DNA of 64,000 nt. Origin: Slackia sp. (lineage in GTDB: Bacteria; Actinomycetota; Coriobacteriia; Coriobacteriales; Eggerthellaceae). The position numbers and the translations under genes were made by a program. Below, piece after piece: positions 1 to 64,000 of this stretch; within the stretch, counting starts at the first letter, position 1, and each line of letters begins with the position of its first letter. The notes under the pieces were generated by a model. It ran no database searches and was not told the DNA's origin. It saw nothing but the letters and a program-made list of their open reading frames with translations. The stretch covers positions 1 to 64,000 of the forward strand of contig JARIED010000019.1 in NCBI GenBank assembly GCA_029266945.1, given 5' to 3'.

Positions 1-1
1 C

Positions 2-499
2 ACGATCGAAGGCAATGGGTTTTCCGCCGCATTCGACAAGCTGCACGATGGCGACACGGTGGAAATAACCTATGCCGCGCGCGTGGAAGACAAAACGCTT
101 GCGGGAACGGATGTGGTCAACACGGCCCTGTTGACGGCCGACGAACTGGACAAGCCGCTCAGCGACGACGCCGTAGTGACCGTGCCGCCCATCGAAGACG
201 ACGCGAAGCCCGCTGAAAAGCCCCACGATAAGCCTGCGGCGGCGGCGATCGCTCCCGCCGCTCCCGACAAGCCGACCGCCACTCCGCCGAGCAGTCCCGC
301 AGCGTCGGGAAAGTTCATCAAAACGGGCGACGCGACTATGACAATCGTCGCAGGAACCGTCGGCGCAGCGCTCCTTGCCGCTGCCGCGGCGGCCATCGCC
401 CTGAGGCGTAGACACGCGGGAGGGCGCACGACGCATTCGCAGGCGCTGGCGCGCGCGGCCGAATACGGTTCGACCGGAAACGACCGCATGACACGATAG
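2..499 (+). CDS. Wall-anchored surface protein, C-terminal part (cut by window start)
   Basis: The reading frame is open from base 2, upstream of the ATG in the ORF track, so only the C-terminus is in the window. The first ~60 residues (TYAARVEDKTLAG, NTALLTADELD) resemble the end of a fimbrial isopeptide-forming D2-type domain. A Pro/Ala-rich linker of ~45 residues follows, then a sorting-signal-like end: FIKTGDA, one hydrophobic helix (TIVAGTVGAALLAAAAAA) and a basic tail LRRRH. The canonical LPXTG is degenerate here (FIKTG). It is probably a sortase-anchored adhesin or pilus-like protein on the cell surface. The tail after the helix is unusually long (~30 residues). Family assignment is by pattern only. 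Confidence 0.6.
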   Translation, partial: TIEGNGFSAAFDKLHDGDTVEITYAARVEDKTLAGTDVVNTALLTADELDKPLSDDAVVTVPPIEDDAKPAEKPHDKPAAAAIAPAAPDKPTATPPSSPAASGKFIKTGDATMTIVAGTVGAALLAAAAAAIALRRRHAGGRTTHSQALARAAEYGSTGNDRMTR

Positions 500-538
500 A
501 TAGCACATGAAGCGCGACGGAATCCGCCGCGCCGAAAC

Positions 539-573
539 AAAGGCCGAGAGGGCAACGAACCCTCCCGGCCTTT
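539..573 (+). terminator. Intrinsic terminator after the surface protein gene
   Basis: AAAGGCCG-GAGGG pairs with CCCTC-CGGCCTTT around a short loop, followed by a T-rich stretch on the plus strand. It lies 40 bases past the surface protein stop. Confidence 0.75.
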
Positions 574-701
574 CATCGTTTTCGGCCGAAAGAACGAACG
601 TAATAAGGCGGCGGCAACCGAAGAACCAAACAGACGATCGTGGGGTACACTTGGCAGCAGCAAACCATCCCGCGGCCGAAGTCGTAAAAGGAGCATCGCC
701 C

Positions 702-1918
702 ATGGGCAACTGCCTCGTCGCGCAATCAGGCGGCCCCACCGCCGTTATCAACGCAAGCCTCGCCGGCGTCGTCAGGGCGAACCAGCTCAATCCCCTGTAT
801 GACCACGTCTCGGAGGCCTGCACGGCATCGAAGGCGTTTTGGACGGCAAGCTCTACGACCTCACCGACCTCAGCGCGCGCGAGCTGAAAATCTTGAAGCA
901 AACGCCCTCCAGCGCACTGGGCACCTGCCGCTACAAGCTCAAGCGGGGCGCCGACGCCGACTACCGCCGCTTGCTCGAAGTCATGGACGCCAACGATATC
1001 GAAATCATGTTCTACATCGACGGCAACGGATCGATGGACACCGTAGACGCGTTGGACAAGTGGGCCGAAAGCGTCGGCTGCAAGAAACGCTTCGTGGGCA
1101 TTCCGAAAACCGTCGACAACGATCTGGTTCCCGTCGACCACGCGCCGGGCTTTCCGAGCGCGGCGAAGATCGCAGCCCAGATCACGCATGCGACCTACCT
1201 CGACTATGCCGCCTACACGCGCCCCGAGGTATTCGTACTGGAAACCATGGGCCGCGATGCCGGCTGGTTGGCCGCAAGCTGCTGCCTTTCAGGCAACGTG
1301 GACCTACTGGTCCTACCCGAGATAGATTTCGACAAAGACGCCTTCCTGGCCGAAGCCAAGCGGAAATTCGACGAGAAGGGCGAGTGCTACATCGTGGTGA
1401 GCGAAGACGCCCACTATGCCGACGGCACCTACATTTCCGCTGGAGAGCGCACCGACGAAGGCTTCGAGCACCCCGTTTTGGGAGGCGCCGGCGCCACGAT
1501 CAAGCAGATGATCGTGGATGCGGGCATCGTGCCGCGCGGCGTGGTGCAAAACCTTTCCCGCGCGGCGCGGTCGAGCAACTTCGCCCAAAGCCTGATTGAC
1601 GTAAACGAAGCTTACGAGCTGGCCATGAGCGCCCATATGCGATCCGCCGACCCGGCCTTCACCGGATACGTGGTGGGCGTGCGCCCTCGCACGGCCGAAG
1701 AGATAGCGGCAGGCGCCTACGATGCACGCTATTTCGCCGCGCCGGCCGACCGCTTCGCCAGGCACGTGAAGCACTTCCCCTGCGAATGGATCCTTCCTCA
1801 TTACCAAGGCATCACCGAAGAGGCCTTCGCCTACTTCAAGCCGCTGGTCGAAAGCGAGCCGAAGCTGATTTACGACGGCGCCATGCCCGCCACCATCACG
1901 CCGTTCAACAAACGCTGA
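702..1918 (+). pseudogene. Pyrophosphate-type 6-phosphofructokinase, interrupted by a -1 frameshift
   Basis: Phosphorylates fructose 6-phosphate in glycolysis, probably with PPi as donor. The N-terminus MGNCLVAQSGGPTAVINASL is read from an ATG at 702 behind a GGAG-like site, but the frame runs out after YDHV. The rest (IDGNGSMDTV, PKTVDND, ETMGRDAGW) is in another frame, listed in the ORF track from 839. One base is missing near 810/811: inserting it gives YDHVYGGLHGIEGVLDGKLYDL and a 405-residue protein of normal family length. The Lys in PKTVDND is typical of PPi-dependent rather than ATP-dependent enzymes. Either a real inactivating mutation or a sequence error; error is plausible because the rest is intact and this is normally a core enzyme. 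Confidence 0.85.
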
Positions 1919-1962
1919 TAGAACGCGCATCGTCGACGAGCGGCCACGTCGCCAAATGGCGG

Positions 1963-3231
1963 CTACATCACCTGATGTCTGCGGAAGAACACCGCCGCAA
2001 GCGGCAGGCACGCCGCGAACAGCACGCCGTATACAAGCGCCTGCATACCCACGAGGTCGATTACGAAGCCGCCGAAGGGATACGACATATACTGCCAGAA
2101 CATGAAAGGCGCCGCCAAGCCGCTCGTCGGGAAAAGCGCGCTGAGGCGCATAAGAGCCCCGACGCCGCCCGTGGGTATCATGCCCGTCAGAAGAACAAGC
2201 GCCACATCGATGGCAAACACCGAGAGCATGGAGCGCATCACCGACGAAAGCAGCAGCGTCAGGCCCGCGAATCCGAGCGTCATCAGGTAGGCGATGCCCG
2301 TCATGGTCGCAGCCGCCTGCGCCATGGTCAGGGCATACGGCGACGAAACCGCGCTTATCTGAATGGGCAGTTCGGCGCCGCCCGCACCGTGCGCGCCGAG
2401 CGATACGACGAAAACAATGCCGGCGCACAGCGCGAAATACGCCGTTGCAAACAAAAAAGCCGCGACAAGCTTCGCCGCCACCAACCTTGAGCGTCCATAG
2501 CGCGACGACAGAATAACGCTGTCGGTGCGCTCCTGGTATTCCGCCGCGAACATCGGCGCCAGCGCCACGCACACGGCGATCATCGCGAACGCCAGAAAGC
2601 CCATGCAATCCATGATGTTTTCCCAGCCGCCCGCATAGCCGTACGCGATCGGCGTAGAAACTTCGGCCTGCTTTTGCGTCCAATAAGCACGCTCGGTCTC
2701 GGAATACGTCCATGCGCCGCCTTGGCCGTCATCAAGGATCGACTGGGTTTTCTGCGCGAGCGCCTCATAAAACGGAGTCTCGGGCGAAGGACCCAGCAGA
2801 GCCGACACCTGGATGGGCTCTTTGCCACCCGAATTCCACGCACTGAACAGCCACGGCCAATACCCCGAGCCGTACAGCTCACGCGCGCCCTGTTCGCCAT
2901 ATGCCGTTCGCACCGCATCGTAGGCCGCCGCATCGCTCATAGCCGCCACTTCTTTGGGGTCGAGTTGGGAAAACGCCATGTCGAAATACGCAGCCGTCTC
3001 GGCCTCGATACGCTCGTCGGTCAAAACGCCCGCACGGGCCTCGGCGTTCGCTTGGCGCTGATAGATCGCATCGAGCCCCGAAAGAATCTCGTCGGTGTTG
3101 CTCGTGGTTTTCGTCTGCAGCACATTCAGCGCCATAATCGCGCATAGCACGGCAACAATCGCCAAGCATGTATACCGCGTCGATTTACGCGCGACAATCT
3201 TCTTGAGCTCGAATTTCACCAGGTCGAACAT
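1963..3231 (-). CDS. ABC-2 type transporter permease
   Basis: A 422-residue membrane protein: one N-terminal helix (YTCLAIVAVLCAIMALNVLQ), a large ~150-residue extracytoplasmic region, then about five more helices in the C-terminal half. This is the topology of ABC-2 permeases of the antibiotic-exporter/NatB type. The ATPase gene ends 2 bases upstream, so the two surely form one exporter. Last gene of the ECF sigma operon. Substrate unknown. RBS AGGAGGTAGCC precedes the ATG. Confidence 0.8.
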   Translation of the reverse strand: MFDLVKFELKKIVARKSTRYTCLAIVAVLCAIMALNVLQTKTTSNTDEILSGLDAIYQRQANAEARAGVLTDERIEAETAAYFDMAFSQLDPKEVAAMSDAAAYDAVRTAYGEQGARELYGSGYWPWLFSAWNSGGKEPIQVSALLGPSPETPFYEALAQKTQSILDDGQGGAWTYSETERAYWTQKQAEVSTPIAYGYAGGWENIMDCMGFLAFAMIAVCVALAPMFAAEYQERTDSVILSSRYGRSRLVAAKLVAAFLFATAYFALCAGIVFVVSLGAHGAGGAELPIQISAVSSPYALTMAQAAATMTGIAYLMTLGFAGLTLLLSSVMRSMLSVFAIDVALVLLTGMIPTGGVGALMRLSALFPTSGLAAPFMFWQYMSYPFGGFVIDLVGMQALVYGVLFAACLPLAAVFFRRHQVM

Positions 3232-3233
3232 GG

Positions 3234-4187
3234 CTACCTCCTTCCGCCGAACAGGCCGTTTTTACGAGCATGGCGCCCTTCCGGCACCTCGCCGAAACCG
3301 CCGCCCGCCATGCCGGCGCCCGCATCGTCTTTGAACGTGTACAGGTACAGATCCTCCAACGTCGGCTCGACGGAGACCGCGCCCGCCACGGGCGCCTCGT
3401 CGGCTGCCACGCGTACCACCGCTCCGCCGTCGGACGTGTAATGCACGTTGCACACGCACGCGGAAGCCGAAAGCCCATCGGCCTGGCGCGACGAAACGCG
3501 GCATTCCCACACTTTGCCCGCCACGGACGACACCACCGCATCGGGGCGCCCGCGCAGCACGAAGCGGCCGGCCTTCATCACCAGAATGTCATCGGCGATG
3601 TATTCCACGTCGGACACGATATGCGTGGAAAGCAGCACGATCTTGTCCTGCGAGAACCCCGAAATCAGATTCCTGAAACGCACGCGCTCTTTCGGATCGA
3701 GGCCGGCCGTCGGCTCGTCGAGAACCAAAACCGTCGGATCGTTAATCACGGCCTGCGCGATGCCCAGCCGCTGTTTCATGCCACCCGAAAACGTGCGCAC
3801 CTTGGCCTCCGCATGGGCGGCAAGGCCCACTTCCTCAAGCAGCTCGGCGCAACGCAGCTTGGCCGCGCAGCGGTCGATGCCCTTCAGCGCGGCCATGTAC
3901 ATCATGAAATCCATCGCCGTGAAATCGGGGTAGTATCCGAAATCCTGCGGAAGGTATCCCAGCATGGCACGGTATTCGTCACCCATACGCGCGATGTCCG
4001 CGCCGTCGAACGCGATGCGGCCCGCGCTGGGCTTGAGCACGTCGCACACCATGCGCATGAGCGTGGTCTTGCCGGCGCCGTTCGCGCCCAGCAGGCCGTA
4101 CACGCCAGGGCACAGCGTCGCCGACACGTCGTGCACGACGGGCTTTTCCGCAAACCGCTTGGTCAGATTTTCAAGGGAAAGCTCCAC
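3234..4187 (-). CDS. ABC transporter ATP-binding protein
   Basis: 317 residues with Walker A GANGAGKTT, Q-loop LPQDFGYY, signature FSGGMKQR, Walker B VLVLDEPTAG and the switch His in STHIVSD. It powers the adjacent ABC-2 permease. The ~90-residue tail after the nucleotide-binding domain is typical of NatA/CcmA-like exporters and may carry substrate-coupling or regulatory contacts; the very end (EGRHARKNGLFGGRR) is basic. Third gene of the sigma-led operon, 9 bases after the membrane protein gene. Confidence 0.9.
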   Translation of the reverse strand: MELSLENLTKRFAEKPVVHDVSATLCPGVYGLLGANGAGKTTLMRMVCDVLKPSAGRIAFDGADIARMGDEYRAMLGYLPQDFGYYPDFTAMDFMMYMAALKGIDRCAAKLRCAELLEEVGLAAHAEAKVRTFSGGMKQRLGIAQAVINDPTVLVLDEPTAGLDPKERVRFRNLISGFSQDKIVLLSTHIVSDVEYIADDILVMKAGRFVLRGRPDAVVSSVAGKVWECRVSSRQADGLSASACVCNVHYTSDGGAVVRVAADEAPVAGAVSVEPTLEDLYLYTFKDDAGAGMAGGGFGEVPEGRHARKNGLFGGRR

Positions 4188-4196
4188 GGTTTCCTC

Positions 4197-5105
4197 CTAT
4201 CGGTTGATGAACGACGAATCGAACAAGAGCATGCACGGCGAAGCGGCCGCATCGGCCAGCCACGCCCGAGCTTCGCACCCCGACCAGACCGCAGCAGCGG
4301 CGGCAGCGGCGGCCCACACCCACACGGCGGCCTGGTCGTACACGCCCGGCATCTTCGCCACCAGGAAATACGCAGCCGCCGAAACGGCAACGCCCCAGGC
4401 CGCGGCCGCCACGAGCGCCGATACGCCTTCAATGCGACGCGCGGCCGCCAGGCATCCGGCAACCGTGACGCAATACGGCGCGAACGCATGCAGCAACGTG
4501 ACGGGCGCCCCCGCGGCAGGATCGACGAACGAGCCGACCAGCGCAACGGCGGCAAAGCCGACGGCATTCGAACAGGCCAGAACCGCCATGCGCGCCACTG
4601 CGACCGACCGGGCGTCATGCATGCACGAACGCTCCAGCTCGACGATGCCGCACATGCGCGATGCCGCCATGTCGGGCAAGCCGCACACGGCAATCGCCGC
4701 GCCCGCCAAGCAGGCATACAACCCCGATGCCGCATGTTCTCCCCCGGCGTTCCACAGCAGAACCACCACGAGCACCGTGCACGCCTGCAAAACCCATGCG
4801 CGCGCACCCATGAAGCGGGCCTGCACCGCCACGAACCACGCCGCCTCGGAAACAGCGCGAGCGCACGCCGAAAACGTCGGCCGCGCGACGCGGACAGGCG
4901 ACATCTCGGCGCGCAGGCAGCACGCTTCATCAGCGGCGGCGCGCTCGGCGCGCATGTTCCGGACCTCTTCGACGACCGCTGAGACAACGGCACGCTCGGA
5001 CGCTTCGTCGGCAGCAGGACGCTGCGCGCGGTAATAGGCGCACAAGGCGTCTTCGGCCTGACCAGAAAGCAGAGCACCGTGTTTTTCTTTGTTGAAAGAC
5101 CTCAT
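4197..5105 (-). CDS. Polytopic membrane protein of the ECF sigma operon
   Basis: No family recognised. The ORF-track start at 5393 lies inside the sigma gene; the ATG at 5105 (MRSFNKEKH) overlaps the sigma stop in an ATGA junction, so 302 residues are chosen. Residues 1-90 are polar and probably cytoplasmic; about six hydrophobic segments follow, rich in Ala and Val. Because it directly follows and overlaps an ECF sigma gene it is a candidate membrane anti-sigma or signal-receiving factor, but no zinc-binding anti-sigma motif (HxxxCxxC) was seen. It could instead be an accessory subunit of the ABC exporter encoded next. Confidence 0.6.
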   Translation of the reverse strand: MRSFNKEKHGALLSGQAEDALCAYYRAQRPAADEASERAVVSAVVEEVRNMRAERAAADEACCLRAEMSPVRVARPTFSACARAVSEAAWFVAVQARFMGARAWVLQACTVLVVVLLWNAGGEHAASGLYACLAGAAIAVCGLPDMAASRMCGIVELERSCMHDARSVAVARMAVLACSNAVGFAAVALVGSFVDPAAGAPVTLLHAFAPYCVTVAGCLAAARRIEGVSALVAAAAWGVAVSAAAYFLVAKMPGVYDQAAVWVWAAAAAAAAVWSGCEARAWLADAAASPCMLLFDSSFINR

Positions 5106-5611
5106 GAAAGCCCTCCGTCCGATTCGAAGGAGTAGGCGTCGCGCACCTGCGCGAGCGCACGCTTGAGCAACCTGTTCATCGCGAACCGCGATATTCCCAT
5201 GACCAGCGCGGCCTCGACCACGCCGAGCCCCTGGTCGAAGCGAAGCTCGATCGCCTCGCGCTCGTCGGGGGCAAGCCGCGCCAGCACCGATTCCATCTCG
5301 ACGGGATACGCGTCGCAAGCCCGCGGCGCCGAAGCTTCGTCCAATTCGACGAACTGCGGCCTGCGCGAGCACGACCGGGCGGCATCTGCGCACAGGTTTC
5401 GCGCGATGGTCAGCAGAAGCGCGAGCGGTTTGCCGCGCTCGTCGTAGGCGCCGGCGCTGCGCACGAACCGCAAGAATGCTTCCTGCGCAATATCATCGGC
5501 GGCATCGCGAACGGGCGCGTGGCGCCTGCAGTACGCCAGCACGTCTTCGTAATGCTGCTCGACGATACGCCCGGCCGCGGCGTCGTCGAGCGTTGCTTCA
5601 TGGCTCCTCAA
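5102..5611 (-). CDS. ECF-type RNA polymerase sigma factor
   Basis: 169 residues. Region 2 is visible at about residues 18-75 (YEDVLAYCRRH, DAADDIAQEAFLRFVRS, LALLLTIARNLCADAARS) and region 4 at about 105-160 (LAPDEREAIELRFDQGLGVVEAALVMGISRFAMNRLLKRALAQVR). Heads a four-gene operon with a membrane protein and an ABC exporter, a common layout for envelope or antimicrobial-stress responses. The start has a modest RBS (GAGGAGCC). Confidence 0.9.
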   Translation of the reverse strand: MRSHEATLDDAAAGRIVEQHYEDVLAYCRRHAPVRDAADDIAQEAFLRFVRSAGAYDERGKPLALLLTIARNLCADAARSCSRRPQFVELDEASAPRACDAYPVEMESVLARLAPDEREAIELRFDQGLGVVEAALVMGISRFAMNRLLKRALAQVRDAYSFESDGGLS

Positions 5612-5778
5612 GCGTTTCTCACCTCCTATCCCCTTTAACGACGGCGACGCGCAGAATGTGCGCGCAGGCCTGGAAAAACTTCATTCGCTTCCGGCGGACT
5701 TTGACACCGCACGCGTCGAAAATCAATGCGACGAAGAGAGCGGCTTCGAGCAGTGCAACAAAGCGCCTGGTCGAAGCC

Positions 5779-5812
5779 GAAAACGAAACAAGGCGCCCCG
5801 AAGGACGCCTTG
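5779..5812 (-). terminator. Terminator after the cyclase gene
   Basis: ACAAGGCG and CGCCTTGT form a perfect stem around an ~8-base loop, with an A-rich run on its plus-strand left side (U-tract in the minus transcript). It sits ~45 bases beyond the cyclase stop. Confidence 0.65.
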
Positions 5813-5855
5813 TCGGCATGCAATTCGCGCCATTACGGAATTCGCGGCGGGCGCG

Positions 5856-6608
5856 CTACTCCTCGCACACGGCCCACACGCGGGCGGGAAGGCCCGATGC
5901 GCCTTCGATGCGCGGCCAGGCCACGAACACGATGGCACCCGCAGGCGGCACCTTGTCCAGGTTCGCAATAACCTCCACCTGCAAGTGGCACGTATCGAGC
6001 ACGTAGCGTTCCACCGCCAAGTCGTCGGCCTCTGCAGCAAGGTACGACGCATCGGTGTCGAAGGTCTCGTGGCCGTTCATGGCCACGCCGCGCTCTTCGA
6101 ACAAGAACTTCAGCGTTTCGATCGACCAGCCGGGGCAATGCTCGCCGCCATCTTCGTCCAGGTTGCACAAGGCATCGTAGTTCGGCCAGCGCTTGTACCA
6201 GTCGGTACGCAGCGCGACGAACGCACCCTCGGGAATGCGGCCGTATTCGGCTTCATAGGCAAGAACGTCATCGATGGTCACGGCGTAATCGGGGTTTTCG
6301 GCGGCCTTCGCGGAAATGTCGATCACGCACAGCGGATAGGCGCTCTGCTCCACGCCGAACTCCTCAGCGGCAGGGCGGCCTGGCATGAAGTGCATGGGAA
6401 AATCGACATGCGTGCCGAACTGACCAGGGAATTTATAAGTGTGAATGCGGCACGAAAGCATTTCCTCGTCGTAATCGAACACGGTCTTGCACAGCTCCAC
6501 CGAGCCGTCGGGGATGCCGCCCCAATACGGGCTTTCGTTCGTCAGCGGATGGGTCAGATCGACCCAACGGCAGCGCTTCAACTTCTCAAGATCGCCCCAC
6601 AAGCTCAT
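5856..6608 (-). CDS. Cyclase family protein (kynurenine formamidase-like hydrolase)
   Basis: 250 residues of the PF04199 cyclase fold, a metal-dependent amide/ester hydrolase family that includes bacterial arylformamidase KynB and isatin hydrolase. The metal-binding motif is clear (FGTHVDFPMHF, HxGTHxDxPxH type with Phe replacing the first His) and the later GHETFDTD matches the catalytic region. It stands alone with no tryptophan-catabolism neighbours, so the substrate is open. The ATG has the RBS AAGGAGGCATC. A terminator-like hairpin lies in its leader. Confidence 0.85.
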   Translation of the reverse strand: MSLWGDLEKLKRCRWVDLTHPLTNESPYWGGIPDGSVELCKTVFDYDEEMLSCRIHTYKFPGQFGTHVDFPMHFMPGRPAAEEFGVEQSAYPLCVIDISAKAAENPDYAVTIDDVLAYEAEYGRIPEGAFVALRTDWYKRWPNYDALCNLDEDGGEHCPGWSIETLKFLFEERGVAMNGHETFDTDASYLAAEADDLAVERYVLDTCHLQVEVIANLDKVPPAGAIVFVAWPRIEGASGLPARVWAVCEE

Positions 6609-6679
6609 GATGCCTCCTTACGCACCCGATCGACGCGACCGCCGGCCGATCCGCATGGTGAAGCGAGCCGGGCGGGCGT

Positions 6680-6713
6680 CGAAAAAGGCGCGCCGCCCTT
6701 TACAGCGCGCCTG
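6680..6713 (-). terminator. Terminator-like hairpin in the cyclase leader
   Basis: AGGCGCGC pairs with GCGCGCCT and is followed, in minus-strand sense, by UUUUU. It lies ~75 bases upstream of the cyclase ATG and ~370 bases after the previous gene's own terminator, so it either ends a short transcript or acts as an attenuator for the cyclase gene. Confidence 0.55.
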
Positions 6714-7026
6714 AACTATCGCCCACTATTGTGACGTATCGAAAGAAAAGTTGCACGCGAAACAAGGCACGCGTGCATGATGCCTGCCGCTGCCGCGCGG
6801 GCGAACCGAATGCGTGCAACGAAACAGGGGCTTCGAAGGCAGCGCAGGATACGTTTTGCGGCGCCAGCCGAATGAGCACGCGGAGCAACCCCGACGTGCT
6901 TCCCGCCGCCATTCGCGACCTTGCAACGCCGACCCAATACACAAGCGCCAACGACTTCGACGAAACAGCCGAGCATACATGTTTCAGCCAAAGGGCCCAG
7001 CAGAAAGAGCGTGGAATGATGCCGGC
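6714..7026. other. Intergenic region with no convincing gene
   Basis: ORFs of 83-91 codons on the minus strand (e.g. MAETCMLGCFVEVV) and the 345-codon plus-strand ORF from 6731 have no coherent domain or RBS and look like chance reading frames. The interval could hold the promoter and leader of the cyclase gene. Confidence 0.4.
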
Positions 7027-7061
7027 CGAAAAAAATCGACCCCCTACGTACGGGGGTCGAT
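7027..7061 (-). terminator. Strong terminator after the SLH surface protein gene
   Basis: ATCGACCCCC and GGGGGTCGAT form a perfect stem around TACGTAC-type loop bases; an eight-base A/G run on the plus-strand left gives a U-tract in the minus transcript. It lies 24 bases past the gene end. Confidence 0.9.
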
Positions 7062-7084
7062 TGCCATTCGAAAGCCCTGAAACG

Positions 7085-9172
7085 CTATTCGTACATCGCG
7101 TTGATGAAGCGCATCACGACCGCGGACGCCTCGGCGCGGGTGGCGACGTCGTTCGGATCGAGCAGGCCGCCGTAGCCGTCGACCACGCCCGCGGCCTCGC
7201 CCCAGGCCGCGGCGTCCTCGAACCACAGGCCCTCCGCGTCGGCCGCGGGCTTGACCGGGTCGATGGGCAGGGTCGCCGCGCCGTCGGCGGCGGCCTTGTC
7301 GGAGACGGTCGCCTCGGCGGAGAACGTACCGCCCGTAATGGAAATCATCACTCCGTTCTTAGAGCCGGGAGACAGCTCGATGCCGCCGAACGAACCGCTG
7401 CCCGCAATAGACAAGCTCGCCTTCGCAGCGTCCGCACTGTCGCATACGACCACACCAGCCACATTGCCCGTGAAACCCTCGTCGAACGTGACGCTCACGC
7501 CGTCCCCGTAACCGCCCGATTTCCAGTAGCAGACATCGAGCGCCTTGACGGTGGAAGACGAAGCGAAGATGTTCGTCGCGCCCTTCATGACGACGATGCC
7601 GTTGTTGAAGCTCAGCGCATAATCCTCGCCGCCGACCTGGTTCGTGGGGTCAACCGTCAAGTTCTCGAAAGTCACGTTCGCATAGTTCTGGAAAATGCGC
7701 TTGATATTTTTCGCACCCTCCGCGACAGCGATAGCGCCGTTCTTGAACGTGAGGTTCGAATCTTTTAGAAGCTGGAAGGCGTTCGTCTGGGCATCAGGCG
7801 AACCCGCACCAGGGTCGTTCACGACATAGCGGTGTCCGCCGAAATCGAGTGTGAAATCCCTACCGCTCGGCACAGCAATTCCCTGCGCGTCAAGAATATC
7901 GGCCTGAAGGTAGACGGCTTCTCCCTTGCCCACGCCAATATTGCCCGCGGCAGGATCGATGAACGCCTGGAGCGCTCCGAAAGAACCTGGATAGAATGAT
8001 TTGGTGCCATCCTGGTTATATGCGTATTCATATGTAAGGTAGTCGACGGGCTTCACGTCGGCAGGAGTTTCGTCCCAAACCCAATACGCCACGGCTCGCT
8101 GACCGACAGGCAAAATAATGGGCGCAGCCGCTGTGTCGATCGAAGCAACCTTGTTCTGGCCCATGGTGAATCGATCGTTCGAAAGATCGAGCGGCGCAGC
8201 GGCAGAACCCCTCACCTGAATATAGTGAGCGAAGGTGTCGAACTTGAACTCGTTGCCCGACACATTCGCGCCCGCAGCCCTCTGGAAGAAAAAACGAGCC
8301 AGCATTATCGAATGTATTGCCTGTAATGACGAAGCCCGTTGCATCGCCATCGCTGGCACTCGTGATGCACGTGGCTTCACCGCCCGGCCCGCCCGTCGGT
8401 GCGGGGCTGACACTGAAAACAGAGTTCTCAAAATGGGAGTCCTTGACGGTCACCTTTCCGTTGATGTTCAGCAGCATGGTGCGGGATGCGCCCTTGAACA
8501 TGCTGCGATCGAACGTAAGACTGCCCTGCGAACCCTGGCCGTTCATATACAAACCGTACGACCACTGCGATGCGTCATACTGAACGCCATTATTCTGCGC
8601 ATCGTTGGTGAACAAGCAGTCGACAATCGCAATCGCCGCGTTATTCCCGCTCAAAACATGCGAAGCGGTATCGTTGTATGCGGCCGTAAGCGGATATTTC
8701 ACTGTGACGTCATTCATCGCGATGTTCGTACCTGCGGCCGCGTTGCCGACCGTCAAAACTTCCGAATTGACGGAAGTCAACGTGAGATTCCGCAAAGTGC
8801 CCTACCCAACTTGGTGTGGCCGCTGATGGCGTACTTACCCTGGCCGTCCACGACGACATCTTTGTCGATGGCCACGCTCTCGACCGCATCGCCCTCGAGA
8901 ACGATCGTCGACCCATCGGTCGCAGCAGCAAGGGCGGCGGCGAGGCTCGTATAGATAGCGCCTTCCTGAACGCCCGCAGGGTCAACCGTCAGCGTAATGT
9001 CGGCCTCCACCGAGGGCGCCTCCATATCGCTCGGAGCCGATGCGCCGTTTTCCACACCCAGCTGCACCTATCCGGCTTCTTCCGCAAGCGCGGTCGCGGG
9101 CACCGCCGTCGGGACTAACGCTGCGGAAAGCAGCACCGCCATACCGAGATTCATCGCTTTCTTCTGTTCCAT
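7085..9172 (-). pseudogene. SLH-domain beta-helix surface protein, broken at three sites
   Basis: The gene starts at an ATG at 9172 (MEQKKAMNLGMAVLLSAALV..ATALAEEAG), a clear Sec signal peptide. An in-frame TAG at 9068-9070 follows, then ~85 codons to a frameshift near 8800 in a G-run, and a second near 8290 in a T-run (six Ts where five restore the frame). Corrected, it encodes ~695 residues: a beta-helix-like middle rich in Asn/Thr/Val rungs (NLTLTSVNSEV, FVITGNTFDNAG, ANVTFENLTVD) and a C-terminal S-layer-homology-like repeat (WGEAAGVVDGYGG, TRAEASAVVMRFINAMYE) that would bind the cell wall. The two indels are opposite in sign and both in homopolymers, so sequencing error or slipped-strand variation is possible; the amber codon is separate. 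Confidence 0.75.
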
Positions 9173-9248
9173 ATTTCATTTTCCCCTCGTCGTCGCGACC
9201 GGACGTGCAAACAAGCAACCATCATGATGAATTCGCTGTCATTTACAA

Positions 9249-9273
9249 CAAAAGCGGGCCGAAGCCCGCTTTG
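9249..9273. terminator. Bidirectional terminator
   Basis: AAAGCGGGC-CGAA-GCCCGCTTT is a perfect stem-loop flanked by As and Ts. It serves the minus-strand TSCPD gene that ends at 9354. Confidence 0.8.
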
Positions 9274-9353
9274 CACGTCCGATCAACGCAAGACCGTGCG
9301 CCGTAGCGCAACGCAGCCGCAAAAGAAGAGCGCTACTTCGCCGCTAAAACGCC

Positions 9354-9599
9354 CTAGTCCTCGATCGCCAGCTTGAGAGCCTGCGCAAGCTGGTCCGGGC
9401 AGCTGGTCGCGCGCGGGCCGCACGTAGTTCCCTCAAGCAGTTCGGCCACGCGCTCGGCAGGCATCCCCTCGACAAGCTTGCCGATGCCTTTAAGGTTGCC
9501 GTTGCAACCGCCTTCGAAGCTCACGTTGCGCACCGTTCCATCGACCACGTCGAACTGGATGGAGCGAGCGCACGTTCCGCGCGTTTTATACGAATACAT
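9354..9599 (-). CDS. TSCPD domain protein (TIGR03905 family)
   Basis: 81 residues of a small Cys-containing family: YKTRGTCAR, FEGGCNGNLKGIGKLVEGM and GTTCGPRATSCPDQLAQAL, with the TSCPD motif seen here as TSCPD. The family is related to the C-terminal domain of some vitamin B12-dependent ribonucleotide reductases, suggesting a metal- or cofactor-binding role, but its function is not established. RBS GAAGGGAGAACC precedes the ATG. Single gene with its own terminator. Confidence 0.85.
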   Translation of the reverse strand: MYSYKTRGTCARSIQFDVVDGTVRNVSFEGGCNGNLKGIGKLVEGMPAERVAELLEGTTCGPRATSCPDQLAQALKLAIED

Positions 9600-9718
9600 G
9601 GTTCTCCCTTCGATTCATCGGCACATCCTCTGGCGCGCCGCTTTTCCTTTTAGAGCCCGCAACACCACGCCACAGAAGACGGTCGACACGCCGTTCACGC
9701 CGCACAATGCCCTGCGCC

Positions 9719-10405
9719 CTACACGCTATAAGACCAGTCAGCGCCTTCGGCCCACAGCCCGCGTTCGCTGTGATACGCATCCAGCTGCAACGCCCTAAAA
9801 ATGTTGAAATACGCATCGTCGGGCTTGAACTTGTGCGCCATGGCGTACCCGTCAGTCAGCATGCGACCGTTTAGCATCTTCGCCTTGATTTCGTTCACGT
9901 CAGTGAAGCTGTTCGGCTTCACGCTCCAAACGAACCGTAAAAGATCGCCGTCCTTGTCCGCATTCGATGTGTCTTTCTGCAGATACACAAGATCGCCCAC
10001 ATGCACGATGGAGGCGAGATGCTTGGCGGATCGTTCGCCTTCGGGCGTATTCTTCTTCGGGTCGTCGTTCGCGGCCTCGGGCGTATTGATGCCCGTCAGC
10101 CGAACCATATAGGCGGTGTCTCCGATATCGACCCACAGCGTATCACCGTCGACGATTTCGATCACCTGCGCCTCTTCGAGCTTGGTTGAAACCGTATGGC
10201 GCAAGCCCACCGACGCCACCTGATCACCCGGCGCAAGCGCCGCCACGGCCCGCTGATTGGCAAGATGGTTCGCCGAAAGCACCTGGTCGGTCAAAACCTC
10301 CGAGGGAATGAAGGCCTTTCCGCTTGCGAACGACAGCACGACGCCGACCACCAGCACCATTGCGGCGGCCATGGACTTCTGCTGTGTAGGAGTCAATCGC
10401 GACAT
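9719..10405 (-). CDS. Staphylococcal-nuclease-like (SNase) thermonuclease domain protein
   Basis: 228 residues from the ATG at 10405 (MSRLTPTQQKS). One N-terminal hydrophobic helix (AAAMVLVVGVVLSFASG) exports or anchors it. The SNase domain follows: EIVDGDTLWVDIG, VRLTGINTPEA, TPEGERSAKHL and KDGDLLRF, matching the DGDT, RL.gI.tPE and E..A motifs of calcium-dependent nucleases. Likely a secreted or surface nuclease. The ORF-track start at 10459 is rejected because a TATAAT box sits within its extra codons. No RBS is visible before 10405, consistent with leaderless translation. Confidence 0.8.
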   Translation of the reverse strand: MSRLTPTQQKSMAAAMVLVVGVVLSFASGKAFIPSEVLTDQVLSANHLANQRAVAALAPGDQVASVGLRHTVSTKLEEAQVIEIVDGDTLWVDIGDTAYMVRLTGINTPEAANDDPKKNTPEGERSAKHLASIVHVGDLVYLQKDTSNADKDGDLLRFVWSVKPNSFTDVNEIKAKMLNGRMLTDGYAMAHKFKPDDAYFNIFRALQLDAYHSERGLWAEGADWSYSV

Positions 10406-10411
10406 GCCTGG

Positions 10412-10417
10412 ATTATA
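10412..10417 (-). promoter_or_regulatory. -10 box placing transcription start at the nuclease ATG
   Basis: A perfect TATAAT ends six bases before the ATG at 10405, so RNA would begin at or next to the start codon. No good -35 was identified. Confidence 0.55.
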
Positions 10418-10523
10418 ATCGGCGGGACGTACACGCGACAGGTCACACCGAAACCGCACGCCAATGCCATATCACCGCGCTCGAGCGGCATCCCGAAAAC
10501 ACCGACCGACGAAGGAGGCGCAC

Positions 10524-11300
10524 ATGCCCGAAGCACGCCGAGCGGCCTTGGCCGCCTGCACCGCAGCAGCCCTCCTTGCGGCCACGCCCATGCCGGCTCC
10601 GGCCGCCGATTCGTCGGGAAGCATGAGCATCGAAGCCGCGGCCGAAGCGCTGCGCAACGAGCTCGAACCCACCATGACAACCTTCGAAAAACTGCAGGAG
10701 CAGCAGGCGTCGCACCGCAATATCGACATCAGCAACGCGCGCGTGCAGGGCCTGCAAGACGTCATGTACGACGGCAATCCCGTACGCCCAACGATCACGC
10801 TCAAGCTGGACAAGAAAACCCTGGTCGAAGGCTCCGATTTCGACGTGGTGTTCAAAGGCGACATCGTGAATCCGGGCAACGTGTCGGTGACCATAGTGGG
10901 CAAAGGCTCCTATATAGGATCGATTGACGCCGGATTCTCCATCGTTCCGGGCGACCTGGCCTACGCGACCATCGACGTGATTCCCGACCAAGAAGAGACG
11001 GGCGAAGAACTGCAACCCGCCCCCACTGTGGAAATGGGTGGGAAAACCCTGGTCGAAGGGGTGGATTACACCGTGTCGTACGACGATAATCTGGAGAAGG
11101 GGACGGCGACGGTGGTAGTCGCCGGCATGGGAAACTGCACGGGGCAGCAGCATGCCACCTTCGAGGTTCTCGAAGCGCCTGACAAGCCGAAGTGCGGCGC
11201 CCTTGCCGCCGCACTTCCCTTCGTGGCAGGGCCCGCGATCGTGGCGGCCGTGGCCCTGGGCATCCTCGCTTTCACGCTGGCGCGGCGTAAGCATCGCTAA
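10524..11300 (+). CDS. Membrane-anchored envelope protein with two Ig-like repeats
   Basis: 258 residues; the ATG at 10524 behind GAAGGAGGCG is preferred over the upstream start at 10464. Signal peptide (AALAACTAAALLAATPMPAPAA), then two copies of a beta-sandwich repeat of the kind found in Coriobacteriia and Firmicutes surface proteins: TLKLDKKTLVEGSDFDVVFKG..VSVTIVGKGSYIG and VEMGGKTLVEGVDYTVSYDD..ATVVVAGMGNCTG. A C-terminal hydrophobic helix (FVAGPAIVAAVALGILAF) and ARRKHR tail anchor it; no LPXTG. Likely a surface or adhesion protein; no enzyme motif. Divergent from the nuclease gene, so both could share control. Confidence 0.75.
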   Translation: MPEARRAALAACTAAALLAATPMPAPAADSSGSMSIEAAAEALRNELEPTMTTFEKLQEQQASHRNIDISNARVQGLQDVMYDGNPVRPTITLKLDKKTLVEGSDFDVVFKGDIVNPGNVSVTIVGKGSYIGSIDAGFSIVPGDLAYATIDVIPDQEETGEELQPAPTVEMGGKTLVEGVDYTVSYDDNLEKGTATVVVAGMGNCTGQQHATFEVLEAPDKPKCGALAAALPFVAGPAIVAAVALGILAFTLARRKHR

Positions 11301-11358
11301 AAACGCAGACGAACGCACGCTTCGGCACGCTCCCCGTAGCGCCTCATGACGCAATGGG

Positions 11359-11395
11359 GAGCGGCCGTCGTCCGATCGGGCGACGGCCGCTTTTT
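11359..11395 (+). terminator. Terminator after the Ig-repeat envelope protein gene
   Basis: AGCGGCCGTCG and CGACGGCCGCT form an 11-bp stem followed by TTTTT on the plus strand. Confidence 0.9.
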
Positions 11396-11415
11396 CATGA
11401 AGCTGCATTGCGGAA

Positions 11416-11462
11416 CAAAGGCCGGCTTGAAGCGCGGCGCGCAAGGCGCCGCCGGCTTTCGG
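11416..11462 (-). terminator. GC-rich hairpin after copA
   Basis: AAAGGCCGGC and GCCGGCTTT with an inner GCGGCGC/GGCGCCGC pairing form a hairpin just past the copA stop; the U-tract is weak. Confidence 0.5.
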
Positions 11463-11465
11463 CGC

Positions 11466-14108
11466 TTACGCCATTTCGGCTTCGTAGCCTTCCTCCACTA
11501 CGGCGGCCACGAGCGTCTCGTCGGCCACGTCGGCGTCGAGCGACACCACAGCGCGCTTCGCATCCAGGTCCACGTCGGCCGAAGCCACGCCTTCCACGGC
11601 TTCCAGGGCCTTTTTCACATGCGCCACGCAACGGACGCACATCATGCCTTCCACATGCAGGGTCTTTTCCATCAGAGATTCCTTTCCTTCGTATTCGCAC
11701 GCCGCGTCAAGCGGCCCTTTTCCTTCTCCGGCGGGCACATCTACTGCGATCACGCGCAGTTCGCCCGCGGACGCACCCGCCGCAGGCTGCGCGGCATCGG
11801 CCGTCTGGAAACGCGGGCGCCATCCACGCAAACGCAGTGCGTTGCCCACTACGCAGACCGAGCTTAAGCTCATAGCGGCCGCCGCGATCATGGGGTTCAG
11901 GTTCACGCCCGCCCACGAAAGCACGCCCGCAGCCACCGGGATGCACACCGCATTGTAGATAAGCGCCCAGAACAGGTTCTGCTTGATGATGCGCATAGTC
12001 GCACGCGACAGGCCGATGGCAGCGGGCACGTCCATCAGGTCGCTACGCATGAGCACCATATCGGCCGCATCCATGGCGATGTCGGTCCCCGCGCCGATGG
12101 CGATGCCCAAATCGGCGCGCGCCAGCGCCGGCGCGTCGTTGATGCCGTCGCCCACCATAGCCACGCGACCCTCGCCGCGGCGCGCAAGGTCGGCCACTTC
12201 GCGTTCTTTGTCGGCAGGAAGCACGCCCGCCACCACGCGGCCAACGCCGCAGGCGCGCTGCACCGCAGCCGCCGTGCGTTCGTTATCGCCCGTAAGCATG
12301 ACCGTGTCGATGCCCATGGCCGTCAGCTCGCGCACCGCCGCCGCACTGGTCGGCTTCACCGCGTCGGAAAGCGCAATCATGCCGATCGCACGGCCGTCTT
12401 GTGCCACGAATAGCGGCGTGGCGCCTTCGGCCGCTGCGGCTTCGGCATACGAAGAAAACGCCGACGCATCGATTTTCAAAGCATCCATCAGGCGCGCGTT
12501 GCCCACGGCGATGCGCGCCTTGCCTGCGCGCGCTTCGATGCCGCCGCCTTCGTGCTGGCGAAAATCGTCCGCCGCGGCGAACGGAACGCCGCGCTTGCGG
12601 GCGCACGCCACGACGGCCTGAGCTAACGGATGCTCGGAAGGCGCTTCGGCGCAGGCAGCCGCCGCAAGCACGTCGTTTGCGCACGCGGGGATTGCCGCGG
12701 CGATCGCCGTCGCCTCGGGCGCGCCCTGCGTAATCGTGCCGGTTTTGTCCAACACGACGGTCTTCACATCGTGCGCCGTCTGCAGCGCTTCGGCGGCTTT
12801 CGCCAAAATGCCCAGACGAGCACCGCGGCCCGTTCCCACCATGATCGCCGTGGGCGTTGCCAGGCCCAAAGCGCACGGACAGGAAATGACGAGCACCGAC
12901 ACGGCATGCGTCAAGGCCGCGGCCAGACCCGCGCCGGAAGCCAACCATACGACGAACGTGACCAGCGCGATCGCGATGACCGCGGGAACGAACACGCCGC
13001 TGATCTTGTCAGCCAGCTTCTCGATCGGCGCCTTGGAGCTCGTGGCCTCGTCCACCATACGCACGATGCCGGCGAGTACGGTGTCTTCGCCCACGTGTTC
13101 GGCGCGCATGACGAACCATCCCGACTTCACCACGGTAGCGCCCACTACGCGGTCGCCTTCGCGTTTGTCAGCAGGAACGCCCTCGCCCGTAACAGCCGAT
13201 TCGTCGACGCTTGCCACGCCCTCCGTCACCACGCCGTCCACTGGAACGCGTGCACCGGTTTTCACCACCACGAAATCGCCCGGTTGCACGTCGGCAAGGG
13301 GCACCTCCCGCTCGCCATCGGGCGTGCGCAGCAACGCCGTTTTCGGCGACAGGTCCATAAGCGAAGTCACAGCATCAGTGGTCTTGCCCTTCGCGCGGGC
13401 CTCGAAATACTTGCCCAGCGTAATCAGCGTGAGGATCATGGCCGCCGATTCGAAATACAAATCCATGGCCGCGGCATGGGCGGCCTCCATCTGCCCCGAA
13501 CCCAACGCGGATCCGACCCGATACAGGGCCGCCACGCCGTATATGGTGGAGGCTGCCGAACCCAGCGCAATCAGCGAATCCATATTCGGAGAGCCGTGAA
13601 CCAGGCTTTTGAACCCGTTGGAAAAGTACTTGAAATTGACGAACACGACGGGCAGAAGCAGCAGGAACTCGGTGAGCGCAAGCGACATGATGCCCGCATC
13701 GCCCATGAACGCCGCAGGAAGCGGCCAACCGAACATATGGCCCATAGCCAGGTAAAACAGAGGAACGGTGAACGCGATCGACACGATGAGCCTCGTGCGC
13801 ATGCGCTTCTTCTCGGCCGCGGCGCGCTCGCGCGGCGAAGGACCCTGGGGCTTTGCCGCGGGCGAAGCCGCCGCATCGGCCGCGGCACGCGCGGCGGCGC
13901 CGTAGCCCGCATGATCGACGGCCGCGCAGATCGCGGCGTTCGTGCGGGCGATTGCCGCGGGCGATTCGTCGGCGTAGGACACTTCCATACTGTTCTTCAA
14001 CAGGTTCACGGACACGTCGCTCACGCCGTCTACCGCGCGGGTCGCCTTGTCCACGCGGGCCGAGCAGGCTGCGCACGTCATTCCGGTGATATCGAATGTC
14101 TGCTTCAT
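11466..14108 (-). CDS. copA: Copper-exporting P1B-type ATPase with metal-binding domains at both ends
   Basis: ATP-driven export of Cu(I) across the membrane. From the ATG at 14108 ([18 protein letters not shown]; the track's GTG two codons upstream is possible) it has ~880 residues. N-terminal HMA domain with GMTCAAC, eight predicted helices, actuator TGEGVPADK, channel motif CPC ([15 protein letters not shown]), phosphorylation DKTGT, nucleotide-binding SEHPLAQA, hinge [10 protein letters not shown] and C-terminal [13 protein letters not shown], all typical of CopA. Unusual: a second HMA domain ([15 protein letters not shown]) follows an ~45-residue linker at the C-terminus, like a fused CopZ chaperone. 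Directly follows csoR (a few bases), so it is copper-induced by that repressor. Confidence 0.95.
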
Positions 14109-14117
14109 ACGCACCGC

Positions 14118-14753
14118 CTACATGAACTTCTTGATCAGCTTCATGGCCTCGTCGACCACTTCCACGTTGCCTTCGCGAATCTGCTCCACCACGCAGGTTT
14201 CCATGTGGTCTTGCAGGATGATTTCGGAAACGCGATGCACCGCCGCTTCGGAGGCGGCCAGCTGGATCAGCACGTCGCCGCAGTAGCGGTTGCTCTCTAC
14301 CATGCTTTTGATTCCGTTGAGCTGGCCGATCACGCGGTTCAGGCGCTTTTGCACATCGGCCTGAAGCGCCGCAGTGCGCTCGGTTTGCTTCTGTCGGCAC
14401 GCGCAGCACGACCCCGTTGCCGCCGCCGCATCCGACGCGGGGCACGCAGCATCGGCGCCGAGGCCTTCGACATCGGAGCCGACGGCCGCAGGCGTATCGC
14501 CGCGATCGACGGCGCCCTGGGCCGCGTCGACGTTCTGCACGCCTGCGGCACGGCAAGCGGCATCTTCCTGTTTCGTTTCAGCAGCCGACTCAACCGCGCA
14601 GGATGCCGCGCTTGGCATCGCTTCCACATCGAGCGGCTCTGCCGCCGCCCGCGCGCCCGCGTCGGCCGGCTCGGACGCCATCGAAGCCGCCGATTCTCGA
14701 ACCGCTGCTTTGGCCGCGGCCTTCGCCGCCTTCTTCTTCGTCTTCTTACCCAT
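14118..14753 (-). CDS. csoR: CsoR-family copper-sensing repressor with long N-terminal extension
   Basis: 211 residues. The DUF156/CsoR four-helix domain is in the last ~85 residues (QKRLNRVIGQLNGIKSMVESNRYCGDVLIQL..HRVSEIILQDHMETC) and keeps the Cys-x24-His-x3-Cys copper ligands (NRYC, DHMETC). The first ~120 residues are low-complexity, Ala-rich and acidic after a Lys-rich start (MGKKTKKKAAKAAAKAA), with a Cys cluster GSCCACRQ just before the domain; most CsoR proteins (~90-120 aa) lack this. It represses its own operon with copA; a CsoR-type operator lies ~100 bases upstream. An internal start is possible but no better RBS was found. Confidence 0.9.
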   Translation of the reverse strand: MGKKTKKKAAKAAAKAAVRESAASMASEPADAGARAAAEPLDVEAMPSAASCAVESAAETKQEDAACRAAGVQNVDAAQGAVDRGDTPAAVGSDVEGLGADAACPASDAAAATGSCCACRQKQTERTAALQADVQKRLNRVIGQLNGIKSMVESNRYCGDVLIQLAASEAAVHRVSEIILQDHMETCVVEQIREGNVEVVDEAMKLIKKFM

Positions 14754-14852
14754 GGCTGGCTCGCTCCTATCGTTTCGAACGCTTCAAGGCGCGCATCGCC
14801 CGACACGCGACCCCTTCCCAAAACGTCCGATATCGTTACATTACACCATGAC

Positions 14853-14882
14853 TATATACCCCCTAGAGGTATGCAAACGCAA
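14853..14882 (-). promoter_or_regulatory. csoR-copA promoter with CsoR-type operator
   Basis: Minus-strand TTGCGT, 18 bases, TATATA. Between and over the -10 lies ATACCCCCTAGAGGTAT, a near-palindrome of the GC-core/ATAC-flank type known for CsoR operators. Binding would block the polymerase. Confidence 0.7.
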
Positions 14883-15045
14883 CAATTCCGCCCATCAACC
14901 CGCACAAAACTCCGAATAGACGACCGCCCGGCCGCGCCGCGCATCTTGACCTGAATGCCGCCGGAATGCCCGCGCTCTCGCGCCGGGAATCGGCAAGGCG
15001 AATACGTCACAATCGAAGATGCAGAAATCTGCGCGCAGTAATCGT

Positions 15046-15074
15046 TTGATGAAAACGTTACACAGTGTTATATT
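15046..15074 (+). promoter_or_regulatory. hicAB promoter
   Basis: TTGATG (15046-15051), 17 bases, TATATT (15069-15074). The spacer contains AACGTT and the palindrome ACACAGTGT, a candidate operator for HicB autoregulation. Confidence 0.7.
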
Positions 15075-15096
15075 TAATTCGTCTAAGGAGGGCACA

Positions 15097-15288
15097 ATGC
15101 CGATGCGATATCGAGATGCCGTCCGATACATCCTCGACAGAGGCGGCATGTTCGTTCGCCACGGACGCGAACATGACACGTTCGCCATGCCATGGGGCAC
15201 GAAGATTCGCGTTCCCAGACACCGAGGCGGTCTTTCGAGGGGAGTCGAAGACGACATCAAGAAAAGGGCCGACGGAATCAAGCAATAA
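15097..15288 (+). CDS. hicA: HicA-like mRNA interferase toxin
   Basis: 63 residues from the ATG at 15097, which has the strong RBS AAGGAGGGCACA; the track's start at 15019 lies upstream of the promoter. The sequence (MRYRDAVRYILDRGGMFVRHGREHDTF) keeps the HicA dsRBD-like beginning and the essential-His region: G..xRHGREH replaces the usual G.GSHH. Toxin genes of this family cut mRNA when free. Followed 34 bases later by the antitoxin gene. Confidence 0.8.
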   Translation: MPMRYRDAVRYILDRGGMFVRHGREHDTFAMPWGTKIRVPRHRGGLSRGVEDDIKKRADGIKQ

Positions 15289-15322
15289 TCTCGCTTGCCC
15301 GAGCCAGGCGGACGGAGGAGCA

Positions 15323-15784
15323 ATGGAGCGTTACCTATACGAAGCGGTGTTCACGCCGTTCGAGGGCGGCTACGAAGTCGAGTTTCCCGAGCTGGGGCTG
15401 TTCACGCAGGGATACAGCCTGTCGGATGCCGCATACATGGCGCAAGACATCCTGACCATGGAAATCGCCGACCGCCTCGAAGCCGGAGAGAACGTGCCCG
15501 CAGTAGGCACGTTCGGGGCGGCGCGTCCGGAAGGCGGAGCGGTCATCGGCATCATGGCGCTCGCCGAGGCCGGCTGCTGCGACGTGGCCACGATGACGGT
15601 CGACGAAGCTGCCGACGTGCTCGACGTAAGCAGGGCGCGCATCCATGCGCTCATCAGAGACGGCGCGCTGCGCGCCACGAAAACCGGCAACATGCGCCTG
15701 GTCGATGCGGGCGATGTGATGGCGCGGTTCAACAGCCCCCGCCACCCCGGCAGGCCGCGCAAGACCGACGCGGTCGAAGGATAG
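15323..15784 (+). CDS. hicB: HicB-like antitoxin with C-terminal DNA-binding domain
   Basis: 153 residues from the ATG at 15323 (RBS GACGGAGGAGC). The N-terminal half is the HicB partial RNase H fold (MERYLYEAVFTPFEGGYEVEFPELGLFTQGYSL). The C-terminal ~50 residues are an excisionase/MerR-like helix-turn-helix (MTVDEAADVLDVSRARIHALIRDGAL..GNMRLVDAGDVMARF) rather than the more common ribbon or Xre domain. It should neutralise HicA and repress the promoter at 15046. In-frame continuation of the ORF-track line 15065..15784. Confidence 0.85.
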   Translation: MERYLYEAVFTPFEGGYEVEFPELGLFTQGYSLSDAAYMAQDILTMEIADRLEAGENVPAVGTFGAARPEGGAVIGIMALAEAGCCDVATMTVDEAADVLDVSRARIHALIRDGALRATKTGNMRLVDAGDVMARFNSPRHPGRPRKTDAVEG

Positions 15785-15817
15785 CGGCCCGTCAGCCACG
15801 AGCGTCTTCGCGCCCAT

Positions 15818-15866
15818 CGAAAAACGAGGCGGCTCGCTTGCGCGAGTCGCCTCGTTTCGTTTTCTA
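15818..15866. terminator. Bidirectional terminator between hicB and clpB
   Basis: ACGAGGCG-CTCGC and GCGAG-CGCCTCGT form a long stem with one mismatch, A-run on the left and T-rich tail on the right. Confidence 0.85.
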
Positions 15867-15875
15867 TGACAGCCC

Positions 15876-18599
<2,724 letters not shown>

Positions 18600-18630
18600 G
18601 GTTGCCTCCTTCTTGGAAGGTCGGATAGGT

Positions 18631-19017
18631 CTAATCGTCGATGCGGCGGATGCCCAGGCTCTGGGGCTCGGGCAGCATGAGCGCCGTCACGTTGGCGCGC
18701 GTTTCCAGCTCGTGGACGCGATCGGCCAGGCGGCGCACCTTCTTGTGCAGGTCGTCGATCTCTTCGTCGCGCTCTTCCAGGCGGCCCTTCAGGTCGAGGA
18801 TGCGGATGACGCCCGCCAGGTTGATGCCCTCGCTGGTCAGTTCGTTGATCAGCTCGAGGCGGTCGATGTCGGCCTGCGAATACATGCGCGTGTTACCGCG
18901 CGTGCGCTGGGGCGTGACCAGGCCTTTCTGCTCGTAGATGCGCAGGGTCTGGGGGTGCACGCCCGCCAGTTCGGCGGCCACACCGATCATGTACAGGGGC
19001 CTGTTCCTATCGGTCAT
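18631..19017 (-). CDS. hspR: MerR-family heat-shock repressor HspR
   Basis: 128 residues with a MerR winged helix (YMIGVAAELAGVHPQTLRIYEQKGLVTPQRT, GNTRMYSQADIDRLELI) followed by a coiled coil (DLKGRLEERDEEIDDLHKKVRRLADRV). Actinobacterial HspR represses dnaK and clpB through HAIR inverted repeats and uses DnaK as co-repressor. Position between dnaJ and clpB in the same operon gives direct feedback. A HAIR-like repeat overlaps the dnaK promoter. Confidence 0.93.
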   Translation of the reverse strand: MTDRNRPLYMIGVAAELAGVHPQTLRIYEQKGLVTPQRTRGNTRMYSQADIDRLELINELTSEGINLAGVIRILDLKGRLEERDEEIDDLHKKVRRLADRVHELETRANVTALMLPEPQSLGIRRIDD

Positions 19018-19029
19018 GTGCCGTCCTCC

Positions 19030-20001
19030 TTACAGCGCCAGCGACGCGCGGACGTCGTTACCCGACGCCTCGGTGGCCGCCTGGAAATCTTCCATCGCCT
19101 TTTTCTGCTCGGGCGTCATGGAAGCGGGAATGTCCACGTGCAGCGTGATGTTCAAGGCGCCGTTGCCGCCGCCTTTGAGCTGCGGCGCGCCCTTGCCGGC
19201 GACGCGCAGCTTGGTGCCTTCCTGGGAACCCGCCGGCACCTTGATGCGGATCTTAGTTCCGTCGGGCGCGGGCACCACGACGCTTGCGCCCAGAGCGGCT
19301 TCGGCCACGGTGACCGGCACCGTCATGAGCACGTCGGCGCCCGAGCGCTCGAACACGGGGTGCTCGGAGATGCGCGTGGTGACCAGCAGGTCGCCGTTGG
19401 CGCCGCCGTTGGCGCCCGCGGCGCCCTTGCCGCGGAAGCGCACGCGGCCGCCGTCCACCGCGCCTGCGGGAACCTTCACGTCGAACGTTTCAGCGGCCGT
19501 GGAACCCGGCACCTTCACGCTGACCTTCTTCGTGCAGCCGTTGAACGCCTCGTCGAAACTCACGTGCAGCGTCACGTTCATATCGCGGCCCTGCTGGGGA
19601 CGGGCGGCGTACTGCCCGCCGAAGCCCGAACCCGAGAATCCGGCGCCGCCGAAGATGTCGCCGATATCCCAATTGCTGCCGAAGGCGCCTTCGCCGCGGC
19701 GGATGCTTTCCAGGATGTCGGCCCAGCTGCTGGCCCCCGCGAACGGGTTCTGGCCCGCCGCGCCGCCCCACCCGTAGGGGATGCTGCGCTCGTCGGCCGT
19801 GCCGTACTGGTCGTAAAGCTTGCGCTTCTTCTCGTCGCCGAGCACTTCGTAGGCTTCGTTGATTTCTTTGAACTTGGCCTCGTCACCTCCGGCGTCGGGG
19901 TGATGCGTGCGCGCAAGCTTGCGGTACGCTTTCTTTATCTCCTCGGCGGTGGCGGTTTTAGACACGCCAAGGGTCTTGTAATAGTCCGGTGTTGCCGCCA
20001 T
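19030..20001 (-). CDS. dnaJ: DnaJ/CbpA-type co-chaperone without zinc finger
   Basis: 323 residues from ATG at 20001 ([26 protein letters not shown]). J domain with HPD ([15 protein letters not shown]), a Gly/Phe-rich linker (about 75-140) and the two C-terminal beta-barrel domains; the four CxxCxGxG zinc repeats of classical DnaJ are absent, as in actinobacterial DnaJ1/CbpA. Stimulates the ATPase of the neighbouring DnaK. RBS AGGAAGGTGGCAGGAC. The track's start at 20052 adds an unlikely basic leader. Confidence 0.93.
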
Positions 20002-20078
20002 GTCCTGCCACCTTCCTTTCGTTTCGTTCGCATTCCGTTGCGATCGCGTCACCGCGTCGTCAACGGGTGCTTTCTACA

Positions 20079-20108
20079 ACGAAGGCGGACTTCGCGCCCG
20101 CCTTCGAA
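20079..20108 (-). terminator. Hairpin between grpE and dnaJ
   Basis: GAAGGCGG and CCGCCTTC pair around a 9-base loop in the grpE-dnaJ gap. There is hardly any U-tract, so it may be a partial terminator or an mRNA processing/stability element that lowers dnaJ-hspR-clpB relative to dnaK. Confidence 0.45.
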
Positions 20109-20114
20109 ACCATA

Positions 20115-20774
20115 TTATTCTTCTTCCGCCTCACGCTTGGGGCCGCCGGAGAAAATGGCGACCATAGCGGGACGAAGCACCTTCTTGCCGAGGCGATAGC
20201 CCTTCTGATACACCTGCGCGACCGTTTCGTCGGGCACGCTTTCGTCCGGAACCGTGGCGACGGCCTGATGCTCGAGGGCGTCGAACCGCTCGCCGGCGGG
20301 GTCGATCGCCTCCAGACCGTGCTTGCCGAACACCTGGCACACCTTGGTGCTGATAGCCTTCACGCCGTCAAGCAGGCCTTCTTCGCCGTTCTGCTCGGCA
20401 TGCGCGATCGCACGCTCGAAATCGTCGAGCACGGGAAGCACGTCTTCCATGATCTTCTCGGCGGCGCGCACCTTCATGTCGGCGGCTTCTTCGGCCGTGC
20501 GCTTGCGATAGTTGTCCCACTCGGCCTGCAGGCGCAGGTAGCGGTCCTTCATCGCGGCGGCTTCGGCTTCGGCCTTGGCCAGACGCTCGGCTTCGGCCAC
20601 CACGGCCTCGGCTTCGGCGGCGATGTCGTCGGCCTCGCCCTCGGCCGGGCCGGCGACCGCCTCTTCGGCGGCCTCGGTCACGGCTTCGGCTTCGGCGTTC
20701 TCGTCGCCTTCGCAATCCTCGATGGGAATCTCGCGAGCTTCGCGCTCGTCGGCGTTCTTCTCGTCGGCAGCCAT
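20115..20774 (-). CDS. grpE: Nucleotide exchange factor GrpE
   Basis: 219 residues. The first ~75 are acidic, Glu/Ala-rich and low complexity (a coiled coil extension), then the conserved core DRYLRLQAEWDNYRKRTAEE..MEDVLPVLDDFERAI and the beta domain HQAVATVPDES..VYQKGYRLGKKVLRPAMV. Releases ADP from DnaK. Three bases after the dnaK stop. Confidence 0.97.
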   Translation of the reverse strand: MAADEKNADEREAREIPIEDCEGDENAEAEAVTEAAEEAVAGPAEGEADDIAAEAEAVVAEAERLAKAEAEAAAMKDRYLRLQAEWDNYRKRTAEEAADMKVRAAEKIMEDVLPVLDDFERAIAHAEQNGEEGLLDGVKAISTKVCQVFGKHGLEAIDPAGERFDALEHQAVATVPDESVPDETVAQVYQKGYRLGKKVLRPAMVAIFSGGPKREAEEE

Positions 20775-20776
20775 GA

Positions 20777-22690
<1,914 letters not shown>

Positions 22691-22845
22691 ATGTATCAGT
22701 CCTCTCTTTTGTGCGAAGGCCGCTTGCACGGCGATCGCGGGGCGGTTTCCCGCCGACTGTTATTACCTCGTTCGTGCGCCGGGCGACGCCCGGCTCGATG
22801 CCACGGGGCCCGCCGCTTTCACGGCCGCCCGTTCGGTATGTCTGC

Positions 22846-22887
22846 AATATAAAATCTCAGTGTTCAATTGTCAACTTATCTCACAAG
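22846..22887 (-). promoter_or_regulatory. dnaK promoter with HAIR-like inverted repeat
   Basis: Minus-strand TTGACA (22869-22874), 17 bases, TATATT (22846-22851), an excellent vegetative promoter ~150 bases before dnaK. CTTGTGA-N7-TGACAAT (22867-22887) overlaps the -35. HspR HAIR sites have the form CTTGAGT-N7-ACTCAAG, so spacing fits but the half-sites diverge. No CIRCE is present here. Confidence 0.65.
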
Positions 22888-22995
22888 TTATTCCGCATGT
22901 TACCTAAACGTCATGTTCGGCGGTTATCTTCTGCTCATGACATGCGATTTTTGACTCCCGCAGAGCGGAAGACAACCCGCAAACGGAACGTGCTC

Positions 22996-23706
22996 TCACA
23001 TCTCGCACGCAACGGATACGGACTGTTCGTCATTACGCAAGACATCGTCGGCAAAAACGCCTTTCGCAAACGCCTCCATTCGATCGACCGAGTCATCGCA
23101 CACAAAACGCTTGACCCCGACCGCACAGGCTCCGCAAGAAACCGCTTCGATACGGCGACTCTACGCCATCGCGCCGTACGGGATTTTGGCGCACACGAGG
23201 ACTCTGACGGCCTTGTCGGCCAGCTGCTCAAAGCAGCACCCAGACCAGGCCCCATCGCCTAAGTCGCCCTGGCCGCTATCCTGTAACGGCCCTGAAACCG
23301 TCTGCATGCTCCGAGCCATGGACCGAGCGAATGCGACCCATGTGGCGATCGTTTTTCGACCCGCGTCCTCCGCTGCCCCTTCCCACGAATCGGTGCCGTT
23401 TCCCCAAATGATTCCGCCGCGACTGCATCCGACGAAACCGCCGACAACGTCTGAATTACGCACCAAGACCGCACTGCTGCCAATAGAGCCTTGGGGCGCA
23501 AAACAAATGAATTCGATGCCCGCATCGAACAAAAGACGCTTAATTTCCGCGCCGAGCGCGAGGCCCGCGAACGCACCACCAAACGACGATGCGCGAACGG
23601 CAAGGTGATCCGCAGAAACAGCGCGGCCATCGATGTCGGCTTGGTTCGCAAAGCAGCCAATATGGCGATCGCCACCAGCGCCGATAATGCTTCCGTGAAC
23701 TTCAAT
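22996..23706 (-). pseudogene. Unrecognised gene remnant with an in-frame amber codon
   Basis: One frame is open from 23706 to 23164 and reads like real protein (GSIIGAGGDRHIGCFANQAD, SSFGGAFAGLALGAEIKRLL, AKIPYGAMA), then meets TAG at 23161-23163 and continues in the same frame for 54 more sensible codons (RRIEAVSCGACAVGVKRF, DDVLRNDEQSVSV) to a TGA at 22996. There is no start codon with an RBS; a TGA lies at 23707-23709. I do not recognise the family. Plus-strand ORFs over this interval are Arg/Thr-rich and look like shadows. Confidence 0.45.
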
Positions 23707-24247
23707 TCATAAACATGGCACCTGAAAGAATCGGCGCAAGATACCCGACGGACATGAGCCCTCCGAAAACGAGCCCGATTTCAAAAGGATGACGATAGGG
23801 CCGCCCAAACTTACGTCGAGAATGACATTCAGAGTGTCCGACAGAAATCCACGGCACTACCTGACCCCTCCAGCGCATTCGTCCGGATCATCCCAGATAT
23901 CATCAATCGGCACGGTATTCGCATCGGAACAAACGACCCGATCGCCAGAGCAGTCAGCAGAGAAACGTCGAGCACATCGTCCGAAAAAAGCGCAGCGCCG
24001 CACTTCCGGCAACAAAGCCGATTGCGACCTAGAAGTAGAAGACAAAATCCGTCCGAACATCGCTTTCCCAGATGCCCATGAGGTTGTCTCGCTCCAAAAG
24101 CTCCACTAAAGAAGCCTCTTCTACCGCAGAACTGTCGACATATGCCCCACAACTTACGGGATACCGATCCAACGCCAACGGGAAGATCAACGCCGTTGCT
24201 TTTTGCATGTTCGCTCTTTTGCGCCTTTCATCAACACAAAAGCACAA
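23702..24247 (-). pseudogene. Decayed membrane-protein-like remnant
   Basis: Short protein-like pieces lie in different minus-strand frames: ALIFPLALDRYPVSCGAYVD and ESDVRTDFVFYF (stop) VAIGFVAGSAALRFF; then DDVLDVSLLTALAIGSFVPMR; then FEIGLVFGGLMSVGYLAPILSGAMF ending at 23702. The hydrophobic segments suggest one former integral membrane protein broken by stops and frameshifts. No family can be assigned, and individual pieces could be chance. Confidence 0.35.
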
Positions 24248-24298
24248 TCTAACCCATGGAACGACACAGAGCCGCCATTAGCCCACAACTAATATAAA

Positions 24299-25018
24299 TT
24301 AGTTCGCATCAAAGGCCTGATCGATCCATTTATCGAACGCCCCGAAGCGTGCTTCGACCGAATCGACGAATACCTTCAGATACTCTTCGCGCGCCTCGAA
24401 CATGGCGGCCAACACCTCAACGGCGTCCGGCGGCATAAGGCCCGCATAATGCGCCAGGTCGCGCTTATTCATTTCGGCATTGCATTCATTGGTTAGCAGA
24501 TAATCGGCCATGACGGCTTCGCCCGACACGCCGCAGGCAAGCTGCGCGCTGGCGCACACCACGCCCACGCGGTCTTTTCCGTTGGCGCAATGCACCAATG
24601 CAGGTTTGCCGTCGGACAGAATGGCCGCCACGATATCGCGGACCGCAGCCTGATGGTCGGCCATGACGCCATACAAGAACAGCATGCGGTCGCCCGGCTT
24701 CCCGTAGGCGGCCTTCACATGACGCGACTTGGTTTCTTGCGTGCGCGCGGCATCGTCCTGCAAATCGACCGGGCAGATTCGCACGTCGAACGCCTCGCGC
24801 ACAATAGCAGGCTCGGGGTTCGCCATGCGCTCCGTTTCCTTGCGAAGGTCATATACCGTTTCGATGCCAAGGGCCTTCAGCCCCGCCACGTCATCGGCCG
24901 TCGCATCGCTCAGCGCACGCGAGCGAAACAGCGTAGGACGTCCTTCGCAGCCGTCAAGGCCGGCGCACGAGCGCAGACCGAATTTTTCACGCAGAACGGC
25001 GGGGGCGTCCACCACCAT
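24299..25018 (-). CDS. Protein-tyrosine/serine phosphatase (DSP fold)
   Basis: 239 residues from the ATG at 25018 (MVVDAPAVLREKFG), which has AGGTGA upstream; the track start at 25087 adds 23 residues. Begins with the family pattern GLRSCAGLDGCEGRPTLFRS, has LGIETVYDLRKETE and the catalytic P-loop VHCANGKDRVGVV (HCxxGKDR). Related to MptpB/LipA-like tyrosine phosphatases that can also act on phosphoinositides. It may dephosphorylate proteins or imported substrates; context does not say which. Ends next to the remnant zone. Confidence 0.85.
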   Translation of the reverse strand: MVVDAPAVLREKFGLRSCAGLDGCEGRPTLFRSRALSDATADDVAGLKALGIETVYDLRKETERMANPEPAIVREAFDVRICPVDLQDDAARTQETKSRHVKAAYGKPGDRMLFLYGVMADHQAAVRDIVAAILSDGKPALVHCANGKDRVGVVCASAQLACGVSGEAVMADYLLTNECNAEMNKRDLAHYAGLMPPDAVEVLAAMFEAREEYLKVFVDSVEARFGAFDKWIDQAFDAN

Positions 25019-25147
25019 GGCATTCACCTGACTTTCGACGGATATTCGCAATGCATGTACAAACCGCCTAGCCAGGCGGATATTCAAACCGGAATCGCGG
25101 CTTGCAAACAGCCGTCGGAAAACGCCGAAGCGACGGTGCGCGAAACG

Positions 25148-26797
25148 CTACGCCGTCTTTCCGCCATCGTCGCGCCCAAGCAGCAACGCCATCATTTCCT
25201 GGCGGTCGTGCACGTCGAGCTTGGCGTAAATATGTGCCACATGGGTTTTAACGGTATTGCCGGAAAGCACCAGGTCTTCCTGAATGCCGGCACGCGTGCG
25301 GCCGCGAGCCATGCAAGCGAACACTTCGCGCTCGCGCGGCGAAAGGCCGTAGCAATCGGCCACTTCTTCGCAGCGCTGCGAAATAAGCGCGTGCAGGCGA
25401 ACCGTGGCGTCGCCTTCGGCAGGAGCCTCATCGGCCGCTGCGGGTTCGGATGCAACGGATGCGGGCTTTTCGGAAGCAGCAGCGGGCTGCACCGACGAAG
25501 CTGCGCACTGATCGCCTGCAGAAGCGGCAGGAGCCGCGGGGGTCGCACAGGCAGCGGGAGCCGCAGACGAACGACGCCAGTTCACGCGCATGGCGAACAC
25601 CACCACGGCGTAAGCGGCCAAGAGCACCAGCGTGGTGTCGATTACCGTCGCATGGCTCATCAGCACCACCCATGCAATGGAAACGCCCGCATACACCGCG
25701 CACGCGAAGCCGACCATGCGATACGACGGAACGTCAAGCACATCCAACGCAGCAATGACCACGCACCAGAACAGCAGGTGCGCGAACAACTCGTCAAGCT
25801 GCACCACGATGCTCAAAAACGTAGCCGCAGGACTGCCTGGATCGACATACAGCGCCATGGCGAACATGCCGGCAAGCGTCACCAGAATGGCGGGCTGGAA
25901 GCGCATGGACATAGGGCGTTCCTGCACGCCGATCAATGCGAAGCGGGCGAACAGCACCAGGCACACTCCGCCCAGAATCAGGCTCGAAATCCACGCGATC
26001 GATTCAGAAAGACTCGTATGGGTATCGCCCCACATGCCCAAGAAGCTCATGGCGCGCACCACAGCCAACAGAATGCCGGCAACGGCCACGATGGCAAGCA
26101 GGTCGCGCTTTTCCGAAAGACCCATGGCCATGATGCGCGGACGGCTGGGAATGCCGAATTCGGTACGGGTGCGCGACGTGCGCGCGGCTATGCCGGGATC
26201 CACCCAGGGATTACGCTCCACCTGGCGTTTCGCGGAAACGCGGGCCATTTCGAACACAAGCGCCGACACGATCGGCAGCGCCACGGCAACGCCCACCTGC
26301 AAGCCCGAATCGAGCGACGCTCCGAACGCTTCGACAAGCACGAGCTTGGCGAACAGCGCGCCCACGATGCTCCATACCGCGCATGAGAAAAGCTGGGTGC
26401 GCGCAAGCAGCAGGTTGTAGCGTGCCACAAGCCAGAAATACCCCACGCCAGACACACACAGGCCGAAAGCGGCCAAAGCGCCCGGATCGCACAGGTCCTG
26501 GCGATACGCCAGCGCGAAACACGCCGTGCCAGCCGAAGCGACCAGCGGAAGCGTAGACATGAAAAGCCTGTTCCAGCGCCTCATTCCGTGAGGAAACGCT
26601 GCGAACAGGATACTGATTACGAGAATACCCGCCAGAAAGAACGCACGCGGGTTGGTCCAGCCCTGCATACCGTCGGCGGCGGGCATGAAACCGAGCGTGT
26701 GCCCCATGAGCGTGCACCACACAAGATTGAGACAGGAGCCGAAAGCACACAGCGCAACACACGCGTTCGGACGCGATTGAACAACGCCCATGCGCAC
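25148..26797 (-). CDS. LuxR-family regulator with polytopic membrane sensor domain (module 1)
   Basis: 549 residues. About twelve hydrophobic helices in two blocks (residues ~10-190 and ~230-410) split by a polar loop, an Ala/Pro-rich linker, then a LuxR/GerE helix-turn-helix at the C-terminus (YGLSPREREVFACMARGRTRAGIQEDLVLSGNTVKTHVAHIYAKLDVHDRQEMM). This architecture is expanded in Eggerthellaceae, where such genes adjoin respiratory reductase genes. Divergent from the heme/SUOX pair at 27274-30134, its likely target. Paralog of the protein at 44422: same layout and the same end motif. Possible ligand is the reductase substrate or redox state; inference only. Confidence 0.88.
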   Translation of the reverse strand: MRMGVVQSRPNACVALCAFGSCLNLVWCTLMGHTLGFMPAADGMQGWTNPRAFFLAGILVISILFAAFPHGMRRWNRLFMSTLPLVASAGTACFALAYRQDLCDPGALAAFGLCVSGVGYFWLVARYNLLLARTQLFSCAVWSIVGALFAKLVLVEAFGASLDSGLQVGVAVALPIVSALVFEMARVSAKRQVERNPWVDPGIAARTSRTRTEFGIPSRPRIMAMGLSEKRDLLAIVAVAGILLAVVRAMSFLGMWGDTHTSLSESIAWISSLILGGVCLVLFARFALIGVQERPMSMRFQPAILVTLAGMFAMALYVDPGSPAATFLSIVVQLDELFAHLLFWCVVIAALDVLDVPSYRMVGFACAVYAGVSIAWVVLMSHATVIDTTLVLLAAYAVVVFAMRVNWRRSSAAPAACATPAAPAASAGDQCAASSVQPAAASEKPASVASEPAAADEAPAEGDATVRLHALISQRCEEVADCYGLSPREREVFACMARGRTRAGIQEDLVLSGNTVKTHVAHIYAKLDVHDRQEMMALLLGRDDGGKTA

Positions 26798-27273
26798 CCC
26801 CTCGATTCCTCTTGCGACAAAAGACGTTCAGCCGATTCTATCCCAATTTCTGCATAAAAGGAAAACAAAGAGTCCACCGATCGCACATCGATCTCATCGA
26901 GAACGCGCTGAATGCAAGATTTCGACGAAGCGTCCGAGACGCAGAAACCAACGCCCCGGCAAAGCACAGGACAAAGACACCCGCCCATGGCGGCAGCGAC
27001 GCCAAAAGGGAAGCCGAACAACACTCACCCATATGGGCGATGTCTTTTGACCTGGACTTTTCGAAATCGTATTCCGCGGCGATACAAAGGCGCGCCGCAG
27101 CCGAATAGTATGGACCCCAGATAACGCGCGCAGCGGTTTTACGACGAGACCCTCCTATCCTCTCGGAGTTCCGTCCTGCGCGCGTTTTCGTCTCGCCCGA
27201 AGTAAGAAGGGAGGTGCGGGCGAACGATTCCATAGGCGAGTCCACGCCACCACATGACAAATAAGGGGGAACT
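26798..27273. promoter_or_regulatory. Divergent control region of heme/SUOX module 1
   Basis: 476 bases with no convincing gene. A plus-strand promoter candidate is TTGACC (27047-27052), 17 bases, TATTCC (27070-27075), leaving a ~190-base leader before the heme lipoprotein gene. The RBS is AAGGGGGAAC. LuxR-type sites should lie here, but none can be defined by eye. Confidence 0.45.
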
Positions 27274-29064
27274 ATGTCCATCAAAAGCAAGATCGCGGCA
27301 ACCACGGTCTGCCTTGCTTGCATGCTTTGCTGCATCGCCGGCTGCGCGCCACAGCAGCACGAGCAGGCTCCGGCAAGCACGCCCTCCGCAGCCGCGAAAT
27401 CCGAAGAATCCGCCGTCACGCCCGAACAGCAGAAGGTCATCGACGGCGAAGAAGGCATCACCAATGCCGATATCAACGAAAACGCCTATCCCGGCAAAGA
27501 ATACCTGAACGGCCTGTGGGACCGCTGGGAAACCATCGGCGAAGAGCATGCTCCTGAAATCCGTACCCTGCCCGACGGCAAGATGGTGCAGCGCACTCCT
27601 ACCGAATACGAAGTGAACCCGGACGCTTGGCAGATTCAGGCAGGCTCCAACTCTTATAACACCTATTGGCTCGGCGCCGACAACCGCGGCTGCGAATCCT
27701 GCCACGCCGACCTGGACGCCCTACTGAAAAACCTGCCCTACGAACATCCCGTGGCATGGAATGACACCCTGGACAACGAGACCACGCTCCAGCAGTGCCT
27801 GTTCTGCCACTCCTACGCTCCCGGATACATTGCCAAGCAGTACGAGTTCGGCACCTTGATGCACGGTATCCACTACACCGGCCCCGGTAAGGGCAAGTTC
27901 GACGGCGAGTACGAGGGCAACTGCATGTCTTGCCACAACGCCACCGAGAACGGCCAGAACATGGAGCTGTGGGACCTCACCAAGTACGATCGCCTGTGGG
28001 GCATCAACAAGGTTGAAGACGTCCAGGGCGAATTCAGCATCGAGCAGGAAACCGTCCACAGCCAGGACGAAGTGTTCTCCTACGACTGGATGCACGCTTA
28101 CTACGACAACATGCGCCACGGCGCAGGCGTCAACGGCCTGAACCTCGAAATGCCCCAAAGCCTGTTCGACAACTGGGAGATTGCCATCGAGGGCAACGTG
28201 CCCAACCCCTACACCGCCAAGCTTCCCGACCTGATCGCCGAAGCTGAAGAGGCCGGCGTCATCGTGACCAAGGCTTCCAAGATGGTCTGCGACTGGAACC
28301 CGGTCGGCGGCGGCGGCGTTACCAACACCGAAGTCACCGGCATCCCGGTGAGCTGGCTGGTCGAGAAGGCCGGCGGCTATCTGCACGACACCACGGGCGT
28401 CCGCGTCCTGCGCGCCGACGGCAGCTCCAAGCGCGCCTTCCCGAAGGATAAGCTCGACGATAACGAGGCGCTGCTCGTCTACAAGATCGGCGGCGAGTAC
28501 CTCGACGCTACGCGCGGCTACCCCTGCACCAACTGGGTCGAGGGCGTCGACGCTCAAATCAACTCCAAGCAGGTTGCCAGCTATAAGGTGACCAACGAAG
28601 ACATCGACTACACCGACAAGTGGGCCGGCAACCCCAACGCCTGGCATAACGAAAACGGCGACGCGATGAACAAGCCCAACGCCACCATCCTCGGCATTCC
28701 CGACGGCCTGATTATCAAGAACAACGAGCCTTTCACCTTCAACGGCTACGTCGACGCCTACGACAAGAAGATCGTCAGCATGGAGTTCTCCATGGACCAG
28801 GGCGAAACCTGGACCAAGTTCGACCTGCCTGAGACCGACGTGAATAAGATGGTCTGGTGGAACTTCACCTGGACGCCCGAGAAGGAAGGCGCCTACTGCC
28901 TGACCGTCCGCGCGACCACTGAAGAAGGCGAAGTGAGCTTCGAGACCCAGACCGTCATGGTCAACGTCAAGGACGTCATGCCCACTCCCGAGCAGACCAC
29001 CGTCCTCGAAACCGCAAGCCTGGTTCCTGCCAAGCCCGCAGCAACCACCGAAGAAGAGAAATAG
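27274..29064 (+). CDS. Three-heme c lipoprotein fused to a sulfite-oxidase-like domain (module 1)
   Basis: 596 residues. Lipoprotein signal ending IAGC (lipobox), so the mature protein is held on the outer face of the membrane. Three CxxCH heme c motifs at about residues 135-225 (CESCH, CLFCH, CMSCH). Residues ~295-455 are a sulfite oxidase (SUOX)-like molybdopterin domain: KMVCDWNPVGGGGVTNTEVTGIPVSWLVEKAGG keeps the Cys at the Mo-ligand position and the WTGVPL-type motif. The last ~110 residues are an Ig-like Mo-co dimerisation domain (MEFSMDQGETWTKFDL). Likely passes electrons between the membrane quinone pool and an external acceptor or donor. Oddity: no twin arginine in the signal. Pairs with the next gene; paralog at 42542. 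Confidence 0.85.
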   Translation: MSIKSKIAATTVCLACMLCCIAGCAPQQHEQAPASTPSAAAKSEESAVTPEQQKVIDGEEGITNADINENAYPGKEYLNGLWDRWETIGEEHAPEIRTLPDGKMVQRTPTEYEVNPDAWQIQAGSNSYNTYWLGADNRGCESCHADLDALLKNLPYEHPVAWNDTLDNETTLQQCLFCHSYAPGYIAKQYEFGTLMHGIHYTGPGKGKFDGEYEGNCMSCHNATENGQNMELWDLTKYDRLWGINKVEDVQGEFSIEQETVHSQDEVFSYDWMHAYYDNMRHGAGVNGLNLEMPQSLFDNWEIAIEGNVPNPYTAKLPDLIAEAEEAGVIVTKASKMVCDWNPVGGGGVTNTEVTGIPVSWLVEKAGGYLHDTTGVRVLRADGSSKRAFPKDKLDDNEALLVYKIGGEYLDATRGYPCTNWVEGVDAQINSKQVASYKVTNEDIDYTDKWAGNPNAWHNENGDAMNKPNATILGIPDGLIIKNNEPFTFNGYVDAYDKKIVSMEFSMDQGETWTKFDLPETDVNKMVWWNFTWTPEKEGAYCLTVRATTEEGEVSFETQTVMVNVKDVMPTPEQTTVLETASLVPAKPAATTEEEK

Positions 29065-29075
29065 GAGGGCACGCC

Positions 29076-30134
29076 ATGAAGTTTTCTACTCCTAAGAAGA
29101 TTTTCGCCGGAGCGGCCGGTGTCGCCCTGGTCGCCTCGGGCGCCACGATGGCATTCGCCGACAAGGCCCCGCAGGCCGACGGCCTTTCCCACGACATCGA
29201 CGGCAGCACCATCGACTCTCACCGTCTGACCATCGACAAAGACTTCACGCACGTCGCCGACGTGCAGGGCACCTTCGCCTTCAACCAGGAAGGAGTGACG
29301 CCCAACGACGAGCTGTTCAACGTGTTCGGCACCGCGCTCACCTCGATGTGCTCCAAGCCTTCCATCGAGATGCTCGACAACGGCGAAGGCGTTGCCAACT
29401 ACTACATCAACGTGGGCGGCAACATCAAGAAGAACTTCACCGTGAACGTGTCCGAGATGAAGGATTCCGAGCAAACCGCGCTCATGGGCTGCTCCTGCGC
29501 CACGGGCAAGCCGTTCGGCCAGGCCGCCGTCGTGGGCGTACCGCTGGAGTCGATCGTCGGCATGGCCGACCTCGAAGAGGGCGTCAACACCGTGACGGCC
29601 TACGGCGCCGACGGCTTCGGCCAGGCCCTGCCGCTGCAGTACGCCATCGACAAGAAGGCCATGCTGGTCTACGAGGTGAACGGCGAAGGCCTGAAGTCAA
29701 CCGACGGTTCTGCCGTGCAGATGTGGCTCCCCGAGACGGTCGCCCGCTACTTCACGCGCAACATCGTGAACATCGAGCTGACCCGTCAGGCCGAAGAACC
29801 TTCCGTGCAACAGGTCGACCCACAGTTCCGCAATAAGATCGACATCCACAACACCTCCGAGGGATGCGTCTTCAAGGCCGGCTACGACATCACCTTCGAG
29901 GGCGTCGCCGACGACTGCGGTTCTCCGATCACTGCGATCGAGTTCTCGTTCGACGACGGTGCAACCTGGACCAGCTGCGCCACTGTCGGCGCAACCGCCG
30001 ACAAGTGGGTCAACTGGCAGTTCACCACGTCGTTCGCGGAGCCGGGCGACTACAGCGTCTCCGTACGCGCGAAAACCGCCGACGGCGTCGTGTCTCCGCT
30101 CGAGTCCACGCTGACGTTCGAGATCATCGAGTAA
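29076..30134 (+). CDS. Secreted sulfite-oxidase-fold protein without heme (module 1)
   Basis: 352 residues, Sec signal peptide (KKIFAGAAGVALVASGATMAFADK), no heme motif. The SUOX-like core spans ~90-240; MGCSCATGKPFGQAAVVGVPLESIVGMA aligns in pattern with the Mo-ligand Cys and GVPL region of SUOX proteins. The C-terminal ~100 residues form the Ig-like dimerisation domain (FSFDDGATWTSC). Encoded 11 bases after the heme protein with RBS AGGAGGGCACGCC; the pair probably forms a complex. No Tat motif. Closest relative in the window is the protein at 41505 (shared VQGTFAFNQE/VQGGFTFTQD and ..LFNVFGTA..). Confidence 0.83.
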   Translation: MKFSTPKKIFAGAAGVALVASGATMAFADKAPQADGLSHDIDGSTIDSHRLTIDKDFTHVADVQGTFAFNQEGVTPNDELFNVFGTALTSMCSKPSIEMLDNGEGVANYYINVGGNIKKNFTVNVSEMKDSEQTALMGCSCATGKPFGQAAVVGVPLESIVGMADLEEGVNTVTAYGADGFGQALPLQYAIDKKAMLVYEVNGEGLKSTDGSAVQMWLPETVARYFTRNIVNIELTRQAEEPSVQQVDPQFRNKIDIHNTSEGCVFKAGYDITFEGVADDCGSPITAIEFSFDDGATWTSCATVGATADKWVNWQFTTSFAEPGDYSVSVRAKTADGVVSPLESTLTFEIIE

Positions 30135-30177
30135 CGCATCCCCCTCGCGCGCTTGCCGATCGACCGAAGCGAACGAC

Positions 30178-30218
30178 ATATATAAGAAAAGGGAGCTTCG
30201 GCTCCCTTTTCTTATATC
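30178..30218. terminator. Strong bidirectional terminator after heme/SUOX module 1
   Basis: ATATAAGAAAAGGGAGC and GCTCCCTTTTCTTATAT form a perfect 17-bp stem around TTCG. Confidence 0.93.
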
Positions 30219-30374
30219 GGAAACGAAAACACGCCGAAAAGCGCAAGCGGCCCCGGGGCGATTCGGCCCGGAAAACAAGCCGCGAGGCCGCGCGCCGGAA
30301 ATTCGCGGCGCATGTGGCATACTTATACGACTGGAACAGCACGATCGAGACGAGCGGCCGAACGGGGGAGCGCG

Positions 30375-30953
30375 GTGGCATATCGGGAAAAGAACGACCT
30401 GTACGCGCTTTTGCACGAAGCCAGCGTAAGCATGAGCCGCGGGCCGCGACAAGGCTACACCACGCGCCCCGGCCAAAACAAGGTACTCAAGATTCTCGAC
30501 CGCCGCGACAGCATGCGCCAGCGCGAGCTTCTCGACGAACTGAACGTTTCGGCAGGAACGCTATCCGAGCTGCTACGCAAGATCGAAAAAGAGGGCTACG
30601 TCACGCGAGCCATCTCCGAAGCCGACAAGCGGGAAATCATCGTGAGCATCACCGAAAAGGGCCGCATCAGCGCCCTTGAATGTCGTATTTCGGAAGCCGA
30701 GCGCGACCAGGCGCTTTTCTGGGCGCTCGACGAAACCGAGCGCGACCAGCTGAAAACGATCCTCAACAAGCTGCTGCGCGCGTGGAACGAACAGTCCTGC
30801 GAAAGCGAAGGCCAACGCCGCGAGCGGCGCTGGAAAGAAAACGCCCTGCTGCAAGAAGATATCAAAGCGATCGACGCCTTAGCCGACAGCCCCGCATCGC
30901 CTGACGCCGGGCGCAACGGACGGTGTTTTAACCGTGCCCGAACCCTCCCTTGA
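30375..30953 (+). CDS. MarR-family transcriptional regulator
   Basis: 192 residues from a GTG at 30375 with GGGGGAG six bases upstream; the ATG at 30312 has no RBS. A winged helix is seen at ~25-110: VLKILDRRDSMRQRELLDELNVSAGTLSELLRKIEKEGYVTRAISEADKREIIVSITEKGR, the classic MarR DNA-recognition helix and wing. The C-terminal ~80 residues form the dimerisation helices. Controls unknown genes; the structured region and palindromes just downstream are possible targets. Confidence 0.85.
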   Translation: MAYREKNDLYALLHEASVSMSRGPRQGYTTRPGQNKVLKILDRRDSMRQRELLDELNVSAGTLSELLRKIEKEGYVTRAISEADKREIIVSITEKGRISALECRISEAERDQALFWALDETERDQLKTILNKLLRAWNEQSCESEGQRRERRWKENALLQEDIKAIDALADSPASPDAGRNGRCFNRARTLP

Positions 30954-30967
30954 ATCCGAATATCCCG

Positions 30968-31034
30968 CGCGAACGCATGCGGCTGACCCGTTCATGCTGT
31001 GCGTTCGCGTCCTGGCAACCGCACAGCATGAACG
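30968..31034. repeat. Two overlapping perfect inverted repeats (alternative hairpins)
   Basis: CGCGAACGCA (30968-30977) pairs with TGCGTTCGCG (31000-31009). CGTTCATGCTGTGCG (30989-31003) pairs with CGCACAGCATGAACG (31020-31034) around 16 bases. The stems share 31000-31003, so only one can form. No U-tract follows the second stem. Confidence 0.7.
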
Positions 31035-31103
31035 AGCGGCGACGCCGCGTCATGCGAAAAACCACTCCGAAAACTTCAAAAAATACCCTTAGCTGGCGCT
31101 TTC

Positions 31104-31160
31104 TTGAAAAAATATGAGGTACCATAAGATTTATCCGAATTATCTTATTTGAGGATAATT
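31104..31160 (+). promoter_or_regulatory. AT-rich operator/promoter candidate before the envelope protein gene
   Basis: An AT-rich island in GC-rich DNA holds two interleaved inverted repeats, ATAAGAT..ATCTTAT and TTATCC..GGATAA. A -35-like TTGAAA lies at its left. The gene's RBS (CCAGGAGG) follows ~40 bases later. Confidence 0.5.
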
Positions 31161-31207
31161 AACACAATGACGATAGCATCGAAAATGGCGTCCCAGGAGG
31201 TACCCAC

Positions 31208-31870
31208 ATGGCTCTCTCATCGCTTCGCACCGCACAGGCCGAACGCGGCGCTTTCGCGCTCAAGGCCCTGGCGGCAACCATCGCCCTTTGCGCGCTCGCA
31301 TGGACGGCGGGCCTGACCGGACAGGCAGCCCCGGCATTCGCCGCAGGCGGCGACGGATCGGGCGGCGGCGGTGGCGCCGACCAGCCCCTGGCGGTTCAGG
31401 AGGCTTATCCCAGCAATGAGAACGCCTACGTCGCTGGTGAAGACCTGTATCTGAAGTTCACCAAGAACATCGCAGCGGTGGCCGACCAGAACATCACCCT
31501 GGTCCATCTTCGGAAGGCCGACGGAACGGAAGTTCCCGCCACGGTGTATTGCAAAGACGCCGATAGCGAATCCGAATTCCGCCAGTACATCTACATCACC
31601 CCTAATGACGAGCTGGCCGCAGGCGATTACGAAATCATCGTCGACGCCGGCATCTCCGCCAAAAACGGCATGACCACGCCCGAGCCCTACACAGCGGTCT
31701 TCACCGTAGCCGGCACAGAGCCCGCCGCCGAAAGCCAGGAGGCCCCGACTGCAGCCGGTGCGGAGCAGGAGCACAGCGCCGCACCCGATATGGCCCCGCC
31801 CATCATCGCCGTCGTTGCGGTAGCGGCCATCGGCGTGGCATTCGCGCTGATTCGCAGGAAGAAAAAATAA
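31208..31870 (+). CDS. Membrane-anchored envelope protein with one Ig-like domain
   Basis: 220 residues. Long Sec signal (ALKALAATIALCALAWTAGLTGQAAPAFAA), a Gly-rich stretch, then an SbsA-type Ig-like domain at ~65-175 (AYPSNENAYVAGEDLYLKFTKNIAAV, YIYITPNDELAAGDYEIIVDAGI), an Ala/Glu/Pro linker and a C-terminal helix with RRKKK. Like the protein at 10524 it has no LPXTG and would stay membrane-anchored by its tail. Function unknown, probably structural or adhesive. Confidence 0.75.
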   Translation: MALSSLRTAQAERGAFALKALAATIALCALAWTAGLTGQAAPAFAAGGDGSGGGGGADQPLAVQEAYPSNENAYVAGEDLYLKFTKNIAAVADQNITLVHLRKADGTEVPATVYCKDADSESEFRQYIYITPNDELAAGDYEIIVDAGISAKNGMTTPEPYTAVFTVAGTEPAAESQEAPTAAGAEQEHSAAPDMAPPIIAVVAVAAIGVAFALIRRKKK

Positions 31871-31882
31871 CCTTTGCCGGAC

Positions 31883-31908
31883 GGGCGGCCTCACCGGCCG
31901 CCCTTATT
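31883..31908 (+). terminator. Terminator after the Ig-like envelope protein gene
   Basis: GGGCGGCC and GGCCGCCC pair around a 5-base loop followed by TTATT. Confidence 0.7.
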
Positions 31909-31944
31909 CGGTCCGGCGCACTACGGCCTGAGGATGGGATTGCC

Positions 31945-33405
31945 TTGAAAAACGAGCAGGTTCTCGATGTATGCGTCATCGGCGCCGGCGTACTGGGATG
32001 CGCCATAGCCCGCGAGCTTTCGCGCTACCGGCTCGACGCGGCCGTGTTGGAACGCGCGCACGACGTGGGAGAAGGGTCGAGCAAAGCGAACAGCGGCCTC
32101 ATCCACGCGGGGTTCCATCCCCGCGGCGGCTCGCTCAAAGGCACGTCGTGCGTGCAAGGCAACGCCATGTACGACGAGCTCTGCCGCCAACTCCAGGTTC
32201 CCTTCCAGCGCTGCGGCGGCATCATGGCCGCCTTCTCCGAACAAGGCGTCGAAAAGCTGTGCGAAAAGGCCGAACGCGGCAGGATAAACGGCATCGATTG
32301 CCTTGAAATCGTCGACGGCAACCAGGCGCGCGCGATGGAGCCGCGCCTTTCCAAACACGTGGTAGGAGCCCTCATAGCCCCCACCACGGGAATCATCTCC
32401 CCCTTCCAGCTGGTGTTGGCATGCGCCCAAAACGCCCACGCCAACGGAACAGCCTTCGAGTTCGGCTGGGAGGTCGAACGAATAGAATGGATCGACGGCC
32501 ACTGGCGCCTGACCGCCGCCGACGGCCGCTCGTGCCGCACGAAAGCGGTCGTGAACGCTGCAGGCGATATGGCCGCGCCCCTCGAAACCCAGGTAGCCCG
32601 ATGCTCCTACGCCGTAAGGCCGCGTCTGGGAGAATGGGTGGTGTTCGACAAGCAGAACCCCGCCGACGCCATACGCCACGTCATCTACCAGGCCGCCGAT
32701 ACCGACGAAGGCGGCGTGCTGGTGGCGCCCACGGTGGACGGCAACCTGTTGGTGGGCCCCACCTCGCGCAACGTGCGCGACTTCAAAGAAGCGGCCAGCA
32801 GCGCCGAAGGAATCGCGAAAGTACTGCGCGTCGGGAAAAAAGTCATTCCCGACCTCGACGAAAGCAAGGCGATCTGCAGCTTCGCAGGCGTGCGCACCAA
32901 CATCGTGAACGTTCCTAAAGAGCTGAAAGACTTCGTGGTGCGCGTGTCGGCGCCGCGATTCGTAAGCACGCTGGGAATCAAGAATCCCGGCATGACATCG
33001 TCTCCCGCGCTGGCGAAGCGTGCGGTCGACCTTCTGCGGGCCGAAGGAATGAAACTCGAGCCCCGCAACGATTTCGATCCCGTGCGCGAACGCTACGTTC
33101 CTTTCCTGCAGCGCGATGCGGGCGAACAGGCGCGCCTTCTGCAGCACGACCCGCGATACGCGAACGTAATCTGCCGCTGCGAGGGCATCACCGAAGGCGA
33201 CGTGCGCGCCGTGATGCGCGAGCCGCTGCCGCCGTCGAGCATCACGGGGCTCAAGCACCGCCTCCGATGCACCATGGGCCGCTGCCAAGGCGGCTTCTGC
33301 CTGCCGCACGTGGCCGACATCATGGCAGATGAAATGGGGTGCGCGCCGCACGACGTGCCCTATGCGCAAGACGGAGGACGTTTCGTGAAAAGGACCGTGA
33401 AATAG
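31945..33405 (+). CDS. FAD-dependent dehydrogenase (GlpA/LhgO-like) with BFD-type [2Fe-2S] domain
   Basis: 486 residues from TTG at 31945 behind GAGGATGGG. N-terminal FAD motif VCVIGAGVLGCAIARELSRY; DAO-fold middle (EGSSKANSGLIHAGFHP, GGVLVAPTVDGNLLVGPTS) as in glycerol-3-phosphate dehydrogenase GlpA and L-2-hydroxyglutarate oxidase. The C-terminus has bacterioferritin-associated-ferredoxin cysteines (VICRCEGITEGDV, CTMGRCQGGFC). Oxidises a hydroxy acid or polyol phosphate and hands electrons to the next-encoded flavoprotein. One base separates it from the next gene. Head of the 31.9-39.3 kb operon. Confidence 0.85.
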   Translation: MKNEQVLDVCVIGAGVLGCAIARELSRYRLDAAVLERAHDVGEGSSKANSGLIHAGFHPRGGSLKGTSCVQGNAMYDELCRQLQVPFQRCGGIMAAFSEQGVEKLCEKAERGRINGIDCLEIVDGNQARAMEPRLSKHVVGALIAPTTGIISPFQLVLACAQNAHANGTAFEFGWEVERIEWIDGHWRLTAADGRSCRTKAVVNAAGDMAAPLETQVARCSYAVRPRLGEWVVFDKQNPADAIRHVIYQAADTDEGGVLVAPTVDGNLLVGPTSRNVRDFKEAASSAEGIAKVLRVGKKVIPDLDESKAICSFAGVRTNIVNVPKELKDFVVRVSAPRFVSTLGIKNPGMTSSPALAKRAVDLLRAEGMKLEPRNDFDPVRERYVPFLQRDAGEQARLLQHDPRYANVICRCEGITEGDVRAVMREPLPPSSITGLKHRLRCTMGRCQGGFCLPHVADIMADEMGCAPHDVPYAQDGGRFVKRTVK

Positions 33406-33406
33406 C

Positions 33407-34990
33407 ATGAACGAACGAATTCGGCACACCGACGAACCACCTTTCGACGTCGCCGTCGTAGGGGCCGGCCCCGCAGGTCTTGCCGCCGCCTGCAGCGCCG
33501 CTGCCGCAGGCGCGCGCGTCTGCGTGCTGGAGCGCCAGGCGTTCGCGGGCGGCGTGCTGCCCCAGTGCGTGCATGACGGGTTCGGCCTGCACCTGTACGG
33601 CCGCACCCTCACAGGCCCCGAATATGCCGATGTCTGGGAGAAGCACGTCGCCGAGCAGGGCGTACGCATCTTCTTCAACGCTACGGTCCTCGAAGTGAAG
33701 CGCGTCGAGGAAGAAGGCGACGACGCGGCCGGAAGCGAAGACTCGGCGCGGCGCAAGCCCTTCAGGCTGCGCGTCGTCGGACCCGATTTCCATGGCGCAG
33801 CCGTCGTTTCGGCGGGCGCCGTGGTGGCGGCCACCGGATGCCGCGAACGGACGCGCGGGCAAATGCTCGTGCCCGGCACGCGGCCCGCAGGCGTCATGAC
33901 CGCAGGCACCGCGCAGTATCTCATAAACGTGAAGAACCGCATGCCTGGCACCATCGCGGTCATTCTGGGTTCGGGCGACATCGGCTTGATCATGGCGCGC
34001 CGCCTGACGCTCGAAGGAGCCGAGGTGCGCCTGGTCTTGGGACAGCAGGCAACGGGTCTGTTGCGCAACCAGGTGCGCTGCATCGACGATTTCGGCATTC
34101 CCGAGCGCTTCGGCTGGGGCGTCGCACGCATCCACGGCCGCGGCCAGCTGAAAGGCGTCACCGTAGCCCCCATGAACGCCGACGGAACCTTCGACCTGTC
34201 GCGCCGCGAATACATACGCTGCAACCTGCTGCTGCTCGCGTGCGGGCTGATTCCCGAGCGCGAAATCGTCGAAGACCTGGCTGCCGATCCGCGCAACGCC
34301 TCCGAAAACGGTCTGTTCATCTGCGGAAACGCGCATACGCCTTGCGACCTTGTCGACGAGGTGACCCAAAAGGGCCTGCGGGCCGGAGCGCAGGCGGCAC
34401 TCTTCGCGCTGGGGCCGGCGCATGCCGAAGCGCCCGTCGCCGACCCCGCGTTCGCCGTCTACGCGAAGCGTCTAGCCGCAAAGCACGTTGAAGAACCCAA
34501 GGGCCGCTTGGCCGATCTGCAGGAAAGCATGACGGAAGGCCGACGCCCGATCGCTTGCACCGTCTGCCCCACCGGATGCATCATAGAGGTTGCCCGAAAC
34601 GGCGACGTGTCGGGCAACACCTGCTCGCGTGGCAAAGACTTCGCCCTGGCCGAGATGTCCGCGCCCATGCGCCTATTCACCGGCACGGTGAAAGTGCAGG
34701 GCGCCGCAGCGGGAAAGAAACTCGTGCCCGTGCGCACCGCAGCCGAAATTCCCCAAGAAGCGCTGCTGCGCGCGGCCCGCGCCTGCAAGCATATGAAGGC
34801 GGCCGCGCCCGTCAAGGCGGGCCAGGTTCTGCACCGCAATATCGCAGGCACCGGGGTCGACCTGATCGCCGCAGCCTCCGTGGCCGCAGCGGCGGACGCC
34901 ACCGACGGCGTCGAGCCGGGACAGCCCGACGCCGTTCGCCAGACGCCGTGCAAGAGGGAGCAGAACCGACATGGCCGACAAGACGCTTAA
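33407..34990 (+). CDS. Pyridine-nucleotide-disulfide-type FAD oxidoreductase fused to DUF1667
   Basis: 527 residues. FAD motif VAVVGAGPAGLAAACSAAAAG, second nucleotide motif AVILGSGDIGLIMARRL and FICGNAHTPCDLVDEVTQKG close the flavoprotein part at ~365. Residues ~390-510 are a complete DUF1667 domain (CTVCPTGCIIEVARNGDVSGNTCSRGKDFA..MRLFTGTVKVQG..GTGVDLIAA) with four Cys likely to hold an Fe-S cluster or metal. In Clostridia these are usually two genes next to a GlpA-like gene; here they are fused. Forms a complex with the preceding dehydrogenase. Overlaps the permease gene by 20 bases. Confidence 0.85.
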   Translation: MNERIRHTDEPPFDVAVVGAGPAGLAAACSAAAAGARVCVLERQAFAGGVLPQCVHDGFGLHLYGRTLTGPEYADVWEKHVAEQGVRIFFNATVLEVKRVEEEGDDAAGSEDSARRKPFRLRVVGPDFHGAAVVSAGAVVAATGCRERTRGQMLVPGTRPAGVMTAGTAQYLINVKNRMPGTIAVILGSGDIGLIMARRLTLEGAEVRLVLGQQATGLLRNQVRCIDDFGIPERFGWGVARIHGRGQLKGVTVAPMNADGTFDLSRREYIRCNLLLLACGLIPEREIVEDLAADPRNASENGLFICGNAHTPCDLVDEVTQKGLRAGAQAALFALGPAHAEAPVADPAFAVYAKRLAAKHVEEPKGRLADLQESMTEGRRPIACTVCPTGCIIEVARNGDVSGNTCSRGKDFALAEMSAPMRLFTGTVKVQGAAAGKKLVPVRTAAEIPQEALLRAARACKHMKAAAPVKAGQVLHRNIAGTGVDLIAAASVAAAADATDGVEPGQPDAVRQTPCKREQNRHGRQDA

Positions 34991-35987
34991 GACCACCGCC
35001 GTCACGACGCTGCTCGCGGCGCTGCCTTTCGCGTGCATGTTCGTAGGCATCCTGGCGGGACGCTACGGCATCGCACCGCACGACGCAATCGCGGCCATAG
35101 GCGGAGCCATCACCGGCAACGAAACGACATCGCGCCAGGTAAGCGCCTTGGTACTCGACGTACGCCTTCCCCGCGTCATAGCGGCGGCATGCATCGGCGC
35201 GGCGCTGGCGGCAAGCGGCGCCGCCTACCAAGGCGTGTTTCGCAACCCCTTGGTAAACCCCGGGCTACTCGGCGTATCGAGCGGCGCGAGCTTCGGCGCG
35301 GCGCTGGCCATCGTGTTAGCGGGCGGCGGCATGCTGATCTACCCCATCGCCTTCGCCTTCGGCATCGTGGCGGTGGCGCTGTCGTACTGGATCGCCCGCG
35401 TGTACAAGCAGACACCCGCCATCATGCTCATTCTGGGCGGTACCATCGTCAGCTCCGTCTTCAACGCGCTGGTAAGCCTCATGAAATACCTGGCCGACGC
35501 CGAAACCCAGCTCCCCTCCATCGTGTATTGGCTCATGGGAAGCCTGTCGGGCGTGGGTTGGGAACAGCTCTGGGCGATTGCGCCTATGGCGGCGGGCGTG
35601 GCCATGCTGCTGCTGTTCTCGTGGCGCATCGACGTGCTGAGCATGGGCGACAAAGAGGCGCGCGCCATGGGCGTGAACGTGGGCACCACGAAGGCCCTGG
35701 TGGTAGGCGGCGCCACGCTGGCAACCGCCGCCGCTGTGTGCATGGCGGGCACAATCGGCTGGATCGGCCTGGTGATTCCCCATATCGGACGCATGCTGGT
35801 AGGCTCGCAGAACGCGCGCCTGATCCCCGCCTCCTGTGCGCTAGGCGCATCGCTTCTGACGATCGTGGACACGGCCGCACGCTGCATGACGGCCAACGAG
35901 GTGCCCCTGGGCATTCTGACAGCGCTCATCGGCGCCCCGTTTTTCGTCTACCTGCTGAAACGGACGAAGGGAAGCACATGGAAGTAG
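34971..35987 (+). CDS. FecCD-family ABC importer permease
   Basis: 338 residues with ~10 helices and family motifs RLPRVIAAACIGAALAASGAAYQGVFRNPL, GLLGVSSGASFGAALA, GTIGWIGLVIPHIGRMLVG and EVPLGILTALIGAPFFVYLL. The family imports iron-siderophores, heme, cobalamin or other metal complexes. Overlaps the genes on both sides, so it is translationally coupled to the ATPase and, unusually, to the FAD/DUF1667 gene. Confidence 0.93.
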   Translation: MADKTLKTTAVTTLLAALPFACMFVGILAGRYGIAPHDAIAAIGGAITGNETTSRQVSALVLDVRLPRVIAAACIGAALAASGAAYQGVFRNPLVNPGLLGVSSGASFGAALAIVLAGGGMLIYPIAFAFGIVAVALSYWIARVYKQTPAIMLILGGTIVSSVFNALVSLMKYLADAETQLPSIVYWLMGSLSGVGWEQLWAIAPMAAGVAMLLLFSWRIDVLSMGDKEARAMGVNVGTTKALVVGGATLATAAAVCMAGTIGWIGLVIPHIGRMLVGSQNARLIPASCALGASLLTIVDTAARCMTANEVPLGILTALIGAPFFVYLLKRTKGSTWK

Positions 35988-36880
35988 GCGGCTCCCCCAT
36001 GCTTGAAATTCGCGACCTGTATTTTCGCTACGAAGGCAGGCGGAAAGGAGAAATCTTGTCCGGCGCGTCGCTCGCGGTGGAAGAGGGATCGTGTTTGTGC
36101 CTGATGGGCATGAACGGATGCGGCAAAAGTACGCTCATCGACTGCCTTCTGGGCGAAAACAAGCCCTCATCGGGAAGCATCGCGCTGTCGGGGGAAGACG
36201 CGCTGCGCATGAGTCCCGCCCGCAAAGCGAAGCTGATGGCGTACGTGCCCCAGGTGCACGAGCGCACGTTTCCCTACGAAGTCGAGCATATCGTCATGAT
36301 GGGCCGCACGGCACACGCGGGATCGCTCTGGAAGCCGGGCGGCACCGAAGACCGGCGGCGCGTGGCCGAAGCTCTCGAATCCTGCGGCATCCCCCACCTG
36401 GCCCGCCGACCCTACACCGACCTTTCTGGCGGCGAAATGCAGATGGTCATGCTCGCCCGCGCGCTGGTGCAGGACGCGCCACTCGTGGTCATGGACGAGC
36501 CGACAGCCCATCTGGATTTTCGCAACGAAATGCTCTTCCTGGAAACCGTCGAGCGGCTGGCGCTGCGCCAAGGCACCACAGTGCTCATGGCCACGCACTC
36601 GCCCAACCAGGCGTTCCATCTGGCAAGCGCAGGCGTGCCCACTCGGGTCGCACTCATGCACCAAGGCCGCATCCATGCGCTGGGAAGCCCACGCGAAGTA
36701 CTGACCGAGCAGGCCCTTCAGCAGGTTTTCGGCGTATACGGCTGCCTGCTCGAATACGACACGCCACAAGGCTCGCCCGAGCATCGGGCGCTTGCGGGCC
36801 GCCCGGTCAGGCAGCTCGTCCCCTTGCGAACGATACGGGCCGAAGCGCGCGGCGAAGCGCGTCCCGAAGGAGACCGATAA
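35978..36880 (+). CDS. Iron/cobalamin-type ABC importer ATPase
   Basis: 300 residues from ATG at 35978 (MEVGGSPMLEIRDLYFRY; ATG at 36000 is an alternative). Walker A GMNGCGKST, Q-loop VPQVHE, signature YTDLSGGEMQMVM, Walker B LVVMDEPTAHLD and His in MATHSPNQ. Energises the FecCD permease. The last ~50 residues after the domain (RPVRQLVPLRTIRAEARGE) are basic and extra. Four-base gap to the binding-protein gene. Confidence 0.93.
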   Translation: MEVGGSPMLEIRDLYFRYEGRRKGEILSGASLAVEEGSCLCLMGMNGCGKSTLIDCLLGENKPSSGSIALSGEDALRMSPARKAKLMAYVPQVHERTFPYEVEHIVMMGRTAHAGSLWKPGGTEDRRRVAEALESCGIPHLARRPYTDLSGGEMQMVMLARALVQDAPLVVMDEPTAHLDFRNEMLFLETVERLALRQGTTVLMATHSPNQAFHLASAGVPTRVALMHQGRIHALGSPREVLTEQALQQVFGVYGCLLEYDTPQGSPEHRALAGRPVRQLVPLRTIRAEARGEARPEGDR

Positions 36881-36883
36881 CCC

Positions 36884-38083
36884 ATGAACGAACCGATTCG
36901 CCCGTCCGGTCTGCGCAAACGCCCCCGCAGCACGCGCCTGCGGCGCGGGCTGCAAAACGCACTCGCGCTTGCGACGGCGCTCGCCCTGGGAACCATGGAG
37001 ATCACGCTCGCCTCGTGCGGTGCCGACACAGGCCCCAATAGCGCGAACACCCCGACGCAGACGCAGACCGAGACAAGCAGAACGCTGACCGACACCGAAG
37101 GACATGAGGTCGCAGTGCCCGCGGAACCGCAGCGTGTGGCCGTGATGGATTCGTTTTGCGGCGAACTGTGCATCATGCTGGGCGCGGGCGAGCGTCTTAT
37201 CGGCGCGCCCGGCGGTATCATGAGCGACAAGGTCTTGCAGACCATCCACCCCGGTCTACAAGACCTACAGCGGCTCGCAGGCAATGCGGTGAACATCGAA
37301 TCCCTCGTCGAGCAAGGATGCGACGTGGCATTGGTCAAAGCATCCATGCCCGAAGACGAGCGCGCCAAGCTCGACAAAGTGGGCATTCCGTACGTGATGG
37401 TCGGCTATTCGACGCTCGAAGAGCAGCTGGACGCGATGGGCATCGTGGCCGACGCGCTCGGAGGCGACGCGCGCCTGGCTGAAGAGAAGATCGCCGCGTT
37501 CTACCGCGAAACCATCGACCTCGTCGACCGCAAGACGGCCGAAATCGAAGATGCCGACCGCGTGGCCGTGTATCACGCCATCAGCGGCGATCTTCTGTGC
37601 GACGCCGCGGGCTCGCTCGGCGCCGCCTGGATCGAACGCGCGGGCGGCACCTGCGTCTCATCCACGGAAAGCCCCACTTCTGGATCGGATTACAACGCCA
37701 CCCTCGAGCAGATCTACGCATGGAACCCCGACGTGCTTCTGTTCAACGTAGCCGCCACCGAACAGGCCGTCTTGAACAATTCGCGATGGCAGGGGCTGCC
37801 GGCCGTGGCGGAAGGCAAAACGTATCGCCTCCCCATCGGCGCCACGCGCTGGGGACATCGAGGAAGCGTCGAGACTCCGCTCGCCATGCTGTGGTTCGGC
37901 TGCACCTTCTTCCCCGACCTGTACAGCGATGTCGACATGGAATCCATGGTGCACGGTTACTACGAAGACTGCCTGGGCGTCAACGTCGATCGCGAACTGT
38001 ACGAGCAGATGCTTTCAGGCGAAGGAATACGTTCGGGCGGCAACGGCTCAGGCCAGGGCTCGGGCGGCAACGGCGGCAAATAA
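36884..38083 (+). CDS. Lipoprotein substrate-binding protein of the metal/cofactor importer
   Basis: 399 residues. Long basic N-terminus, helix ALALATALALGTMEITLASC with lipobox LASC, then a class III (BtuF/FepB-like) binding fold: RTLTDTEGHEVAVPAEPQRVAVMD, NIESLVEQGCDVALVKAS, ILERA-like AAWIERAGG and DYNATLEQIYAWNPDVLLF. The tail is Gly/Asn-rich (SGGNGSGQGSGGNGGK). Delivers its ligand to the FecCD permease. The ligand is unknown; absence of cobalamin genes or siderophore synthesis in view leaves iron, heme, corrinoid or tungstate-like ligands open. Confidence 0.88.
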   Translation: MNEPIRPSGLRKRPRSTRLRRGLQNALALATALALGTMEITLASCGADTGPNSANTPTQTQTETSRTLTDTEGHEVAVPAEPQRVAVMDSFCGELCIMLGAGERLIGAPGGIMSDKVLQTIHPGLQDLQRLAGNAVNIESLVEQGCDVALVKASMPEDERAKLDKVGIPYVMVGYSTLEEQLDAMGIVADALGGDARLAEEKIAAFYRETIDLVDRKTAEIEDADRVAVYHAISGDLLCDAAGSLGAAWIERAGGTCVSSTESPTSGSDYNATLEQIYAWNPDVLLFNVAATEQAVLNNSRWQGLPAVAEGKTYRLPIGATRWGHRGSVETPLAMLWFGCTFFPDLYSDVDMESMVHGYYEDCLGVNVDRELYEQMLSGEGIRSGGNGSGQGSGGNGGK

Positions 38084-38099
38084 CGCAAGGAGAGAACGC

Positions 38100-39275
38100 A
38101 TGCAAGAAACGAACCCGACAGCCGGCGCGCCGACCGAAAACCACGATGCGACCTGCAGCAGCGAGAAGCGCGGGGCAGGCCGCAATGCGGGACGCGGGGC
38201 GAAAGCGGCGCACAAGGGGAGGCAGGACGTCTTTCTTTTCCCACGGGCGGACGCGGCCATTGCGCCGCCAGTGCGCATGTTGTGCTGCGTCGACGACACC
38301 GACGACTTCTCGGGCACCACGTCGACGGGCTTCGTGTCCGAGCTTCTCACCCGCGTGGTCAGCCAGCTCGGAGGCCAGGTCGTATCGGGAATAACCAGGC
38401 ACCAGCTTCTCTTGTCCGACCAGGTCGAATACACATCGCACAATTCATCGATGTGCTTCGAGGCGTGCATGCCCGCAGGGTCGGTCGAGGCGTTCCGCGA
38501 AAAGGCCGTCCAGGCCATCGCGAACGAGGCCGTGGCCGAAGCAGACCCCGGCCTTTGCGTGGCCGTCCTTCCCGCCGAAAGTGGATGCGCGCAGGCGCAG
38601 GCGGCCATAGAGGCGCTGCACGATTTCGGCATCGCTGCCCAAACGCGGGTATGCACCAAAGAGCAGGCGTATCGGCTGGCCGATAGCATCGCGTGGGTTT
38701 CTTTGTCCGAGCATGGCGGCAGCGGTCTGGGCGTGATCGGCGCGATCGCGGGCATCGGGCTGCGCCTGGGCGGCAACGACGGCCGCTTCAGAGGCAAATG
38801 GAACCTGCTCGCCGCCTACGAAACAGGCTGCCCGGCGCAACCGTCGGCGCCTGAAGAACCCGCGCGCCGAACCGACGACGCGGCGTTCGCCGACATAGGG
38901 AGTTTCGTCGCCCGCGCGGCCGAACTGACCGGCGGCCCCGTGTCGGTGGTCGATGCCGAAGGAAACGAGCTGCCGGCGCACATGCCCATCCTTCTGGCGA
39001 AAGCGGCGAAGCCCGTCATGCGCGCAGGGTGCCTGACCTTCGTCTGCGACACGACCGAAGGCTACGCCGCGCCGTTCGAGAAGGTGGATCTGGGCGCACT
39101 CGGAAGCGGCGGGCTAACGGCGGGCTACTGCGAGCGCTACCGCCGCGACACCGATGCGGAAGAGTGCGCGCCCTTCGAGCCTGGTGCCGATGCCGAAGCG
39201 TCGCAGGCGTTTTCGTGCCGCACGTGCTTGTTCCGCAGGTTCACGGAGCACGGCTTCGCCTGCGTGGCGAAATAA
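38100..39275 (+). CDS. TiaS-like DDTD-domain protein
   Basis: 391 residues from ATG at 38100 (RBS AAGGAGAGAACGC). After a ~55-residue basic, low-complexity N-terminus comes RMLCCVDDTDDFSGTTSTGFVSEL, the pattern of the catalytic N-domain of tRNA-Ile2 agmatinylcytidine synthetase TiaS (DDTD..CTT), then GITRHQLLLSDQVEYTSHNSSMCF. The middle has a glycine-rich GLGVIGAIAGIGLRLGG. The C-terminus holds a Cys group (CRTCLFRRF..GFACVAK). True TiaS is archaeal, so this is a bacterial relative of unknown reaction. It ends the importer/FAD dehydrogenase operon. Confidence 0.6.
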   Translation: MQETNPTAGAPTENHDATCSSEKRGAGRNAGRGAKAAHKGRQDVFLFPRADAAIAPPVRMLCCVDDTDDFSGTTSTGFVSELLTRVVSQLGGQVVSGITRHQLLLSDQVEYTSHNSSMCFEACMPAGSVEAFREKAVQAIANEAVAEADPGLCVAVLPAESGCAQAQAAIEALHDFGIAAQTRVCTKEQAYRLADSIAWVSLSEHGGSGLGVIGAIAGIGLRLGGNDGRFRGKWNLLAAYETGCPAQPSAPEEPARRTDDAAFADIGSFVARAAELTGGPVSVVDAEGNELPAHMPILLAKAAKPVMRAGCLTFVCDTTEGYAAPFEKVDLGALGSGGLTAGYCERYRRDTDAEECAPFEPGADAEASQAFSCRTCLFRRFTEHGFACVAK

Positions 39276-39770
39276 ATAGCCCATGCGCCGCACAGCACAC
39301 AAAGACCGGCCGCAATGGATTGCACGTCCCGATTCGAGGATAAAGAACCGCGGCGGCGCAATAATGATTCTTGGAAAAGAGACATCTCAGGCCATTTTTT
39401 TGCGAGGTTTGGCACAAACGAGCAGATATACGGCGTCTCTAAAGCCTCCTGTTCATCGAATTGAACGACATTTTTCTACTATTTGTAGACCAGCTTGGCG
39501 CAAATACGCGCCTCCAGTCGAATTTTCGTGCCAAACCGCACCTTTTCGGTCTCGGAGGCCTTTATTTTCCAAAGTTCGTCGAGAACAGGAGCAATTCGAC
39601 AGAATCAGGCATCGGACGGCTGAAAACCAACGCCCGTCCGATGCGACGCGCCCCGAAACCGCATAACACCGACGAATCCGCAAGCGGCACGGTCCTCCAG
39701 ACGCAACCTCTCGAAGGCGCACGCCGCCTCCGAGACCCCTCAGCAAACGGCGCGCGCCTTCCCCGCAAAC
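39276..39770. other. AT-richer non-coding interval with inverted repeats
   Basis: No ORF here has an RBS or recognisable domain. It contains GGTTTGGCAC (~39409) facing GTGCCAAACC (~39527), about 110 bases apart, and a perfect 11-bp hairpin GCATCGGACGG..CCGTCCGATGC (39609-39644) with a 14-base loop. It may encode a structured RNA or be a dispersed repeat remnant. Confidence 0.45.
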
Positions 39771-39802
39771 GCAACGAGGCCGCCCGAAGGCGGCCTCGTT
39801 GG
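39771..39802 (-). terminator. Terminator after the NrfD-like gene
   Basis: CAACGAGGCCGCC and GGCGGCCTCGTTG form a 13-bp stem around CGAA, 14 bases past the stop; the U-tract is weak. Confidence 0.75.
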
Positions 39803-39815
39803 AGGAGGAACCGGT

Positions 39816-40802
39816 TTAACCGATCATTTTCATGATGGTGTCAGCCACCACATCCGCATGGATGCCGGCGGCCAGCACCAGAAAACGCAGGGCGCAGCCG
39901 CCCACAAGCGCTCCCAGCGCGCCGACCAAAGTCGGCGTATCGACGACCTTCGCGTCGGAGTCCGCGGGCCCCTCTTTCGCAAGCAGGCCATTAATCGCCA
40001 TGGCCAGGGGCAGGGCCAGACCCACGACTGCCACCAGGCCCCAGAACCACACAGCCAGCTGGCCCGACACGAACATGCCGGCCGATGCCGCAGCGGCCGC
40101 TCCGACGGGCGTGCTCGCGTCGGCAAGCAGCATGCTGCCCAAAAACGCCGCCAGCACCACAAACTCGAGCACCACCAGAACCACGACGCACTTCTCCATG
40201 AAGCGCTTCGTGCCGTGGTCGAGCGCCTCTTTCTTGGCAAGCGCGATCGCGACCACTTCGACAAGCGCCACGCCCGTGTCGAACGCCGACACGGTGAACA
40301 GCGCGGGCAGAAGCAGGGTGTCCCAGAACGGAACGCTTCCCGCCGTCATGAGCAGCATGCCCGTGTAGAACGCCACGAACGCGCCCAAAACGATGCCCGC
40401 CACGGCGAACGCCGTGCGAACGCCGTGCTCATGCTGCGCATACCAAGAGCACTTGCCCGTCAGCCATACGGCAACCTTCGGCGTGGCGAACAGCGCCGAA
40501 ACGCCGAATGCCGCGATGGCGCCGAACGCGCCCCACGCACCGTAGGTCATCCACGACGTGAAATGACTGAAGCTTTGCCACATCAGCAGGCCGCGCAAAG
40601 GCGTGACCAGCTCCATCAACAGCAGCAACAAGCCCACGATAAGGCTGATAGCCGCCGCCCACATGGAAACGCACACGATGCGCGCGTTGCGTTCCCGATC
40701 CTTCAAATACAGGATGGCCGCCATGATAAACGCGCCTGCGCCCATACCGCCCAAGAACAGATAAAGCGCGGGCTGCCATCCCCAAACAGATTGCAACTCC
40801 AT
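39816..40802 (-). CDS. NrfD/DmsC-like quinone-reactive membrane subunit (module 2)
   Basis: 328 residues from ATG at 40802 (MELQSVWGWQPALYLFLGGMGAGAF), four bases after the Fe-S gene stop. About nine helices; the opening PALYLFLGGMGAGAF is the NrfD/PsrC signature. Such proteins oxidise or reduce (mena)quinol and pass electrons to the ferredoxin-like subunit. Last gene of heme/SUOX module 2, giving it a membrane link that module 1 lacks. Confidence 0.88.
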   Translation of the reverse strand: MELQSVWGWQPALYLFLGGMGAGAFIMAAILYLKDRERNARIVCVSMWAAAISLIVGLLLLLMELVTPLRGLLMWQSFSHFTSWMTYGAWGAFGAIAAFGVSALFATPKVAVWLTGKCSWYAQHEHGVRTAFAVAGIVLGAFVAFYTGMLLMTAGSVPFWDTLLLPALFTVSAFDTGVALVEVVAIALAKKEALDHGTKRFMEKCVVVLVVLEFVVLAAFLGSMLLADASTPVGAAAAASAGMFVSGQLAVWFWGLVAVVGLALPLAMAINGLLAKEGPADSDAKVVDTPTLVGALGALVGGCALRFLVLAAGIHADVVADTIMKMIG

Positions 40803-40806
40803 GGCC

Positions 40807-41466
40807 CTACTCCGTTCCAAGCACCAGGCACGACGGGTCGTTCAGCTCGGCGATAGGCACCGCCGACCCGTTCGTCGCCTCGAGCAGCTCATCCAAAGGC
40901 CCGAACTTCAGCGCGCCGAACTTGCACGCGCGCACGCAGTACGGGTCCTTTTCGCCCAGTTCGACGCCCGCCTTCTGGCAGCAGTCGCATTTGTCCATCG
41001 ACACCGAGTTGTACTGCGGCACCTCATACGGGCACGCCTGATAGCAGTACTTGCATCCGATGCACAGGTTCGGGTCCACCTTGACCACGCCATGCTCGTC
41101 TTTCGAGATGGCGCCAGCGGGACACACCTTCATGCAGCTCGGGTCGGCGCAATGCATGCACGACGTCGAAATGAAAAACGTCCTGCCGCGGCTACGCTTG
41201 AACGAAGACACACGCCTTCTGTCGGGAGTATCGTCGGAAAGACCGTTCTCCTTTCTGCACGCCTCGACGCACCGTCCGCATCCGGAACAGCGCGAGAGCG
41301 CCGTGAGGAAGCCGTACCTGACCCCTTCGGCGTTCGAGCCTGAGCTCGCCTCGCTGGCGGCCGCCTCTTTCCCGGAGACGGCCGCTGCGCCGAGAGCAAG
41401 CGCGCAGGCGCCTGCAGCCGATGCGGTCAGCATCGCGCGACGCGTCATATTCACGCTTTCTCCCAT
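40807..41466 (-). CDS. Exported DmsB-like ferredoxin with four [4Fe-4S] sites (module 2)
   Basis: 219 residues. A twin-arginine signal (MTRRAMLTASAAGACALALG) exports the folded protein. Four cysteine groups: CSGCGRCVEAC, CMHCADPSCMKVC, CIGCKYCYQAC and CDCC..CVRAC. It should wire the NrfD subunit to the heme/SUOX proteins outside the membrane. Lies between the SUOX-fold gene (38-base gap) and nrfD-like gene in one transcription unit. Confidence 0.9.
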   Translation of the reverse strand: MGESVNMTRRAMLTASAAGACALALGAAAVSGKEAAASEASSGSNAEGVRYGFLTALSRCSGCGRCVEACRKENGLSDDTPDRRRVSSFKRSRGRTFFISTSCMHCADPSCMKVCPAGAISKDEHGVVKVDPNLCIGCKYCYQACPYEVPQYNSVSMDKCDCCQKAGVELGEKDPYCVRACKFGALKFGPLDELLEATNGSAVPIAELNDPSCLVLGTE

Positions 41467-41504
41467 TCGAATTCCTCGCTTTCACCGCCCGAAGGCGGAA
41501 GTAC

Positions 41505-42539
41505 TTATTCTTCGACTTCGAATACCGTGCTCGAGCCCAGAGGCGAAACCGTTCCGTCCTCGGTCACGGCGCGCACGTCGAGCTTGTAGATGCCGGCCTG
41601 CTCGGGGGTGTAATCAAAGTGCCAATACACCCAATCTTCCGCATCGGAGGAAGACGTGTCGAACGACGTCCAGGTTTCGCCGCCGTCGAGGGAGAACTCG
41701 ACCGCCGTCACCTTGGTGCCGCAGTCGTCGGCATAGCCTTCGAATGCGATCAGGTCGCCCACTTTGAAGCTATCGCTCACGGTGTTGAGGATGCTCACCT
41801 TGGCGCGGTAGTCGGCATCGGGGCCTTCGACCTCGGGAACCTCCTCGGAAACGGACAGTTCGATTTCGGCCACGGCGCGCGTGAAGTACTTCGCCACGGT
41901 GTCGGGAATCCACACCTGCAGGCGCTCGCCGTCGGAAAACGGCTTGTCGCCGACCTGGTAGACCAGCAGGGCCTCCTTCTCCATGACGTAAGACAGCGGC
42001 ATGGGAAGGCCGTAGCCGTCTTTATCCTTGAAGGTGATCGTGTTGGCGCCGGCGCCAACACCCGCCATTTCCACCAGGTCGGACACCTTGACGCCCGTGA
42101 CGCTGGCCATGGCCACGGCCGGGCTCATGCCGCACGTGCAACGCATGTCCTTGCGCTCGGCCTCCATGCGCTCGATTTCGTCGAGACCGATGGAGTACAC
42201 CTTGTCGACGACGCCGCCAACGTTGACGTAGTAATCCTCGTGCGTCACCTCGTCGAACGCGTAGCCAGGCTTCGCGCAGATCGTGGTAGTGGCGGTGCCG
42301 AACAGGTTGAACACCTCGTCGGCGGGGGTCAGCGTATCCTGCGTGAACGTGAAGCCGCCCTGAACGTTGGCGACCTTGTCGTAGTCGACCGCCGCGCGCT
42401 GCCACACATCGATGGGGCCTTCTTCTTTATCGCTGCTGCCCGCAAGAGCCGCATTGGGCATCATGGAGCCGATGCCGCCAAGCACCATGGTGGCGCCCAT
42501 CGTGCATCCCAGCACTTTCACTCCGAAAGAACGTTTCAT
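41505..42539 (-). CDS. Secreted sulfite-oxidase-fold protein without heme (module 2)
   Basis: 344 residues from ATG at 42539 (MKRSFGVKVLGCTMGATMVLGG; RBS TGGAGGAATAGC); the track's earlier start lies in the upstream gene. Signal peptide, then SUOX-like region with MRCTCGMSPAVAMASVTGVKVSDLVEMAG (Cys at the Mo-ligand position) and Ig-like C-terminal domain (VEFSLDGGETWTSFD). Paralog of the protein at 29076, in the same relative position after a three-heme partner. No twin-arginine motif. Confidence 0.83.
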   Translation of the reverse strand: MKRSFGVKVLGCTMGATMVLGGIGSMMPNAALAGSSDKEEGPIDVWQRAAVDYDKVANVQGGFTFTQDTLTPADEVFNLFGTATTTICAKPGYAFDEVTHEDYYVNVGGVVDKVYSIGLDEIERMEAERKDMRCTCGMSPAVAMASVTGVKVSDLVEMAGVGAGANTITFKDKDGYGLPMPLSYVMEKEALLVYQVGDKPFSDGERLQVWIPDTVAKYFTRAVAEIELSVSEEVPEVEGPDADYRAKVSILNTVSDSFKVGDLIAFEGYADDCGTKVTAVEFSLDGGETWTSFDTSSSDAEDWVYWHFDYTPEQAGIYKLDVRAVTEDGTVSPLGSSTVFEVEE

Positions 42540-42541
42540 CG

Positions 42542-44188
42542 CTATTCCTCCACGTTCGTCTTCGCGGTGACCATGACCTTGTGGATATAGCCCTCGTCGG
42601 TCACCAGGCCGGTATCGGTGGTGCCGCGGGTCATGAGCACGTAGCTGCCGTCGGTTTCGGGCGTCCAGGTGAAGGTCCACCACACCCACTGGCGAGCGTC
42701 GGTCTGACCCAGGTCGAATGCGGTCCAGGTCTTTCCGCCGTCCATAGAAAACTCGATTTTGGTCACAGCCTCGTCGAATGCATCCGCATAGCCTTCGAAG
42801 GTAAAGGGCTTGCCAGTCTCGATGATTTTGCCGTCAGGCACGCCAAGCGTAGTAACGTTGGGCTTGTTCATGTAGGGGCCCTCGTCATAACTGTCGAAGC
42901 CGTTCTCGGAAATAGCCGCCCAGTCCTTGTCCTCGTCGGTCAGGTGATAGCCTACGCACTGTTTCACGTTGCCCTGGGCGTCATTTGCCTCGATCCAGTT
43001 AAGGCAAGGGGCACCGGCGCTTACGCTCAAAGGTTCGCCACCGATCTTGTAAACCAAATACACATCATCGAACTTCTCGGGGCCTGTACCGCGCGTACTG
43101 TGGTTCTGCGCGCCGTCGGTATGGAACTCGCGACGGTCAACGGTCACGCCCGTAACGCCTTCTTTCAAGCCGCCGCCGCGCTCGATCAGCCAGTTCAGCG
43201 GAATGCCGGTAATTTCGACATTGGAAATTCCGCCGCCGCCGGGCATGTTGTCAAGACAGTGGATCTTAGAGATCTTAGTGACCGATGCGCCTTCGGCTTC
43301 GGCCTCATCTATCAAATCCTTAAGCTTGGCGGTATAGGGCTGGTTCACCAGACCGGTGATGTTAATCTCCCAGTTATCCACCATTTCCTGGGGCAAGGGC
43401 AAGTCTTCGCCGTTCTTACCCATAATAGCCAGAAGATGGTCGTAATCGGAATGAATCCAGTCATAGGTGAACATCTCGTCCATGGTGTTGGTCGTAGTCT
43501 GGTCGAAGGTGAATTCGCCCTGAACGTCCTTCTCCTTGACGATGCCGTCCATGTGATCGTATTTGACCTGGTCCCAAAGCTCGACGCCTTCGCCGTTCTC
43601 GGTCATGTTATGGCAGCTTTGGCACTTGCCGCCGCGCGCTTCGAAGTTGGCGCCGTTGCGCTCGCCGTAATGTGCGGCATGCATGAGCGTGCCCATCTCG
43701 TATCCGTCATCGTCGCTATGGCACAGCATGCACTGGTCGACGGTGATCCAGTTGTTCAACGCAGGGTTGAAAATCGTAAGATGCGAATACTCCATGCCGG
43801 CCAGCGTGTCCTTCAAGTCCTCATGGCACGCATTGCAGCCGCGGTTGTCCGCATCCAGCCAATAAGTATTGTAAGAGTTGCCGTTCGTGTACGGACGATT
43901 CCAATGATAGCCGCGATACTCGGTAGGCGTGCGCTGCACCTTAGTGCCATCTGCGAGAGTGCGAATCTCCGGAGCGTATTCCTCGTTAATTTTATCCTGG
44001 CGCTCGTTGATTTCGGCCAGAATACCCTCCGCCTCTTCGTAGGTGTCGAAGTGTTGGGTTTCAGCCGACGCCGCTTCAGGATCGGCAGCATCCTGCTGCG
44101 CGCAGCCGGCAGCCATCATGGATCCAGCCGCAAGCGTCACAGCCACAAGCGCGAGGCCTGCCTTGACTCCCCTCCCTGTTTTCCTCAT
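42542..44188 (-). CDS. Three-heme c lipoprotein fused to a sulfite-oxidase-like domain (module 2)
   Basis: 548 residues from ATG at 44188 (MRKTGRGVKAGL; RBS AAAGGGGGAATA). Lipobox AAGC; heme motifs CNACH, CMLCH, CQSCH; SUOX-like domain with KIHCLDNMPGGGGISNVEITGIPLNWL; Ig-like C-terminus (IEFSMDGGKTWTAFD). Same domain order and many identical stretches as the protein at 27274 (APEIRTL.DG..VQRTPTEY, NSYNTYWL.ADNRGC), so the two genes arose by duplication. Three bases before the SUOX partner gene. GC content of its coding strand is slightly lower than its neighbours. Confidence 0.87.
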   Translation of the reverse strand: MRKTGRGVKAGLALVAVTLAAGSMMAAGCAQQDAADPEAASAETQHFDTYEEAEGILAEINERQDKINEEYAPEIRTLADGTKVQRTPTEYRGYHWNRPYTNGNSYNTYWLDADNRGCNACHEDLKDTLAGMEYSHLTIFNPALNNWITVDQCMLCHSDDDGYEMGTLMHAAHYGERNGANFEARGGKCQSCHNMTENGEGVELWDQVKYDHMDGIVKEKDVQGEFTFDQTTTNTMDEMFTYDWIHSDYDHLLAIMGKNGEDLPLPQEMVDNWEINITGLVNQPYTAKLKDLIDEAEAEGASVTKISKIHCLDNMPGGGGISNVEITGIPLNWLIERGGGLKEGVTGVTVDRREFHTDGAQNHSTRGTGPEKFDDVYLVYKIGGEPLSVSAGAPCLNWIEANDAQGNVKQCVGYHLTDEDKDWAAISENGFDSYDEGPYMNKPNVTTLGVPDGKIIETGKPFTFEGYADAFDEAVTKIEFSMDGGKTWTAFDLGQTDARQWVWWTFTWTPETDGSYVLMTRGTTDTGLVTDEGYIHKVMVTAKTNVEE

Positions 44189-44421
44189 TATTCCCCCTTT
44201 CCTTTTGCGCATCATGCGCATGTTTCAACGCTTTCCTTGACCAGCGTCGTTGGAAACACTACCCGCTGAATAACTTGAATTCTATCGACGTAAAGGGGCG
44301 AACTTTATATAACACCAGGTGGGAGGCATAGCCCAGTTTGGTTGATGTCTTGCCATAAGTATCTAATCGATTAAAATAGAAATCTCTGTGAATAAAACGC
44401 CATCGGCGTGAAGGGAGAACT
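44189..44421. promoter_or_regulatory. Divergent control region of heme/SUOX module 2
   Basis: AT-rich gap between the two divergent genes. Plus-strand candidate promoter for luxR: TTGCCA (44350-44355), 16 bases, TAAAAT (44372-44377). AACTTTATATAACACC (44301-44316) is an AT-rich stretch that could include the -10 of the minus-strand operon. Confidence 0.5.
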
Positions 44422-45957
44422 ATGGCACACCGCCCAAGCGCCTCGGCGCTTTGTTCGGCATATGCGGCAGCTGGACTCGTATTGGTTTTCGTATGGTCGT
44501 CGCTCTCCGACCATGTATTCGGCCTACGCAGCGCACTGCCCGAATTCCTCATAGTAAATCCTCGCGTCTTCTTCCTTACAGGCATTCTCGCACTCAGCAC
44601 GACAATCGTCGCAAAACCAAAATTCTCCCGCACCGCCGACATCACGCTGTCGGTGCTTCTGCCGTTCATCGGCGCCACCGGCACCGCCTGCATTGCGCTG
44701 GCATCCAACCAAAACCTCTTCCCACCCGCCATGCTCTGCATCACGGGCCTCGTGGCTCTCGGCATGGGCTACTGCTGGCTCGTCGTGAGCTACGGGCTCC
44801 TGCTTGCACGAACCGGGTCCGTCGCCCGTATCGTGTACTGCCTTGCCGCAGCGCTCTCCGTAGAGCCCGTAGTCAGGCTCGTCATCGAATCAACCTTCGA
44901 GCACGCGGCGATCTCGGGAATCGCCGTGTGCCTACCGTTCGTATCTATGGCCTTGCTGCGGGTCACCCACGCAATGCTCGAACGGGAAGAAACAACGAGC
45001 TGCTTCGAAAAAAGCAACCTTGCAGAAGAACGCGACGAAACAGCCTCTAACGGGAAAACGACCCTTAAAAGCAAGACAGGAAAGACCTTCATCCTACTCG
45101 GCGCTACCGCCGCTCTTCTTGCCACAGTGCGCACACTGAGCCCGTGCGGAACCTGGGATGCGAAATTCGACCCCGCCCCCATGACCACATCGCCGGCCCT
45201 TGTTCTCGCATACGCGACGGGAGTGCTGCTGTTCGCGTGGTATGCGCTGGTGCGCGCCGAAGCGCGACCTGCCCTGTTGCGCTTTCAGCCGGCGTTCTTG
45301 CTTATCGTGCTAACATTGTTCGCCTCGCTTGTTATGCTTTTTTCGCAAGGACCACAGTCTGCGATTCTCTACACGTTCATGATTTTGGACGACTCCTTCG
45401 CCCACATGCTGTTCTGGGCATCGATCACCTGCACCATTGCAAGCACCGCCATGCCCGCCCGCAAGGTCGCAGGCATGGCAATTGCAGCCTATAGCGCACT
45501 GTCCATCATCTGGCTTTTCCTGCTGGGCGACAACGACACCTTGGAGGCGCCGGTGATGGCGATCGTCATCACCGCCATCTACCTGCTGACGATGATCGTG
45601 TCTCACACCAATTCGAACAGCGCGAATCAAGAAGAAGCCCAAACGCCCCGCAACGAGACGCACGAAGAATCCGCCGCGCTTGCCGACCGCATCGCGGCAA
45701 ACATCGAGGAGCGTTGTGTCGAAATAGCGAGCGGATGCAGGCTTTCGCCACGCGAAACCGAAGTGCTCGTGCTGCTGGCCCAGGGGCGCACCCGCGTCTA
45801 TATCCAGAACGAACTAGTACTGGCGGAAAACACCGTAAAGACGCATATCACGCATATCTACAAGAAGCTCGATGTGAGCAATCGCCAGGAAATGCTCGAC
45901 CTGGTGTTCGGCAAGAACGAAGACCCCGAGCCCGCCGGCCTTACGGAAACCCGATAA
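44422..45957 (+). CDS. LuxR-family regulator with polytopic membrane sensor domain (module 2)
   Basis: 511 residues: about twelve helices in two blocks (residues ~10-185 and ~210-390), a polar linker, and a C-terminal GerE helix-turn-helix (CRLSPRETEVLVLLAQGRTRVYIQNELVLAENTVKTHITHIYKKLDVSNRQEML). Paralog of the protein at 25148; both start with ..RPSACA/RPNACVALC-like residues and share FQPAFLL / FQPAILV and the HTH. Divergent from the heme/SUOX/Fe-S/NrfD operon it probably controls. RBS GAAGGGAGAAC. Confidence 0.88.
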   Translation: MAHRPSASALCSAYAAAGLVLVFVWSSLSDHVFGLRSALPEFLIVNPRVFFLTGILALSTTIVAKPKFSRTADITLSVLLPFIGATGTACIALASNQNLFPPAMLCITGLVALGMGYCWLVVSYGLLLARTGSVARIVYCLAAALSVEPVVRLVIESTFEHAAISGIAVCLPFVSMALLRVTHAMLEREETTSCFEKSNLAEERDETASNGKTTLKSKTGKTFILLGATAALLATVRTLSPCGTWDAKFDPAPMTTSPALVLAYATGVLLFAWYALVRAEARPALLRFQPAFLLIVLTLFASLVMLFSQGPQSAILYTFMILDDSFAHMLFWASITCTIASTAMPARKVAGMAIAAYSALSIIWLFLLGDNDTLEAPVMAIVITAIYLLTMIVSHTNSNSANQEEAQTPRNETHEESAALADRIAANIEERCVEIASGCRLSPRETEVLVLLAQGRTRVYIQNELVLAENTVKTHITHIYKKLDVSNRQEMLDLVFGKNEDPEPAGLTETR

Positions 45958-45978
45958 TCGCAAGGGGCGCTAAGCGCA

Positions 45979-46007
45979 GGAAAGGCCCGCATATTGCGGA
46001 CCTTTCC
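45979..46007. terminator. Terminator between luxR and htpG
   Basis: GGAAAGG-CCGCA and TGCGG-CCTTTCC pair with one mismatch around TAT; serves the convergent genes. Confidence 0.7.
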
Positions 46008-46099
46008 GATGCAGGCAGCATGTACGCCGTCGGAGCGCCAAAAGCCCCGGCGGCTTTGCGACATCGAGCCGTTGCCGACCGGCAGAACGACGCAGCTCC

Positions 46100-48046
46100 C
46101 TACTTCATCAGCTTGGCGATTTCATTGGCGAAGGCGACGGGGTCTTCGAGCGGCATGCCTTCCACCAGAAGCGCCTGGTTGTACAGCAGGCCGGCATAGC
46201 TTGCCACCTTGCCGGCATCGCCCTCCTCCTGCGCGGCCTTCAGCGTGGCGAAAATCGGATGCTGCGCGTTCACTTCAAGCACGCGCTGGCTCTTGATGTC
46301 CTCGCCGCCGTCGGGCATCTGGGACAAAATCTTCTCCATCTCGAGCGACACCGGGCCTTCGGCGGTGATGCAAACGGGCGCGTCGTCGGCCGTAGCCAGG
46401 CGCGTAGACACGCTCACCTTGGACACATGGTCGCCCAGCGCGTCCTTCATGATGCCGAACAGGCCTTCGTTTTCTTTCGCGGCCTCTTCGGCAGCCTTCT
46501 TCTCATCTTCGGTCTCAAGACCCAGGTCTCCCGACGCGACGTTCTTCAGCGGCTTCTCAACGAACCCTTCGCCTTCGGCGGCGGGCTTGCCGTAGCCCAT
46601 CATGGCCTGGAAGCAGAACTCGTCCACGTCCTGCGTGCACAGCAGCACGTCGTAGCCTTTGTTCGTGACGGCCTTCACTACAGGCATCTTAACCAAGCGA
46701 TCGACCGATTCGCCGGCGGCGTAGAAGATGGAATCCTGGCCCTCGGGCATGGCGGCCACGTATTCGTCCAGCGTGACCATCTTCTGCTCCTTGGCAGAAT
46801 AGAACAGCAGCAAGTCGGCCAGCTCGCCCTTGTTCATGCCGTAGCTGCTGTAAATGCCGTACTTCAGGCCGCGGCCGAACTCCTCGAAGAACGCCTCGTA
46901 GGCCTCGCGGTCGTTGTCGCGCATATTCGCCAGTTCGCCCTTGATCTTCTTCTCGAGCTTCTTAGCGATCGCGCGCAGCTGGCTGTTATGCTGCAGCGTT
47001 TCGCGAGAAATGTTGAGCTGCAAGTCCTGGCTGTCCACAACTCCACGTACGAAGTTGAAATAGTCGGGCAACAGCTCTTCGCACTTCTCCATGATCATGA
47101 CGTTGGAACTGTAGAGCGCCAGGCCCTTCTTGAAGTCCTTGCTGTACAGGTCGTACGGCGCACGCGTGGGAATGAACATGAGCGCGTCGTAGGTCAACGC
47201 GCCTTCGGCATGGACTTTAATCGTACGTGCAGGGTCGGCCCAATCGTGAAAATCAGATTTATAGAACTCGTTGTATTCCTCTTCGGTCACATCGGACTTG
47301 CTGCGCTTCCAGATGGGAATCATGGAATTGACGGTCTCGGTTTCGGTGTAGTGCTCGAATTCGGGCTGGTAATCGTCGCCGGCGTCTTCGGGCCTGGGCA
47401 GCTCACGCGTCTTTTCGCATTCCATCTGAATGGGATAGCGCACGTAGTTGCTGTACTTCTTGATGAGGTTCTTCAGGCCCCACTCGGAAAGGAACGTGTC
47501 GTAGTTCTCCTCATCGGCATTGTCCTTGAGGACCACCACCACGTCGGTGCCATGAGCGGCACGCTCGGCGGGTTCGATCGCGTAACCTTCCACGCCGTCG
47601 CTCACCCAGCACCAGGCCTCGTCGGAACCGTAGGCGCGCGAGGTCACGCGAACCTCTTTGCCAACCATGAAGGCAGAATAGAAGCCCACGCCAAACTGGC
47701 CGATGATATCCACGTCATCGCCCTGGGCCTCGGCGTTTTCGGTCTTGAACTCCAGGCTGCCGGAATGCGCGATGGTGCCGAGGTTCTTCTCAAGCTCGTC
47801 CTTGCTCATGCCGATACCGGAATCGCTCACCGTGACGGTGCGAGCATCGTGGTCGAAGCCCACGTGAATGGCCAGTTCGTCCTTGCCCACTTTCACATCG
47901 GAGTCGGTAAGACTCTTGAAATAGAGTTTGTCCACCGCGTCGGAAGCATTGGAAATCAGCTCGCGCAGAAAGATTTCTTTATTGGTATAAATCGAGTTAA
48001 TCATGAGGTCGAGCAGCTTTTTGCTCTCTGTCTTGAACTTCTTCAT
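46100..48046 (-). CDS. htpG: Chaperone HtpG (bacterial Hsp90)
   Basis: 648 residues from ATG at 48046 (MKKFKTESKKLLDLMINSIYTNKEIFLRELISNASDA) with RBS GGAAGG; the track's start at 48196 lies inside the CIRCE operator and is rejected. GHKL ATP-binding motifs: LISNASDA, DSGIGMSKDEL, GQFGVGFYSAF and GTDVVVVL. Middle and C-terminal dimerisation domains follow to ELAKLMK-like end NEIAKLMK. Heat-inducible by HrcA through the upstream CIRCE, unlike the HspR-type dnaK operon. Confidence 0.96.
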   Translation of the reverse strand: MKKFKTESKKLLDLMINSIYTNKEIFLRELISNASDAVDKLYFKSLTDSDVKVGKDELAIHVGFDHDARTVTVSDSGIGMSKDELEKNLGTIAHSGSLEFKTENAEAQGDDVDIIGQFGVGFYSAFMVGKEVRVTSRAYGSDEAWCWVSDGVEGYAIEPAERAAHGTDVVVVLKDNADEENYDTFLSEWGLKNLIKKYSNYVRYPIQMECEKTRELPRPEDAGDDYQPEFEHYTETETVNSMIPIWKRSKSDVTEEEYNEFYKSDFHDWADPARTIKVHAEGALTYDALMFIPTRAPYDLYSKDFKKGLALYSSNVMIMEKCEELLPDYFNFVRGVVDSQDLQLNISRETLQHNSQLRAIAKKLEKKIKGELANMRDNDREAYEAFFEEFGRGLKYGIYSSYGMNKGELADLLLFYSAKEQKMVTLDEYVAAMPEGQDSIFYAAGESVDRLVKMPVVKAVTNKGYDVLLCTQDVDEFCFQAMMGYGKPAAEGEGFVEKPLKNVASGDLGLETEDEKKAAEEAAKENEGLFGIMKDALGDHVSKVSVSTRLATADDAPVCITAEGPVSLEMEKILSQMPDGGEDIKSQRVLEVNAQHPIFATLKAAQEEGDAGKVASYAGLLYNQALLVEGMPLEDPVAFANEIAKLMK

Positions 48047-48185
48047 GAATGAAGCCTTCCTTCTTTCGTGCATCGTGCGGGCGAGCCGCGCCGCCATAAC
48101 CGTAGAGAAATGGGCGACGACGTCCAGATGCGTGCCGCGCCCGATGTGCGCGACGCATGCAAACGAATCGCCATGAATCGTTCTT

Positions 48186-48245
48186 TTAGCACTCAAGAGA
48201 GGTGAGTGCTAATCTGGATTGTAGTACCGACTATTGCGCTGTCAA
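48186..48245 (-). promoter_or_regulatory. htpG promoter with a perfect CIRCE operator
   Basis: TTAGCACTC (48186-48194), 9 bases, GAGTGCTAA (48204-48212): the exact CIRCE consensus bound by HrcA. Directly upstream, in minus sense, TTGACA (48240-48245), 16 bases, TACAAT (48218-48223). The operator sits at the transcription start, 140 bases before the htpG ATG. Confidence 0.95.
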
Positions 48246-48293
48246 CCGAAGCCCAAGAAGGCTCCATGCAATGTTGACGTTTCGTTGCGAAAA

Positions 48294-48328
48294 CGAAAAA
48301 GCGCGGCCGAGCCCCGACCGCGCCTCAT
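48294..48328 (-). terminator. Terminator after yaaA
   Basis: GCGCGGTC..GGCCGCGC pairing followed, in minus sense, by TTTTTCGTTTT. Confidence 0.75.
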
Positions 48329-48350
48329 TCCACGCAAACGAACCGCGCCG

Positions 48351-49145
48351 CTATTTCACGAACACGAAGGTATCGTTTGTCGATAACTCCTGATCAAACG
48401 CATACCCTGCCGCATCGAAGCGCCTGAAGTCTTCCACGCGCCCGATCGCGTTTTCGGCGCACCAGCGCACAAAGGTACCGCGCGCCGCCTTCGCCTCAGT
48501 CGAGCGCTGCGCAAGCTTGCCGGCGCGCGGCGTGCCGAACAAGCATGTCGTCACGCACACGTCGCCGCCCGCTTTCGCGGCGGCCTTCGCATGCGGCAAC
48601 ACGGCCTTGGCGTATTCGACCGACGCCAGGTTCACGATCGTGCGTTCGCCGGCAGCATCGCCCTCCTGCTGCGCGATATCGGCCGCCAGCGCCTCGTATA
48701 AACGCGAACCCCAATAGCCGTACAAATCGCGCGCACCGCCCACGGCAAGTTTCGCCTGCATTTCAAGCCGGTACGGCACCACCGCGTCGAACGGACGCAG
48801 CACGCCGTAAAAGCCGGACAGAATGCGCAGGTGCCGCTGCAGATAATCGAGCTGCCCCTGCGTCATGACCTGCGGCGCCATGTTCTGGTACTGGATGCCT
48901 TCGTACGAAAATGCCGCGGGCGTGCATGCGGCGGCGCAGGCGGGGTCCATGCTTTGCACGCGCTCGTAATTCAGCTCCGCCAACGCGTCGCTGCACTTCC
49001 ACAGCGCCTTCGCCTCGTCGTAAGAAAGCGCGCGCATCGCCTCGAGCAGCTCGCATGTCTGCGGAAGAAAACACGGCATGTCGCGCCACGCGAACGAATC
49101 GGCCGCGTCGACCATCTTCTTGGCGGGGGAGATTATGAACAACAT
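48351..49145 (-). CDS. yaaA: YaaA/DUF328 family peroxide-stress protein
   Basis: 264 residues from ATG at 49145 (MLFIISPAKKMVDAA; RBS GAAGGA). Family marks: ISPAKKM, FSYEGIQYQNMAP, ILSGFYGVLRPFDAVVPYRLEMQAKL and the end FRRFDAAGYAFDQELST. In E. coli YaaA lowers free iron and DNA damage during H2O2 stress. It follows fic on the same strand, preceded by an operator module nearly identical to that of fic. Confidence 0.92.
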   Translation of the reverse strand: MLFIISPAKKMVDAADSFAWRDMPCFLPQTCELLEAMRALSYDEAKALWKCSDALAELNYERVQSMDPACAAACTPAAFSYEGIQYQNMAPQVMTQGQLDYLQRHLRILSGFYGVLRPFDAVVPYRLEMQAKLAVGGARDLYGYWGSRLYEALAADIAQQEGDAAGERTIVNLASVEYAKAVLPHAKAAAKAGGDVCVTTCLFGTPRAGKLAQRSTEAKAARGTFVRWCAENAIGRVEDFRRFDAAGYAFDQELSTNDTFVFVK

Positions 49146-49209
49146 AGGTGATTCCTTCTGTCGCAACAAATACACGAAGCTAGCGTCGCGCGACCCACCA
49201 GTCCGATAT

Positions 49210-49298
49210 CCAATACGCATTAATCCGATAAAAAACAACACGTTTCTTTATCGGATTGTCTCGTTTTCAGGCAATCCGATAAAAAATGCTATCGAATC
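49210..49298 (-). repeat. Operator/promoter module A (before yaaA, overlapping the fic 3' end)
   Basis: In plus sense AATCCGATAA (49222-49231), 16 bases, TTATCGGATTG (49248-49258), 13 bases, CAATCCGATAA (49272-49282), then a degenerate CTATCGAATCG overlapping the fic stop. A -35-like TTGTTT (minus) lies in the 16-base spacer. Same unit order and spacing as module B at 50561. Confidence 0.75.
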
Positions 49299-50521
49299 GC
49301 AGGCGTCTCATCGGAAGCGCGGCGCTCAAGCTCTTCGAGATTACACGCGTAGTACACTTTACGACCCATCTTTTCGACGGCGACGATGCCTTCCTGTTTA
49401 AGCCGTTTGAGACGACGCTGCAACGTCGGCTTGCTGATGGCAAGCGCATTGCACAGTTCATCGGCCGTCGCGCCATAAAGCGCAAACAGGCGTGCGACTA
49501 TGAGAACGCATACGATGTCGGAAATATATTTATCATCTTCCGAAGAATACAAGCGCAAAGCGAGCGACTCGTATTTCCGCAAGCTCGAATCTCTTTCCGC
49601 AAGCGCCTCCTTGAGACGCTCCATCCCCACAAGCACGATATTAACGAACTCAATAACAAACGGTGTCAGATCGCCCTTATTGAGGGGGTGCTCGCACACC
49701 ATAAACGCTTTGTAGTACCGCCCTATCTCTTCCTTGATGGCAAAGGAAAGTCGCAAACCAACAAGGCGTTCATACTCGCTAGAAATGATATAGCTGCTGA
49801 TAAACCTGTTCGTGCGTCCATTGCCGTCATAAAACGGATGAATGTAGCCGAAGAGAAAATGACCGACTGCAGCGCGCACGATAATATCGACCTCTTTGTT
49901 CCCGAGAAACGAAATCATGCATTCCATCATTTCAATAATTTTCGACTCAGGGGAAACGCCGCGATGTATTTCACGTTCAGCACTATCAACGACAGCAACC
50001 GACCCGGCACGAAAATATTTGCCATCGGGGACCTTTTTACCGTCAGAAGCGCGCACTTCCTCTAAAACCAAATCGTCGTAAAGTCGTCTTATGTCTTCGC
50101 ACGAGTCAAGCGGAACAATCTTGCCACGCAACAACATATCGTACTTAGCAACGATTCCATGAAAACGCTTGCGCCTATCGTTCTGTTCAAGGGAATCAAG
50201 AACGTCACTGACCTCCCTACGTGTGGAATGGACGTTTTCTATCTCATTCGTGAGGACGATTTCATCGATAAGACACGCATTTGCGTAATCCGATATCGCC
50301 TTTCCTGGCAATGTCTCGACGAATTTATATATTTCTTTATCAAGCCTCGCAGCTTTCATCAGCATCGAATTCAACGCTGGAGTAATCACGAAAAACGCTG
50401 GATCATTACCGATATTGCAACCGACTTTTATCGCGAATTCGGAGTTGAAACGACTTTCGTAAAGGGCTTTTTCATCCGTGTTGGGGTCGTGGAACGCCTT
50501 GCGTAACGTCTTGTACTTCAT
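49289..50521 (-). CDS. Fic-domain protein with C-terminal winged helix
   Basis: 410 residues from ATG at 50521 (MKYKTLRKAFHDP; RBS GGAGGAGAT). Fic motif HPFYDGNGRTNRF (HxFxDGNGRxxR), giving AMP transfer to a target hydroxyl. The N-terminal inhibitory helix TNEIENVHST ([S/T]xxxE[G/N]) marks class II, self-restrained. The C-terminal ~60 residues are a helix-turn-helix (ATADELCNALAISKPTLQRRLKRLKQEGIVAVEKMGRKVYY), so it may also bind DNA. GC content is clearly below neighbours and codons are AT-richer, suggesting transfer. The target is unknown; the flanking repeated operators could be its own sites. Confidence 0.9.
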   Translation of the reverse strand: MKYKTLRKAFHDPNTDEKALYESRFNSEFAIKVGCNIGNDPAFFVITPALNSMLMKAARLDKEIYKFVETLPGKAISDYANACLIDEIVLTNEIENVHSTRREVSDVLDSLEQNDRRKRFHGIVAKYDMLLRGKIVPLDSCEDIRRLYDDLVLEEVRASDGKKVPDGKYFRAGSVAVVDSAEREIHRGVSPESKIIEMMECMISFLGNKEVDIIVRAAVGHFLFGYIHPFYDGNGRTNRFISSYIISSEYERLVGLRLSFAIKEEIGRYYKAFMVCEHPLNKGDLTPFVIEFVNIVLVGMERLKEALAERDSSLRKYESLALRLYSSEDDKYISDIVCVLIVARLFALYGATADELCNALAISKPTLQRRLKRLKQEGIVAVEKMGRKVYYACNLEELERRASDETPAIR

Positions 50522-50560
50522 ATCTCCTCCGAGCAGACCTATGCCCCACATCTTATAGCG

Positions 50561-50650
50561 AAGATATACAATGCGATAAAAAATAGCAACTCTCTTTATC
50601 GCATTGTCTCGTTTTCGGATGATTCAATAAAAATGTTATCGGATTGCGAG
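50561..50650 (-). repeat. Operator/promoter module B (before fic, overlapping the methyltransferase 3' end)
   Basis: In plus sense CAATGCGATAA (50569-50579), 16 bases, TTATCGCATTG (50596-50606), then degenerate ATGATTCAAT and TTATCGGATTG, the last containing the methyltransferase stop. In minus sense TTGCTA (50584-50589), 17 bases, TATCTT (50561-50566) is a promoter whose -35 is enclosed by the perfect 11-bp inverted repeat. Confidence 0.8.
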
Positions 50651-51913
50651 CGACCCTTCAGCGCGGCGGGCGATTGCTTTGCCGATGCGATGCACCACGT
50701 CCACCACGAGCGCGTTGCCCATGCAGAACGCACGGTGACCGTCGGTCATGCCCGTGGCGGTCCACCCTTTCGGGAAGGTCTGCAGCTGGTCGAGCTCGTC
50801 AGGCACCAGACGGCGATATCGACCGCTTTCGGTTTTCACCACGTGTTTGAAGCGCGACGCGCCCGCGCCGCCTTCGCCCGTCAAAATGGTACGCGACGGC
50901 TTGTCGATCGCATCGGGAAACGCCATGCCGCCTTCGCTGTACATGTACGTGAAACCCGACGCGTGCGTGCGCTCCTCTTTCTTGGCGCCTTTGAAATACT
51001 CCCAACGCTCGAGTTTGTCGTCGTCGATGAAAAACGCCTCGGGCACCTGCTCTTCGGGAATCAGCACGTCACCGAGCGTTGCGAAGGGGCCGCCGCACAC
51101 GGGCGTCACCTCTGCAGTGAACACCTCGCCGTTCTGCATGGCGCCCGCGCCGTGAAACGGCGACGCCTTCAGGCCTTTACCGAAGTTTTTGCTCACCTCG
51201 TACGGCTCGCCCTGCACCGCGAATGCATTCGCCTTCGTGACCAGGCGGTTAACGGGAAACGCCTCGGCCATCACGCCGCCTTCGCGCACACGCTCCTCGA
51301 TATTCCACGCAGGCGCGCCCTTTTCGGCATACACGTACACGCGGCGACGGCGCTGCGGCGCGCCGTAATCGGCCGCGTTCACCACGCGCCATTCCACCGA
51401 ATAGCCGCGCTCGTTCAGGCACGCCAGCATGATGGCGAAATCACGGCCACGCTGCGACGCGGGCGACTTCAGCAGGCGGTCCACGTTTTCAAGCAGCACG
51501 TATTTCGGCGAGCACAGATACAGGAAGCGATAGATCTGCCACCAGAGCACGCCCTTCTTACCCTCGATGCCGCCCGACTGGTTCTTCGGCCGCGCCACCG
51601 AATAGTCCTGGCACGGGAAGCCGCCCACCAGCATGTCGTGCGCGGGAATAGAGCGCACGCCCGCCTCCACCTGGTCGAGCACGCATTCGATATCTTCATT
51701 GACGATGGACCCCTCGCCGAAACGCTCGGCGTAGCAGCGCGCCGCGAACTGGCGCGTTTCGGTTCCAGGAGGCTCCCACTGGTTCGCCCAAACGGTCTGG
51801 AAATCGCCCGCCGCGGGACGATGCCAGCCGCGCTCTTCGTCGTCGTATCCATCGAGCGCCAAGCGGAATCCGCCCACGCCCGCGAACAATTCGGCAACGC
51901 GAATCTTCGTCAT
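50636..51913 (-). CDS. DNA cytosine-5 methyltransferase (orphan)
   Basis: 425 residues from ATG at 51913 (MTKIRVAELFAGVGGFRLALDGY; RBS GGAGG). C5-MTase motifs: I AELFAGVGGFR, IV VGGFPCQDYSVA with the catalytic Cys, VI LLENVDRLL, VIII QRRRRVYVYA and IX/X RRLVPDELDQLQTFP, GNALVVDVV. The target-recognition region is ~230-330. No restriction endonuclease or Vsr gene is adjacent, so it may be epigenetic or a relic of an R-M system. Ends inside operator module B. Confidence 0.93.
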   Translation of the reverse strand: MTKIRVAELFAGVGGFRLALDGYDDEERGWHRPAAGDFQTVWANQWEPPGTETRQFAARCYAERFGEGSIVNEDIECVLDQVEAGVRSIPAHDMLVGGFPCQDYSVARPKNQSGGIEGKKGVLWWQIYRFLYLCSPKYVLLENVDRLLKSPASQRGRDFAIMLACLNERGYSVEWRVVNAADYGAPQRRRRVYVYAEKGAPAWNIEERVREGGVMAEAFPVNRLVTKANAFAVQGEPYEVSKNFGKGLKASPFHGAGAMQNGEVFTAEVTPVCGGPFATLGDVLIPEEQVPEAFFIDDDKLERWEYFKGAKKEERTHASGFTYMYSEGGMAFPDAIDKPSRTILTGEGGAGASRFKHVVKTESGRYRRLVPDELDQLQTFPKGWTATGMTDGHRAFCMGNALVVDVVHRIGKAIARRAEGSLAIR

Positions 51914-52021
51914 GCAAGCCTCCATAGCATTCGTTTGTATCGGACCCATGATCGCAAATAGAGCCCGCTCCGTCAAGATCGCACGGGCGGACGGCACCGC
52001 CCGCTTACGCCCCGAACGCAA

Positions 52022-52053
52022 GAAACCCCGGCGCTCGAGGCGGCCGGGGTTTC
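52022..52053 (-). terminator. Terminator after the Na+/phosphate-type transporter gene
   Basis: GAAACCCCGGC and GCCGGGGTTTC form a perfect 11-bp stem with T-rich minus-strand tail. Confidence 0.85.
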
Positions 52054-52087
52054 ACAAGCAAACTTTCGGGGAATCCCGCCAAAAGTC

Positions 52088-53836
52088 CTACGCCTGCGAC
52101 GCGCCTTCCTGGGTGAGTTCGGGGTCGATCATGAAGTAATCGAGCACGTCCTTGTCGGCCTTCACCAGGTCGGCAATATTCATGCAGCTCGTGCCGACGC
52201 GGCCGATATCGTAAAGCAACCTGTTGAATACAGCGGTCATGGCGGGCGAGCATTCTTTCGCAGCGATGCGTTTCATATGCGTCTTGCGCGCAGTGGTTTC
52301 GGCCTCGACCAAGCTTGCGCTTGCAGCGAACACGCGCTTCGCATCTGAGGAATCGCCCGACGCCAATGCCTTCATGGCGCCCGCGAACATCTCCTCGGCG
52401 ATGGCCATCGCCTTTTGAGCCTCGTCGATCGCGGCCTCGGAATACTTCACGCCCTTGCAGGACTTCACGATATGCCCGCACAGCGCCGCTACGCGTTCGG
52501 CATCGTTCAGACCGCGCATCAGCTTCATAGTATGCGCCGCCTGGTCTTCGTTGAGCGCGCCCGCCGCGAAGATTTCGGCAAGATAGTCGGTCACTTTCTG
52601 GCACAGCTCGCCGGCCGCTTCGGCCTTGCGCGCCGCCTCGTCAATGCGCTTGGAATCACGATCGCGCAGAGCCGCGGAAATATCATGGAGCGACACGCGG
52701 ATCGTTTCGCCGCAGCGCTCGATTTCCTGGGCAACCATCTGCAGCGCAACCACAGGCTGAGACATGAGACGATCGTCGAGATACATAGGCTCGGCAGGAT
52801 CGGACACGACCTTCGATCCCACACGCTTCTCGGGAATGATACACATGACGATTTTCACCATGAGACAGATGAACGGCAGCCACAGCAGCGTCATGGCGAC
52901 GTTGAACGACGTGTGCGCATTTGCGATCTGGCGAGAAATGACCTCGACTTCGGGGCCCGCAGGCGAAATAGCCTGAATGAACGCGGCGAATGCGGGAATG
53001 AACCAGATGAAAATCAAACAGCCTGAAATATTGAACAGGCTGTGCGACACAGCCACGCGCTTGGCATTGCGACTCTGTCCGATGCTGGCGAGCAAGGCCG
53101 TAATCGTGGTGCCGATGTTGTCGCCCAGCAGCACGGGGATGGCGCCCGTCAAGCCGATGACGCTCGTCACGCCATCGGGGCCGGCGGTAGCGGCCAGGTT
53201 CTGCAGCACCGCGATGGTGGCGGAACTGCTCTGGACGATGACCGTCATGATCGTGCCTACGACCACGCCCAAGATAGGAACGTCGACCACCTGGGAAATC
53301 ATATCGATGAACACGGGGCTCGTGGCCAGCGGCTTCATCGAGTCGCCCATGGTCTCGATGCCCAGGAACAGCAGGCCGAAGCCCAGGATGCTCAGGCCGA
53401 CGCTCTTCACGCGCTCCGTCTTGGCGACGAACGACACCAAGAAGCCGATAAACACGAACGCCAGAATATAGTCGGTGATCTTGAACGCGATGATCTGGGC
53501 CGTGATCGTGGTACCGATGTTGGCGCCCAAAATGATCGAGATCGCCTGAGGCAGGCCCATAAGGCGGGCGCTCACGAAGCCGATCGCCATGACCGTCGTA
53601 GCGCTCGAACTTTGCAGCACGGCCGTAGTGAGCGCGCCGGCCAAAACGCCGAGAATCGGATTCTTAGTCAAAAGGGAAAGAATGTTCTTCATCTTTTCGC
53701 CGGCAACCTTCTGAAGGTTGTCGCTCATCATATTCATGCCGAAGATGAAGATGGCAAGACCGCCGAGAAGGCCCAGGGCGGTAGGAAGCACGGTGTCCAC
53801 GAAAGCGTTCTCCTCAGTTCGTACGGGCATCTGCAT
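52088..53836 (-). CDS. Na+/phosphate cotransporter family protein (NptA/PF02690) with PhoU-like tail
   Basis: About 582 residues from ATG at 53836 (MQMPVRTEEN); the track's 53890 start lies upstream of a TATACT box, so the exact start is unsure. Two inverted repeats of the family: GLLGGLAIFIFGMNMMSDNLQ..ALTTAVLQSSSATTVM and VVVGTIMTVIVQSSSATIAVLQN, both with the QSSSAT ion/phosphate-binding motif. The last ~220 residues are helical and PhoU-like. Imports phosphate or a related anion with Na+, or exports it. Monocistronic with its own terminator. Confidence 0.88.
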   Translation of the reverse strand: MQMPVRTEENAFVDTVLPTALGLLGGLAIFIFGMNMMSDNLQKVAGEKMKNILSLLTKNPILGVLAGALTTAVLQSSSATTVMAIGFVSARLMGLPQAISIILGANIGTTITAQIIAFKITDYILAFVFIGFLVSFVAKTERVKSVGLSILGFGLLFLGIETMGDSMKPLATSPVFIDMISQVVDVPILGVVVGTIMTVIVQSSSATIAVLQNLAATAGPDGVTSVIGLTGAIPVLLGDNIGTTITALLASIGQSRNAKRVAVSHSLFNISGCLIFIWFIPAFAAFIQAISPAGPEVEVISRQIANAHTSFNVAMTLLWLPFICLMVKIVMCIIPEKRVGSKVVSDPAEPMYLDDRLMSQPVVALQMVAQEIERCGETIRVSLHDISAALRDRDSKRIDEAARKAEAAGELCQKVTDYLAEIFAAGALNEDQAAHTMKLMRGLNDAERVAALCGHIVKSCKGVKYSEAAIDEAQKAMAIAEEMFAGAMKALASGDSSDAKRVFAASASLVEAETTARKTHMKRIAAKECSPAMTAVFNRLLYDIGRVGTSCMNIADLVKADKDVLDYFMIDPELTQEGASQA

Positions 53837-54114
53837 GAAACCATCGAGGGAGCAGTATAGCGGCCGAAACGATTCGCGTAGACTTTGCAAATGTAAAATA
53901 AATGCAAAGTCACAGGGAGGAAAACAGGCAAGTTACGTGCTCTTATCTGCGCAAATGCAATATTGGTACCTATTTTGCACAAAAGGAAGCGCTACGCCGC
54001 CTCGATATGCATCCAAAAGCAGACACGGCGTCTAAAACGCGACGTCCCGACAGGATCGTTCCGCCGCGAAAGCGCGGCGCATTCGAAGAAGGACAAACCG
54101 CGCATCTTCTCGAA
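53837..54114. other. Intergenic region, no gene seen
   Basis: Holds the upstream region of the transporter gene (TATACT at ~53856 in minus sense) and otherwise no ORF with an RBS or domain. Confidence 0.4.
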
Positions 54115-54146
54115 AACATAAAAAGGCGGCCAGAAAGCCGCCTCTC
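54115..54146 (-). terminator. Terminator after the SDR gene
   Basis: AGGCGGC and GCCGCCT pair around 6 bases; the minus transcript ends in UUUUU. Confidence 0.8.
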
Positions 54147-54178
54147 AAAACGCACACAGCGCGATACCCGCGCAAACG

Positions 54179-54946
54179 CTACGGCCTCAGGCCGCTGCCA
54201 CCCTGCAGGGTCAGCGTTTCGCCGGAAATATAACTAGCGTCCTCGGAGCACAGAAACACAGCCGTGCGTCCGATGTCGCTTTCAGCGTCGCCGAAACGGC
54301 CCGCAGGAATGCCATGGATGGTCTTCTCGTACGCCTCGGGATACTCTTCCTTCCAAGCAGCCAGCTGGCTGGTCATGACCAGCGGGCAGATCACGTTGCA
54401 GTTGATGCCGTCGGGGCCCCATTCGGTGGCGGCGACGCGCGTCATGCCGCGGATGCCTTCCTTGGCCGCCGCGTAGGAGCTCTGGCCGTAACGGCCGAAC
54501 AGGCCCGCGCCCGACGCGAAGTTCACCACGGAGCCCTTGACTTCCTTGAGATAGGGGTGGCAATGTTTCATATAGAAGAACGCGGCGTACAGGCCGGAGA
54601 ACACGGCCTTGTCGAAATCTTCCTTGGTATGCTCGACCAGCGTGAGGCCCGATGCCGAGTTCTGGGCGTTGTTGATCAGGAAGTCGATGCGACCGAACTC
54701 GTCTACGACCTGCTTGACCGCAGCCTCGACCTGGGCTTCGTCGCCGCCGTCGGCCTGCAAGCACAGCACCCTGATGCCGTACAGGCGCTCGAGCTCTTCC
54801 TTGGCGTCTTCGAGTTTCTTGGCGTTGCGGCCGGTAATGGCCAGGTTGCAGCCCTCTTTGGCGAATGCCGTGGAAAGGCCCCAGCCGATGCCGCCGCCCT
54901 TGCCGCCGCCCGTGATGATGGCCACCTTGCCGTCGAATTTGCCCAT
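54179..54946 (-). CDS. Short-chain dehydrogenase/reductase (SDR)
   Basis: 255 residues from ATG at 54946 (MGKFDGKVAIITGGGKGGGIG; RBS AGGAGGC). Classical SDR: cofactor motif TGGGKGGGIG, DGGDEAQ (Asp adenine site), structural NNA (LINNAQNSASG), catalytic YAAAK (SSYAAAKEG) and end SGETLTLQGGSGLRP. The Rossmann glycine loop is a little longer than TGxxxGxG. NAD(P)H-linked oxidation of a hydroxy group; related proteins in gut Eggerthellaceae act on bile acids and steroids, but the substrate here is not shown by sequence. Confidence 0.9.
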   Translation of the reverse strand: MGKFDGKVAIITGGGKGGGIGWGLSTAFAKEGCNLAITGRNAKKLEDAKEELERLYGIRVLCLQADGGDEAQVEAAVKQVVDEFGRIDFLINNAQNSASGLTLVEHTKEDFDKAVFSGLYAAFFYMKHCHPYLKEVKGSVVNFASGAGLFGRYGQSSYAAAKEGIRGMTRVAATEWGPDGINCNVICPLVMTSQLAAWKEEYPEAYEKTIHGIPAGRFGDAESDIGRTAVFLCSEDASYISGETLTLQGGSGLRP

Positions 54947-55133
54947 GAAAGCCTCCTGACTTCGGGTGTTTCTTTTTGCGACATAAACGTAATAGCGAAT
55001 TGCCGGCACGAGGCGCGCAATTCGCCGAAGGGCGTTTTTTCGGCCGCATACAGCACCGGTTTCCCCAGAACGAAACAAGACCGAAACACGAAAGCGGGCC
55101 GCGCCCCGCCCCGCAGCCGTCCGAACACACGCA

Positions 55134-55167
55134 TAAAAAATGGGCCGACGACGAATCGTCGGCCCAT
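55134..55167 (-). terminator. Terminator of the polysulfide-reductase-like operon
   Basis: TGGGCCGACGA and TCGTCGGCCCA form a perfect stem around CGAA; minus transcript ends in a U-run. Confidence 0.93.
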
Positions 55168-55209
55168 CGCACAAACGCGGCGAACGGAAATCTCAATCGC
55201 AAGCGCGGC

Positions 55210-56094
55210 CTACATGACGAACACGACAGGCAATGCGGCCATGACCACCAGGTAGCGCAACAGGAAGCCGCCCGCCAACACGCACGCATCCACGCCGACA
55301 CTGACCATGCGAGCCTTGGAAGACTCCTCGAACTCCTTCGGAGCGAAGAAGAGCAGCCAGGTCTCGACGGCGGTCGGAGCCACCAGGCCCACGACCACCA
55401 GGCCCAGCCAGAACAGCGGAGCCCAAGAGCCGCACACCAGACCCATCACCGAATCGAATCCGGCAGTGGAGTTGTAGCTGGTGATGAAGCACAGCGCAGC
55501 CACCAGCACGATTTCAATCAGGGGCAGGCAGTAGTGCGCCTTCTTCAGCAGACCCACGGCCTCGAACTCGCCGGCGAAGCGCAGAGCGCCCAGCAGCAGC
55601 ACCGACGCCGCGCCCGCCGACATGGCGGACACCAGGAACAGAATGGGCAGCAAGGCGTTGTTCCACAGGGGGAACGTCTTGCATACGCCCAGCAAAGCGC
55701 CCGTGTACATGGCCACGCACACCGCGAACACAGCACCCGCGATCTCCAGCCACGCGGGAACGCGCTTTTTCAAGAAATCGAGCAGCAGCACGACCAGCGC
55801 GATCACCATGAAAGCCGCCAGGAACACGACACCCCAGGTCATGACAGAGAACGGATTGTGCAGCAACAAGGCGAAGCGCAGCGGGTGGTGCAGGCCGGCC
55901 TCGGCGTCGATCATCAGCAGCACCAGGCCGATCATCACCACGACGGGCGCGATGATATGGCCCGCCTTACGCATGTTGACGGCCTCGGGATGACGCCAGC
56001 GCAGAAACGCCGACGTCACGAACGCGCCGCCGCCCAGACCGGCAAGGAACAGGTACCAGGCGATGGGAGCGCCCCAGATAGGTTCGAATGACAT
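55210..56094 (-). CDS. NrfD/PsrC-like membrane anchor subunit
   Basis: 294 residues, ~8 helices, opening with the family mark PIAWYLFLAGLGGGAFVTSAFL. Anchors the catalytic and Fe-S subunits encoded upstream and exchanges electrons with the quinone pool. RBS and start lie six bases after the Fe-S gene. Different from the module 2 NrfD (shorter, different helices). Confidence 0.9.
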   Translation of the reverse strand: MSFEPIWGAPIAWYLFLAGLGGGAFVTSAFLRWRHPEAVNMRKAGHIIAPVVVMIGLVLLMIDAEAGLHHPLRFALLLHNPFSVMTWGVVFLAAFMVIALVVLLLDFLKKRVPAWLEIAGAVFAVCVAMYTGALLGVCKTFPLWNNALLPILFLVSAMSAGAASVLLLGALRFAGEFEAVGLLKKAHYCLPLIEIVLVAALCFITSYNSTAGFDSVMGLVCGSWAPLFWLGLVVVGLVAPTAVETWLLFFAPKEFEESSKARMVSVGVDACVLAGGFLLRYLVVMAALPVVFVM

Positions 56095-56100
56095 CCTTCA

Positions 56101-56640
56101 TCACCTCACGTAAAAGACTTTTGCTTCGGTCAGGTCGCCATCGATCGGCTGGGCGTTCAGCTCGGCGATCTGTTTGGAAACCTCGGACTCAGGATCGTCC
56201 AGGTCGCCGAAAATGCGCACGCCGGTGGGACACGCCGTCACGCACGTGCACATCTCGGTGCCGTCGAGAGCGGATACGGTGCAGAAGCGGCACTTGTCCA
56301 CCGCGCCCGTCTCCTCGTTCACGACGCGAGCGCCGTACGGGCAGGCGGCCATGCAGTACTTACAGCCGATGCAGCGGCCGTGGTCGACGCACACGATGCC
56401 GTCTTCGGTGGTGTACGTCGCGCCGGTGGGGCACACGGCCTGGCACGGAGCGTCCACGCAGTGCATGCATTGCGTGGGAACGTGCTCGATCGTCACGCTG
56501 GGATACGTTCCACGCTCGAATTCGTGGAACTTGATGAACGATTCGTTCGGAAGCAGGTCGTTCTGCCTCTGGCACGCCGTGCGACAGGCGAAGCAGCCTA
56601 CGCACTTCTTGGTATTGATAAGCATTCCATAGCGGGCCAT
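56101..56640 (-). CDS. DmsB/PsrB-like four-cluster ferredoxin subunit
   Basis: 179 residues with four cysteine sets: CVGCFACRTAC, CMHCVDAPCQAVC, CIGCKYCMAAC and CRFC..CTCVTAC. No own signal, so it hitch-hikes on the Tat signal of the catalytic subunit. Its ATG shares a base with the catalytic gene's TAA stop (TAATG), indicating tight coupling. Confidence 0.95.
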   Translation of the reverse strand: MARYGMLINTKKCVGCFACRTACQRQNDLLPNESFIKFHEFERGTYPSVTIEHVPTQCMHCVDAPCQAVCPTGATYTTEDGIVCVDHGRCIGCKYCMAACPYGARVVNEETGAVDKCRFCTVSALDGTEMCTCVTACPTGVRIFGDLDDPESEVSKQIAELNAQPIDGDLTEAKVFYVR

Positions 56641-58844
56641 TACGCACCTACCTTCTTAACCGTGACCAAAATCTCGTGCGACATGGTGGAGCCGTAGCCG
56701 TTCTCGAGCTGATAGGCCTGGAAGTCGGTCGAGCGAAGGCCGATACTGCAAGCCGTATGCTGGTCCTTCGACGAGCAGCCATATGCCGGCGGCAGGAAGA
56801 CGGCCGTGGGGTTGAGACGCTGGGTCACCTTGACGCGGCAGCGGCCGATATGCTGGTCGTTGGAGATTTCCACCTCGTCGCCGTCGGAAATACCGAGCTG
56901 CTCGGCGCGATCGGCATTCATCCAAATGCGCGTGAGGTCGTAATCCTGCGTGATGGCCATGAGCGGCTCGCAGTTCGCCGTCATAGTGTGGCTGTGCATA
57001 GCCTGCTTGCCCGTGATCAGACGGAACTGATTGCCGCCCGCAGGCGTGACTGCAGGCGCGATCCACGTCGGCGCGGGGGCGTAGCCCGCAGCGGCGCACG
57101 CCTCACTGACGAACTGGATTTTCTCGGAAGGCGTCTTCCACTTCGGCGCCTTACCGTATTCGAACGCCTTTTCGGGGAAGGAAATCGTACCGACCTTACG
57201 CAGCGCGTCCAGGCTCAGGCCCACCGACTTCAGCTGCGCATCGGCAAGCTCTTCCACCGTAAACGGGAAGTATTCGCCAACGCCGCACGCCTCGGCAAGA
57301 CCCGTGAAGATCTCGTCGCACGGCTTGGTATTGGGATGCACGATGTCAAGAACCTTATCGCGCAGCGAAACGGAAGGCACCATGCCGCCGTTGAACGCGG
57401 GCAGCTCCAAGCGCTCGAGGAAGCTGCACTCGGGCAGCACGTAATCGGCGCACAAGGCGGTTTCCGACATCTGAATGTCCACGACAACGCACAGATCCAG
57501 GGCATCCAGGCAGTCCTGCAGGTACACAGGGTTGGAATAACCCGCAACCATATTGGAGTTGTAGAAGAACATGCCCTTGATTGCGCCTTCTTTCGCACGC
57601 TGGGCAGCGAACACATTCACGCCCATGCTCGAAGAAGCAAGCGGATATTCTTCGGAACCCACCTTCTTGCCCTCGGGCTTCGGAACGGCGGGGAATTTCT
57701 CTTCGTCAAGCTTGCCTGCGGAAACGCTGGGAAGGAGCAGCGCACCGCCCTTTTGGTTCCAGCAGCCGAGCAGCGTATTGAACACCGCGATGGCACGAGC
57801 CGTTTCGCCGGAGTTGGCATACTGATTGCCGAAAGCGCCGCGCCATCCTGCGTCGATGCATGCAGCAGGCGCCGCCTGGGAAAACTCGACAGCCAGGCGC
57901 TCGATATCGGCGGCGGGAATGCCGCAGACCGCCTCGGCCCAAGCAGGGGTGCAGTCCTTCACGCCGGCGGCGAACTCATCGAAGCCCACTACGTTTTCGG
58001 CCACGTAGGCGGCATCGTAGATGCCATCGCGAATGAGCACATGGCTCATGGCAAGCAAAAACGCAAGGTCGGTGCCGGGATTGATAGGAAGCCACTCATC
58101 GGCGAATACCGTGGAATTGTTGCAACGCGGGTCCACCATGACGACCTTCGCGCCGTTGTCGTGCGCTTTCTGCAGCGCCAGCAAATGGGCAGGACGGACG
58201 GCATCGGCCACGGAGCGGCCGATATACATGATCATCTTGGAGTTCTCGACATCGGCGGAAAAATCGCCCGCGCCGATGACCTGCGAAAAGCCCGATGCCT
58301 TGGAAATGTTGCAAGCGGCACCGTGGGTGTAGTAGTTCGGCGAGCCCAGCGCGTCCATGAAGCGCTTGGTGTAATACGCTCCGCTCGGACGCGGGTCCTG
58401 CACCATAGCGAGCGCCTGAGGGCCGTCCGCATCCAGGATAGCCTTCACCTTGTCGCCGATTTCCTGATAGGCCTGCTCCCAGCTAATGACCTCGAATTCG
58501 CCCTTGTCGTTCTTCTTCAAAGGATCGGTCAAGCGATCCTCGGAATAAACGATGGCGGGATAGCCGTAGCCGCGCGCGCAGATCTTGCCCTGGGCATGCG
58601 CATCGTATTCGTTGGGAATAAGCTTGGACAGGCGGCCGCGCTTGACATAGGCCTTGTATCCGCACTTGCTCGAACAGGCGTTGCACATGCTATAGGCAAA
58701 CCAAGAACCCTCGTCGGACGCGGGTTCGTCAGCGCACGCCTGCTTCCACGCGTCGAAGCTCATATATCCGCCCGCTGCGGCAAGAGCGGCCACTCCTGCG
58801 CTGCCGGCCAGAAAGCTTCGCCTTGTAATAGCGTTTTCTGACAT
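56640..58844 (-). CDS. Molybdopterin oxidoreductase catalytic subunit (polysulfide/thiosulfate reductase-like)
   Basis: 734 residues of the DMSO reductase (CISM) superfamily. Tat signal ITRRSFLAGSAGVAALAAAGG; [4Fe-4S] site SMCNACSSKCGYKAY..GKICARGYG; YTHGAACNISKASGF places a Cys at the likely Mo/W-ligand position, as in PsrA/PhsA rather than the Ser of DmsA. C-terminal molybdopterin-binding domain (GISDGDEVEISNDQH, RLNPTAVFLPPAYG). Reduces an external sulfur or other oxyanion/organic substrate; identity open. Operon order ferredoxin, TorD, this gene, FeS, NrfD. Confidence 0.92.
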   Translation of the reverse strand: MSENAITRRSFLAGSAGVAALAAAGGYMSFDAWKQACADEPASDEGSWFAYSMCNACSSKCGYKAYVKRGRLSKLIPNEYDAHAQGKICARGYGYPAIVYSEDRLTDPLKKNDKGEFEVISWEQAYQEIGDKVKAILDADGPQALAMVQDPRPSGAYYTKRFMDALGSPNYYTHGAACNISKASGFSQVIGAGDFSADVENSKMIMYIGRSVADAVRPAHLLALQKAHDNGAKVVMVDPRCNNSTVFADEWLPINPGTDLAFLLAMSHVLIRDGIYDAAYVAENVVGFDEFAAGVKDCTPAWAEAVCGIPAADIERLAVEFSQAAPAACIDAGWRGAFGNQYANSGETARAIAVFNTLLGCWNQKGGALLLPSVSAGKLDEEKFPAVPKPEGKKVGSEEYPLASSSMGVNVFAAQRAKEGAIKGMFFYNSNMVAGYSNPVYLQDCLDALDLCVVVDIQMSETALCADYVLPECSFLERLELPAFNGGMVPSVSLRDKVLDIVHPNTKPCDEIFTGLAEACGVGEYFPFTVEELADAQLKSVGLSLDALRKVGTISFPEKAFEYGKAPKWKTPSEKIQFVSEACAAAGYAPAPTWIAPAVTPAGGNQFRLITGKQAMHSHTMTANCEPLMAITQDYDLTRIWMNADRAEQLGISDGDEVEISNDQHIGRCRVKVTQRLNPTAVFLPPAYGCSSKDQHTACSIGLRSTDFQAYQLENGYGSTMSHEILVTVKKVGA

Positions 58845-58874
58845 TCTCGGTTCCTCTCTTATAAAGAACGTTTT

Positions 58875-59513
58875 CTATGCCGACACATCGCCGGACGCAC
58901 ACGAATCCGCCGCGACGGATGCCGCCTTCGCTGCTTCGCCGCCTACAATGCCGACCAAGGCATCGACAAGCGCAACGAAAAACGGCGCTGCGGGATCATC
59001 GAGGCGCGCGAGGCGCCGACGGTAATCGGCCAGCCAACCGAAACGCTCCGACAGAAACGAACGGGCCTCGGATTCGCACCCCGACCGTTGCAGAACGGCC
59101 AGCATGTCCAGCTCCAAGGCAAGATGGTCGGGCCACGCCCGATAGGCGGGCGGAAGGGAAAGGCCCATGCGTTCGATGAGCTCTTCCATATAACGAGCCG
59201 GCTCGGCGCCATAGCCTGCACCGCGCGCGGCGTCGGGGCGATACTGCGATTCGACCGGCAGCGCCGACCCGGGAAGCCCTCCCGTGAAATGACGACGGCA
59301 AAAACCGTCGTAATCGGCGAATGACGGCGGGGTCTTCAGGGCGTCGATCCAACAGGCGTCCGAACGGCCGTCTGATGCACAAGCCTCGACCGAGGCGCCG
59401 AGTCCTTCGACGAAACCCTCCCACACCTCGGGAGCGGTCAGCTCGGCGTAGCCCGCCTCATCCATTCCGGCGAAGCACTGCGCCGCAACCGAAAACACGG
59501 CCGGATTGCCCAT
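58875..59513 (-). CDS. TorD/DmsD-family Tat proofreading chaperone
   Basis: 212 residues, all helical. Family marks FCRRHFTG, LPVESQYRPD, EPARYMEELIERMGL and the strongly conserved PDHLALELDML. Such chaperones bind the Tat signal of a molybdoenzyme until its cofactor is inserted. Encoded 30 bases before the catalytic subunit, which carries the matching RR signal. Confidence 0.9.
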   Translation of the reverse strand: MGNPAVFSVAAQCFAGMDEAGYAELTAPEVWEGFVEGLGASVEACASDGRSDACWIDALKTPPSFADYDGFCRRHFTGGLPGSALPVESQYRPDAARGAGYGAEPARYMEELIERMGLSLPPAYRAWPDHLALELDMLAVLQRSGCESEARSFLSERFGWLADYRRRLARLDDPAAPFFVALVDALVGIVGGEAAKAASVAADSCASGDVSA

Positions 59514-59573
59514 GGCGTCATCCCCTTCTTTCGTTCGTACTCTTCGAAACGTCGTGATGTTTCCGGTAAGGCG

Positions 59574-60293
59574 CTACGCTTCGACGAGCGTTGCGGTGCG
59601 CACGATGCCCTTGTCGATGGCCTCCTGCGCGATGTCCTTCCAGTCGACGAACTTGATCGCGCCGTTCGGGCACTGCACGGCGCAGCGGCCGCACGCGATG
59701 CACTTCGTGGAAACGCCCGTCTCGGTGTCGACCACCGGCATGTTCCAGGGGCAGGCCTCATGGCACATGCCGCAGCCGATACACGCCTCGGGGTCGACCA
59801 CGCGAGCGCCGGTCTCGGGGTCGGGAGCGATGGCATGCACGGGGCAGTTCTTCACGCACCATGCATCCTTGCACTGCTTGCAATGCTCGACGGTGAACTG
59901 GCAGTTGCCGAAAATGCCGTCCTTGCTTTCGCCGCCCGGACCGAAGTTATAGTTCTGCCACACGCGCACGCGGGCGGTGTTCTGGCACGCGCGACCGTCG
60001 TTGCGAAGCGAGCACATGAGCTCGCAACGCTGGCAGCCCGAGCAACGGGCGCGATCGGTCACGATAAGTTTCTGAGGCATGGGATCGAGCACGATGCGGC
60101 CCGATGCGATGCTGTCTTCGACGACCCCCCATTTCGCAAGCGCGCCGCCCGCGATGAGGCCGGCCAAGCCGACGCCCACGCCGCCGATGACAACCTGACG
60201 ACGAGTGAAGCCCCCCTGCGCTGCCTTGCCTTCGGTCGACGCCTTCTCGGCGGAATCGACCAGCTGCTCTGAAGCGCCCTTCTTCTCCTCCAT
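59574..60293 (-). CDS. Tat-exported polyferredoxin
   Basis: 239 residues from ATG at 60293 (MEEKKGASEQLVDSAEKAS; RBS GGAAAGGAAC). An unusual ~45-residue polar N-terminus precedes the twin-arginine motif FTRRQVVIGG and hydrophobic helix. Four [4Fe-4S] cysteine sets: CSGCQRCELMC, CKQCKDAWCVKNC, CIGCGMCHEAC and CIACGRCAVQC. Of the AOR-partner/HycB-like ferredoxin type. It heads the minus-strand operon but is also divergent from the AOR-like gene; the export signal argues for the extracytoplasmic complex. Confidence 0.88.
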   Translation of the reverse strand: MEEKKGASEQLVDSAEKASTEGKAAQGGFTRRQVVIGGVGVGLAGLIAGGALAKWGVVEDSIASGRIVLDPMPQKLIVTDRARCSGCQRCELMCSLRNDGRACQNTARVRVWQNYNFGPGGESKDGIFGNCQFTVEHCKQCKDAWCVKNCPVHAIAPDPETGARVVDPEACIGCGMCHEACPWNMPVVDTETGVSTKCIACGRCAVQCPNGAIKFVDWKDIAQEAIDKGIVRTATLVEA

Positions 60294-60563
60294 CGAATGT
60301 TCCTTTCCTAGGTCCTTCTGAATCAAGGACACATACCCCCTCAAAACGCACTTCGCACATCGGCCATAATGCCGTTCCACCACTGAAGGCCGTACCCTCC
60401 TTAGGGGCAAAATCGCAGATGAGCAATAATCCCCTCAAAGAGGGGACACGAAAAACAAGGGATTGCGCATAATGACAGCCGACCGGAAACGGTCGTATAC
60501 GCACATGCCTCCGCACACGTCGCTTCACGTCACTGTTTTCAGACAAGACTTGGAGATCAGACA
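60294..60563. promoter_or_regulatory. Divergent control region with repeated CCCCTCAAA motif
   Basis: CCCCTCAAA occurs at 60337-60345 and again at 60431-60439, the second inside the inverted repeat CCCCTC-AAA-GAGGGG (60431-60445). They may be binding sites of the regulator of the two divergent operons. No known riboswitch fold was recognised. Confidence 0.45.
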
Positions 60564-62678
60564 ATGGCAAAAGAAGACAACATCTCGTTCGGCTGGGCCG
60601 GCAAGATCGCGCGCGTCAATCTGACCACCGGCGCCATCTCGGTCGAATCCACCGATCCGTACAAGCAATATATCGGCGGCATGGGCATCGCCAACAAAAT
60701 CATGTACGACGAAGTGCCCGCCGGAACCGACCCGCTTGCTCCCGAGAGCAAGGTCATTTTCGCCGTGGGCCCGCTGACCGCATCGGGCGTGCCGCTGGCA
60801 GGTCGCACCACGCTTGCGCACCTGTCCACCTTCACCAAAGACCATCTGGTGGTCGATTCCCACATGGGCGGCATGTTCGGCGCCAAGCTCAAGCTCGCCG
60901 GCTGGGATGCCTTGATCGTCGAAGGCGCATCCGATAAGCCCGTGTTCATCAAGATCATCGACGATGACATCACCATCGAGTCGGCCAACGGCGTGTGGGG
61001 CCTGGGCACCCGCGCCGCGACCGAGGCGCTCAACACGCTCGTCTCCGACAAGGCGTGCGTCGCCACCATCGGTCCCGCGGGCGAGAACCTGCTGCCGTAC
61101 TCCAACATCATCAACGCCCGCAACCATTCTGCAGGCGCAGGCGTCGGCGCGATTCTCGGTTCCAAGAAGTGCAAGGCCGTCGTCGTCGAGGGCAACGGCT
61201 CCGTGTACGTCAAGGACCCGAAGGCCGTGGCCGAGCTGTCCGACTACATGCTCGCCGACATCATCGGCTCCAACAACAACCACGTCGTTCCCTCCACCCA
61301 GCAGGAATGGGCGGAATTCTACGACGAGGGCAGCCGTTGGACCGCTCGTGACGGCCTGACCTGGGCTCTGGCCGAGGGCGGCCCGATCAACACCGGCGAG
61401 CCCAAGCCCGGCGAGCTCAACACCGTCGGCTACCGCTGCATGAAGTCAACCAAAGACCTCGGTCCCGCAGCCGAGAAGTACACCGTGAAGATGAACGGCT
61501 GCCACAGCTGCCCGATCCACTGCTACTCCGACCTGCGCGTCGAGGCGGCTGGCTCCACCGCGGGCTTCGAGACCGTCGGCAACACCTGCGCGGCCAACTT
61601 CCCCGTGTCCATCTACATGAAGAAGATCCTGGGCCTCGAAATCGCCGATGACGAAAGCGTGCTGTGGGATATGACCACCCAGGCCACGATGGACAACCTG
61701 GGCCTGTGGTGCAACTACGCGCAGCTCTACCGCGACATCGCCCACTGCTACCGCGCCGGCGTATTCGAGAAGAACCTGTCCGCCGAGGAGTACGCCTCCA
61801 TCAACTGGGCCGGCTTCGAGAACGAGTCCAAGGACCCCACCGTCATGGTCGAGATCCTAACCAAGCTCGCGAAGAACGATTCCGAGCTGGCCTACATCGG
61901 CTACGGCCCCTTGGTGTGGTGCGAGCGCTGGAACGACCAGAGCTGGTTCGACACCGCCACCTCCACGCTGATCAACTACCGTGGCTGGCCCGTGCACCAC
62001 GCCATCGAGTGCTTCGGCCAGGTCGGCGCCGTATACAACATGATGTTCAACCGCGACGACATGATCCACTCCGCCGTCAACTTCCAGGGCTGCGGCCTTC
62101 CGTGGGAAATCAAGCAGCAGATCGCCAAGGAAGTCTGGGGCAGCGAGACGGCCATCGACCAGAACAAGAACTACACGCCGATGAACGAGTACAAGGCGAA
62201 GTTCTGCTGGTGGAGCATCGTCACCGACGTCCTGCATGACTGCCTGACCCTGTGCAACTGGGTGTGGCCGATGACCATGTCGCCCAGCAAGTCCCGCGAC
62301 TACCGCGGCGACCTGGACCTCGAGGCCAAGTTCTACACCGCCGTCACCGGCGAGGAGATGACCCGCGACGAGCTGTACAAGCGCGCCGCCTCCGTCATGA
62401 CCCTCCAGCGCGCCAACACCGTGCGCGGCATGGGCACCAACGACATGCGCAACGAGCACGACACCATCACCGAGTGGGTGTTCACGAAGGACCCCGAGAT
62501 TCAGCCCTTCACTGCCGGCACCGACAAGATGGAGCGCGGGGACTTCCAGACCGCTCTGGGCATGGTCTACAAGGAATTCGGCTGGGACGAGCAGAAGGGC
62601 TGCCCGACCGCCGCATGCCTCGACGACTACGGCATGGCAGACGTCAAAGACGAGCTGCAGGGCCTGGGCCTGCTGTAA
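60564..62678 (+). CDS. Aldehyde:ferredoxin oxidoreductase-family tungsto/molybdoenzyme
   Basis: 704 residues. N-terminal AOR domain (WAGKIARVNLTTGAISVES, YIGGMGIANKIMYDEV, GPLTASGVPLAGRTTLAHLS) and Fe-S ligands CHSCPIHC (CxxCxxxC) with a late Cys in DCLTLCNW. No export signal, so cytoplasmic. Archaeal AORs are ~605 residues; the extra length lies in the C-terminal half (e.g. DMIHSAVNFQGCGLPWEIKQQ). Oxidises aldehydes or reduces acids with ferredoxin; some bacterial members act on other substrates. Codon use is strongly biased to C-ending codons, suggesting high expression. RBS GGAGATC. Confidence 0.88.
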   Translation: MAKEDNISFGWAGKIARVNLTTGAISVESTDPYKQYIGGMGIANKIMYDEVPAGTDPLAPESKVIFAVGPLTASGVPLAGRTTLAHLSTFTKDHLVVDSHMGGMFGAKLKLAGWDALIVEGASDKPVFIKIIDDDITIESANGVWGLGTRAATEALNTLVSDKACVATIGPAGENLLPYSNIINARNHSAGAGVGAILGSKKCKAVVVEGNGSVYVKDPKAVAELSDYMLADIIGSNNNHVVPSTQQEWAEFYDEGSRWTARDGLTWALAEGGPINTGEPKPGELNTVGYRCMKSTKDLGPAAEKYTVKMNGCHSCPIHCYSDLRVEAAGSTAGFETVGNTCAANFPVSIYMKKILGLEIADDESVLWDMTTQATMDNLGLWCNYAQLYRDIAHCYRAGVFEKNLSAEEYASINWAGFENESKDPTVMVEILTKLAKNDSELAYIGYGPLVWCERWNDQSWFDTATSTLINYRGWPVHHAIECFGQVGAVYNMMFNRDDMIHSAVNFQGCGLPWEIKQQIAKEVWGSETAIDQNKNYTPMNEYKAKFCWWSIVTDVLHDCLTLCNWVWPMTMSPSKSRDYRGDLDLEAKFYTAVTGEEMTRDELYKRAASVMTLQRANTVRGMGTNDMRNEHDTITEWVFTKDPEIQPFTAGTDKMERGDFQTALGMVYKEFGWDEQKGCPTAACLDDYGMADVKDELQGLGLL

Positions 62679-62762
62679 ATCGCCCCTTCTCTTCCTCGTG
62701 GCCGTCGGCGCGACGCACGGCGGCCACGACCCGGACCAAGGGGCGTCGGCATCCTCTAACGA

Positions 62763-62801
62763 TTAAAAAGGCTTCCGGACCGGGTCCGGAAGCCTTTTTC
62801 T
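62763..62801. terminator. Bidirectional terminator between the AOR-like gene and mazG
   Basis: AAAAAGGCTTCCGGAC and TCCGGAAGCCTTTTT form a near-perfect stem around a short GGG loop. Confidence 0.93.
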
Positions 62802-62820
62802 TGCAATGATCGCGAAAGCG

Positions 62821-63633
62821 CTACTCGCGGGCCTTCACCTGCCGCCAGAGCTCTTCCATCTCGTCCATGGAAAGCTCGGACACGTCGCAGCCCTTGGCCC
62901 AAGCCGCCTCTTCGATGAACGACCAGCGGCGACGGAACTTCGCGCACGAGCGGCGCAGGGCGCCTTCGGCATCCACGTGGTGCCAGCGTGCCACGTTGAC
63001 CAGCGCGAACAGAATGTCGCCGAACTCGTCTTCGGCCTCGTCGGCGTTGGCGGCCTCCTTGAATTCGGCTACTTCCTCTTCGACCTTGCGCCACACGCCG
63101 TCGACGTCTTCCCACTCGAAGCCCGCCGACGCCGCCTTGCGCGATATCTTCTGCGCCTGCATCAGCGCCGGAAACCCGGTCGGCACGCCGTCGAGCAAGC
63201 CTGCGCGCTCGTCGGCAGCGGCGTCGGAGCGCTTCTTCTCTTCGAGCTTCACGGCATCCCAGATATCAAGCACCTCGGCGCTGTCGTGCGCGGCCCGCTC
63301 GCCGAACACATGCGGATGGCGGCGGATCATCTTGGCGTCGACGTCGCGGCACACGTCGTCGATCGTAAACTCGCCTTCGTCGGCCGCGATCTGGCTCTGC
63401 AGCACCACCTGCAACAGCACGTCGCCGAGCTCTTCTCGCAAATGAGCCACGTCTCCCGACTCGATGGCGTCCACCGCTTCGAACGCCTCTTCGATCATGT
63501 TGTGCGCGATGCTTTCGTGCGTCTGCTCGCGATCCCACGGGCACCCATCGGGCGCGCGCAGGGCCGCAATGGTCTCCACAAATGCATCGAACGCCTCTCG
63601 ACGCCCCTCGGGCGCCCGTCCTTTATCGGCCAT
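62821..63633 (-). CDS. mazG: Nucleoside triphosphate pyrophosphohydrolase MazG
   Basis: 270 residues from ATG at 63633 (MADKGRAPEGRREAF). Two MazG repeats; the first has CPWDREQTHESIAHNMIEEAFEAVDAI and LREELGDVLLQVVLQ (ExxE..ExxD metal ligands), the second EEVAEFKEAANADEAEDEFGDILFALVNVARW. Hydrolyses (d)NTPs to NMP and PPi, cleaning the nucleotide pool and modulating (p)ppGpp. RBS GGGAGGTTGC. Confidence 0.95.
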   Translation of the reverse strand: MADKGRAPEGRREAFDAFVETIAALRAPDGCPWDREQTHESIAHNMIEEAFEAVDAIESGDVAHLREELGDVLLQVVLQSQIAADEGEFTIDDVCRDVDAKMIRRHPHVFGERAAHDSAEVLDIWDAVKLEEKKRSDAAADERAGLLDGVPTGFPALMQAQKISRKAASAGFEWEDVDGVWRKVEEEVAEFKEAANADEAEDEFGDILFALVNVARWHHVDAEGALRRSCAKFRRRWSFIEEAAWAKGCDVSELSMDEMEELWRQVKARE

Positions 63634-63761
63634 GCAACCTCCCTTCGTCATGCGGCCGCGCCGCATCTGCGTTTCCGCGCCGAGCATAGCGCAGCGTCAG
63701 GCGACGTGACAAACGCGTACGGCGATTCCTGCGAAAAGCGGCCGCACGAAAGCGCCGAAGG

Positions 63762-64000
63762 CTAGTTCTTCGCGAAACGCAGCGAGATGCGCTGGTCACG
63801 TAGCGAGCAGTGCTGGCAGATAGAACACGCCACGCTGCATTCGTCGCACGGCACACGCTCGTCGATCCAGGCGATATCGCGATCGGCGCGGATATAGAAG
63901 TCGCCGATAGCGGCGCGAATGGCGCATGCGGCAAGATAAGGCCTGGTCACGCGATCGGCAGGCATTTTACCCATTTCTTTTTTCAAATCGTTGGCCGTAA
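63762..64000 (-). CDS. Cys-rich protein C-terminus (cut by window end)
   Basis: The frame is open to the window edge, reading ..TANDLKKEMGKMPADRVTRPYLAACAIRAAIGDFYIR, so the track's TTG start at 63986 need not be real. The end carries CDECSVACSICQHC, four to five closely spaced Cys of a zinc- or Fe-S-binding type. Not recognised. Confidence 0.5.
   Translation of the reverse strand, partial: TANDLKKEMGKMPADRVTRPYLAACAIRAAIGDFYIRADRDIAWIDERVPCDECSVACSICQHCSLRDQRISLRFAKN

Follow-up and report, generated by a model that had tools for sequence, protein, structure and literature searches.

Results

Two modules of paired half-sites flank the fic gene

Two related DNA modules, R1 and R2, lie on the minus strand of the window (the whole 64,000-nucleotide stretch of Slackia sp. 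DNA that was analyzed) and are predicted from their sequence and position to be tandem operators for the Fic protein, whose gene lies between them, a reading to which we assign a probability of about 75%. The modules are very probably Fic's own operators because (i) they occur in two copies, at regulatory positions, by the genome's only Fic gene, (ii) palindromes of the same geometry are found at homologous fic genes in two phyla, and (iii) a proven Fic-HTH autorepressor, CccR, exists (PMC9755527). The genes of the locus follow one another on the minus strand in the order transporter, C5-cytosine DNA methyltransferase (50636..51914), fic (49289..50521), yaaA (48351..49145), and htpG. Translation likely starts at the ATG at 50521 for fic, which follows GGAGGA, and at the ATG at 49145 for yaaA, which encodes a peroxide-stress protein (PF03883) and is the proposed second target.

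A single Fic-domain protein was found in the genome; it comprises 410 aa, with H228 as the catalytic histidine. Its catalytic motif, HPFYDGNGRTNR, fits HPFx[D/E]GNGRxxR (Pfam Fic, 5.7e-12), and HPFYDGNGR was unchanged in an alignment of 57 homologues, in which E95 of the inhibitory motif TNEIEN (T91-N96; consensus [S/T]xxxE[G/N]) was invariant too. By these two motifs, it is classified as a class II Fic protein and a predicted AMPylator. The winged helix that it had been said to end in was found at about residues 328-404: TrmB/ArsR/MarR-type HTH models match residues 351-410 of the ORF, and the AlphaFold model (pLDDT 95.9) displays C-terminal helices followed by a two-stranded wing. Among solved structures, the model was closest to full-length Fic proteins, namely a Mycobacterium marinum Fic, CbFic2, SoFic, and 7xux; the last, a Fic-domain protein with a release date of December 2022, probably represents CccR.

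Module R1 (49221..49299) is located between fic and yaaA, while R2 (50569..50646) lies 5' of fic. Aligned across 79 nt, the two are 78% identical (E 2e-15); the match extends from half-site h3 to just beyond half-site h0 and no further. Both modules have the layout h0-h1-core-h2-h3, with the conserved core GTCTCGTTTTC at 49258-49268 in R1 and at 50606-50616 in R2. On the minus strand, the half-sites of R1 are CGATTCGATAG (h0, 49289-49299), TTATCGGATTG (h1, 49272-49282), CAATCCGATAA (h2, 49248-49258), and TTATCGGATTA (h3, 49221-49231), and those of R2 are CAATCCGATAA (h0, 50636-50646), TTATTGAATCA (h1, 50620-50630), CAATGCGATAA (h2, 50596-50606), and TTATCGCATTG (h3, 50569-50579). The 11-bp half-sites h2 and h3 form an inverted repeat with a gap of 16 nt in both modules, whereas h0 and h1 form a second one with a gap of 6 in R1 and of 5 in R2, where it has decayed. 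The four half-sites of each module thus make up two candidate operators in tandem. The fic stop codon falls within operator A of R1 (49272..49299, minus strand; CGATTCGATAG-N6-TTATCGGATTG), and the yaaA start codon lies about 75 bp beyond operator B (49221..49258, minus strand; CAATCCGATAA-N16-TTATCGGATTA). In R2, the decayed operator A (50620..50646, minus strand; CAATCCGATAA-N5-TTATTGAATCA) includes the methyltransferase stop codon, while operator B (50569..50606, minus strand; CAATGCGATAA-N16-TTATCGCATTG) is a perfect inverted repeat, with the fic start codon about 48 bp beyond it. Since both arms of h2/h3 in R2 have changed in a matching fashion relative to R1, the symmetry of the palindrome has been preserved. 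The distance from h1 to h3 is 51 bp in both modules, and that from h0 to h2 is 41 and 40, i.e., one turn shorter.

The twin layout, the 16-base gap between the inverted half-sites, and the shared core had all been recognized in the original prediction and were borne out, and the pairing across the core that it had described is that of h1 with h2, the facing halves of the two neighboring operators. A -35 element had also been placed inside the spacer, but this was not supported, as a scan with the sigma-70 consensus revealed no site at the modules on their (minus) strand. As had been noticed, the modules overlap the 3' ends of fic and of the methyltransferase gene: both genes end in ..AIR-stop, and in each case h0 includes the stop codon. 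At 50636-50660, module R2 has rewritten the C-terminus of the methyltransferase, which reads ..RRAEGSLAIR-stop here vs ..RRAEEAAGE-stop in the related genome G102.

The modules are confined to the fic locus

Genome-wide copy numbers were determined by pattern searches. Allowing up to three mismatches, TTATCGNATTGTCTCGTTTTC was found only at R1 and R2, with no hits for the reversed control, and the pattern CGATAA-N12..20-TTATCG matched only at these two places. The 1.52-Mb genome (39 contigs) contains therefore two copies of the module, one on either side of its sole Fic gene, and a dispersed repeat or MITE was rejected. Three further candidates were discarded: (i) a CGATAA..TTATCG pair with a gap of 22 at C20:18568, 5' of a ribonuclease-Y-like gene, which equals the level of the reversed-pattern control; (ii) a single exact match to the core on a viral contig, with no palindrome around it, which we read as chance; and (iii) TTACCGTATyGTCTCCTTTTC strings in other Eggerthellaceae, which belong to an unrelated conserved element and not to the module. 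This element, GCGTTACCGTATyGTCTCCTTTTC..CAATGGTACACTA, is conserved in several Eggerthellaceae genera (L005, L006, L008-L012, L014-L017, and L021, at position about 1500), includes a near match to the core, and resembles a conserved promoter or leader sequence.

Palindromes of constant geometry precede fic homologues in two phyla

Homologues of fic were collected from the 40 of 140 family genomes that proved to have one and from 80 further loci of a scan of named genomes, and the resulting set was mostly from Bacillota and Actinomycetota. For each gene, the best palindrome with an outer span of 28-44 was sought in the 160 bp upstream. A score of at least 10 was reached by 52 of 99 fic homologues vs 9 of 157 other genes at the same loci, and a score of at least 12 by 40% vs 0.6%; the mean score was 10.4 for fic, 6.2 for the control genes, and 6.1 for dinucleotide shuffles. 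The 99 homologues are related and hence not independent, and 51 operators were reduced to 43 after removal of proteins at least 80% identical. With the search settings applied, no strong palindrome was seen for about half of the homologues, perhaps partly due to wrong start codons or imperfect sites.

The letters of the half-sites vary by lineage (TATTGAGTTAAAA..TTTTAACTCAATA, AATAGACCAAAAA..TTTTTGGTCTATT, CTATCGGAAAGAATC..GATTCTTTCCGATAG), whereas the geometry is constant: 9-mer half-sites stand 16-17 nt apart, a gap that partly reflects the fixed dyad distance at which the 9-mers were cut, and the inner part is A-rich and then T-rich. Outer spans, as delimited by the search itself, are about 32-44 nt. 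A geometry that stays fixed while the letters drift is what would be expected of a protein that binds as a symmetric dimer and co-evolves with its site. A second copy of the operator (at most 3 mismatches in 18) was present in 11 of 59 upstream regions vs none of 59 coding controls, at a spacing of 51-52 bp in ten cases and of 103 in the remaining one. Duplication of a 51-bp unit can explain the identical units of Gemella, but it accounts less easily for the others, whose spacers differ; the fixed phase of 51-52 bp points to two dimers on the same helix face.

It could be argued that fic and yaaA are controlled jointly by another transcription factor, since Fic binding is predicted from sequence and covariation specific to its recognition helix is not significant. 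By eye, SRQT[LMV]YKRL appeared together with GAGTTAA, and SRNT[IV] with TTGTCAAAA or TTATCAAAA. However, once overall protein similarity was removed, partial correlations between recognition helix and operator were 0.04 (p 0.22) and 0.05 (p 0.11) for two metrics, and helix-operator covariation is not claimed for this reason. Even so, operator similarity tracks similarity of the Fic domain (Mantel p 0.001), the sites adjoin fic in many genera irrespective of its neighbors, fic-less relatives have none at the same locus, and no second regulator gene is recurrently linked, all of which make a separate regulator highly improbable. Binding by Fic itself remains the preferred reading.

Candidate sites downstream of fic were detected for only 7 of 52 homologues, the sites being mostly upstream only. 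In Adlercreutzia-type genomes, a third copy follows fic and faces the end of rpsI; it cannot act as an ordinary promoter operator and would be a terminator, a loop partner, or a cassette end, so that promoter operators do not account for every site. At three loci (L030, L031, and L035, from genomes G060, G062, and G059), a near-perfect operator-like palindrome lies 40-70 bp after fic, facing convergent rpsI. In another genome, G081, which has no detectable fic, two TTGAGTTAA palindromes stand in tandem between rpsI and metA at a distance of 52 bp (L193, about 2950-3080; G081:C4, about 26950-27080). Adlercreutzia-type genomes have fic at this type of locus, and the palindromes are possibly a relic after loss of fic.

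The convergent fic/rpsI pairs of Adlercreutzia-type genomes, whose perfect A5..T5 palindromes resemble two-way terminators, invite the view that the palindromes act as RNA, namely as terminators or an attenuator in a methyltransferase-fic-yaaA transcript, with h0:h1 and h2:h3 hairpins competing against h1:h2. The modules do sit between co-directional genes, and on either strand R1 and R2 fold into far more stable RNA structures than shuffles (z -4.1 to -4.6). Nevertheless, folding as RNA is a property of any DNA palindrome, the four terminator-like sites in the region all lie outside R1 and R2, and the fixed phase of 51-52 bp together with lineage-specific half-sites better fits a DNA-bound protein. 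We consider a role in RNA very improbable and retain operators as the preferred interpretation.

The origin of fic raises yet another possibility. With a GC content of 47.9% vs a window median of 62% and with no counterpart in G102, although the methyltransferase of that genome is 97% identical, fic looks horizontally acquired. The modules could then be recombination sites or the ends of a mobile fic cassette, similar to a gene cassette between direct repeats: they are direct repeats flanking fic, with the 3' ends of the upstream genes inside, R1 presents the 11-6-11 layout of tyrosine-recombinase core sites in h0-6-h1, and G081 has tandem sites with no detectable fic. Yet no recombinase was found among the recurrent neighbors, most homologues possess upstream sites only, and the DNA-binding domain is carried by Fic itself. 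Furthermore, the letters diverge strongly by lineage while the geometry is kept, and divergence in step with Fic is not expected of sites used by an external recombinase. A recombination site is therefore very improbable in our opinion. As the modules end exactly where their outer half-sites do, they give the impression of an operator unit and not of recombined flanks; hence, of the proposal that fic arrived with its flanks by recombination, the horizontal arrival is partly supported, while the recombined flanks are not.

A site before yaaA accompanies fic in Slackia

Other Slackia genomes were compared at the methyltransferase-yaaA locus. The palindrome score before yaaA was 12 in the window and 12 in G109, a genome of the same genus in which R1 recurs (81% over 115 nt) and whose sequence stops within the 3' end of a fic-like ORF, so that only the last fic codons are visible. 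In fic-less G102, G107, and G108, which have the same locus, no palindrome precedes yaaA, with best scores of 5, 5, and 6, respectively. Genome G100, in which both genes are present, uses another half-site, ATTGAGTTA: it stands before fic and, with two mismatches, again about 55 bp past fic, that is, before yaaA; its yaaA promoter thus carries a copy of the TTGAGTTA site of its own lineage. In Slackia piriformis, the roughly 83 bp between fic and yaaA contain no site, and upstream of fic there are only solitary TTATCGG-like half-sites. A site before yaaA was therefore found in 2 of 3 other fic-bearing Slackia (G109 and G100, not S. piriformis) and in 0 of 3 fic-less ones, so it goes with fic, and in G100 its letters follow the genome's own fic operator.

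Some features of these loci are worth recording in their own right. The yaaA genes of several Slackia genomes (pairs L057/L064, L058/L066, L060/L065, and L061/L068) apparently contain an insertion near residues 165-230 that varies in length and separates two well-conserved halves. The fic-less intergenic region of G107 (L077, about 5990-6240) harbors a long-spaced inverted repeat, GGAAATTTCCGTTTTCC ... GGAAAACGGAAATTTC, which is perhaps the remnant of another insertion.

In the whole set, yaaA was the most frequent neighbor of fic, in tandem, divergent, and convergent orientations. It also adjoins a distant Fic subtype (31-35% identical), which is convergent in genus g32 and divergent in Slackia G110 (L044, L047, and L052), where the Fic protein is 31% identical and two palindromes occupy the common intergenic space. 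The adjacency of fic and yaaA would thus seem to have arisen more than once, or yaaA may mark an insertion hotspot. In g32, yaaA closely follows another gene, and no site was found before it. Family-wide conservation of the proposed yaaA control was rejected, as the evidence for it was confined to Slackia.

Could R1 be a mere by-product of module duplication, with R2 regulating fic and R1 having no effect on yaaA? R1 and R2 are alike across the entire module, the downstream copies of Adlercreutzia-type genomes have no promoter role, and S. piriformis has no site before yaaA. Against this, the operators of R1 are better kept than those of R2 (both A and B are recognizable), R1 is conserved in G109, and G100 has an equivalent site written in different letters. 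We judge such a by-product rather unlikely, albeit with a real chance of being correct. Control of yaaA by Fic through R1 is plausible but inferred; accounting for S. piriformis, this part of the original prediction, according to which Fic would bind the sites and regulate both itself and yaaA, stands less firmly than the self-operators, which are very probable.

Discussion

The arrangement described above suggests the following working model. The two winged helices of a Fic dimer would each occupy one half-site of an inverted repeat whose gap is 16-17 nt, and two such dimers, adjacent to each other and about five helical turns apart, would cover the promoter. In this way, Fic would repress its own gene, like CccR, and the same protein would repress yaaA through R1. 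A potentially toxic AMPylator could thereby be kept scarce, and fic and yaaA would be released together once Fic leaves the DNA, for which ATP or target binding, phage infection, and oxidative stress are candidate signals. YaaA of E. coli reduces the free iron pool during peroxide stress (PMC8115020). As a concrete candidate for a second target, yaaA would couple protection against iron and peroxide to an enzyme that is possibly abortive or growth-arresting.

Fic proteins that end in a winged helix occur widely, and some of them participate in phage defense. The occurrence of switches of the same geometry at fic relatives in two phyla suggests that a large Fic family may control its own genes, and the common geometry provides a testable rule: the operator should be predictable from the DNA upstream of such a Fic gene. 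It is tempting to go further and to view the winged-helix Fic proteins of Gram-positive gut bacteria as a large undescribed class of DNA-bound AMPylator switches, whose dimers would stack cooperatively on operators phased at five turns, so that one assembly would set both transcription and AMPylation activity, with some lineages having wired in a neighbor, yaaA, as a companion or antidote. This generalization is speculative, and we consider it distinctly unlikely as a whole.

In the open literature on Fic together with an operator, a palindrome, or autoregulation, only CccR and CbFic2 were relevant, and CccR was the only C-terminal winged-helix Fic found to bind a defined operator. CccR of Yersinia pseudotuberculosis is a Fic-HTH autorepressor (3.3-fold autorepression) whose C-terminal part binds DNA in EMSA, with a footprint on AGATAATCAT-N26-ATGATAATCT; dimerization is required, and binding is lost when the palindromes are mutated (PMC9755527). 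The Slackia protein resembles it in being a class II Fic with a C-terminal HTH and a long-spaced palindrome at its own promoter. However, CccR is a T6SS effector of low sequence similarity to the Slackia Fic, and its operator is one 10-bp inverted repeat, whereas Slackia has tandem operators and a further module before yaaA. The 26-nt CccR spacer was not found at the Slackia fic, where the gap is 16 nt (16-17 in the family, 5-6 in operator A), about one turn less, and we regard the Slackia site as a variant. That the gaps of 6, 16, and 26 are each about one helical turn apart is only suggestive, as the limits of the half-sites were not defined alike.

CbFic2 of Coxiella burnetii (PDB 8cil) likewise combines Fic with a winged helix and forms a dimer, and DNA binding stimulates its activity; unlike the Slackia protein, it bound random DNA in the reported tests, has no known operator, and modifies histones (PMC10628234). 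SoFic is represented by Shewanella SO_4266, SoFic and SoFic-AS1 of E. coli are anti-phage proteins (PMC12249575), and DNA binding by SoFic was described as undemonstrated in 2023 (PMC10628234). The Slackia Fic shares with SoFic the full-length fold, including the C-terminal domain (3eqx, TM 0.63/0.70), and the inhibitory and catalytic motifs. The PADLOC SoFic profile, a model with no cut-off given, matched its residues 68-403 (E 7.2e-32), while the NCBIfam SoFic equivalog (NF046030) scored 42.4 bits, below the cut-off of 550. Finally, the locus recalls the Phd-Doc toxin-antitoxin system, in which a Fic-fold toxin locus is controlled via palindromes at its own promoter. There, it is the antitoxin that binds DNA, whereas in Slackia the toxin, the inhibitor helix, and the DNA-binding domain would be united in one polypeptide.
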